A stretch of 36,731 bases of DNA from an uncultured Eubacteriales bacterium (lineage in GTDB: Bacteria; Bacillota; Clostridia; Lachnospirales; Lachnospiraceae). The stretch covers positions 1 through 36,731 of the forward strand of contig ONKP01000010.1 in assembly GCA_900318405.1 (NCBI GenBank), read 5' to 3'. Shown piece by piece: positions 1 to 36,731 of this stretch. Positions within the stretch are counted from its first letter, which is position 1; each line of letters starts with the position of its first letter. A program made the position numbers and the translations under genes. A model generated the notes under the pieces. It was given only the letters and a program-made list of their open reading frames with translations. It was not told the DNA's origin and made no database searches.

Positions 1-57
1 ATGGGGTTTGTTTGCAGCATATTTGGAAAAATGTACAAAATTTAAAAAAAATGCACT

Positions 58-100
58 GTGTATTTGAGGAAAATACACGTAAGATAACTATATCAGTTAT
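58..100. promoter_or_regulatory. Two palindromes upstream of the sugar-binding lipoprotein gene
   Basis: Two inverted repeats lie close together in the leader. GTGTATTT (58-65) and AAATACAC (71-78) form a perfect 8-bp palindrome with a 5-nt spacer. ATAACT (84-89) and AGTTAT (95-100) form a 6-bp palindrome, also with a 5-nt spacer. They sit 50-95 bp before the start codon at 153, a usual place for an operator or promoter-proximal site of a sugar-uptake operon. The regulator is not identifiable from sequence; the AraC-type response regulator at 8124 is one candidate. No convincing -35/-10 pair was assigned. Confidence 0.35.
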
Positions 101-152
101 AAATACCGCTGTATGGGGCAGCGGTACAGAAGAAGGTAAGGAGGAAATATTC

Positions 153-1613
153 ATGAAACGTAACAGCAAGGTTTTATCCGTTCTGGTGGCTTCGGCTATG
201 ACGGCCGGCATGCTCGCCGGCTGCGGAAGCAGCACGGCATCCAGTACTGCGGCATCTTCCGCTTCTGCGGCTTCGTCCGCAGCGTCAGCGTCTTCTTCAT
301 CATCTGCTGACAGTGCCGCGAAGGAAACGTCGGCAGCATCTTCCTCTTCAGCAGCCGAGGCTGTTTCTGCGGAGAGCACAGCATCTTCCGGTGCGGTAGA
401 TACATCAGCATCCAAGTCGATCAAGATTCTCGCCATATGGGCTGAGGACAGCACGGAGGGAAAGATCATCAATGAGCTGACGCAGAAATACATCGATGAG
501 GTGAACCCGAACTTTTCCTATGAATACGAATACGTAGCACAGACGGATCTCTCCACAAAGATCTCCACACTGGTTGCTTCCGATGATCTTCCGGATGTAT
601 TCGTATATTCAGCCGGTAAACCGCTGCAGCAGCTGATTGAGGCTGACAAGGTTGTGGATATTTCGGATGCGCTTGATGCGGTCGGCGAAAGCGACGCTTT
701 GCTTCCTGCTGCGAAGTCAAGTCTGCTGAGCCTTTCCAACACGGATGATCTGTATGACCTGCCGTTCGGACTGAATATTGAGGGATTCTGGTACAACAAG
801 TCCGTATTTGAAAAAGCGGGCGTTGACGTTCCGACGACATGGGATGAGCTGCTTGACGTATGTGACAAGCTCAAGAGCCAGGGAATTCAGCCGCTTGCTA
901 CCGGCGGTGCCGACAAGTGGCCGACAACCAGACTGGTCAATGCCTATGCATATCGTTCCATGGGCGCTGACGCTGTAAAGAAAGCCAGCAACGGTGAAGC
1001 GAAGTTCACGGATGACGGCTATGTAAAAGCGGCGCAGATGGTTGCAGATATGGCATCCAAGGGCTACTTCGGCGAAGGCGCTACAACAGTTGATAATACA
1101 ACAGCTGAGGGCATGCTCCTGAACGGACAGTGCGCTATGCTGTATGATGGCTCCTGGTTCAGCTCTTCCATCGCAGACCCTGAGACGAACCCTGACGGTG
1201 AGGACAACATCGGCTTCATGGGTGTTCCGGTAGTTGATGAATCCGTGAGCCCGGCTACAGAGTATCCGACCAACTGCGGCAACGTATTCTGCCTGTCCAA
1301 GGAAAAATATGATGCTGCCACTGCAGGATGGCTGCAGTACTTCGTATCGAACATCGGCAACTATGCTATGGAGAACTATCAGAGCATCCGCGGTTACAAG
1401 TATGACACCGATGACAGCCAGCTCGGAACTACAGTCAAGGCCATCGTAGACGATATCAACAGCGCTACAGGTGCTACCGCATGGTGGGAAGCATACATGG
1501 ATGATCAGACCAAGGCTGCAGCTCAGGATAACATCCAGAATGTGCTGAACGGAGATATGGACGGACAGCAGTACTGTGAGTCGATACAGGAAGCGTATGA
1601 CCTCGCGAACTGA
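153..1613 (+). CDS. ABC transporter sugar-binding lipoprotein (family 1 extracellular solute-binding protein)
   Basis: The protein captures an extracellular carbohydrate and delivers it to the two permeases encoded next. The start at 153 is preceded by AAGGAGG (138-144) and gives 486 residues; the longer in-frame extension back to 12 lacks a ribosome binding site. Residues 1-23 are a lipoprotein signal peptide with lipobox LAGC, so Cys24 is the probable lipid anchor. Residues 25 to about 88 are an unusually long Ser/Ala-rich linker, after which a periplasmic-binding-protein fold begins (KSIKILAIWAEDS). Features typical of family 1 sugar binders include the WYNKSVFEKAG and TTWDELLDVCDKLK segments and a later YDGSWF stretch. 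The ligand cannot be read from sequence. The adjacent GH127 gene suggests arabinofuranose-containing oligosaccharides, which is an inference. Confidence 0.93.
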   Translation: MKRNSKVLSVLVASAMTAGMLAGCGSSTASSTAASSASAASSAASASSSSSADSAAKETSAASSSSAAEAVSAESTASSGAVDTSASKSIKILAIWAEDSTEGKIINELTQKYIDEVNPNFSYEYEYVAQTDLSTKISTLVASDDLPDVFVYSAGKPLQQLIEADKVVDISDALDAVGESDALLPAAKSSLLSLSNTDDLYDLPFGLNIEGFWYNKSVFEKAGVDVPTTWDELLDVCDKLKSQGIQPLATGGADKWPTTRLVNAYAYRSMGADAVKKASNGEAKFTDDGYVKAAQMVADMASKGYFGEGATTVDNTTAEGMLLNGQCAMLYDGSWFSSSIADPETNPDGEDNIGFMGVPVVDESVSPATEYPTNCGNVFCLSKEKYDAATAGWLQYFVSNIGNYAMENYQSIRGYKYDTDDSQLGTTVKAIVDDINSATGATAWWEAYMDDQTKAAAQDNIQNVLNGDMDGQQYCESIQEAYDLAN

Positions 1614-1772
1614 TGCTTTGCTGACGCGCAGACAGGCTGATGCCTGAAACTTCTGACGGGTATGCCATCCGGCTGCCTGTCGGCGAAAACGGAGACATAT
1701 ATGTAGATGCCTGTCGGCGAAGCCGGCACGGACTTTCATGCAGGCTTGAGAGTTTATTGAAGAATTGAATGT

Positions 1773-1809
1773 GGGCTGCTGAAGGAATCTGCATGACCTT
1801 CAGCAGCCC
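1773..1809 (+). terminator. Stem-loop between binding-protein and permease genes
   Basis: GGGCTGCTGAAGG (1773-1785) and CCTTCAGCAGCCC (1797-1809) form a perfect 13-bp stem with an 11-nt loop, followed only by TTAT. The weak T-run argues against full termination. In ABC importer operons such stem-loops between the binding-protein and permease genes commonly give more binding-protein mRNA than permease mRNA, and that is the likely role here. The rest of the 1614-1870 gap has no gene. It carries a duplicated 13-mer GCCTGTCGGCGAA (1675-1687 and 1709-1721). Confidence 0.6.
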
Positions 1810-1870
1810 TTATCACGCTATGCCACTATAATACAAAGCGTTTATTGCACCGCCTGACGGGGAATTTGCC

Positions 1871-2755
1871 ATGAAAAAAGTTTTATCGAATAAAAAAGTC
1901 ATTGCGCTGTTTGTCATTCCGGCGCTGATCCTGTTTACCGGTCTCGTTGTCGTTCCGGTTGTATGGTCGTTCTATTATTCACTGTACAGCGGCACACCGG
2001 GACTGAACTGGGAATTCACAGGCCTGAAGAACTACGGAAAACTGTTTATTGATTCCAAGTTCAGAGATGCCCTGGTCGTCACGCTGGAATACATTCTGAT
2101 GACAATGATGGGCATGGTGATTCTCGGTCTGCTGCTTGCACTTATTTACCGGTTCTGGCTGAAACATTTCAAGAATCTTGTGAAGACCATCACATTTTTC
2201 CCAGTTGTGCTTCCGACCGTTGCCGTGGGACAGCTTTTTAAGAAGATTTACGAGATCCAGCCGTATTACGGACTGCTGAACAGCCTCCTCGCAGCTGTCG
2301 GGCGCCAGGATCTGGTTCAGCCATGGATCGGACAGCAGAGTACGGCCCTCCGGTCCCTGTGCATCATGGATGTCTGGGTATCCCTTGGATTCTACGCCGT
2401 TATTTTTTACGGGGGACTGCTGGATATCTCCGATGATGTCATCGAGGCGGCAAAAATTGACGGATGCAACAGCTGGCAGCTGTTCAGCCGCGTCCTGATG
2501 CCGCTGCTCAAGCCGGTGACGATCACCTGCCTTGTCTTTGCCTTTGCAGGTACGGTCAAAATGTTCGAGTCAGCCATCGCGCTGACGGGCGGAGGACCGG
2601 GCAGTGCGACAACGTCGCTGTCCATGTACATGTACAACGTGGCATTTGAATACAGAAATTACGGTTACGGTTCTGCTGTGGCGATTGTGATCTTCCTGAT
2701 CTGCATCGTCGGCACACAGATTATCAAACGATTTGATGTGAAGGAGAGCGATTGA
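1871..2755 (+). CDS. ABC sugar transporter permease (MalF type)
   Basis: This is an integral membrane subunit of a carbohydrate uptake ABC importer, 294 residues, the usual length of the six-helix MalF-like subunits without an N-terminal extension. The first membrane segment is at about residues 9-32 (ALFVIPALILFTGLVVVPVV). The EAA loop that docks to the ATPase is clear: EAAKIDGCNSWQLFSRVLMP starting at Glu192, with the conserved Gly and Pro. The stop is followed after 4 bp by the second permease. No ATPase gene is present in this cluster, so a shared MsiK/UgpC-type ATPase encoded elsewhere is expected from knowledge of this family. Confidence 0.93.
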   Translation: MKKVLSNKKVIALFVIPALILFTGLVVVPVVWSFYYSLYSGTPGLNWEFTGLKNYGKLFIDSKFRDALVVTLEYILMTMMGMVILGLLLALIYRFWLKHFKNLVKTITFFPVVLPTVAVGQLFKKIYEIQPYYGLLNSLLAAVGRQDLVQPWIGQQSTALRSLCIMDVWVSLGFYAVIFYGGLLDISDDVIEAAKIDGCNSWQLFSRVLMPLLKPVTITCLVFAFAGTVKMFESAIALTGGGPGSATTSLSMYMYNVAFEYRNYGYGSAVAIVIFLICIVGTQIIKRFDVKESD

Positions 2756-2759
2756 GACG

Positions 2760-3590
2760 ATGAGTAAGAGAATAAAAAGTGTCATACGGGTAATCATTAT
2801 TGTGGCCATTGTCGTCATCGACGCATATCCTATCTTCTGGCTGCTGACATCTGCCATGAAGTCGCCGACGGAGTTCACGGCCAATCCGTCGTACTCGCTG
2901 CCGGAAGGCTTCTATTATCAGAACTTTGTCAACGCGTGGACGCGCGGACACATGGGCCGGTATTTCCTGAACAGCCTTTTCTATACGGTTGTGGCTCTGC
3001 TTTTCATCATCCTGATCACCGTACCGGTGAGCTTCGCACTGACAAAAATGCGCTGGAAGGGCAGGGAATTTTTCTCAAATTACTTCCTGACGGGACTTAT
3101 GGTCCCTGTCGCCACGGCGCTTCTGCCGCTCTTTCAGATCTACAGCAAAATGGGGATTCTGAACACCAGATTCTGCCTGATCATCACCTATATCGCCTTC
3201 GGTCTGTCGCTCTCCATCTTCCTGATGTGCGGCTATATGAGGTCTCTCTCGGATGAGATTCTGGAGGCGAGCGTCATCGATGGCTGCGGCATATTCAAGA
3301 TGATGTGGTATATCGTTGTTCCGCTGATGAAAAACGGCATCGTGACCGTTCTTGTCCTTCAGTTCTTCTATAAGTGGAACGATCTGCTGTTCTCCATGAC
3401 GTTTGTCAGCGACAGCAAGCTCAAGACCATTCAGACAGGTCTTCTGTACTTCACGGACGAATTCGGAACCAAGGACTGGGGCTCCATCTTCGCTTCCATA
3501 GCCATCAGCGTACTGCCGATGCTTGTCATCTATCTGTTCCTGAACAAGAAGGTTGTCGAGGGCATGACGAACGGTGCCGTCAAGGGCTGA
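2760..3590 (+). CDS. ABC sugar transporter permease (MalG type)
   Basis: This is the second membrane subunit of the importer, 276 residues. The N-terminal membrane segment (VIRVIIIVAIVVIDAYPIFW) is followed by the MalG-like KSPTEF region. The EAA motif is EASVIDGCGIFKMMWYIVVP starting at Glu169. The C-terminus ends in the family-typical KKVVEGMTNGAVKG. It begins 4 bp after the first permease, so the two are translationally linked. Together with the lipoprotein at 153 it forms a complete importer apart from the missing ATPase. Confidence 0.93.
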   Translation: MSKRIKSVIRVIIIVAIVVIDAYPIFWLLTSAMKSPTEFTANPSYSLPEGFYYQNFVNAWTRGHMGRYFLNSLFYTVVALLFIILITVPVSFALTKMRWKGREFFSNYFLTGLMVPVATALLPLFQIYSKMGILNTRFCLIITYIAFGLSLSIFLMCGYMRSLSDEILEASVIDGCGIFKMMWYIVVPLMKNGIVTVLVLQFFYKWNDLLFSMTFVSDSKLKTIQTGLLYFTDEFGTKDWGSIFASIAISVLPMLVIYLFLNKKVVEGMTNGAVKG

Positions 3591-3602
3591 CGGAGACGGC
3601 GC

Positions 3603-3716
3603 GTGCATCCTGACAGAAAAAAGGGTGCGCAGGCAGACGGATATGGCATGTGCATCCTGACAGAAAAAGGGTGCACATGCAGACGGAAACCGGATAAACA
3701 CCTGACACAGAAAGGA
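3603..3716 (+). repeat. Imperfect tandem repeat, 47-bp period, before the GH127 gene
   Basis: The GTGCATCCTGACAGAAAAA-type unit begins at 3603 and again at 3650, each followed by AGGGTGC and a GCAGACGGA stretch. A shortened third copy (CCTGACACAGAAAGGA, 3701-3716) supplies the AAAGGA that serves as ribosome binding site for the gene at 3722. No gene or terminator is recognisable in this gap. Confidence 0.75.
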
Positions 3717-3721
3717 TTTAC

Positions 3722-5692
3722 ATGCTGACAGATACACGAAATTCCGAATATGCGCAGCTCAGCGGTCTGGACGGAAAAAGCGTCTCCTGGACGGGAAATT
3801 TCTGGAAGGATGCGGTGGATGTCTGTGCGAAAAATATGGTGCCGCAGCTTCAGCATATGTTTGAGGCGAAGGACATCAGCCACGTGGTCGAGAATTTCAG
3901 AATCTGCGCCGGCGAGGCGGACGGAGATTTTGACGGTACATTTTTCGGCGACGGAGATTTCTACAAGTGGATGGAGGCGGAGCTGTATTCCGCCGTGCTC
4001 CTGCAGGACGAGACGAGATTTGAAAAGCTCCGTTCCTACATCCGGCTGATCGGGAAGGCACAGCAGCCGGACGGCTATCTGTCGACGAAGCAGATCATAG
4101 CCGCCATGCACGGGGAATCTGCCAGAAACAGAGATATCAATGAATTTGAAGTCTACAACATGGGGCATCTGTTCACGTCGGCCTGCCTGTACAAACGGAT
4201 GACGGGCGATGATTCTTTTCTGATCATTGCGGAAAAGGCGGCCGGCTATCTGAACAAGCTTTATGACCAGGCGGAGAAAAACGGGAATGTCCAGACGGCA
4301 GTGTGCCCTTCGCATTACATGGGTCTGATCGAGCTTTACCGGACGACGGGAAAGAGGCAGTACCTTGATCTCGCGGCGAAGGCCATTCGTCTGCGCGACA
4401 GCGTGAAAAACGGGATGGATGACAACCAGGACCGTATTCCCCTGAAACAGCATCACAGGATCATCGGACATGCCGTGCGTGCTACGTATCTGTATGCCGG
4501 CGTGGCTGACCTGTACGCGGAGGAAGGCGATCCGGACTATCTGCGCGTGCTGCATGATGTCTGGCACAACATGGTTTCGACAAAAATGTATATCACCGGC
4601 GGCATCGGTGCGCTGTATAACGGCATGTCGCCGTACGGTAATTTTTTCATCGACCAGAAGATTCACCAGGCGTTCGGCTATGAATATCAGCTGCCAAATA
4701 TCACGGCGTACAACGAGACATGCGCTGCGGTGGGTCTGATCATGTGGGCCTACCGGATGTTCCTTGTGGAGCCGAAGGCCGAGTATATCGATGTGCTGGA
4801 GCGTTCTCTGCTGAATGCAGCCCTGGCTGCGGTATCGCTCGACGGAAAGAAATTTTTCTATGAAAATATGCTCCGCCGGGCAAAGAAACTCGACTATGAA
4901 CTCATATGGCCGCTGACACGCACGGAATACATCCTGAGCTACTGCTGTCCGCCGAATCTGGCGCGCCTGATCATGGAATCACCGGAATACGCGTACGCTG
5001 TCTCAGGCGATGCGGTGTACACCGGCCTGTACGGTCAGAACCGCACACATTTCCGGCTGTCCGGCGGGGCTGATTTTGTCCTGGAGGAGATCACGGATTA
5101 TCCGTATGACGGAGAGATCCGCTTCCGTGTCAGTGAAGTGACAAATGATGCCCCGGTCACGCTGATGCTCAGAGTGCCTGGCTGGGCGGAAGACGCTGAG
5201 ATCACCTGCTGCGGAAAGACAGCGGTGTGCGGAAGGAAGGCAGCAGGGACATATCAGCCGGTAAGGCTGGCGTCACTCGTGCATGGGGAGATCGTGCTGA
5301 AGCTTCCCATGAAAGCAAGATGCACCATGGCCAATCCAATGGTGGAAGAGGACACCTCACAGATCGCCATTGAGAGAGGACCGCTCGTCTACTGCATGGA
5401 GCAGCCCGACACGGATGCCGATACGCTGGACGACATCTGGCTTGATCCCGATGCAGCCTTTGAGCTTCGCTTCACGGAGATGGAGGGACGCAGGATCGGT
5501 ACGCTGGAGACGACGGCATACCGTCGGACACTATGGAAGGAAACGCCCGACGGAGACCATGTGCAGGAACTTTACCGCACGCTGCCGCAGACGGCCTGGG
5601 ATCCGGTCAGAGCCCGGCTGATTCCCTATTTTGCCTGGGATAACCGCGGAGAGGGCGAGATGCGGATCTGGATGCCGTACCGCACACGGTGA
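3722..5692 (+). CDS. Glycoside hydrolase family 127 (beta-L-arabinofuranosidase-like)
   Basis: The 656-residue protein matches the GH127 (formerly DUF1680) fold, an alpha/alpha barrel followed by beta-sandwich domains. In the characterised enzyme HypBA1 a zinc ion is held by one Glu and three Cys, and one of those Cys is the nucleophile. The same set is visible here: Glu332-x-Cys334 in the YNETCAA segment and the pair Cys408-Cys409 in SYCCPPNLAR. The spacing agrees with HypBA1 (Glu338, Cys340, Cys417, Cys418). No signal peptide is present, so it acts in the cytoplasm on oligosaccharides brought in by the importer just upstream. The start is supported by AAAGGA five bases before the ATG. The family also contains enzymes with other specificities, so the exact sugar is uncertain. 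Confidence 0.9.
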   Translation: MLTDTRNSEYAQLSGLDGKSVSWTGNFWKDAVDVCAKNMVPQLQHMFEAKDISHVVENFRICAGEADGDFDGTFFGDGDFYKWMEAELYSAVLLQDETRFEKLRSYIRLIGKAQQPDGYLSTKQIIAAMHGESARNRDINEFEVYNMGHLFTSACLYKRMTGDDSFLIIAEKAAGYLNKLYDQAEKNGNVQTAVCPSHYMGLIELYRTTGKRQYLDLAAKAIRLRDSVKNGMDDNQDRIPLKQHHRIIGHAVRATYLYAGVADLYAEEGDPDYLRVLHDVWHNMVSTKMYITGGIGALYNGMSPYGNFFIDQKIHQAFGYEYQLPNITAYNETCAAVGLIMWAYRMFLVEPKAEYIDVLERSLLNAALAAVSLDGKKFFYENMLRRAKKLDYELIWPLTRTEYILSYCCPPNLARLIMESPEYAYAVSGDAVYTGLYGQNRTHFRLSGGADFVLEEITDYPYDGEIRFRVSEVTNDAPVTLMLRVPGWAEDAEITCCGKTAVCGRKAAGTYQPVRLASLVHGEIVLKLPMKARCTMANPMVEEDTSQIAIERGPLVYCMEQPDTDADTLDDIWLDPDAAFELRFTEMEGRRIGTLETTAYRRTLWKETPDGDHVQELYRTLPQTAWDPVRARLIPYFAWDNRGEGEMRIWMPYRTR

Positions 5693-5827
5693 ACCGCAGC
5701 CCGGCAGCAGTTGGTGAGAATGGTCTGACGGACAGAATACAGTGGCTGCCGGATACATGCATGATCATGCGGCTGCCGGATGAACGGCCTGCAGAGAAAA
5801 ATATACGGAGGGAATCAGAGAAACAGG

Positions 5828-7258
5828 ATGAAAGAAGAGAGCATGCCGGTTTCGGTGCTGCAGTCCCTGCCTGCGTATGACAGCGACAGAGTAGAGCAGG
5901 CGCTCAGCGCAGAGGCCGGTCGGAATAAGCGCAAAATTATTGTACTGGATGATGATCCCACGGGTGTGCAGACAGTGCATGACGTATCGGTTTACACGGA
6001 TTGGTCAGAAGAAAGCCTCCGGGAGGGATTGGAAGAACCGGGGAAGCTTTTTTATATTCTGACCAATTCCCGTGCGTTCACGGAGGAACAGACGGTGCGT
6101 GCGCACCGGGAAATAGCCAGACGCGCAGCAGCGGCAGCCGCAGATGCGAACACGGATTATCTGCTGGTCAGCAGAAGCGATTCCACGCTGCGCGGACATT
6201 TTCCTCTCGAAACGGAGACGCTCCGGCAGGAGACGGAACGGGTGACAGGGAGAAGCTTTGACGGTGAGGTCCTGTGTCCGTTTTTTTCAGATGGCGGCAG
6301 ATACACGATCGGTAATGTCCATTATGTGAAAAGCGGTGACACGCTTGTACCGGCGGCGGAGACAGAGTTTGCGCAGGACAGAACCTTTGGCTATCATGCC
6401 AGCTGTCTTCCGGCGTATGTAGAGGAGAAAACACACGGAAGATTCAGAGCAGCGGACTGCGTGTGTATCTCCTTGCAGGAACTCCGGGCGTATAATTACA
6501 ATGGGATTGAGAAAAAACTTCTGGGGGTGCATAATTTTAATAAAGTTATCGTGAATGCGGTATGTGATGATGATGTAAAGGTCTTCGTCACGGCGCTGTA
6601 CCGGGCATTGGACGCCGGAAAGCGGTTCCTGTTCCGCACAGCAGCCTCGTTTGTCAAGGCGCTCGGCGATGTGGACGACAGGCCGCAGCTCACGCATGAG
6701 GAGCTGTGTCCGCCGGAGGGCGGGCGTGCAGGTGTGATTGTGGCGGGCAGTCACACGGCGAAGACAACAGCGCAGCTCGAGGAGCTGAAGAAGATTCCCG
6801 GCTTGGATTTCATTGCCCTGGATTCGGATCTGGTGCTCGAAGAAGGCGCGCTGCAGCGGGAAGTACAGAGAGTTGTCGCTGAGGAGGAAAAAAGCCTGCG
6901 GGCGGGCAGAAGCGTCTGCGTATATACCAGACGAAGACTGCTGAGCGTTCCCGGCGATACGGAGGAAAAAGCCCTTGTCCGCTCGGTGCAGATCAGCGAG
7001 GCGGTTCAGCAGTGCGTGGGCCGGCTGACGGTCCGTCCTGCCTTTATTGTGGCAAAGGGCGGTATTACCTCCAGCGATATCGGCGTGAAGGCACTGGGGG
7101 TGCGCCGTGCGCTGGTCATGGGTCAGATTGAGCCGGGCGTACCGGTGTGGAAAACAGGATCGGAAAGCCGTTTCCCTGGTGTTCCCTATGTGATTTTCCC
7201 AGGCAATGTTGGAGAAACGGATACACTCAGGAAAGCCGTGGAGGTTCTCATGGCATGA
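5828..7258 (+). CDS. Four-carbon acid sugar kinase family protein (DUF1537, OtnK/DtnK-like)
   Basis: Characterised members of this family phosphorylate C4 sugar acids such as erythronate and threonate with ATP. The protein is about 476 residues, normal for the family. The N-terminal domain shows the hallmark VLDDDPTGVQTVHDVSVYT, then LTNSRAFTEE and SRSDSTLRGHFPLE. The C-terminal nucleotide-binding domain shows AKGGITSSDIGVKALGV, then GVPVWKTG and FPGNVGE. All recognisable motifs are intact. The ATG at 5828 has GGAGGGA 14 bases upstream; an ATG at 5843 is possible. The usual partners (PdxA2 dehydrogenase, OtnC or OtnI) are absent. It is followed by a racemase-superfamily gene instead, so the substrate here is open. 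Confidence 0.88.
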   Translation: MKEESMPVSVLQSLPAYDSDRVEQALSAEAGRNKRKIIVLDDDPTGVQTVHDVSVYTDWSEESLREGLEEPGKLFYILTNSRAFTEEQTVRAHREIARRAAAAAADANTDYLLVSRSDSTLRGHFPLETETLRQETERVTGRSFDGEVLCPFFSDGGRYTIGNVHYVKSGDTLVPAAETEFAQDRTFGYHASCLPAYVEEKTHGRFRAADCVCISLQELRAYNYNGIEKKLLGVHNFNKVIVNAVCDDDVKVFVTALYRALDAGKRFLFRTAASFVKALGDVDDRPQLTHEELCPPEGGRAGVIVAGSHTAKTTAQLEELKKIPGLDFIALDSDLVLEEGALQREVQRVVAEEEKSLRAGRSVCVYTRRRLLSVPGDTEEKALVRSVQISEAVQQCVGRLTVRPAFIVAKGGITSSDIGVKALGVRRALVMGQIEPGVPVWKTGSESRFPGVPYVIFPGNVGETDTLRKAVEVLMA

Positions 7259-7305
7259 GGCCGGCAGAACAGTCAGGATCGAACAGACAAAAGGAGAGCA
7301 GAATC

Positions 7306-7977
7306 ATGAAAGTGGGTCTTATTTATACAGGCAATACGCCGGAACTGACAGAACTCGTGGAAGGTGAAGTGAAGAAACAGCTTGGAAGCAGTGTGGAAAT
7401 GTTCAGCCTCGAGGATGCTTCAATCCTGGCAGAGACGCGTGACGCCGGATACGTCACGGCGAATGCGGCCGCGCGGCTGGTCACAATGTTCATGAAGGCA
7501 GTGCAGGAGGGATGCGACGCCATCCTGAATATCTGTTCCTCCGTCGGAGAAACCGCCGACAGCGTACAGGATCTGGCGGATTACATCGGTGTGCCGATTG
7601 TGCGGATCGATGAGGAAATGTGCAGGGAGGCTGTGCGAAAGGGAACGAGGATCGGTGTCATGGCCACGCTTGAGACGACGCTGGAGCCGACGAAGAATAC
7701 CATCCGGCGTATGAGCCGTGCGTGCGGCAGGCCCGTCGAGATCGTGGACTGTCTGGTGGAGAATGCCTTCGGACTGGATCAGGATGCATTCCGCGCCCGG
7801 ATGACGGAGAGCGCGGAGAAGATCGCTGATCAGGTGGATGTCATTGTTTTTGCCCAGGGAAGCATGGCCTACTGCGAGCAGTATATTGCGGATAAAGTGC
7901 ATAAAACGGTTCTGTCCAGTCCGAGGTTCGGAGCGGCTGCACTTCGCAGAGCACTGGAGGACAAGGGAACACTGTAA
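7306..7977 (+). CDS. Aspartate/glutamate racemase superfamily protein lacking the second catalytic Cys
   Basis: The 223-residue protein has the two-domain Asp/Glu racemase fold. The first catalytic Cys is present as Cys77 in LNICSSVGE. The second, usually in a GCT-like motif, is replaced by VIVFAQGSMAYC, where Ser186 occupies the approximate position; Cys190 lies four residues later. Classical two-base racemisation needs both Cys, so this may be a one-base isomerase, a decarboxylase-like enzyme or an enzyme of unknown chemistry. The start at 7306 has AAGGAGAG at 7291-7298. It lies 47 bp after the acid-sugar kinase gene and is probably co-transcribed, which suggests its substrate is a hydroxy-acid in the same pathway rather than an amino acid. 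Confidence 0.8.
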   Translation: MKVGLIYTGNTPELTELVEGEVKKQLGSSVEMFSLEDASILAETRDAGYVTANAAARLVTMFMKAVQEGCDAILNICSSVGETADSVQDLADYIGVPIVRIDEEMCREAVRKGTRIGVMATLETTLEPTKNTIRRMSRACGRPVEIVDCLVENAFGLDQDAFRARMTESAEKIADQVDVIVFAQGSMAYCEQYIADKVHKTVLSSPRFGAAALRRALEDKGTL

Positions 7978-8123
7978 AGATAAATACGCAACACAGAGAA
8001 CTGTGCGGCGGCAGCCGCGAGTGTCAGGCTTCGGGAGAAAATATCATTGCTGGGCAGCTGCATAAGTATGCGGAAGGAACTGTGCGGAGCAGGCAGCGCC
8101 TGCGGCGTACAGATGTGTGACGA

Positions 8124-9194
8124 ATGACGGCGAAAAAACTGATCGTAATAGATGATGAATATCTGGCCGTGCGCGGTATTGAGGCCATGATGAGCAGAAT
8201 GGATGTTTCATACACGTTTGCCGGTTCCGCGCAGGACGGCATCAGCGGGCTGAAGCTGATCGAAGAGGTTGAGCCGGATCTCGTGATCACGGACATCCGC
8301 ATGCCGGGATCTTCCGGACTGGATCTTATCGCGGCGGCCCGGAAGAAATATCCGGATATGGTTTTTGCGCTCATCAGCGGCTACCGTGAATTTGAATATG
8401 CGCGCAAGGGACTGGAGCTGGGCGCGGTCAGCTATATCGACAAGCCGATCACGAGGGAGAAGCTGCAGGCGCTTTTTGAGCGGGCGGACAGAGAGCTGAT
8501 GAAGCATAAGCACGATATTCTCCAGAATGACCGCGCCTCCGCACTTGCAGAACTGAAGATGTCCCGCAGTATTTTTATCGAAATGGTCAATGACAGCCGG
8601 ACAGACGGATGGAGAGAAGAGCTGGCACACTTCCGCGCGATCCTTACGGACTATCGCTTTACGCTGGAGGATTACGGAAATGAATGCTATCACCTGGTAC
8701 GTTCCATCGAGGAGGCTTACTATGAGAAGTGGCGGATGTTCGAGCCGGATGCACACCTCGCGCTCTACCACAATGTAGAGGAGCTGAGCTCCCGCGAGGC
8801 GGTCGATGCGTACACGGATATGATTCTGGAGCACGTCCGTGAAAAAATATCTGCCCGCAGGACAGGAACCTCCTATCGCGTGGTAACGCATGTCATCGAC
8901 TATATCAACGGAAATTACCAGGAGGATATCAGTCTCAGCGCAATGGCGCAGAAGGAAGGCGTCAGCGAGACGTATCTGAGCATTCTTATCAAGGAGGAAG
9001 TCGGCATTTCCTTTGTGAAATATCTCACCAATGTACGGATCGAACACGCCAAGGATCTGCTGAAGAGGGGATACCGCGTAAATGAAGTGAGTGAGATGGT
9101 CGGCTACAGCAACTACAGGTACTTCGGCAATGTATTCAAGAGAGAGGTCGGCTGCACTCCGATGGAATACAAGGCCAGATCAGGAGATAAATAA
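8124..9194 (+). CDS. Response regulator with AraC-type DNA-binding domain
   Basis: The 356-residue protein has an N-terminal receiver domain (residues 3-120) with acidic pocket Asp10/Asp11, phospho-acceptor Asp57 (VITDIRMPG) and Lys107 (YIDKP). The C-terminal 100 residues are an AraC double helix-turn-helix, with ISLSAMAQKEGVSETYLS and the signature VNEVSEMVGYSNYRYFGNVF. This is the YesN-type architecture that pairs with Pfam His_kinase sensors and controls sugar-uptake operons in Firmicutes. The probable partner kinase is at 10083, separated by one metabolic gene. The probable targets are the importer and GH127 genes upstream. The ribosome binding site before this ATG is weak. Confidence 0.92.
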   Translation: MTAKKLIVIDDEYLAVRGIEAMMSRMDVSYTFAGSAQDGISGLKLIEEVEPDLVITDIRMPGSSGLDLIAAARKKYPDMVFALISGYREFEYARKGLELGAVSYIDKPITREKLQALFERADRELMKHKHDILQNDRASALAELKMSRSIFIEMVNDSRTDGWREELAHFRAILTDYRFTLEDYGNECYHLVRSIEEAYYEKWRMFEPDAHLALYHNVEELSSREAVDAYTDMILEHVREKISARRTGTSYRVVTHVIDYINGNYQEDISLSAMAQKEGVSETYLSILIKEEVGISFVKYLTNVRIEHAKDLLKRGYRVNEVSEMVGYSNYRYFGNVFKREVGCTPMEYKARSGDK

Positions 9195-9236
9195 TCCGTC
9201 CGCCGTGACGGCGGCAGCACATATGAGGTAAAAGAC

Positions 9237-10067
9237 ATGAAAAAAGTAATGATTTCCGTTGCTCCGGTTTCCAATACCGATACTGACATCCGGCCTGAGG
9301 CGATCGCGGAGGATGTCTACCGTTCGTATCTGGAAGGCGCATCCATGGTTCATCTGCATGTGCGGGATGCCCGGGGCAGACTTACCGCCGATATGACAAA
9401 GCTGCAGGAGATTGTCGATGCCATACGGGCGCACAGGGACTGCGATATCGTGATTGAGATCTCCACAGGCGGCGTGTCGGATCTGACCATAGAGGAGAGA
9501 TGCGCGCCGTGCACTGCTGACTTTGCGGAAGCACTCAGCCTTAATGTGGGATCTGTCAATCTGGGCAACGCGGTGTACCGGAATCCGATCCCGGATGTAG
9601 AGTATTGCGTGCAGCAGATTCTCACCCATGACAAGCGTCCGGAAATCGAGGTCTTCGAGCTGGGCATGATCCATATGGTTAAGGAGCTCGATGAGAAGTT
9701 TCACTTCGTCAGGCCGATACTCTTTGCCCTGGTTTTCGGCAACCGCGGCGAGATGCCTGCAACGCTGCCCGCTCTGCGGCATATGACGACGTATCTGCAT
9801 GAATGTTTTCCGGATAACGATGCCGTTCGCTGGGGATATACACAGGCAAACCGGCGCGACTTTCAGATGATGCGCGAGGCGGTGGCCATGGGCGCCGACA
9901 GTCTGCGGGTTGGATTTGAAGATTCGGCCTTTCTGGATCCGGATACGGTGGTCGACAGCAACTGGAAACTGATCCGGCGGACGGCGGAAATCGTCAGAGC
10001 CGGTGGGGCAGAACCGATGACACCGGACGAGGTGCGGGCGATGCTGCATATGAAGGGGCATGCATAA
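9237..10067 (+). CDS. Beta-keto acid cleavage enzyme (BKACE, DUF849 family; Kce-like)
   Basis: Members condense a beta-keto acid with acetyl-CoA and cleave it into acetoacetate and a new CoA ester; the best-known acts on 3-keto-5-aminohexanoate in lysine fermentation. The 276-residue TIM-barrel protein shows the zinc-ligand motif VHLHVRD (His39, His41) near the N-terminus. The downstream SLRVGFEDSAFLDP segment contains the third ligand Glu. EISTGGVSD and the AVRWGYTQANRR region also fit the family. No other lysine-fermentation gene is in the window, so a different keto acid is likely. It sits inside a two-component gene pair, suggesting co-expression with that sensor system. Confidence 0.88.
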   Translation: MKKVMISVAPVSNTDTDIRPEAIAEDVYRSYLEGASMVHLHVRDARGRLTADMTKLQEIVDAIRAHRDCDIVIEISTGGVSDLTIEERCAPCTADFAEALSLNVGSVNLGNAVYRNPIPDVEYCVQQILTHDKRPEIEVFELGMIHMVKELDEKFHFVRPILFALVFGNRGEMPATLPALRHMTTYLHECFPDNDAVRWGYTQANRRDFQMMREAVAMGADSLRVGFEDSAFLDPDTVVDSNWKLIRRTAEIVRAGGAEPMTPDEVRAMLHMKGHA

Positions 10068-10082
10068 GGCCGCTCACGGCAG

Positions 10083-11903
10083 GTGCTTTCATCGGCGTAT
10101 ATCAGGAAGATGAAATTCAGAAAAACATTCAGCGATACGGCGCTGTCATCGGATGAGAAGCGTGAGACGGCACCGGAAAACAAACCCAGGAAGCATACGA
10201 TCCGGGCGCAGATCCGGCATTCGATGATCGGTATATCGGTGATCATCATGCTGGTTCTGGCTCTCGGATTCTATCTGCTGTATGCACGGAATCTGGAGAG
10301 CAATTATCAGGATGATTTTACCTACAGTCTGGAGATGGCGGACCGCATCATGGAGATCCGCGCAGACAGCGTCATCGATCTGATGCGAAATCTTCTGACG
10401 GATTCGTCCTATATGGACACACTTTATTCACCGGAGGATGCCAACAGGGGGTATTTTACCTCTTCGCAGATGCGGACGCTGGAATCCGCTTCCAGTCAGA
10501 TCACACGGCAGTCATCTCAGGTTGCGAACATCGCCTCCATCAGCCCGGACGGACGGCTCTATCTCTATTCCCTGCTTGGCAGCGGTGCGGAGTACCAGAA
10601 GCTGTATCAGGGCAAGACGCTCGTGGACGCAGACTGGGTACAGAAGGCCAGGGAAAAAGAGGGAAGAGAGACTGTTGTCGGTGAAAATGTGCTGACGGGT
10701 GAGTCGGATGTGCTTTCGATCACCAAGTGCATGATCAGTCCGGTCGACGGAAAAATACGCGGCTACCTTGTCGTCACGATCCAGAACAGGCTGTATCAGC
10801 AGGCTTTTGCCGGTCAGGGACGCTACCATTCCAACCGTTTCATGCTGATAGATAAATCTCTGGATGACCGCTGTGTATATTACTCCGGTACAGAGGACAC
10901 ACAGGAGGAATTCTACCGCGCGTTTACGGATGGCGGACAGAGTGGCTATGTATTCAGCACATTGGACAGCGGCTTCAGTGATTTTCAGCTGGTCAGCGGC
11001 ATCCGCAGGTCCGAGCTTCTGTCGGAATCCTGGCGGATGGCAGCGTTCATCCTTGCCATTCTGGCCGTGCTGATCCTGGCCTGTGTCATTGTCTCATGGC
11101 GGATCTCCAGCAGGATCTATCAGCCGCTCGGAAGGCTGGAAAATACGATCCGTCTGGCGAAGGAGGGAAGCCGTCATATCACGGAGCAGTTTGATGACAG
11201 CGAGATCGGACTGATCGGGCAGGAATTTACCGGCCTTGTCAACAGGAATCTGATGCTGCGGGAGCGGCTTCTCACGACGAAGATCCGTCAGCGGGAACAG
11301 GAACTGATGGTTCTGCAGGAGCAGATCAATCCGCATTTTCTGTACAACACGCTGGATGCGCTGTACTGCATGGCTGAGATTCATGGAACGGAGGACATCG
11401 CAGTCATGGTGGAGGCTCTGTCCGAGACGTTCCGGCTGAGTCTGAACAAGGGAAGCCAGCTGATCCCCGTGAGCGAAGAGATCAGACATATTCAGGCCTA
11501 TATGACAATCCAGAATATGCGTTTCAACGATCGTTTCACGCTGGATATCGATGTCGATCAGGAACTTATGCAGGTGCAGATCCTGAAACTGATCCTGGAG
11601 CCCTTTGTCGAAAATTCGGTGGTCCATGGCCTGGAACCGAAGATGGATGCGGGACATATTTTACTCAGTGGAAGAAAAGAGGATGATCATACGATTGTCT
11701 TCGTCATACAGGATGACGGCGTAGGCGTAGATTCGATGGAAAAGCTCCATCAGGGGTACGGATTCTCCAACGTGTGTGAAAGAATCCGGCTTTATTACGG
11801 AAAAAATTCAGGCGTCACCGCGGAGAGCTGCGAGGATGGCGGACTGAAGATTACCGTCCGTATTATGCTGAAGGACAGTGAATGGGACGACGATACGATA
11901 TAA
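10083..11903 (+). CDS. Membrane sensor histidine kinase (YesM-type)
   Basis: The protein is about 606 residues from a GTG start; an ATG at 10110 is an alternative, and neither has a clear ribosome binding site. A cytoplasmic N-terminus leads into membrane helix 1 (about residues 49-68), an extracellular sensing region of about 250 residues, membrane helix 2 (AAFILAILAVLILACVIVSW) and a HAMP linker. The His_kinase (PF06580) phospho-acceptor is His418 in QEQINPHFLYNTLDAL. The ATPase domain shows the N box (EPFVENSVVHGLEP) and G boxes (QDDGVGVD, GYGFSNVCERI). It is the natural partner of the AraC-type regulator at 8124. The sensed ligand is unknown; a sugar would fit the context. Confidence 0.92.
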   Translation: MLSSAYIRKMKFRKTFSDTALSSDEKRETAPENKPRKHTIRAQIRHSMIGISVIIMLVLALGFYLLYARNLESNYQDDFTYSLEMADRIMEIRADSVIDLMRNLLTDSSYMDTLYSPEDANRGYFTSSQMRTLESASSQITRQSSQVANIASISPDGRLYLYSLLGSGAEYQKLYQGKTLVDADWVQKAREKEGRETVVGENVLTGESDVLSITKCMISPVDGKIRGYLVVTIQNRLYQQAFAGQGRYHSNRFMLIDKSLDDRCVYYSGTEDTQEEFYRAFTDGGQSGYVFSTLDSGFSDFQLVSGIRRSELLSESWRMAAFILAILAVLILACVIVSWRISSRIYQPLGRLENTIRLAKEGSRHITEQFDDSEIGLIGQEFTGLVNRNLMLRERLLTTKIRQREQELMVLQEQINPHFLYNTLDALYCMAEIHGTEDIAVMVEALSETFRLSLNKGSQLIPVSEEIRHIQAYMTIQNMRFNDRFTLDIDVDQELMQVQILKLILEPFVENSVVHGLEPKMDAGHILLSGRKEDDHTIVFVIQDDGVGVDSMEKLHQGYGFSNVCERIRLYYGKNSGVTAESCEDGGLKITVRIMLKDSEWDDDTI

Positions 11904-11984
11904 GGAAGGCCGTTTTTCTAAAAGGCACGGGTCTGCTATATGGGATTGGCGTATGCACACGTCTGTCATCCGGACCCGGCACAT

Positions 11985-12037
11985 AAGCCCGCCATCCGGT
12001 CCCGGCACATACGCTGCCGGAGCCGGATGGCGGGCTT
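11985..12037. terminator. Bidirectional terminator-like hairpin between convergent genes
   Basis: AAGCCCGCCATCCGG (11985-11999) pairs perfectly over 15 bp with CCGGATGGCGGGCTT (12023-12037), with a 23-nt loop. It lies between the histidine kinase gene (+) and the ABC exporter gene (-), whose 3' ends converge. The left arm is part of a 26-bp tandem duplication, with CATCCGG-CCCGGCACATA at 11967 and 11993. Confidence 0.75.
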
Positions 12038-12049
12038 TATGATCATACG

Positions 12050-13852
12050 TCAGCTTCTCTCGAACTGCGCGGAATAAAGCTGTTTGTAGAATCCGTTCTT
12101 CTGCAGCAACTGTTCGTGATTGCCCTGCTCGATGATGTGACCGTCGCGCATGACGAGAATTTCATCGGCATCTCTTATCGTCGAGAGCCTGTGTGCCACG
12201 ACGAAGCTCGTTCTCCCTTTCATCATCTCATCAAAGGCTTTCTGGATACGGATCTCTGTCAGCGTATCAATGGAAGATGTCGCCTCATCGAGGATCAGGA
12301 TCGGCGGCAGATGCAGCATGACTCTGGCAATGCAGAGCAGCTGTTTCTGGCCGGCGGAGAGGTTTCCGCCGTTCTCTTCAATTTCCGTATCATATCCCTT
12401 CGGCATGCGCATGATGAAACTGTGCGCATATGCTTTTTTTGCCGCTGCAATGATCTCTTCATCGGTGGCATCCGGATTGCCATAGGAGATATTCTCCCGG
12501 ATCGTGCCGGATTTCAGCCAGGTGTCCTGCAGCACCATGCCGTAATTATCCCTGAGACTGGTGCGCACGATGTGGCGGATGTCTGTGCCGTCGACAGTTA
12601 TGCTGCCGCTGTCCACGTCATAGAAACGCATCAGCAGGTTGATCAGCGTGGTCTTGCCGCAGCCGGTTGGGCCGACGATGGCGATTCGCTGTCCCGGCTG
12701 TACGTTTACATTCAGATCCTCGATCAGAGGCTTCTCAGGTACATAAGAAAAGGCCACGTGATCCAGTTTCACGGCGCCGCTTGCGTGCTCCAGCGTGACG
12801 GCATCACTGTCGTCGGCCGGTTCGGGCTTCGTGTCGAGCAGCTCAAAGACGCGGGCGGCGGAAGCCACGGAGTTCTGGAACTCTGTCAGGACGCCGGTAA
12901 TGTCATTGAAAGGCTGGCTGTACTGCTTGACGTAGCTGAGGAAGCTTGTCAGGCTGCCGACGGTCATGACCGCGCCGCCAAAAGGCGAGAGGAAGCACAG
13001 CAGGCAGCCGGCGAGTGCAACGCCGTCGTAGATCAGAGAGTTTACAAAGCGCGTGGCCGGATTGGTGAGAGAGGAGAAAAATGTTGCCTTCAGGCTGTAG
13101 CCTGAGAGCTCATGGTTTCTCTCTGAGAATTCATCCATGGCTTTCTTTTCGTGGCCGAAGGTCTGCACGACCTTCAGACCGCCGAGCATCTCGTTCGTCA
13201 GATCGGTGACATTTCCGCGCGCGGCCGACTGCTTCTGGAAATAGGAATAGGCGTGCGAGGAAATGAATTTAGCGATCACGAAGGACAGCGGTGTGAACAC
13301 CACGACGATCAGCGTGGCGAGCGGCTGCAGCGACACCATGAAAATAATGGTGCCGATGATCGTGATTACACCTGTGAACAGCTGCGTGAAGCCCAGAAGG
13401 AGCCCGTCGGAGAGCTGTTCGATATCTGTGATGACGCGGCTCAGGAGATCTCCGGAGGAATGTGTGTCAAGCCAGGAGAGCGGAATGCTGTGGATCTTGT
13501 GAAAGGCCTGCACCCGGAGATCGCGGACGATCCGGTAGGTGATGACGTTGTTGACGTGATTCATGATCCACTGGGCAGCCGCCGTCAGGCAGATGCAGAT
13601 GACGATCTTCCGTATGATCTTCAGGAGCGTGGAAAAATCAACGCTGCCCTTTCCCATGATGGCATCGACGCCGTCACCGATCCATACCGGGATGATCAGC
13701 TGCAGAAATACGGAGATCACAGCAAGGACCAGCGACAGGATGACAAGCGGCAGATAGGGACGGATACAGAGCAGGATCCGGCTCATCGTGGATTTCCTGC
13801 GGCTTTTTTTTCTGTCTTCTTCGGATATAACGCCGTTTATTTTTTCGCTCAT
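12050..13852 (-). CDS. ABC exporter half-transporter, catalytically complete subunit
   Basis: The protein is about 600 residues: an N-terminal six-helix exporter domain followed by a nucleotide-binding domain, the type IV exporter layout of BmrCD or TM287/288. The ATPase motifs are Walker A GPTGCGKTT, signature LSAGQ (deviating from LSGGQ), Walker B ILILDEATSSID with catalytic Glu, and an H-loop with His (VAHRLSTI). The ATG at 13852 follows AAGGAG by 9 bases and starts just after the stop of the upstream partner gene; the in-frame ATG at 13861 directly abuts that site. It probably forms a heterodimer with the product of 13854-15698. The substrate (drug, lipid or peptide) is unknown. Confidence 0.92.
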   Translation of the reverse strand: MSEKINGVISEEDRKKSRRKSTMSRILLCIRPYLPLVILSLVLAVISVFLQLIIPVWIGDGVDAIMGKGSVDFSTLLKIIRKIVICICLTAAAQWIMNHVNNVITYRIVRDLRVQAFHKIHSIPLSWLDTHSSGDLLSRVITDIEQLSDGLLLGFTQLFTGVITIIGTIIFMVSLQPLATLIVVVFTPLSFVIAKFISSHAYSYFQKQSAARGNVTDLTNEMLGGLKVVQTFGHEKKAMDEFSERNHELSGYSLKATFFSSLTNPATRFVNSLIYDGVALAGCLLCFLSPFGGAVMTVGSLTSFLSYVKQYSQPFNDITGVLTEFQNSVASAARVFELLDTKPEPADDSDAVTLEHASGAVKLDHVAFSYVPEKPLIEDLNVNVQPGQRIAIVGPTGCGKTTLINLLMRFYDVDSGSITVDGTDIRHIVRTSLRDNYGMVLQDTWLKSGTIRENISYGNPDATDEEIIAAAKKAYAHSFIMRMPKGYDTEIEENGGNLSAGQKQLLCIARVMLHLPPILILDEATSSIDTLTEIRIQKAFDEMMKGRTSFVVAHRLSTIRDADEILVMRDGHIIEQGNHEQLLQKNGFYKQLYSAQFERS

Positions 13853-13853
13853 A

Positions 13854-15698
13854 TCAGACATCTCCTTCCCTGTCGCGCGCGATCTCTTCCGGTGTCATCT
13901 GAGAGGCGCAGATATCCTGATATTCCGGACAGCTGTTCAGGAGCTCGCGGTGCGTGCCGCAGCCGGCGAGCTTTCCGTCGTTCATGACAAGGATCTCGTC
14001 CGCGGATCTTACCGTGCTCACACGCTGGGATACAAGGATGACGGTGCAGCTTCCCGCCCGCGTGCGGATCGCATGCCGAAGCGCGGCATCTGTTGCAAAA
14101 TCAAGAGCGGAGGCGCTGTCATCCAGAATGAGGATATCCGGCTTCCGGACGACAGCACGCGCGATGGTAAGACGCTGTTTCTGACCGCCGGAGAGGTTCC
14201 TGCCCTCCTGCTCGATCATCAGGTCAAGGCCTGCGCCCTTGCTGTCGACGAACTCCCGTGCCTGTGCGATGTCGATCGCTTCGTTGATCTCCTCATCGGT
14301 GGCGTCCTCGCGGCCCCATTTCATATTGTCGCGGAGCGTACCGTGAAAAAGCATGGCCTTCTGCGGTACAAGGCCGATGTGACTGCGCAGATCGTCAGTC
14401 CGGATCTGCCGCACGTCTGTGCCGTTCAGCATGACGCTGCCCGATTCCGTATCATAGAATCTCGGGATGAGGTTGACGATGCTGCTCTTTCCGGATCCGG
14501 TGCCGCCGATGATACCGATGGTCGATCCGGCGTCCGCGTGAAATGTGATGTCTGTAAGGGCCGGCTCCGCGTCTTTTTCATAGCGGAAGACAACGTCGCG
14601 GAAATCGATAGAAGCACCGTTGACTTTATCTGTATGAACAGCATTGAGATCAGATGTGGAAGCAATTTCTGCCTGCGTTTTGCGGTCAGCACTTTGATCT
14701 GCAGCGGAAACTGCACCGGTTACGGAAGGGAACGGCTGTGTGCCGTCCTGCATATTGTTGGTGATCCGGAACACGTCATCCACGCGGCGGGCGGAGGCCA
14801 TGGCGCGGGAGAGCAGAATGATCAGGTTGGCCAGCTTGATCAGTTCCACGAGGATCTGCGACATGTAGTTGACCTGCGCGATGATTTTTCCCTGGGTGAG
14901 CGCACCGGCGTTGACCTGTCTGCCGCCGATCCACAGAATCGCGACAATGCCGAGATTGATGACGACATAGGTCATGGGGTTCAGGAGGGCGGATATTTTT
15001 CCGACGAAGATCTGGCGGTCGTAGAGATTGTCAGATTCGCTGTCAAAGGCGGATTTCTCACTTTCCTGCCGGTTGAATGCGCGCACGACGCGGACACCGA
15101 GGAGATTTTCGCGCGTTGTCCGCATGATCGCATCCAGCTGTTTCTGCACCTTGCGGTACAGGGGCATGGTAGCGAGCAGAACGGCGAAGACGATCAGGAA
15201 AAGTACGGGAATGACGACGACAAAGGTCATGGCCGTGTGGCTGTCAACGGTAAAGGCCATGAACATGGCGCCGAATACGACAAAGGGAGAGCGGAGAAAG
15301 AGGCGGAGAAACATATTGACGCCGTTCTGGACGGTGTTGATGTCACTCGTCATCCTTGTGATCAGCGTGGAAGTGCCGAGAGAATCGATCTGATGCCATG
15401 AGAGCGTCTCCATGTGCCGGAAGAGATCATTCCGCATCATCTCTGCCGTATCCGTGGCGACCTTCGCGGAAAAATACTGCGCCGTAATGGAAAAGGCCAG
15501 ACCGCAGGCGGCGAGCACGAGCAGCAGGATCAGGCGCTTCACAAGAAAAGAGACGTCCCTTCCGGCGACGCCCGTATCGATCATTTCCGCCACGATGATC
15601 GGGACGAAAAGCTCGAACGTGGCCTCCAGCATTTTGAAGAGGGGCGCCAGGATGGATTCCACAAGGTGAACCCTCATATAAGAAAAAAGTCGTTTCAT
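13854..15698 (-). CDS. ABC exporter half-transporter, degenerate-site subunit
   Basis: The 614-residue protein has an exporter membrane domain plus ATPase. Walker A is GGTGSGKSS and the signature is a perfect LSGGQ. Walker B reads ILILDDSASALD, so the catalytic Glu is Asp, and the H-loop reads LVSQRVSTV, so the switch His is Gln. With the LSAGQ of its partner this makes one non-hydrolytic ATP site, as in the heterodimeric exporters TM287/288 and BmrCD. An apparent insertion of about 35 residues rich in Ala, Ser and Thr lies between the membrane domain and the ATPase (around 14590-14730). The ATG at 15698 has GGAGG five bases upstream. It is the first gene of the minus-strand pair. Confidence 0.92.
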   Translation of the reverse strand: MKRLFSYMRVHLVESILAPLFKMLEATFELFVPIIVAEMIDTGVAGRDVSFLVKRLILLLVLAACGLAFSITAQYFSAKVATDTAEMMRNDLFRHMETLSWHQIDSLGTSTLITRMTSDINTVQNGVNMFLRLFLRSPFVVFGAMFMAFTVDSHTAMTFVVVIPVLFLIVFAVLLATMPLYRKVQKQLDAIMRTTRENLLGVRVVRAFNRQESEKSAFDSESDNLYDRQIFVGKISALLNPMTYVVINLGIVAILWIGGRQVNAGALTQGKIIAQVNYMSQILVELIKLANLIILLSRAMASARRVDDVFRITNNMQDGTQPFPSVTGAVSAADQSADRKTQAEIASTSDLNAVHTDKVNGASIDFRDVVFRYEKDAEPALTDITFHADAGSTIGIIGGTGSGKSSIVNLIPRFYDTESGSVMLNGTDVRQIRTDDLRSHIGLVPQKAMLFHGTLRDNMKWGREDATDEEINEAIDIAQAREFVDSKGAGLDLMIEQEGRNLSGGQKQRLTIARAVVRKPDILILDDSASALDFATDAALRHAIRTRAGSCTVILVSQRVSTVRSADEILVMNDGKLAGCGTHRELLNSCPEYQDICASQMTPEEIARDREGDV

Positions 15699-15801
15699 GA
15701 TTACCTCCGGCACGGAAACAGCAAAGCGGCTGCCACCGGCATTCTGATTTTTGTGACAGCATCAGTTTACGCTGAAGGAAAGCCAGTTGCAATGTTTTTG
15801 C

Positions 15802-15838
15802 TTACTGCTCCGTGGCTCTGGCAGGGTCTGAACTGTAA
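15802..15838 (+). repeat. Short copy of an intergenic element (TTAC...GTAA ends)
   Basis: The last 31 bases (15808-15838) match 26519-26549 at 27 of 31 positions, including the core CTGGCAG-NN-TCTGAACTGTAA. They are directly preceded by TTACTG (15802-15807), the same six bases that begin the longer copy. This looks like an internally deleted version of the 121-bp element at 26429. Confidence 0.55.
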
Positions 15839-15969
15839 CGTACACATTCCTGCATGGCATGATATGACTTATCAAAATGAGGTATTCATGCTAAAATGTA
15901 AAAGGTTGTGCAGACGCGTGTGTTCGAGCCTGCCTGTCAGCAATAATAGACAAAAACACATTAAGCATA

Positions 15970-15999
15970 TTGTACAATTTCTACAAAACACTGTTTACT
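15970..15999 (+). promoter_or_regulatory. Candidate sigma-A promoter of the atp operon
   Basis: TTGTAC (15970-15975) and TTTACT (15994-15999) are separated by 18 bp in an AT-rich stretch about 140 bp before atpB. Four of six bases match the consensus in each hexamer. This is the best candidate seen; it is not proven. Confidence 0.4.
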
Positions 16000-16140
16000 T
16001 TTTCTTCGGATGGGTGTAGTTTCTAACTGTCTGATGGACAGATTACATCTGAAGGAATATTGATGATCAGGGAAAGCGGGAAAGAAATTAAATATCGTTT
16101 TCTGACTGACATATTTCACAGCAGAAACTGAGGAGTAAAA

Positions 16141-16923
16141 ATGGGTTCTCTGGCTGATGATCTGAAATCAGGTCTTACGGTAAAAACAGTTTTCACTATT
16201 CCGCTGTTTGGCGGCATTCCGGTGAAGGAGTCTGTCGTTGTCACGTGGATTGTAGTCGCGGTGCTTGCGGTACTGGGCATCTGGCTCGGGCACGGGCTGA
16301 GCGTCAGGAATCCTTCGAAGCGTCAGCTCTTCGCAGAGCTTGTTGTGACAAAGCTGGATGCGCTGATCGGCGGCATGCTGGGACCGAACGCAAAGGAATA
16401 CACCACCTATCTGGAAACGGTGCTTCTGTACATCGGCCTCGCCAATATCATGGGCATCTTCGGCTTTGTGCCGCCCACAAAGGATCTGAACACGACGGCG
16501 GCTCTTGCCATCATGAGCATCATTCTGATCGAAGCTGCCGGCATCCGGGCGCGTAAGGTCGGCGGATGGCTGCACAGCTTTGCTGAACCGGTAGCCGTCG
16601 TGACGCCGATCAACATACTGGAGATTGTCATCCGGCCGCTTTCGCTGTGCATGCGTCTGTTCGGCAACGTGCTGGGTTCCTTTGTCATCATGACGCTGAT
16701 CGAGCATGTCGTGCCGGTTGTCCTGCCGCTTGTGCTGAGCCTCTACTTTGATATTTTTGATGGCTTTATTCAGGCTTACGTGTTTGTGTTCCTGACATCG
16801 CTGTTTATCTCGGAGGCGTGTGAGATTCCGACGCCGACGCCAAAGAAAAAACGGCTGAAGGGAAAACGCGGGAAGACAGCTGCGGATGCATCCGCAGAGA
16901 ACACTACAGCAACGGCTGCCTGA
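16141..16923 (+). CDS. atpB: F-type ATP synthase subunit a
   Basis: This is the membrane stator subunit that forms the ion half-channels against the c-ring. It has 260 residues. The key motif is PLSLCMRLFGNVLGS with the essential Arg at position 172. The segment IGLANIMGIFGFVPPTKDLN and the final helix VFVFLTSLFISEA are typical. After the last helix there is an unusual tail of about 30 residues: Pro/Thr, then Lys/Arg-rich, then Ala/Thr-rich. Most bacterial a subunits end near the last helix. The ATG at 16141 has GAGGAG upstream. It opens the operon atpB-E-F-(H)A-G-D-C; no atpI is visible before it. Confidence 0.96.
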   Translation: MGSLADDLKSGLTVKTVFTIPLFGGIPVKESVVVTWIVVAVLAVLGIWLGHGLSVRNPSKRQLFAELVVTKLDALIGGMLGPNAKEYTTYLETVLLYIGLANIMGIFGFVPPTKDLNTTAALAIMSIILIEAAGIRARKVGGWLHSFAEPVAVVTPINILEIVIRPLSLCMRLFGNVLGSFVIMTLIEHVVPVVLPLVLSLYFDIFDGFIQAYVFVFLTSLFISEACEIPTPTPKKKRLKGKRGKTAADASAENTTATAA

Positions 16924-16992
16924 TGAATCTGGCAGAGAAAAACAGTTTTATAGAACAGAAAGCAGAAAAACAGTTTTAAGGAGGTAATTTTT

Positions 16993-17202
16993 ATGGCAGC
17001 ACTTGGTGCAGGTATTGCAGCTCTTGCATGTATCGGAGCAGGTATTTCCATTGGTATCGCAACAGCTCACGCTGTGGACGCAATCGCCCGTCAGCCTGAG
17101 GCAGATTCCAAGATCACGCGTAACCTGGTTCTCGGCTGCGCACTCGCAGAGGCGACAGCTATTTACGGATTCGTTATTGGCATCATGATCATCATGTCCT
17201 GA
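16993..17202 (+). CDS. atpE: F-type ATP synthase subunit c
   Basis: This is the rotor ring subunit, a 69-residue two-helix hairpin, slightly short for the family. The loop has the conserved ARQPEA, and the ion-binding carboxylate is Glu53 in [12 protein letters not shown]. Sodium-binding c subunits such as that of Ilyobacter tartaricus have Gln32 and Ser66 around the carboxylate. Aligned through ARQPEA, the equivalent positions here are Ile20 and Ala54, so proton coupling is more likely. The ribosome binding site AAGGAGG lies directly after a duplicated AAAAACAGTTTTA segment. Confidence 0.96.
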
Positions 17203-17319
17203 TATCGGGCAGGAGAACTGTATGTGCTGCAGTCAGGGAAGCTGTTCGGAAGGTGCTTCTGACATCTGCCGGGGCTGCCGCTGCAGTTCAGAGCGTTTTA
17301 TAAGCAAGAAGGAGCAGTT

Positions 17320-17805
17320 ATGCTTGAGTTAGACATAAATCTGGTCTTTACCATCATCGATGTCCTGATTCTTTATTTTGTCCTGAAAAAATTCCTCTTC
17401 GGCCGTGTACGCAAGGTGATGGAGGAGAGGAAAAATGAAATCGATCAGTCCTACGCTGATGCCGGTCAGAAGATAAGGGAAGCAGACGAGAAGAAGGCGG
17501 CGTACGAGCAGCAGCTCGCTTCGATCGATCAGACCAGAAAAGAGAGCCTGGATAAGGCGAGAAAAGATGCGGACGCGGAGTATGACCGTATCATCTCGGA
17601 TGCCCGCACGCGCTCGGATGAGATCATGAAGGATGCGCACAAGAAGGCGGAAGCCGATGCTGAGCGGTCCAGACAGAAGGCGGAAGACGATATCGCAGCC
17701 ATGGTTAAGGAAGCTGCAGCCAAGATCGTAAACACGGAGAGCGACAAAGAGCTCTACGATGCGTTTCTTGATCAGACCGATCATGAAACAGCTGAAAACG
17801 CGTAA
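17320..17805 (+). CDS. atpF: F-type ATP synthase subunit b
   Basis: This is the peripheral stalk subunit, 161 residues. An N-terminal membrane helix (LVFTIIDVLILYFVLKKFLF) is followed by a long charged coiled coil (residues 35-140) rich in Ala, Glu, Lys and Asp. The C-terminal segment AAAKIVNTESDKELYDAFLD is the region that binds the delta C-terminal domain in other bacteria. Here that domain is the N-terminus of the next gene product. Only one b-type gene is present, so a homodimer is expected. AGAAGGAG precedes the ATG. Confidence 0.95.
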   Translation: MLELDINLVFTIIDVLILYFVLKKFLFGRVRKVMEERKNEIDQSYADAGQKIREADEKKAAYEQQLASIDQTRKESLDKARKDADAEYDRIISDARTRSDEIMKDAHKKAEADAERSRQKAEDDIAAMVKEAAAKIVNTESDKELYDAFLDQTDHETAENA

Positions 17806-17849
17806 AAACCCGACGGATATGTTTTCTTCCGGTGAATGGTGAGACGGAT

Positions 17850-19685
17850 ATGAGTGAAAAGACAGACAACAGACCGCTGCAGGCGGTTCTACGGTGCGTG
17901 ACACCGCCGGATGAGGAACAGCTGGCAAAGTTCCGGAAATTCCTTCAGAAAAAATATCATGCGGAGCAGGTGGAGATCGAAATAAAAGTCGAGCCCGAAA
18001 TCAACGGCGGCTTTATTCTCCAGATCGGCTCTGAACAGTATGACTGGTCAGCGAGCGGCAGAACACGGCAGTTTGAAAACCGTATCGATGCGGCAAGGGA
18101 AAATGCGGCCAGAAACCGGAGCAAAGAGGATATCATGACGATCCTGAAAGGGGCCGTCGATGATTTCCGGCTCGCCGCGGAGAAGAGCGAGGTCGGCACG
18201 GTCGAGACAGCCGGAGACGGCATCGTCCAGATCAGGGGCCTTGATCATGCGCAGTACGGTGAGATCGTGGTCTTTGAGAACGGCGTTCGCGGCATGGTGC
18301 AGAATATCACCACGGATGGCGTCGGTGCCATTCTTTTTGACGAAGAGGGTACGATCGGCGAGGGCTCCCGTGTAACGGCGACGGGCAAGCGCGCCGGCAT
18401 TCCGGTCAGTGAAAATTATATCGGCAGAGTTGTCAACGCGCTGGGCGCACCCATTGACGGCGGCGCACCGATCAGTGCCAGTGAATATCGTCCCATCGAA
18501 GAGCCGGCACCGGGTATCGTAGACAGGCAGTCGGTCAGCCAGCCTCTGCAGACGGGCATCCTTTCCATAGACAGCATGTTTCCGATCGGCCGCGGACAGC
18601 GTGAGCTGATCATCGGAGACAGGCAGACCGGAAAAACATCCATTGCGCTGGATACGATCCTGAACCAGAAGGGCAAGCAGTGTATCTGCATCTATGTGGC
18701 GATCGGACAGAAGGCTTCGACTATCGCGAGCCTCGTGAATACGCTGCGCGAGCACGGGGCGATGGACTATTCCATCGTCATGAGTTCCACGGCTTCGGAC
18801 CCGGCACCCATGCAGTATATTGCACCGTATGCAGCGACATCTCTGGCGGAATATTTCATGTATGCGGGCAAAGATGTCCTGATCGTCTATGATGATCTTT
18901 CCAAGCACGCGGTCGCCTATCGTGCGCTTTCTCTGCTGCTCGGCAGAAGCCCGGGCCGTGAGGCGTATCCCGGCGATGTCTTTTATCTGCATTCAAGACT
19001 GCTGGAGCGGTCAGCCCGTCTGTCCGCAGCGCTCGGCGGCGGTTCGATCACGGCACTGCCGATCATCGAGACGCAGGACGGCGATGTGTCCGCTTATATT
19101 CCGACCAACGTTATTTCGATTACCGACGGTCAGATTTTTCTCGAGAGCGATCTGTTCTTCGAGGGACAGCGGCCGGCTGTCAATGTCGGCCTCTCCGTAT
19201 CGCGTGTCGGCGGTGCGGCGCAGACAAAAGCAATGAAGAAGGCAGCGGGTTCGCTCCGTATCGATCTCGCGCAGTACCGCGAGATGCAGGTCTTCACGCA
19301 GTTCTCTTCGGATCTGGATGAGGCAACGAAAAACCAGCTGAAGCAGGGACGCGTGCTCATGGAACTGCTGAAGCAGCCGCTCGGACATCCGCTTTCTCTG
19401 GCGGAGGAGGTCATCACCCTGACGGTCGGCGAGGGAAAGAAAATGATCGACATCCCGCCCGCACAGGTAAAGGCGTTTCAGGGAGCGCTGCTGACATTTT
19501 TCCATGAACAGCATCCGGATATCATGAAGGATATCGACCGGAAGGGAAGAATGGAGGACGAAACAAAAGATGAGATCCTCCATATAACTGACGAGTTCAA
19601 AGCCTCCTGGAATAAGAAGGATGAAGGCGGAGACAAAACGACAGAAGCAAAACCCGGAGTGACACAGGCAAAGCAGGATACATAA
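17850..19685 (+). CDS. atpA: F-type ATP synthase delta(C-terminal domain)-alpha fusion subunit
   Basis: The 611-residue protein exceeds normal alpha (about 500-515) by about 95 residues at the N-terminus. Residues 11-80 resemble the delta/OSCP C-terminal domain: an LRCVTPPDEEQLAKFRKFL helix, then VEIEIKVEPEINGGFILQIG, then YDWSASGRTRQFENRI, matching the family pattern of GG-F-x-L-x-I-G and D-x-S. The delta N-terminal helical domain is absent. Alpha proper starts around residue 92, with Walker A GDRQTGKT at 256-263 and the catalytic Arg segment SVSRVGGAAQ. A charged tail of about 40 residues ends the protein. No atpH fits in the 44-bp gap after atpF. The ATG at 17850 is preferred over the GTG at 17832. 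An internal ATG at 18135 (residue 96) could give free alpha of 516 residues. Confidence 0.93.
   Translation: MSEKTDNRPLQAVLRCVTPPDEEQLAKFRKFLQKKYHAEQVEIEIKVEPEINGGFILQIGSEQYDWSASGRTRQFENRIDAARENAARNRSKEDIMTILKGAVDDFRLAAEKSEVGTVETAGDGIVQIRGLDHAQYGEIVVFENGVRGMVQNITTDGVGAILFDEEGTIGEGSRVTATGKRAGIPVSENYIGRVVNALGAPIDGGAPISASEYRPIEEPAPGIVDRQSVSQPLQTGILSIDSMFPIGRGQRELIIGDRQTGKTSIALDTILNQKGKQCICIYVAIGQKASTIASLVNTLREHGAMDYSIVMSSTASDPAPMQYIAPYAATSLAEYFMYAGKDVLIVYDDLSKHAVAYRALSLLLGRSPGREAYPGDVFYLHSRLLERSARLSAALGGGSITALPIIETQDGDVSAYIPTNVISITDGQIFLESDLFFEGQRPAVNVGLSVSRVGGAAQTKAMKKAAGSLRIDLAQYREMQVFTQFSSDLDEATKNQLKQGRVLMELLKQPLGHPLSLAEEVITLTVGEGKKMIDIPPAQVKAFQGALLTFFHEQHPDIMKDIDRKGRMEDETKDEILHITDEFKASWNKKDEGGDKTTEAKPGVTQAKQDT
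18126..18137 (+). promoter_or_regulatory. Possible internal ribosome binding site and start for free alpha subunit
   Basis: GAGG at 18126-18129 lies 5 bases before an in-frame ATG at 18135-18137, exactly at the delta-like/alpha junction. Initiation here would give MTILKGAVDDF..., close to the usual beginning of bacterial alpha subunits though about eight residues shorter. Its use is an inference from position and spacing. Confidence 0.4.
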
Positions 19686-19767
19686 AGGCCGGAAAAACGG
19701 CATGAAAAACATGTCCGGAGAAGCATGGTTCTGAGCACAGAGGACTGACAACAGGCAGGTGGTGGCT

Positions 19768-20706
19768 ATGGCTTCAACACGTGAGATCAGAGAGAGAATT
19801 TCAAGCGTTAAGAATACACTGAAGATCACGAACGCGATGTATATGATCTCCTCTACAAAGCTGAATTATGCCAAAGCGGCGCTGGCCTCGACAGAACCCT
19901 TTTATTATCAGCTGCAGTCGATGATCGCGCGTATCCTGAGGCATCTGCCGGAGGATTATCATCACCGCTATCTGGATCATCGCGAGGCAGCAGATGATGC
20001 TGATCTGCGCCGGGCGATTATCTGTGTGACGGCGGACAAGGGACTGGCCGGTGCCTTCAATCACAATGTTCTGAAGATGACGGAAAACAGGCTGCGGCCG
20101 GATTCCAATGACCTGCTGTTTGTCGTCGGTGAGGTCGGTCGGCATTATTTTTCGCACAGGGGCATTCATATAGACGAACAGTTCAGCTATACCGCACAGA
20201 AGCCGACGCTGCCGCGTGCCCGTGTGATCACCTCCCGTATTCTGGAGCTTTTCGGCAACGATGAGATCGATGAGGTCTACATCATCTATACGCAGATGAA
20301 GAACGCGATGGCGACGGAGGTCATCTGCCAGCAGCTGCTGCCGCTGCAGCGTCTGGATCATAAGCTCTTTGTGAAGCAGATGGGCAATGCGACGCAGGAG
20401 GATTTCAGCATGGAGCCGAATCCCTCCGTTCTGCTGGATCAGGTCATTCCCGAATATCTGACGGGTTTTATCTACAGTGCGCTGATTGAATCCTACTGCT
20501 CGGAGCACAATGCCCGTATGCAGGCGATGGATGCGGCGAACAAGAACGGCAATCAGCTGGTCAGTGAGTTGTCCGTGCGTTACAACAGAGAGCGGCAGGC
20601 CGCGATCACGCAGGAGATCACCGAGGTAGCTGCCGGCGCTCGCGCGAGAAAAGAGCAGATGCAGCGCGCTGCGCGGCGTCGCGCGATGAAGAACGCTGAC
20701 AAATAA
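19768..20706 (+). CDS. atpG: F-type ATP synthase subunit gamma
   Basis: This is the central rotor shaft, 312 residues, somewhat longer than the usual 285-295. The N-terminal helix begins ASTREIRERISSVKNTLKIT, continuing into NAMYMISSTKLNYAK; many gamma subunits have KITKAMEMVA here. The middle domain has AIICVTADKGLAGAFNHNV. The C-terminal helix begins ARMQAMDAANKNG and contains LSVRYNRERQAAITQEITEV, both highly typical. The ATG at 19768 follows GGCAGGTGG; GTG codons at 19759 and 19762 are alternatives. Confidence 0.96.
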   Translation: MASTREIRERISSVKNTLKITNAMYMISSTKLNYAKAALASTEPFYYQLQSMIARILRHLPEDYHHRYLDHREAADDADLRRAIICVTADKGLAGAFNHNVLKMTENRLRPDSNDLLFVVGEVGRHYFSHRGIHIDEQFSYTAQKPTLPRARVITSRILELFGNDEIDEVYIIYTQMKNAMATEVICQQLLPLQRLDHKLFVKQMGNATQEDFSMEPNPSVLLDQVIPEYLTGFIYSALIESYCSEHNARMQAMDAANKNGNQLVSELSVRYNRERQAAITQEITEVAAGARARKEQMQRAARRRAMKNADK

Positions 20707-20721
20707 TCCCGGTCAGTGATC

Positions 20722-22273
<1,552 letters not shown>

Positions 22274-22409
22274 GCAGATATGCTGATCTATGAGCTGATC
22301 TGCCTGATGGTATTGTTGTAATATGGAGCAAACTGATCAGGTCTGTGCGATGGACTTAAAAAGCCCTTTAAGTTTATCGTTTTACAGATGAAAAAGCAGG
22401 AAAAAATAT

Positions 22410-22832
22410 ATGGCCGAGACAACGCACACCTTCCATCTGCAGGTGATCGCAACACAAAAAGTATATTTTGATGACCGGGCGAAGTCGGTGAATGTACAGG
22501 CTGATGACGGGCGCAGGCAGTTCCTTGCACACGCTGCGGACACAACGCTGGCCATCGTACCCGGCGAGATAGATATCGTCACGGCATCCGGTGAGACGAT
22601 CAGCGCCGTTGCCGGCTACGGTGTCGTCATGTTTGCCAATAACAGGGCCGTTGTGCTGACCGAGACCTGCGAATCGCCGGAAGAACTGGACCAGCGCCGC
22701 GCGGAAGAAGCGCTCGACCGCGCAAAGGAGCGCATGCGTCAGAAACAGAGTATGCGCGAATACATCATGACGCAGGCCGCCATGGCGAGAGCACTTTCCC
22801 GTCTGAAATTCAAGGACAAGAACCTTCACTGA
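22410..22832 (+). CDS. atpC: F-type ATP synthase subunit epsilon
   Basis: The 140-residue protein couples the rotor to the c-ring and can regulate ATP hydrolysis. An N-terminal beta-sandwich (TFHLQVIATQKVYFDD through GYGVVMFANNRAVVLTE) is followed by a two-helix C-terminal domain (ELDQRRAEEALDRAKERMR, then a second helix to LSRLKFKD). The beta domain is diverged from the usual pattern, reading QFLAHAADTTLAIVPG where GILPGH-type text is common. AGGA lies nine bases before the ATG. A 136-bp gap with a weak ACTTAAA/TTTAAGT hairpin (22354-22373) separates it from atpD. Confidence 0.93.
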   Translation: MAETTHTFHLQVIATQKVYFDDRAKSVNVQADDGRRQFLAHAADTTLAIVPGEIDIVTASGETISAVAGYGVVMFANNRAVVLTETCESPEELDQRRAEEALDRAKERMRQKQSMREYIMTQAAMARALSRLKFKDKNLH

Positions 22833-22856
22833 CGTAACGTATATTTATCAACAGAA

Positions 22857-22899
22857 AAAAGAACGGGGAGCCGTGTATCACACGGCTCCCCGTTCTTTT
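22857..22899. terminator. Strong intrinsic terminator closing the atp operon
   Basis: GAACGGGGAGCCGTGT (22861-22876) and ACACGGCTCCCCGTTC (22880-22895) form a perfect 16-bp GC-rich stem with a 3-nt loop. It is flanked by AAAA on the left and TTTT on the right, so it can work in both directions. It lies between atpC (+) and the EAL gene (-), which converge. Confidence 0.95.
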
Positions 22900-22918
22900 C
22901 CATAATCTTCGAAAATAC

Positions 22919-23031
22919 ATCCGGTCTGCTGCACGCATTTTGCGTGTAATGGGATTTTTGCTGTGAACCGAAAACGCTTCCGGTCTGTTACCCGCACTTC
23001 ACGTGTGATGAGACTGTCTGCAATCCGAAGA
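22919..23031. repeat. Diverged tandem duplication, 59-bp period
   Basis: CCGGTCTG occurs at 22921 and 22980. Each is followed by a related stretch with CACGCATTTTGCGTG in the first copy and CCGCACTTCACGTGTG in the second, then ATGGGA or ATGAGA. It lies in the 3' gap of the EAL gene. No gene is present. Confidence 0.6.
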
Positions 23032-23033
23032 GT

Positions 23034-24977
23034 TTATACACGGAAGTTCATCAGGAAATTGATAAAGCGGTCACGCGGAACAGGTTTTGAATAGTAAAAT
23101 CCCTGCAGGTAATCCACACCGCAGGAAATCATGAAATCCCGCTGCTGTTCTGACTCCACACCTTCTACAACGGCGTGTCTCTTCAGACTCTTTACGAGGC
23201 TGAGCATATTGGTCAGAATAATGCGGGTATTTTCATCTTTTTCTGCGCCCCAGAGGAAACTCTTGTCGATTTTGATGATCTGGAACGGGTATTTCATGAC
23301 GTAGGAGTAATTGGCATTTCCGGTTCCGAAGTCATCGAGAGCAAAGGAAAATCCGGCGGCGCCCAGCTTTTCTATAGCGCTGCGCATGGCTGTCTCGTTA
23401 TGGATCACAGCGGACTCCGTGATCTCCAGGCATATTTTTGAAGCCGGTACATGATAGAGACTGAGAATCTCCGTCAGCTGATCTGCCAGCTGCGGATCCA
23501 TGCACTGGACAGGAGAGAGGTTGACCTCGACGAAATCCAGCCCGTATTGTTCCGGTTTTTCCTCTGCGAGGAAGGACACCATCTTTTCAAAAACCATGAT
23601 ACCCAGGCGGTTGATCATACCTGTCTGCTCAGCCACGCGGATGAATTCATCAGGCGCGAAGTAGCCGCCTTTTTCGTCCTTCATGCGCACCAGGGCCTCG
23701 CAGGAATGAATCCTGCTGTCACGCGTATCGAAGATAGGCTGATAAAAAACTTCCAGGGAATTGTTGCTGATCGCATGCTGCAGAGAAAACTCCACATCTT
23801 TCATCCTCTGCTGCGGTGCCATGTTGTTCTGGAAGTGCAGTGTATTTTCAGGCAGGCGCTCATCATACGGGCTGTCGATAAATACATTCATCTGATCTTC
23901 ATCCGTGATCTGGTCAGGAATAGCGCCGATCCATATCTGCGTTGTCAGGAAGACCGGCGCCTCGTCGCAGTTCCACTCCTCATGGAAGCGAAGCTGGATC
24001 TTTCCCGCAATCTTCCGAACTTCATCCTCATCAATCTGGTAAAACAGAATAGCGTAGGATTCCTCCTGCGTGTGATAGACACGGATTTTGTCCGAGGCAA
24101 ACTGCTGCAGCCAGGTGCCGATCATTTTTTCCAGGTGTCTGATCGTGAGTGTACCGAGGATCATGCGGTAATAACTGAGGCTGCTGATCTTGACGGAGAT
24201 GACACTGGCCTTGTTCCGCGTCTCAAAGCACTGGCGGACGTCTTTCCAGAGGGCATATCTTCTGCGAAGGCCGGTGGATGATTCAAACTGATCGTTGTCA
24301 CTCTCCAGAATGATGCAGATGATCATGACCAGGAGCGACTGAAGAAAAATAGTAATCTTCATATACTGATTGATGACCATGGGGATCATGGAGAGCCCGA
24401 AGCCGATCACGACGACCAGGATGCTGATATATTCAGGTGGGAGCAGCGCCTTCCTGTAAGATATCACGGTGAAGAGACTGAGTGACAGGTAGAAGACGTG
24501 TATTGCCACATAGAGCTGGATATAGATGATGCCGTGCATATATTCGCCGGTATTGGTGAAATAGTACACCAGTGTCCTGAGCGGAGGGATAAACAGGAAA
24601 ACTATCATGATCACCTCCGGGATGCTGAGCAGGATATAGGTGCGGCGACTGGTCCTGTGGGTAATTCCGATAACCTCGTACAGGTAAATACACAGCGTGA
24701 AGGGCAGCGAATTGTGGAAAAAATGCGAGAAAAATGTTGAAATCCTGAGGATTCCCAGGTCGATGGGGATCCCCTCACCCATGATGTTCCGGCAAATGGA
24801 TGCACAGACTTCACTCACGGCAGACAGTGACAGCGTGAACAGGAGGATCAGGAACGTTCTTGTCCTTCTCTCACGGATAATCCTCGGACGCAGCAGGTAA
24901 AAAATGAGAAGGATGGCATCCAGAAGGATCGCGCCGAAATCAAAATTCAGATTATATCTTCCAGTCGGGTAGAACAT
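23034..24977 (-). CDS. Membrane protein with degenerate GGDEF and intact EAL (c-di-GMP phosphodiesterase)
   Basis: The protein is about 647 residues from the ATG at 24977, with AAAGGA about 12 bases before it; a TTG at 25004 is also open. About seven hydrophobic segments fill residues 13-225. Residues about 253-376 look like a degenerate GGDEF domain without the GGDEF motif (EESYAILF at that place). The EAL domain (about 395-647) is complete: FYQPIFD, CEALVRM with Glu427, VNLSP, EITES, LDDFGTGNANYS, IKIDKSF, VEGVES and LQGFYYSKP. The metal and catalytic residues known for active EAL enzymes are therefore kept. The predicted role is c-di-GMP hydrolysis controlled by a membrane-bound signal. 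Confidence 0.92.
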   Translation of the reverse strand: MFYPTGRYNLNFDFGAILLDAILLIFYLLRPRIIRERRTRTFLILLFTLSLSAVSEVCASICRNIMGEGIPIDLGILRISTFFSHFFHNSLPFTLCIYLYEVIGITHRTSRRTYILLSIPEVIMIVFLFIPPLRTLVYYFTNTGEYMHGIIYIQLYVAIHVFYLSLSLFTVISYRKALLPPEYISILVVVIGFGLSMIPMVINQYMKITIFLQSLLVMIICIILESDNDQFESSTGLRRRYALWKDVRQCFETRNKASVISVKISSLSYYRMILGTLTIRHLEKMIGTWLQQFASDKIRVYHTQEESYAILFYQIDEDEVRKIAGKIQLRFHEEWNCDEAPVFLTTQIWIGAIPDQITDEDQMNVFIDSPYDERLPENTLHFQNNMAPQQRMKDVEFSLQHAISNNSLEVFYQPIFDTRDSRIHSCEALVRMKDEKGGYFAPDEFIRVAEQTGMINRLGIMVFEKMVSFLAEEKPEQYGLDFVEVNLSPVQCMDPQLADQLTEILSLYHVPASKICLEITESAVIHNETAMRSAIEKLGAAGFSFALDDFGTGNANYSYVMKYPFQIIKIDKSFLWGAEKDENTRIILTNMLSLVKSLKRHAVVEGVESEQQRDFMISCGVDYLQGFYYSKPVPRDRFINFLMNFRV

Positions 24978-25002
24978 GCCGTTATCGTTTCCTTTATCCG
25001 GC

Positions 25003-25027
25003 AAAACGCGCCGGACAGGCGCGTTTT
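25003..25027. terminator. Hairpin terminator between EAL and HD-GYP genes
   Basis: AAAACGCGCC (25003-25012) and GGCGCGTTTT (25018-25027) form a perfect 10-bp stem with a 5-nt loop, with a T4 run in the stem base. On the minus strand it lies after the HD-GYP gene and just before the EAL gene, so the two genes are probably separate transcription units. The 25028-25157 stretch shows nothing else. Confidence 0.65.
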
Positions 25028-25157
25028 ACCATGGGATTTACCATGGTTTGCTGTAACTGAAAAAGAACTGCTGTGCTTTCAGGACGGGCTGTACAGTCCG
25101 GAAGAGGCTGTATGCTGTCCCGGAAAGACCATACTGCCTGAAACAGAGCATATACAT

Positions 25158-26255
25158 TCAAGACCGGATGAGAATGTTCGCACATTCGATCTTCGACAGG
25201 TCATAGACCTTGCCGCTCTTTACGCCGACGACAACCGGCCGCAGCAGCAGGTTGGCATTCTGCTTCACCACACGGGCTGTCTCGCCGTTCGACAGTTTGA
25301 CCAGTGAGTCCACCGGATACAGGACCATGACCTTCATGAACGTTTGGAGAGCCCGCATATCCAGACAGGAGGACATGCCGAGAAGGATATCGACTGCCTC
25401 GCCCGGTGTATAGGCTTTTTTGTAGGGCCGCGTAGAAACCAGTGCATCGTAGATATCGGCCACCGCCATGATTTTTGCATAGGGGTGGATGAGGTTGGCC
25501 ATGGCACCGACAGGATAACCGGATCCATCGGTCTTTTCGTGATGCTGAAGCATGGCCATGGCAACACTCAGGGAAATCTCCGGATTTTTCTTGACAAGAT
25601 CGTAGCTCAGGCGGCTGTGCTGCTTGATGACCTCAAATTCCTCCGGCGTGAGCTTGGCGGGTTTGTTCAGTATTTCCGGCGGTATCAGCGTTTTGCCGAT
25701 ATCATGGAGAAGCCCTGCCGAACCGATCTCAGCGATCTCATGCTCAGACATTCCTTCAGCCTTGGCGATGATCATGCTGATTGTGGCTACGTCGACGCTG
25801 TGGTTGAACGTGTATTCGTCACTGGTCTTCAGCTCGGAAATGTTGAGCGCCACCGCCTTGTTCCGGACAATGGCATTCATGAGCTTCAGGGTGATGGACT
25901 TCACCGTCCCGGCCATCAGTTTGTTGTCCGGTACGGTATACATATATTCAATGCCTTTGGATACCTGCTGCTTTACACTGGCAGTCAGCTGGACCTTGAC
26001 AGGATCCGGCTCACGCAGCCGCATGACTGCCACACGGGCAGCCGGAGAGAGGATGGTATCGGCCTCGCCCTCTTCATCGCGGCCAAAGCGCACGGTGAGC
26101 GTCTGAACGCCGTAATTTTTCAGGCCGTCAATGACAAAGGCCGTCAGCATGCTTCCGGATTCCGCCAGATGGCGTCCGAGACGGTCTTCCACCGCGCTTC
26201 CGAGAATCATGCCCGGTTTTGCCTTGGATATCGGAATGTTGATATAGTGTACCAT
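25158..26255 (-). CDS. HD-GYP domain protein (c-di-GMP phosphodiesterase)
   Basis: The 365-residue protein starts at the ATG at 26255 ([16 protein letters not shown], a typical beginning of such proteins); a TTG 48 bases upstream is less likely. The HD motif is LLHDIGK with His184-Asp185. The GYP motif is [11 protein letters not shown], ending at 248, and further His residues typical of the two- or three-metal site are present. The family hydrolyses c-di-GMP to pGpG or GMP. No membrane segment or receiver domain is seen. The C-terminal 80 residues ([18 protein letters not shown]) are a common extension in Clostridia. It neighbours the EAL gene, so two phosphodiesterases are adjacent. Confidence 0.93.
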
Positions 26256-26428
26256 AATTTTTCCCGACCGGGACGGCAGGATATGGAAGCCGTTCCCCCT
26301 CAAAAGACGGAAAATACGTTTGCGGTATTTCCGTAGTTCTGTTCTGAAAATTTACTGCTGTTGCTGATATTTTACTACAACATCGGGAAAGGGTTCAAGA
26401 AACAGTGCGGAAATATTCACCTTACTGG

Positions 26429-26549
26429 TTACTGTTCACTTTTTGTCAGCCACTGTCACACATGGAGACTCCCAAGCCGACCGCTCTCGCTTGTCCTCGG
26501 CCTGGGAGTCTCCATGTGTTCCGTGGCGCTGGCAGATTCTGAACTGTAA
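26429..26549. repeat. 121-bp element with terminal inverted repeats and a large internal hairpin
   Basis: The left end TTACTGTTCAC (26429-26439) and the right end CTGAACTGTAA (26539-26549) are inverted copies matching at 9 of 11 positions. Inside, ACACATGGAGACTCCCA (26458-26474) pairs perfectly over 17 bp with 26503-26519. After one mismatch GCCGA (26476-26480) pairs with TCGGC (26497-26501). It lies between two minus-strand genes and has no coding evidence. The right 31 bp recur at 15808-15838. It resembles a small non-autonomous mobile element, and the hairpin may also end transcription of the upstream FKBP gene. Confidence 0.6.
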
Positions 26550-26564
26550 TCTGCATCCTGACAC

Positions 26565-27422
26565 TCAGCGCACTTCGAGAAGCTCGATGCTGAAGTTCAG
26601 ATTCCTGCCCGCCATCTCGTGGTTGGCATCCAGCGTGATGGTTTTCTCGTCGCGCGCGGTGACGCGGACGGGAAGAACCTGGCCGTAGTCGTTCTGCAGA
26701 TGTACGCGCTGTCCGATTGTCAGATTCTCGGATCCGGGGAGCTGATCAATCTGGAAGGTTACGACGGCTTCAGGGTCGTATTCGCCGTAGGCTTCGGCGG
26801 GAAGCAGATGGATATCTGTCGTCTGGCCCGGTTCCATATTGGCTACTGCCTTGTCGAATCCGTGGATCATCATGCCGGATCCGCAGACGAATTCCAGCGG
26901 TTCGCCTCTGTCATAAGAGGAATCAAAGGTGGATCCGTCATCGAAGGTGCCGCGATAGTGCACACGAACGGTTTTGCCGACATTTTTTCCGTCAAAGTCC
27001 GGTGTGTAATCATGATGGCCGCAACCGCCACAGCCGCCACCGCAGCCGCCACAGCTGCCGCCGCATCCTTCTTCTGAAGCCTCCTCTTCGTGATGGTGAT
27101 CACAGTTGACCTCTGCACCGTTCAGTTCGCCGCGCAGATATGCGGCAACTGCTTCATCCGCAGAGCCTTCTGCACCGGTGGCAACAGCAATACCGGCCTT
27201 CTGCAGCGCGTTCAGGGCGCCCTGGCCGAGGCCGCCGCAGATCACAGTGTCTACGCCGTTCTGTGCGAGCAGATTCGCCAGCGCCTCATGTCCGATGCCG
27301 TTGGTGTCAAGCACTTCCCCGGGGGTGACGGTACCGTCCTGAACTTCGTAATATTTGAAGGCGGTGGAGCGGCCGAAGTGCTGGAATACATTGCCATTGT
27401 CATAGGGAACAGCTATTTTCAT
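26565..27422 (-). CDS. NifX/DiNase-type domain fused to SlyD-like FKBP peptidyl-prolyl isomerase
   Basis: The 285-residue protein starts at the ATG at 27422, with GGAGGA about eight bases upstream. Residues 1-105 are a dinitrogenase iron-molybdenum cofactor domain (MKIAVPYDNGNVFQHFG; CGGLGQGALNAL). Residues 107-137 are a Cys/His/Gly-rich linker (Cys107, His109-111, Cys120, 124, 127, 131, 134, His136-137), a likely metal-binding tail. Residues about 140-285 are an FKBP/SlyD module: VRVHYRGTFDDGSTFDSS, GFDKAVANMEPGQ, an inserted flap region and the signature DANHEMAGRNLNFSIELLE. This joins metal-cluster carrier-like and metallochaperone-like parts. The role is probably metal handling or protein folding; the partner is unknown. 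Confidence 0.9.
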   Translation of the reverse strand: MKIAVPYDNGNVFQHFGRSTAFKYYEVQDGTVTPGEVLDTNGIGHEALANLLAQNGVDTVICGGLGQGALNALQKAGIAVATGAEGSADEAVAAYLRGELNGAEVNCDHHHEEEASEEGCGGSCGGCGGGCGGCGHHDYTPDFDGKNVGKTVRVHYRGTFDDGSTFDSSYDRGEPLEFVCGSGMMIHGFDKAVANMEPGQTTDIHLLPAEAYGEYDPEAVVTFQIDQLPGSENLTIGQRVHLQNDYGQVLPVRVTARDEKTITLDANHEMAGRNLNFSIELLEVR

Positions 27423-27490
27423 ATAAAAATCCTCCATAAGTATAAACTGCACATATCATAACACGTCCGGGGTAATTACGCGAGAGGACA

Positions 27491-27542
27491 TATGATTTGG
27501 CTAAGTGCTGCTATGATTTGCTATGATTTGGCAAAGTGCCGC
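27491..27542 (+). repeat. Tandem repeat of TATGATTTGGC-type units upstream of the radical SAM gene
   Basis: TATGATTTGGCTAAGTGCTGC (27491-27511) and TATGATTTGGCAAAGTGCCGC (27522-27542) are separated by a partial copy, TATGATTTGC (27512-27521). The repeats lie between divergent genes and so could include promoter or binding sites. The 27453-27657 gap holds no gene. Confidence 0.7.
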
Positions 27543-27657
27543 CTGAGGCATTATAATCGGACATGGATTTATCTGCATCGGGCTGGCTTTTTGAGCGTTA
27601 CAGATGTTTGATGTAAGAAGTTATCTGTTTTAAGATCCCGGGAGAATGCGAAGAAGT

Positions 27658-29985
27658 ATGGTTTATATATTTTCAGCGCTGTATGCGGAAGCGCAGCCGC
27701 TGATCGATAAATACAGACTGAAAAAGAAGCGGGTCGTTCATGGTGTGGACAGCTTTCAGGATGAAGAAGGGCGGATCGTCCTTTCGCTCACCGGCTGTGG
27801 CGTGTACCATGCCATTTTTGCCGTGAGTTCTGTGCTCGCTGTCATGCCACCGGGCGCAGACGATCAGATGCTTTTCTACGGCAGTACGGCCTCTCTGAGG
27901 ACTGCTGACACCGGCACCCTGAGAACTGCTGACTCAGGCAGCAGCGGGTTATACAGGATCGCTGAAATCTTTGATCTGCCTTCCGGGAGCAGATATTATC
28001 CGGGAATATCAAGAAATACCGGCCTTCCGGACGCAGTTGCAGTGACAGGCATGAAAATTTTGTATAAAAGTTCATCTGCGGACGGCGATGCAGTATCTGA
28101 CGCGGATTTATCCGATGCCGGTTCGGGTATGGATGCCCCCGGTTGTAAAACAGGAATGAAGGTACCCGGTGTCATGTCGAATCTGTCTCAGCCGGACGTG
28201 ATACCCGACATGGATGTGCTCTACGACATGGAGTCGTCCGGCGTATATGAGGCGGCTTCACGCCATATGGGCCCCGATCAGATCACGATTCTGCGTTTTA
28301 TCAGTGATGCGGGAATTGAACCGCAGGCGCCGGAAAACAGAGATGATAACAGTTTGAGAACCGAACGGGTATCTCTGAGAGAAAACCTCAGCAGGAAAGC
28401 CCGTGAGGCAGCGCCGGCAGCGGTAAGCGTTATTGATGACATGCTTCGGGAAGCGGATGCCGGGAAAGAGAAGCGTGGAGACAACGCCATGACCGGATTC
28501 TCTGCGCAGGCATCCGATGCAGATCAGCTATGTGCAGATTCCCGCATGTCTGCAGCGGGTTCCTGTATGTCTGCGGCGGGTTCCTGCCTGTCTGCGGCGT
28601 TTGAGGCAGAGGCCGGACAGCTCGCCGAGCGCCTCTGTGCCAGTGTTTCCATGCGGGCAGAGCTGATGCAGTATCTGAAATATGCTGAACTCTGCGGAAT
28701 TCCGTGGAGAAAAGCTGCCGATGAGATCCTGCGGGAAGACTGTGAGAACCGAAGAGAAGGCAAGGTGATACTGCGCAGGCTGGAAGACGAGATCCTGCAC
28801 GCAGGCAGTACGGCTGACACCTGTGGCGGAATAGAACACAGTACAGTGGGCAGCTGTGGCGGAATGGAACACAGTACAGCAGGCAACGGTGGCGGAATGG
28901 AACACAGTGCAGCGTGTAACAACGAAGGTGCGCACTCTCAACGGACAGAAGGCGTGCTGCCGTCCGTACAGAAAAGCCACCTGATGCCGCCCTTTTCCTG
29001 TATTTACATGGAACAGGCGGCGGCTGACCATCCGCGCACGCAGAAAATACTTGCAGCGTTTCCGAACGCCAGACGAATTTACGTGGAAAATTACCGTGAG
29101 ATTTTTGACCGGAGAAGGCAGAACTATCCGCTGCAGCAGGCTTCCCGGGCGCTGATCCTCGCACAGAATACCGGCGAGCTGATACACAGGGGATCGCCTG
29201 TCTGTCAGTCGTTTGACAACCGTTATTTTTATTACTGCTCCAGTGTGATGAACTGCCTGTATGACTGCGAGTACTGCTGGCTGAAGGGCATGTATGAGAG
29301 CGGACATATGGTGATCTTTGTCAATCTGGAAGATACGTTCCGTGAGGTGGACAGGCTGCTCCGGCAGCACCCGGTGTACCTGTGCGTGAGCTATGACACG
29401 GACCTGCTTGCCCTCGATCCGCTGACCGGCTATGCGCGGGCATGGGCGGAATTTGCGGCCTCGCGCGAAAATCTCACGATCGAGATCCGCAGCAAGGGGG
29501 TCGGCAGGCTTCCTGATCTTACGCTGTCTCAGCGCACGATACTGGCGTTCACCATGAGCCCGGATGACATCAGCCGCCGGTTTGAACGGTCGTCGCCGGA
29601 GCTGGACACAAGAATCCGGAATGTACAGGAAGCCATGAAACGCGGCTTCCCCGTGCGGCTCTGCTTTGATCCGGTGCTTGTCCTCCCCGGCTGGAAAAAA
29701 TCCATGGCGGGCCTTATGGAAGAACTGGACCGGAGGATCGACTGGGCGGCGATTCGGGATGTCAGCATCGGAACCTTCCGGCTCTCGGCAGAATATATCC
29801 GCCGGATGCGCAGCCGGTACCCGGAATCTGTACTTCTGCAGTATCCCTATGTGTGCGAAAACGGCTATTATCATCTGCCTGACGATATCGAGAAGGATGC
29901 CATGCAGTACATGACACAGCTGCTCACAGAGAGAATCGGAAAAGAGCAGATATTTGTCTGGAGGGAGACCGACAAACATGAGTGA
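27658..29985 (+). CDS. MTA/SAH-nucleosidase-like domain fused to SPL-type radical SAM domain
   Basis: The protein is about 775 residues. The N-terminal part is a nucleoside phosphorylase-superfamily domain resembling MTA/SAH nucleosidase: SALYAEAQPLI with Glu11, LTGCGVYHAIFAVSSVL, DMESSGVYE with Glu192, and RFISDAG with Asp217. These match the three catalytic acids of E. coli MTAN (Glu12, Glu174, Asp197). The C-terminal part (about 445-775) is a spore photoproduct lyase-like radical SAM domain with Cys533-x3-Cys537-x2-Cys540. Between and within them are low-complexity, Cys/Ser/Gly-rich insertions with tandem repeats (21, 24 and 33 bp). The ATG at 27658 is preferred over the one at 27646 because of spacing from GGGAG. 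It overlaps the following SDR gene by 8 bp. The substrate is unknown. Confidence 0.85.
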   Translation: MVYIFSALYAEAQPLIDKYRLKKKRVVHGVDSFQDEEGRIVLSLTGCGVYHAIFAVSSVLAVMPPGADDQMLFYGSTASLRTADTGTLRTADSGSSGLYRIAEIFDLPSGSRYYPGISRNTGLPDAVAVTGMKILYKSSSADGDAVSDADLSDAGSGMDAPGCKTGMKVPGVMSNLSQPDVIPDMDVLYDMESSGVYEAASRHMGPDQITILRFISDAGIEPQAPENRDDNSLRTERVSLRENLSRKAREAAPAAVSVIDDMLREADAGKEKRGDNAMTGFSAQASDADQLCADSRMSAAGSCMSAAGSCLSAAFEAEAGQLAERLCASVSMRAELMQYLKYAELCGIPWRKAADEILREDCENRREGKVILRRLEDEILHAGSTADTCGGIEHSTVGSCGGMEHSTAGNGGGMEHSAACNNEGAHSQRTEGVLPSVQKSHLMPPFSCIYMEQAAADHPRTQKILAAFPNARRIYVENYREIFDRRRQNYPLQQASRALILAQNTGELIHRGSPVCQSFDNRYFYYCSSVMNCLYDCEYCWLKGMYESGHMVIFVNLEDTFREVDRLLRQHPVYLCVSYDTDLLALDPLTGYARAWAEFAASRENLTIEIRSKGVGRLPDLTLSQRTILAFTMSPDDISRRFERSSPELDTRIRNVQEAMKRGFPVRLCFDPVLVLPGWKKSMAGLMEELDRRIDWAAIRDVSIGTFRLSAEYIRRMRSRYPESVLLQYPYVCENGYYHLPDDIEKDAMQYMTQLLTERIGKEQIFVWRETDKHE
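27895..27942 (+). repeat. 24-bp tandem duplication inside the nucleosidase domain
   Basis: CTGAGGACTGCTGACACCGG at 27895 is followed after 24 bp by CTGAGAACTGCTGACTCAGG at 27919. It encodes the repeated peptide LRTADTGT/LRTADSGS, in frame with the gene. Confidence 0.85.
28537..28599 (+). repeat. Three 21-bp in-frame tandem repeats
   Basis: Units at 28537, 28558 and 28579 share a TCC-TG-ATGTCTGCGGCG pattern and encode DSRMSAA, GSCMSAA and GSCLSAA. They lie in the linker between the nucleosidase-like and radical SAM domains. Confidence 0.9.
28825..28923 (+). repeat. Three 33-bp in-frame tandem repeats
   Basis: Units at 28825, 28858 and 28891 each begin GGCGGAAT-GAACACAGT and encode GGIEHSTVGSC, GGMEHSTAGNG and GGMEHSAACNN. 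The near-identity at DNA level points to recent duplication in the linker of the radical SAM fusion gene. Confidence 0.92.
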
Positions 29986-30757
29986 AGATAAAACTGCCTT
30001 TGAGAAGAAGACTGCTCACGATGAAAAGGCAGCGGCTTTCAAAAGTGATGCTGCCAGCGGAAAGAAAACGGCTCTGGTCACGGGAGCTTCCTCAGGTATC
30101 GGAAGAGCGACAGCAGAGGAACTGATCGCGGAAGGATACGAAGTCTGGGGAATCGGGAGAACCTTCCGGACGAAAAACGAAGAGACAGATTTCCACCCCG
30201 TCGTTCTGGACCTTCTGGATACACCGGCGCTGCTCGATTTTCTGAAGGACTTCGACAGGGAGCACAGAGATGATCTTAAGGTTCTTGTAAACAATGCCGG
30301 CTGTGCATATTACGGAATGCATGAGACCCTTAACCCGCAGATGATCGAAGAGATCGTCCGGACGGATCTGGAGGTGCCGATGGTCATTACCAGCCGTCTG
30401 CTCCGTACGATCAGAAAAAACAGAGGCAGCATCATCCAGATCTGCAGCGTCACCTCGCAGGAGCCGGCGCCGCACGGGACTGCCTACGGGGCGGCAAAGG
30501 CCGGCCTGTATGCTTTTTCCAGAAGCCTGCTGGCAGAAAACAGGAAGTACGGTGTCCGTGTGACAGCGATCCTGCCGGATATGACAGAAACCCCGCTCTA
30601 CAGAAATGCCGATTTCGAACCTGATACAGAACCCGGCTGCAGCCTGTCGCCCGAAGACGTGGCCTCCGCGGTCCGTTATGCACTCACGCAGGACTTCCTT
30701 GTCGACACAGTCACGATCCGCCCGCAATATCACCGTATTAAAAAGAAACGGATGTAG
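29978..30757 (+). CDS. Short-chain dehydrogenase/reductase (SDR) family oxidoreductase
   Basis: The 259-residue protein has the classical SDR pattern: nucleotide-binding TGASSGIG after a short N-terminal extension, NNAG (LVNNAGCAYYG), catalytic Ser157 and the Tyr170-x3-Lys174 pair (YGAAK). The first 30 residues are charged and of low complexity. The ATG at 29978 lies inside the last codons of the radical SAM gene, with GGAGGGAG ten bases upstream, so the two are translationally coupled and probably act together. The substrate is not recognisable. Confidence 0.9.
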   Translation: MSEDKTAFEKKTAHDEKAAAFKSDAASGKKTALVTGASSGIGRATAEELIAEGYEVWGIGRTFRTKNEETDFHPVVLDLLDTPALLDFLKDFDREHRDDLKVLVNNAGCAYYGMHETLNPQMIEEIVRTDLEVPMVITSRLLRTIRKNRGSIIQICSVTSQEPAPHGTAYGAAKAGLYAFSRSLLAENRKYGVRVTAILPDMTETPLYRNADFEPDTEPGCSLSPEDVASAVRYALTQDFLVDTVTIRPQYHRIKKKRM

Positions 30758-30823
30758 GCTCTGAGATATTACGGCAGATCAGATGATGCTGCTACACTTT
30801 TGTGGCAGTCAGGCCGCTATTTA

Positions 30824-30832
30824 TGGTATGAT
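30824..30832 (+). promoter_or_regulatory. Candidate extended -10 promoter for the symporter gene
   Basis: TGGTATGAT is an extended -10 element (TG-n-TATGAT), 52 bp before the start codon at 30884. No good -35 hexamer is found at the right distance, which extended -10 promoters tolerate. Confidence 0.4.
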
Positions 30833-30883
30833 AACAGATGTGTATTTTCTGAAAAAAATAACGTACGAGAGGGAAGAAGATTT

Positions 30884-32263
30884 ATGAGCAATCAGAGTTC
30901 TGCGAAACGTGCCACTTTTTCTGGCAGACTGGGTTATGTACTGACAACAGCGGGTTCCGCGGTGGGTCTGGGTAACATCTGGAGATTTCCTTATCTCGCT
31001 GCCAAATACGGCGGCGGTATTTTTCTGCTGGTGTACCTGATCCTCGTGCTGACCTTCGGCTATACGCTGATCATCTCGGAGACAGCAATCGGCCGAATGA
31101 CAAGGAAGAGTCCAATCAGTGCATTTGCGCATTTTGGAAAAGGCGCCGGATACCGTTTCGGCGGATGGATCAACGCTGTCATTCCGATGATCATCGGACC
31201 CTATTACTGCGTGATCGGCGGCTGGGTAGTCCGCTATCTCGCAGGATACATCGGCGGCGGCGTTCAGGCGCTGGCCGGCGACAATTTCTTCTCGGAATTC
31301 ATCGCCAACGGCGTATCCGTGGAAGGATGGTTCCTGGTCTTTGCCATCTGCACGGTCGTTGTCATTTTCTTCGGCGTGCAGAAGGGTGTGGAGAAGGTTT
31401 CCCGTGTCATGATGCCGGCTCTCGTTGTGCTCGCCATCGTTGTGGCCATTTATTCCGTCACACGTCCGGGCGCTCTGGCAGGCGTGAAATATTTCCTGAT
31501 CCCGGATATGAAGCACTTCTCCTGGATGACAGTCGTGTCTGCACTCGGACAGATGTTTTATTCTCTTTCCTGCGCCATGGGCATTCTCATCACCTATGGT
31601 TCCTATATGGAGAAGGATGTCAGCATTGAAAAATCAACGTCTGAGGTCGAACTGTTCGATACCGGCATTGCCATCCTGGCAGGACTCATGATTATTCCGG
31701 CGGTGTTCGCCTTCTCGGGCGACAGTGCGGCGGATAATCTGCAGGCCGGCCCATCACTGATGTTCATCACGATGCCGAAGATCTTCGGCTCCATGGGACT
31801 GGGAACGGCGATCGGCATTGCTTTTTTCCTTCTGGTCTTCTTTGCAGCCCTGACCAGCGCGGTATCTCTCGCGGAGACGTGCGCATCTACGTTCGAGGAT
31901 GAGCTGCATATGAGCAGGAAGATGGCGACGCTTATTGTCACCGTGCTCTACATCGGCCTCGGCACGCTCTCAAGCCTTGGCTTCAATGTGCTGAGCGGTG
32001 TTACGATCCTGGGCATGGATTTCCTGGATTTCTTCGATTTCCTGTCCAATTCCATTATGATGCCGATTGCGGCGATCACTACCTGTATCCTCGTTCTTCG
32101 CAGCGTCACGATCGACGGCATTACGGCTGAGGTAACACTCGGCGGGGCTCCGTTCAAGCGGAAAAAAATATATACGTTTATCCTGAAGTATCTGTCGATC
32201 CTGTTCCTGGCGGTTATTCTGGGCAGTTCGGTACTCAACGTGCTCGGTGTGATCCATATGTAA
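30884..32263 (+). CDS. Sodium-dependent transporter, neurotransmitter:sodium symporter family
   Basis: The 459-residue protein has about eleven hydrophobic segments, the size of bacterial NSS members such as MhsT that take up amino acids with sodium. The hallmark first helix is GYVLTTAGSAVGLGNIWRFP, continuing to YLAAKYGGGIF, which carries sodium- and substrate-contacting backbone positions. Other typical stretches are QMFYSLSCAMGILITYGSYM (helix 6) and FFAALTSAVSLAE (helix 8). The start at 30884 follows GAGAGGG; an upstream in-frame extension to 30800 overlaps the candidate promoter and is rejected. Substrate specificity is unknown; a hydrophobic or aromatic amino acid would fit the downstream genes, which is an inference. 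Confidence 0.94.
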   Translation: MSNQSSAKRATFSGRLGYVLTTAGSAVGLGNIWRFPYLAAKYGGGIFLLVYLILVLTFGYTLIISETAIGRMTRKSPISAFAHFGKGAGYRFGGWINAVIPMIIGPYYCVIGGWVVRYLAGYIGGGVQALAGDNFFSEFIANGVSVEGWFLVFAICTVVVIFFGVQKGVEKVSRVMMPALVVLAIVVAIYSVTRPGALAGVKYFLIPDMKHFSWMTVVSALGQMFYSLSCAMGILITYGSYMEKDVSIEKSTSEVELFDTGIAILAGLMIIPAVFAFSGDSAADNLQAGPSLMFITMPKIFGSMGLGTAIGIAFFLLVFFAALTSAVSLAETCASTFEDELHMSRKMATLIVTVLYIGLGTLSSLGFNVLSGVTILGMDFLDFFDFLSNSIMMPIAAITTCILVLRSVTIDGITAEVTLGGAPFKRKKIYTFILKYLSILFLAVILGSSVLNVLGVIHM

Positions 32264-32273
32264 TGAAGTTAAA

Positions 32274-32375
32274 GTTCTTCATGCTGCAATATCAGGAATG
32301 CATCTGAATTCTTCGTGTTGCAATATAAGGCATGCAGTCGAATATGCTTCATGCTGTACGTACAGGTAACGCAGT
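32274..32375 (+). repeat. Three imperfect repeats of about 34 bp before the dehydrogenase gene
   Basis: Units begin at about 32274, 32309 and 32343 with the pattern TTCTTCATGCTGCAATAT followed by a GGCATGCA-type stretch. The third is the most diverged. The 152-bp gap holds nothing else recognisable apart from the AAGAGGTG ribosome binding site of the next gene. Confidence 0.7.
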
Positions 32376-32415
32376 AAAAATATTGAATGCAGTATGCATA
32401 TAAGAGGTGATAAAG

Positions 32416-33366
32416 ATGAAGGTAGTATTGCTTGAGCCGCTCGGTGTACCGGAGGAAACAGTCGGCCGTCTGGCGGGAGAACTCACAGACAGAGGCCATA
32501 CATTCAAAGCGTATGACAGCGTTTCGACGGATCCGGAAGAGCTGAAAAAACGCGCTGACGGGGCAGATGTGCTGATGATCGCGAATCATCCGCTGCCGGG
32601 CAGTGTGATCCAATCCGATCCGGCACTGAAATTCATTTCCGTTGCTTTTGTGGGCATTGATCATGTGGATACGGAAGCCTGCAAAGCACAGGGAATCCGC
32701 ATTTCCAATACCGGCGGCTACTGCACAGACGCTGTCGCAGAGCTGGCACTTGGGCTGACGCTCGACTGTCTGCGCCGCATTTCCGCCGGGAATACCGCTG
32801 TACAGCAGGGAAAAGGCAAGGCAGGGCTTCAGGGCTTTGAACTGGCCGGCAAGACGGTGGGCATCATCGGAACCGGCGCCATCGGTATCCGCACGGCAGA
32901 GCTTTTCAAGGCGTTCCACTGCCAGCTGATCGGTTACAGCAAAACAGAGCGGCCGGAGGCAAAGCAGCTCGGCCTTGTGTATAAGAGTCTGTCAGAAGTG
33001 ATGGCTGAGGCAGACATCATCTCTGTTCACACGCCGCTCACACCGGATACAAAGGGCTTGATCGGAAAAGAGCAGATCGGCCTGATGAAGCAGGGCGCCA
33101 TTCTGATCAATACGGCGCGCGGCCCCGTTGTCGATACGGAAACACTTGCCGCGGCACTCCGCGCGGGAAAGATCTGGGCCGGAACGGACGTATTTGAGAA
33201 GGATCCGCCGCTTCCGGAAGGACATCCGCTGCTCGGCGCGCCGAATCTCGTCTGCACACCGCACGTCGGTTTTGACACGAAGGAATCCATCGAGCGCCGT
33301 GCGGCGATGGCATTTGAAAATGTCACAGCATGGATGGACGGCAAACCGGTCCGCCTGATGTTGTAA
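32416..33366 (+). CDS. D-isomer-specific 2-hydroxyacid dehydrogenase
   Basis: The 316-residue NAD-dependent enzyme of the PGDH/D-lactate dehydrogenase family interconverts a 2-oxo acid and a D-2-hydroxy acid. The NAD fold is VGIIGTGAIGIRTAELF. Catalytic Arg235 is in NTARGPVVD and His283 is in CTPHVGF. The usual catalytic Glu of the DVFxxEP motif appears as Asp263 (DVFEKDPPLP), a conservative change. The ATG at 32416 has AAGAGGTG upstream. The neighbours iorA and iorB act on aryl-pyruvates, so an aryl-pyruvate to aryl-lactate role is possible. Glyoxylate, hydroxypyruvate or phosphoglycerate activity cannot be excluded. Confidence 0.9.
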   Translation: MKVVLLEPLGVPEETVGRLAGELTDRGHTFKAYDSVSTDPEELKKRADGADVLMIANHPLPGSVIQSDPALKFISVAFVGIDHVDTEACKAQGIRISNTGGYCTDAVAELALGLTLDCLRRISAGNTAVQQGKGKAGLQGFELAGKTVGIIGTGAIGIRTAELFKAFHCQLIGYSKTERPEAKQLGLVYKSLSEVMAEADIISVHTPLTPDTKGLIGKEQIGLMKQGAILINTARGPVVDTETLAAALRAGKIWAGTDVFEKDPPLPEGHPLLGAPNLVCTPHVGFDTKESIERRAAMAFENVTAWMDGKPVRLML

Positions 33367-33381
33367 GTTGATGCGCGAGAT

Positions 33382-33459
33382 ATTCGGACGGAGAAAATTT
33401 TTTCTTTCCGAATGTCATCTGTCTTCTGCAGACGCATGTATGATATACGGCTGCAGAAG
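33382..33459. promoter_or_regulatory. Two inverted repeats upstream of iorA
   Basis: ATTCGGA (33382-33388) pairs with TCCGAAT (33407-33413), with an inner AGAAAA/TTTTCT pairing, forming an AT-rich terminator-like hairpin after the dehydrogenase gene. CTTCTGCAG (33423-33431) and CTGCAGAAG (33451-33459) form a perfect 9-bp palindrome around a TATGATA stretch, a good place for an operator over a promoter. Functions are inferred from position only. Confidence 0.4.
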
Positions 33460-33547
33460 GCATATATCAGAACTATAAAAATGATCTGCATACAGCAGGA
33501 AGGATGCTGATAATGAGGCGATCGGCCTCGGGGCACTGGCGGCAGGC

Positions 33548-35329
33548 GTGAAGTTCTGCGCCGGTTATCCGGGCACGCCCTCGACAGAGATCCTGGAGAC
33601 CATAGCAAAGAGGAATCCGGGAAATGTCTACGTGGAGTGGTCGGTCAATGAGAAGGCCGGCATGGAGGCGGCCGCGGGCGCTGCGCTTTCCGGCGCAAGA
33701 GCACTGGTCACCATGAAACAGGTCGGCCTGAACGTGGCTTCCGACCCGCTGATGAGCCTTGAATACATCGGCGTAAAGGGCGGCATGGTCATCGTCGTCG
33801 CCGACGATCCGGGCCCGATCTCGTCGCAGACGGAGCAGGACACAAGAACGTTCGGCATGTTCTCCAAAGTGCCGGTCTTCGATCCGTCATCGGTACATGA
33901 AGCGTACGAGATGATCCAGGAGGCCTTTGCCTTCTCGGAGAAGTATCACACGCCGGTATTTTTCCGCCCGACGACCCGCGTGGACCACGGCTATGAGTCG
34001 ATCAGCGTAGAGGAGCCGGAGGAATATGTTTATCAGGAGCCCGAGGGATTCAAAAAAGATGCGTCCCGCTGGGTCATCTTCCCGAAGCTCTCTGTCCGCG
34101 CACATGCGGAGATCGAGAAGCGCAATGCCGCGCTCAGCGACACGCTTTCCTCGTACGACAGGAACTTTATCCTGCCGGAAACGGGGAAATTCAGGAAGAT
34201 CGGCATCGCCACGCACGGCGTGAATTACGCCTATACGACAGATGCCTTTGCGGGCGGCGACCATCCGCGGGTTCTGCGTGTGGCGACACCGTTCCCCTTC
34301 CCTGAGAAAAAAGCGCTGGAGTTCCTTGACGGGCTGGATGAGGTGCTCTGCATCGAGGAGCTTGATCCGGTGATCGAGCGGGCGCTTGTTTTTCTCTGCG
34401 GAAAGCATCACCTCTCCGTGACGATCCGCGGAAAAATGTCCGGCAACGTGAAGCTCTCCGGAGAAAATTCCGTAGATGAGGTGCGGTCATATCTCAGAAA
34501 GTTTTACGCGGAGACCGGCTTTTCAGCTGACGATGTACCGGCTGAGATCCCGGCAGATGATGCCGTGCCTCCGCTTCCCGTGCGTCCGCCGGTGCTCTGC
34601 GCCGGGTGTCCGCACCGCGCATCCTTCTATGCCGTGAAGGTGGCCATGAAGGGCCGCAAGACGCTGTATGCGGGTGATATCGGCTGCTACACGCTCGGCA
34701 ATGCGCATCCGCTGGATATGACGGATACCTGTCTCTGCATGGGCGCCGGCATCAACATGGCGCAGGGCGTCAACCGGATCGAACCGGATACGCGCGCGTT
34801 TGCTTTTGTCGGTGATTCCACCTTCTTTGCCTCTGGCATTACGGGAACCATCAATGCCTTCTATAACCAGGCGGATATCACGCTCTGTGTGCTGGACAAC
34901 TCGACGACAGCCATGACAGGCCATCAGCCGCATCCCGGCACGGGCAGGACGATCATGGGCGATATCGTGGAGGCCGTCAGCATCGAGAATGTACTCCGCG
35001 GCATCGGTCTCACGACGGTGGAGACGATCAATCCGCTGGATCTGGACCATGCGGTGGAGGTGATCCGCAGAGTCGCCGACGAACCGGGCGTGAAGGCCAT
35101 TATTTTCCGTTCGCCGTGCATCGTGAAATTCCGCCCTTCGAGCGGAAAGTCGCATGTGGATCCGGATAAGTGCATCGGCTGTCGGAAGTGCATCCGTGAG
35201 CTCGGATGCCCGGCGCTTGTGATGGACGGCGAGAAAGCCGCGATCGATCCTTCCCAGTGCACCGGCTGCACGCTCTGCGAGCAGATCTGTCCGGTCGGCG
35301 CCATTTCCGGAGGTGGTAAGAATGAATAA
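33548..35329 (+). CDS. iorA: Indolepyruvate ferredoxin oxidoreductase alpha subunit, 5' end apparently frameshifted
   Basis: The enzyme oxidatively decarboxylates aryl-pyruvates to aryl-acetyl-CoA using thiamine diphosphate and ferredoxin. From the GTG at 33548 the protein has 593 residues: CAGYPGTPSTEILE at the start, VEWSVNEKAGMEAA, a TPP-binding region (GDIGCYTLG; FVGDSTFFASG), and two C-terminal 4Fe-4S motifs (CIGCRKCIRELGCP; CTGCTLCEQICP). The codons just upstream in the same frame encode NEAIGLGALAAGVKF, clearly family sequence, but that frame has no start codon before a stop at 33482. An ATG at 33504 is in the wrong frame by one base. A one-base deletion near 33511 would explain this. 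Otherwise the GTG gives a shortened N-terminus. Confidence 0.9.
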   Translation: MKFCAGYPGTPSTEILETIAKRNPGNVYVEWSVNEKAGMEAAAGAALSGARALVTMKQVGLNVASDPLMSLEYIGVKGGMVIVVADDPGPISSQTEQDTRTFGMFSKVPVFDPSSVHEAYEMIQEAFAFSEKYHTPVFFRPTTRVDHGYESISVEEPEEYVYQEPEGFKKDASRWVIFPKLSVRAHAEIEKRNAALSDTLSSYDRNFILPETGKFRKIGIATHGVNYAYTTDAFAGGDHPRVLRVATPFPFPEKKALEFLDGLDEVLCIEELDPVIERALVFLCGKHHLSVTIRGKMSGNVKLSGENSVDEVRSYLRKFYAETGFSADDVPAEIPADDAVPPLPVRPPVLCAGCPHRASFYAVKVAMKGRKTLYAGDIGCYTLGNAHPLDMTDTCLCMGAGINMAQGVNRIEPDTRAFAFVGDSTFFASGITGTINAFYNQADITLCVLDNSTTAMTGHQPHPGTGRTIMGDIVEAVSIENVLRGIGLTTVETINPLDLDHAVEVIRRVADEPGVKAIIFRSPCIVKFRPSSGKSHVDPDKCIGCRKCIRELGCPALVMDGEKAAIDPSQCTGCTLCEQICPVGAISGGGKNE

Positions 35330-35915
35330 AAATATTGTATTCTGCGGCGTCGGCGGTCAGGGAACCGTACTCGCCTCAAGACTCGTGGCTGATGCGGCCA
35401 TGAAAGAAAACCGGCATGTCATGACGGCGGAGACGATCGGCATGGCGCAGCGGGGCGGCAGTGTTTTTTCCCATATGAGGATCGATGATAAGCAGGAGAA
35501 GAGTCTGACAGTCGTCAGATCCCCGCTGGTCGCCCGCGGTGATGCGGACCTGATCATCGGATTTGAGCCAGGTGAAACTGTGCGGCAGCTGCCGTATCTG
35601 AAGAAAGACGGCTGGGTCGTGACGAGCACCCGGCCCGTTCAGCCGGTCAGCGCGATGATCGGGCTTTCTTCCTATGACAGCGAGGCCATGATCAGCTATC
35701 TGAAAAAACATGTGGCGCATCTGATCCTTGTGGATGCGGATCAGGCACTGGCAGATATCGGCAATCCCCGTGTACTGAATATCGTGCTCCTCGGCGCGGC
35801 GATCCGCACCGGCGAAGTGGGTGTGGAACCGGCCGATATCGTGGAGGCGCTGCACGCGCGTCTGACTGAAAAAGTGTGGGAAGTCAACGAGAAAGCGCTG
35901 GCCTATGCAGGCTAA
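35322..35915 (+). CDS. iorB: Indolepyruvate ferredoxin oxidoreductase beta subunit
   Basis: The 197-residue gamma-type domain of the 2-oxoacid:ferredoxin oxidoreductases partners with IorA. Typical motifs are NIVFCGVGGQGTVLASRLVA at the N-terminus, then TAETIGMAQRGGSVFSHMR, and LIIGFEPGE. The ATG at 35322 follows GGAGGTGG and overlaps the last codons of iorA, so the two are translationally coupled and should be made in equal amounts. Confidence 0.95.
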   Translation: MNKNIVFCGVGGQGTVLASRLVADAAMKENRHVMTAETIGMAQRGGSVFSHMRIDDKQEKSLTVVRSPLVARGDADLIIGFEPGETVRQLPYLKKDGWVVTSTRPVQPVSAMIGLSSYDSEAMISYLKKHVAHLILVDADQALADIGNPRVLNIVLLGAAIRTGEVGVEPADIVEALHARLTEKVWEVNEKALAYAG

Positions 35916-35930
35916 AAAGGAGGGAAAACC

Positions 35931-36731
35931 GTGCAGATCAATGACACGCAGCTTCAGATGGTGAATGATCAGGTAAAACGTCTGATCCATTCCGATAATT
36001 TTTACGGCAGAAAACTCGAAGAGGCCGGCATCACAGAGGTAAAGACAGTGGAGGAATTTCAGCGTCTTCCTTTTTCCCAGAAACAGGATCTGCGCGATGC
36101 CTATCCGCTCGGTCTGATGGCCGTTCCGGAGGAGCAGATCGTCCGCATTCACTCTTCTTCGGGAACGACGGGAACGCCGGTCATCATTCCCTATACAGCT
36201 AAGGATGTAGATGACTGGGGCGAGATGTTCAAGCGCTGCTATGAAACGGCGGGCATCACGAATAAGGACCGCATCCAGATCACACCCGGCTATGGCCTCT
36301 GGACGGCGGGCATCGGCTTCCAGAACGGCGCGGAAAAGCTCGGCGCCATGACGATCCCGATGGGCCCCGGCAATACGAAGAAACAGCTGCAGTTCATGCA
36401 GGACATGAAGTCGACAGTCCTCTGCGCGACATCCTCTTATGCGCTTCTTCTCGCTGAGGAAATCGAGAAGGAAGGCCTGGAGGATCAGATCTATCTGAAG
36501 AAGGGCGTGATCGGTTCCGAGCGCTGGGGCGAAAAAATGCGCAACCGCATCAAGGGCGAGCTCGGCATCCAGATCTATGATATCTATGGCCTCACGGAGA
36601 TCTACGGACCCGGTATCGGCATCAGCTGCGATTATGAGTGCGGCATGCACTACTGGGATGATTACATCTATCTGGAGGTTATCGATCCCAAGACGGGCAA
36701 AAATGTACCGGACGGCGAGTGGGGCGAGATC
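35931..36731 (+). CDS. paaK: Phenylacetate-CoA ligase family protein (3' end beyond the window)
   Basis: A GTG start at 35931 lies seven bases after AAGGAGGG, and 267 codons stay open to the window edge; full-length members have about 430. The AMP-binding loop is SSSGTTGTPVIIPYT, followed by GYGLWTAGIGFQNGAEKLGA, then MGPGNTKKQLQFM, and YDIYGLTEIYGPGIG. The family activates aryl-acetates to CoA thioesters with ATP. It is 15 bp after iorB and the two are often neighbours in anaerobes, where IorAB makes aryl-acetyl-CoA from aryl-pyruvate. The ligase may interconvert the acid and its CoA ester. The symbol is used for the family, not for proven phenylacetate specificity. Confidence 0.92.
   Translation, partial: MQINDTQLQMVNDQVKRLIHSDNFYGRKLEEAGITEVKTVEEFQRLPFSQKQDLRDAYPLGLMAVPEEQIVRIHSSSGTTGTPVIIPYTAKDVDDWGEMFKRCYETAGITNKDRIQITPGYGLWTAGIGFQNGAEKLGAMTIPMGPGNTKKQLQFMQDMKSTVLCATSSYALLLAEEIEKEGLEDQIYLKKGVIGSERWGEKMRNRIKGELGIQIYDIYGLTEIYGPGIGISCDYECGMHYWDDYIYLEVIDPKTGKNVPDGEWGEI

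Follow-up and report, generated by a model that had tools for sequence, protein, structure and literature searches.

ATP synthase operon and the delta-alpha fusion gene

The window, i.e., the whole stretch of 36,731 nucleotides that was analysed, carries an F-type ATP synthase operon with the gene order a-c-b-(delta CTD-alpha)-gamma-beta-epsilon. The operon is otherwise complete, and the C-terminal domain (CTD) of the delta subunit lies in one reading frame with the alpha subunit. The following features were recognised:

16141..16923, + strand: atpB, subunit a (PF00119, E 1.8e-39)
16993..17202, + strand: atpE, subunit c (PF00137, E 6.5e-19)
17320..17805, + strand: atpF, subunit b, as its own gene (PF00430, E 3.2e-12)
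17850..19685, + strand: delta(CTD)-alpha fusion gene, ATG at 17850, alternative GTG at 17832 (ORF, PF00213, TIGR00962)
17874..18083, + strand: delta/OSCP C-terminal domain, containing GGFILQIGSEQYDWSASGR (PF00213, profile 102-171 of 172, E 1.3e-12; custom delta HMM, E 1.3e-17)
18051..18179, + strand: last delta helix, short linker and N-terminal helix of alpha, model residues 68-110 (AlphaFold model, low confidence, block pLDDT 46-64)
18123..19607, + strand: alpha core with the P-loop GDRQTGKT (TIGR00962, 731 bits)
19759..20706, + strand: atpG, subunit gamma, ORF from the first GTG (sequence and operon position)
20876..22273, + strand: atpD, subunit beta (ORF; sequence and operon position)
22410..22832, + strand: atpC, subunit epsilon (PF02823 and PF00401)

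The end of atpF at 17805 and the fusion ORF running from ATG 17850 to 19685 had been located correctly in the original prediction. The atpA model TIGR00962 matched residues 98-592 of the fusion with 731 bits against a cut-off of 484, and about 85-90 residues precede alpha. When the N-terminal 123 residues were searched alone, residues 15-84 (GTG numbering) matched the OSCP family PF00213 with E 1.3e-12, and the match was confined to positions 102-171 of the 172 in the profile. Likewise, a custom delta HMM, which matches 51 unfused frames of the search set, aligned with the extension at its positions 97-170 of 172 (E 1.3e-17). No match to PF00213 positions 1-101, the six-helix N-terminal domain (NTD), was detected in the fusion protein, and the gap between the atpF stop and ATG 17850 is 44 bases long. 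The original prediction of a delta C-terminal half joined to alpha, with the N-terminal domain missing, is thus in agreement with the profile searches.

In the AlphaFold models, the extension folds as beta-alpha-beta-beta-beta-alpha, with block pLDDT values of 74-85 over residues 11-60. The model calculated with 18 sequences had block pLDDT values of 74-84 in this region and a mean of 63.7 overall, and the model obtained from the single sequence was confident in the extension only. The top Foldseek match of both models was 9jc1_I (E 7e-50 for the 18-sequence model). The single-sequence model could be superimposed on the PS3 delta chain 6n2y_I with an rmsd of 2.8 A over 72 columns (E 1.2e-4), so the anticipated structural resemblance to delta was found; poor modelling of the alpha part kept the global TM-scores low. 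The PDB sequence search placed PS3 delta (6n2y) first and the delta-alpha fusion chain 9jc1_I second. Moreover, the extension is under purifying selection, with uncorrected pN/pS of 0.04-0.34 in eight pairs, compared to 0.01-0.12 for the alpha core. Judged by sequence and predicted fold, the extension is the delta C-terminal domain, conserved and in place of atpH.

With the gamma subunit of the window as the query, an ORF was matched in 40 of 40 other loci. A Gln in helix 1 of the c subunit is the Na+ ligand of Na+-type enzymes. Read by eye, helix 1 of the window's atpE product is without Gln at this position, and the enzyme is therefore probably of the H+ type. The c subunits of L168, L169, L170 and L063 have GQG in helix 1, which we take to resemble the Na+ type. 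In some fused operons (L079, L172, L184, L185 and L187), the c frame is 126-151 aa long and begins with a leader, and the a subunit is divergent too, which gives the impression of an exchanged Fo. The atp operon of the window is adjoined by an ORF of 656 aa at 23034-25004 on the minus strand, with an EAL-like domain at its end (by eye). Elsewhere in the same genome (G000:C60:108024-109126), a gene for an A/V-type ATPase D subunit adjoins one that encodes an RnfC N-terminal domain, hence the F-type enzyme is probably not the only rotary ATPase of the cell. The A/V-type D subunit was not found in G109 and G142 at E<=1e-3.

Separate delta genes and distribution of the fusion

The search of the whole genome with PF00213 at E<=10 returned the fusion and one weak match (E 0.107, profile positions 59-119). 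The latter was rejected as a hidden delta, as it sits in an acyl-carrier-protein gene region (by eye). A separate delta was not found at this threshold in the assembly of 2.18 Mb in 91 contigs, estimated to be 91.7% complete, which is consistent with the predicted lack of atpH. As 8% of the genome may be missing from the assembly, the related genomes matter for this result. Nine other genomes of the family sample have a single alpha (E<=1e-150), which is either of the CTD-only form or the triple fusion. No separate delta was found in them at PF00213 E<=1e-3, and eight of these (9 of 10 counting the window's own) are at least 90% complete. The ten genomes with one PF00213 match (E<=1e-3) and one alpha are G000, G043, G062, G068, G071, G079, G109, G130, G137 and G142. 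In seven of them, the match was taken as the fused extension on account of its weak E-value (8.6e-8 to 3.3e-5), the ordinary delta having a far stronger E-value in the genomes listed. At the same threshold, even the fused extension of G004 and G044 went undetected, hence a separate delta could also escape the search if it were very divergent.

Within the genus, ten genomes were searched with PF00213 at E<=1, which gave the fusion in seven and no match in three. One of the seven, G153, has the fusion and an ordinary delta, while the other six have no separate delta over the cut-off; the remaining matches were weak and under the cut-off, as was the fused extension of G150. [Eubacterium] cellulosolvens LD2006 (L126), in which the fusion is present, likewise has no separate delta over the cut-off. 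Among the matches listed for the family sample, an ordinary delta is also present in 11 of 20 genomes with the CTD-only form, and that delta could therefore serve both enzymes.

The delta-alpha fusion occurs in at least 31 of the 150 genomes of the family sample, the window's own included; the family is probably Lachnospiraceae. These comprise at least 10 nearly full-length delta-alpha forms (frames of 669-679 aa), at least 20 CTD-only forms and one b-deltaCTD-alpha. The counts are lower bounds, since the matches listed did not include a second alpha for G075, G110, G129 and G132, each of which has one, and since G089, with its gene split over contigs, and G147, with its gene cut, were left out. 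Sixteen genomes of the genus were searched, the window's own included; seven had no alpha gene at E<=1e-100, and the extension was present in 9/9 of those that had it (G154 being partial). The C-terminal 480 residues of the L126 alpha are identical to those of G150, which belongs to the window's genus; NCBI files [Eubacterium] cellulosolvens under Eubacteriaceae. Nearly full-length fusions are found in the Oribacterium strains L130, L134 and L136 as well as in Oribacterium sp. oral taxon 078 (L128). Records that are not labelled as MAGs carry both forms, CTD-only (L124, L126) and full-length (L128, L130).

In the phylum sample (398 genomes), the matches listed include in-frame CTD-only fusions outside the family in G185, G229, G332 (f32), G246 (f50) and G434 (f6), with OSCP E-values of 1.5e-20 (G185), 5.3e-16 (G246) and 5.2e-6 (G434). 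A similar alpha extension in G196 (f42) remained under the cut-off (OSCP E 0.03).

Phylogeny of fused and unfused alpha subunits

Altogether 166 alpha frames were found, 141 after the removal of duplicates, of which 103 entered a quick tree. The topology of this tree showed that the fusions of the family except L063 (G071) group with L142 (G434, f6) and a second, unfused type of ATP synthase in a starred clade of 71 rows, referred to here as the main clade. On the alpha tree, the full-length forms do not separate from the CTD-only ones but are interspersed with them. A careful tree was then built of 64 rows, with the fused or odd rows L063, L165, L169, L171, L176, L095, L107, L115 and L121 left out and the canonical rows thinned. 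On this tree, the CTD-only state requires nine changes, at least six of which are forced by starred branches. A single origin of the CTD-only form in the main clade (32 CTD-only against 16 full-length rows) was rejected, being 141 log units worse (p 0.0012). This repeated appearance is in line with the original proposal that the N-terminal domain of delta becomes dispensable once the subunits are fused.

One origin of the fusion in the main clade was not rejected (p 0.55). The free 64-row tree did not recover one fused clade; the tree in which all fused rows of the main clade were constrained together had a likelihood 5.41 higher, which means that the free search was imperfect. Groupings across the clades were rejected in AU tests on a 34-row tree: a single origin of all fusions tested (p 3.7e-9), L063 joined to the fusions of the main clade (p 0.00012) and the f32/f42/f50 rows joined to the same fusions (p 8.6e-5). 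The fusions therefore arose at least twice, and by the tree probably three times, where L063 was set against the main clade only and not against f32/f42/f50. The fused and CTD-only labels were fixed before any tree, and the choice to split off L063 and the f32/f42/f50 rows was made once the quick tree had been inspected.

Most simply, delta and alpha of the main clade would have been fused once, after which the N-terminal domain would have been lost repeatedly, the direction (loss rather than gain) being presumed. The NTD divergence ratio was 1.12 in full-length delta-alpha, 1.07 in unfused and 1.27 in canonical type I sequences. These ratios do not support a relaxation of selection on the NTD in the full-length fusions, where the divergence is not clearly raised (1.12 vs 1.07).

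Subunit b and the number of peripheral stalks

The window's atpF product has ELYDAFL near its C-terminus. The loose motif [YF][DNE].F[LIV] is present near the C-terminus of 37 of the 44 b genes of the fused type and 10 of the 19 of the unfused type. The strict motif [LV]YD.F[LI] was found in 22/44 and 5/19, respectively, and was not accepted as a mark of the fused type, being present in only half of its b genes.

In G068 (L179:2629-4989), the sole sampled member of its genus, b, delta CTD and alpha lie in one frame of 787 aa. No other b over the PF00430 family cut-off was found in this genome, and no start codon except TTG was seen near the b-delta-alpha junction. If this ORF is real, three b would be fixed per F1. 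Two further arrangements were observed beside these. In G065, a b-deltaCTD fusion (L180:2593-3285, OSCP E 6.9e-12) occurs with a separate alpha, and a gamma-beta frame of 767 aa (L180:4814-7114) would link the rotor to the stator; internal ATGs near the start of beta are present, and the frame possibly reflects a sequencing error or reinitiation. In G071 (L063:1769-2740), a second b gene is followed by two delta-CTD-like repeats (by eye), which Pfam did not recognise, adjoining the separately originated delta(CTD)-alpha fusion.

PMC12229609 (Nat Commun 2025) describes an engineered Bacillus PS3 FoF1 in which delta without its NTD is fused to alpha (delta(dN)-alpha). This enzyme carried up to three peripheral stalks and a subunits, with about two stalks on average, and had an H+/ATP of 5.8 vs 3.0; loss of the delta NTD opened room for several stalks (PMC12229609). 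It shares with the window's fusion a delta devoid of the NTD on the alpha N-terminus and the absence of a separate delta, and 9jc1 ('Engineering of ATP synthase'), tied to this paper by title and chain content, is the top structural match. The engineered enzyme had its stalks counted, whereas the window's fusion is natural and known from sequence and model. The Discussion of the paper notes natural delta(dN)-alpha fusions (Acidaminococcus fermentans, UniProt G4Q3K6 and A0A1I2C5T3), so this kind was already on record in 2025; the original prediction named no described delta-alpha fusion. By description, these cases are also natural and without the delta NTD, and one of the two UniProt entries could come from the window's own family. 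Unlike them, the window's clade also has nearly full-length delta-alpha forms, of which the Discussion of PMC12229609 makes no mention.

Fusions of b with delta have been reported (delta/b Rosetta stone; PMC5709465). In the mycobacterial one (PDB 7jg5), delta is also joined to another stator subunit, but its partner is b, while in the window it is alpha, present three times per enzyme, with atpF (17320-17805) separate. N-ATPases have no delta (PMC5706428). The window's extension weakly matches the C-terminal part of their b (TIGR03321, positions 168-245 of 246, E 7e-4). In N-ATPases, however, the delta-CTD-like part is located on b, and their alpha belongs to another model, TIGR03324, against which the window's alpha scored 582 bits, under the cut-off of 750. 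A literature search, with most subscription journals outside its coverage, returned no other report of delta-alpha, full-length delta-alpha or b-delta-alpha fusions. New here are the breadth of the distribution, the occurrence of nearly full-length forms, the recurrence of the CTD-only state and the chain of b, delta CTD and alpha.

As a rule, the F-type enzyme is taken to have one peripheral stalk and one a subunit. Based on the sequence, the model and the analogy with the engineered enzyme, our main reading (probability of about 0.55) is that the window encodes a natural delta(dN)-alpha fusion whose enzyme probably takes up more than a single b2-a unit, within a range of one to three. By inference from the PS3 enzyme, the b dimer would dock with its C-terminus on the delta CTD of alpha. 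With three copies of alpha and no delta NTD on the threefold axis, the F1 head would offer three equal docking sites, and by analogy each alpha most likely carries its own socket for a b stalk. The original prediction was right about the fusion and overlooked that three alphas provide three possible sites for b and that several stalks find room once the delta NTD is lost, as in the engineered enzyme. With every additional a subunit, more H+ would pass per turn and H+/ATP would rise. ATP could then be made even when the proton-motive force is low, which would be of use to an anaerobic fermenter.

A less probable, though serious, alternative is that the enzyme keeps a single stalk. The extension would then act as delta, with one of three copies used and two idle, and the fusion would only replace the grip of the delta NTD on alpha. 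As b and a are separate genes, no more than one stalk might form if their dosage or expression is limiting, and the nearly full-length delta-alpha of at least 10 of the 150 family genomes would put three NTDs where one site exists (PMC12229609), so the fusion alone need not mean several stalks. The single stalk is harder to reconcile with the average of about two stalks in the engineered homologue (PMC12229609), with the repeated absence of the NTD, the very part that limits stalk number, and with the triple fusion, which would set b:alpha at 1:1; the fused b of G068, the repeated rise of the CTD-only form and the loose b motif were weighed in favour of several stalks. Weighed on the other side were the NTD divergence of the full-length fusions, the low frequency of the strict b motif, the single genome with the triple fusion and the ordinary delta that accompanies many CTD-only forms.

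Two other explanations carry little weight. Internal initiation at ATG 18135 (AAAGAGGATATCATG) would yield unfused alpha beside the fusion and restore one delta per enzyme; a purine-rich stretch lies upstream of this ATG in the window, and the codon is kept in the other nine near relatives compared. The nearest relative, L103, however, keeps the ATG and not the AAGAGG stretch, and the codon is replaced by one for Val in L083, Leu in L130 and Ile in L127, which are fused genes as well. As the AAGAGG stretch is not conserved, an internal start giving a separate alpha was rejected as improbable. An assembly or annotation artefact could be suspected in a window from a 91-contig assembly, but it is scarcely credible given that the extension recurs in all nine same-genus genomes with the gene and is under purifying selection, and that records not labelled as MAGs carry fusions too.

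Extending the multi-stalk reading by analogy to the family is an even bet. The ATP synthases of its members would each contain two or three a subunits and reach an H+/ATP above that of any measured natural F-type enzyme. The design would have been reached several times by fusing delta to alpha and then discarding the NTD, and b-deltaCTD-alpha would be its end point, with a stalk arm covalently joined to every alpha.

The fusion engineered in 2025 is thereby seen in natural form. Many relatives have it, it arose more than once, and up to three stator arms could be possible per machine. Unfused, fused and NTD-less forms occur in one clade, which includes [Eubacterium] cellulosolvens and Oribacterium; this suggests the order of the evolutionary steps and makes the stalk rule directly testable. 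If the native enzymes break the one-stalk rule, H+/ATP would be set by the number of a subunits together with the size of the c-ring, and ATP synthesis in fermenting bacteria could proceed at a proton-motive force that does not suffice for ordinary enzymes.
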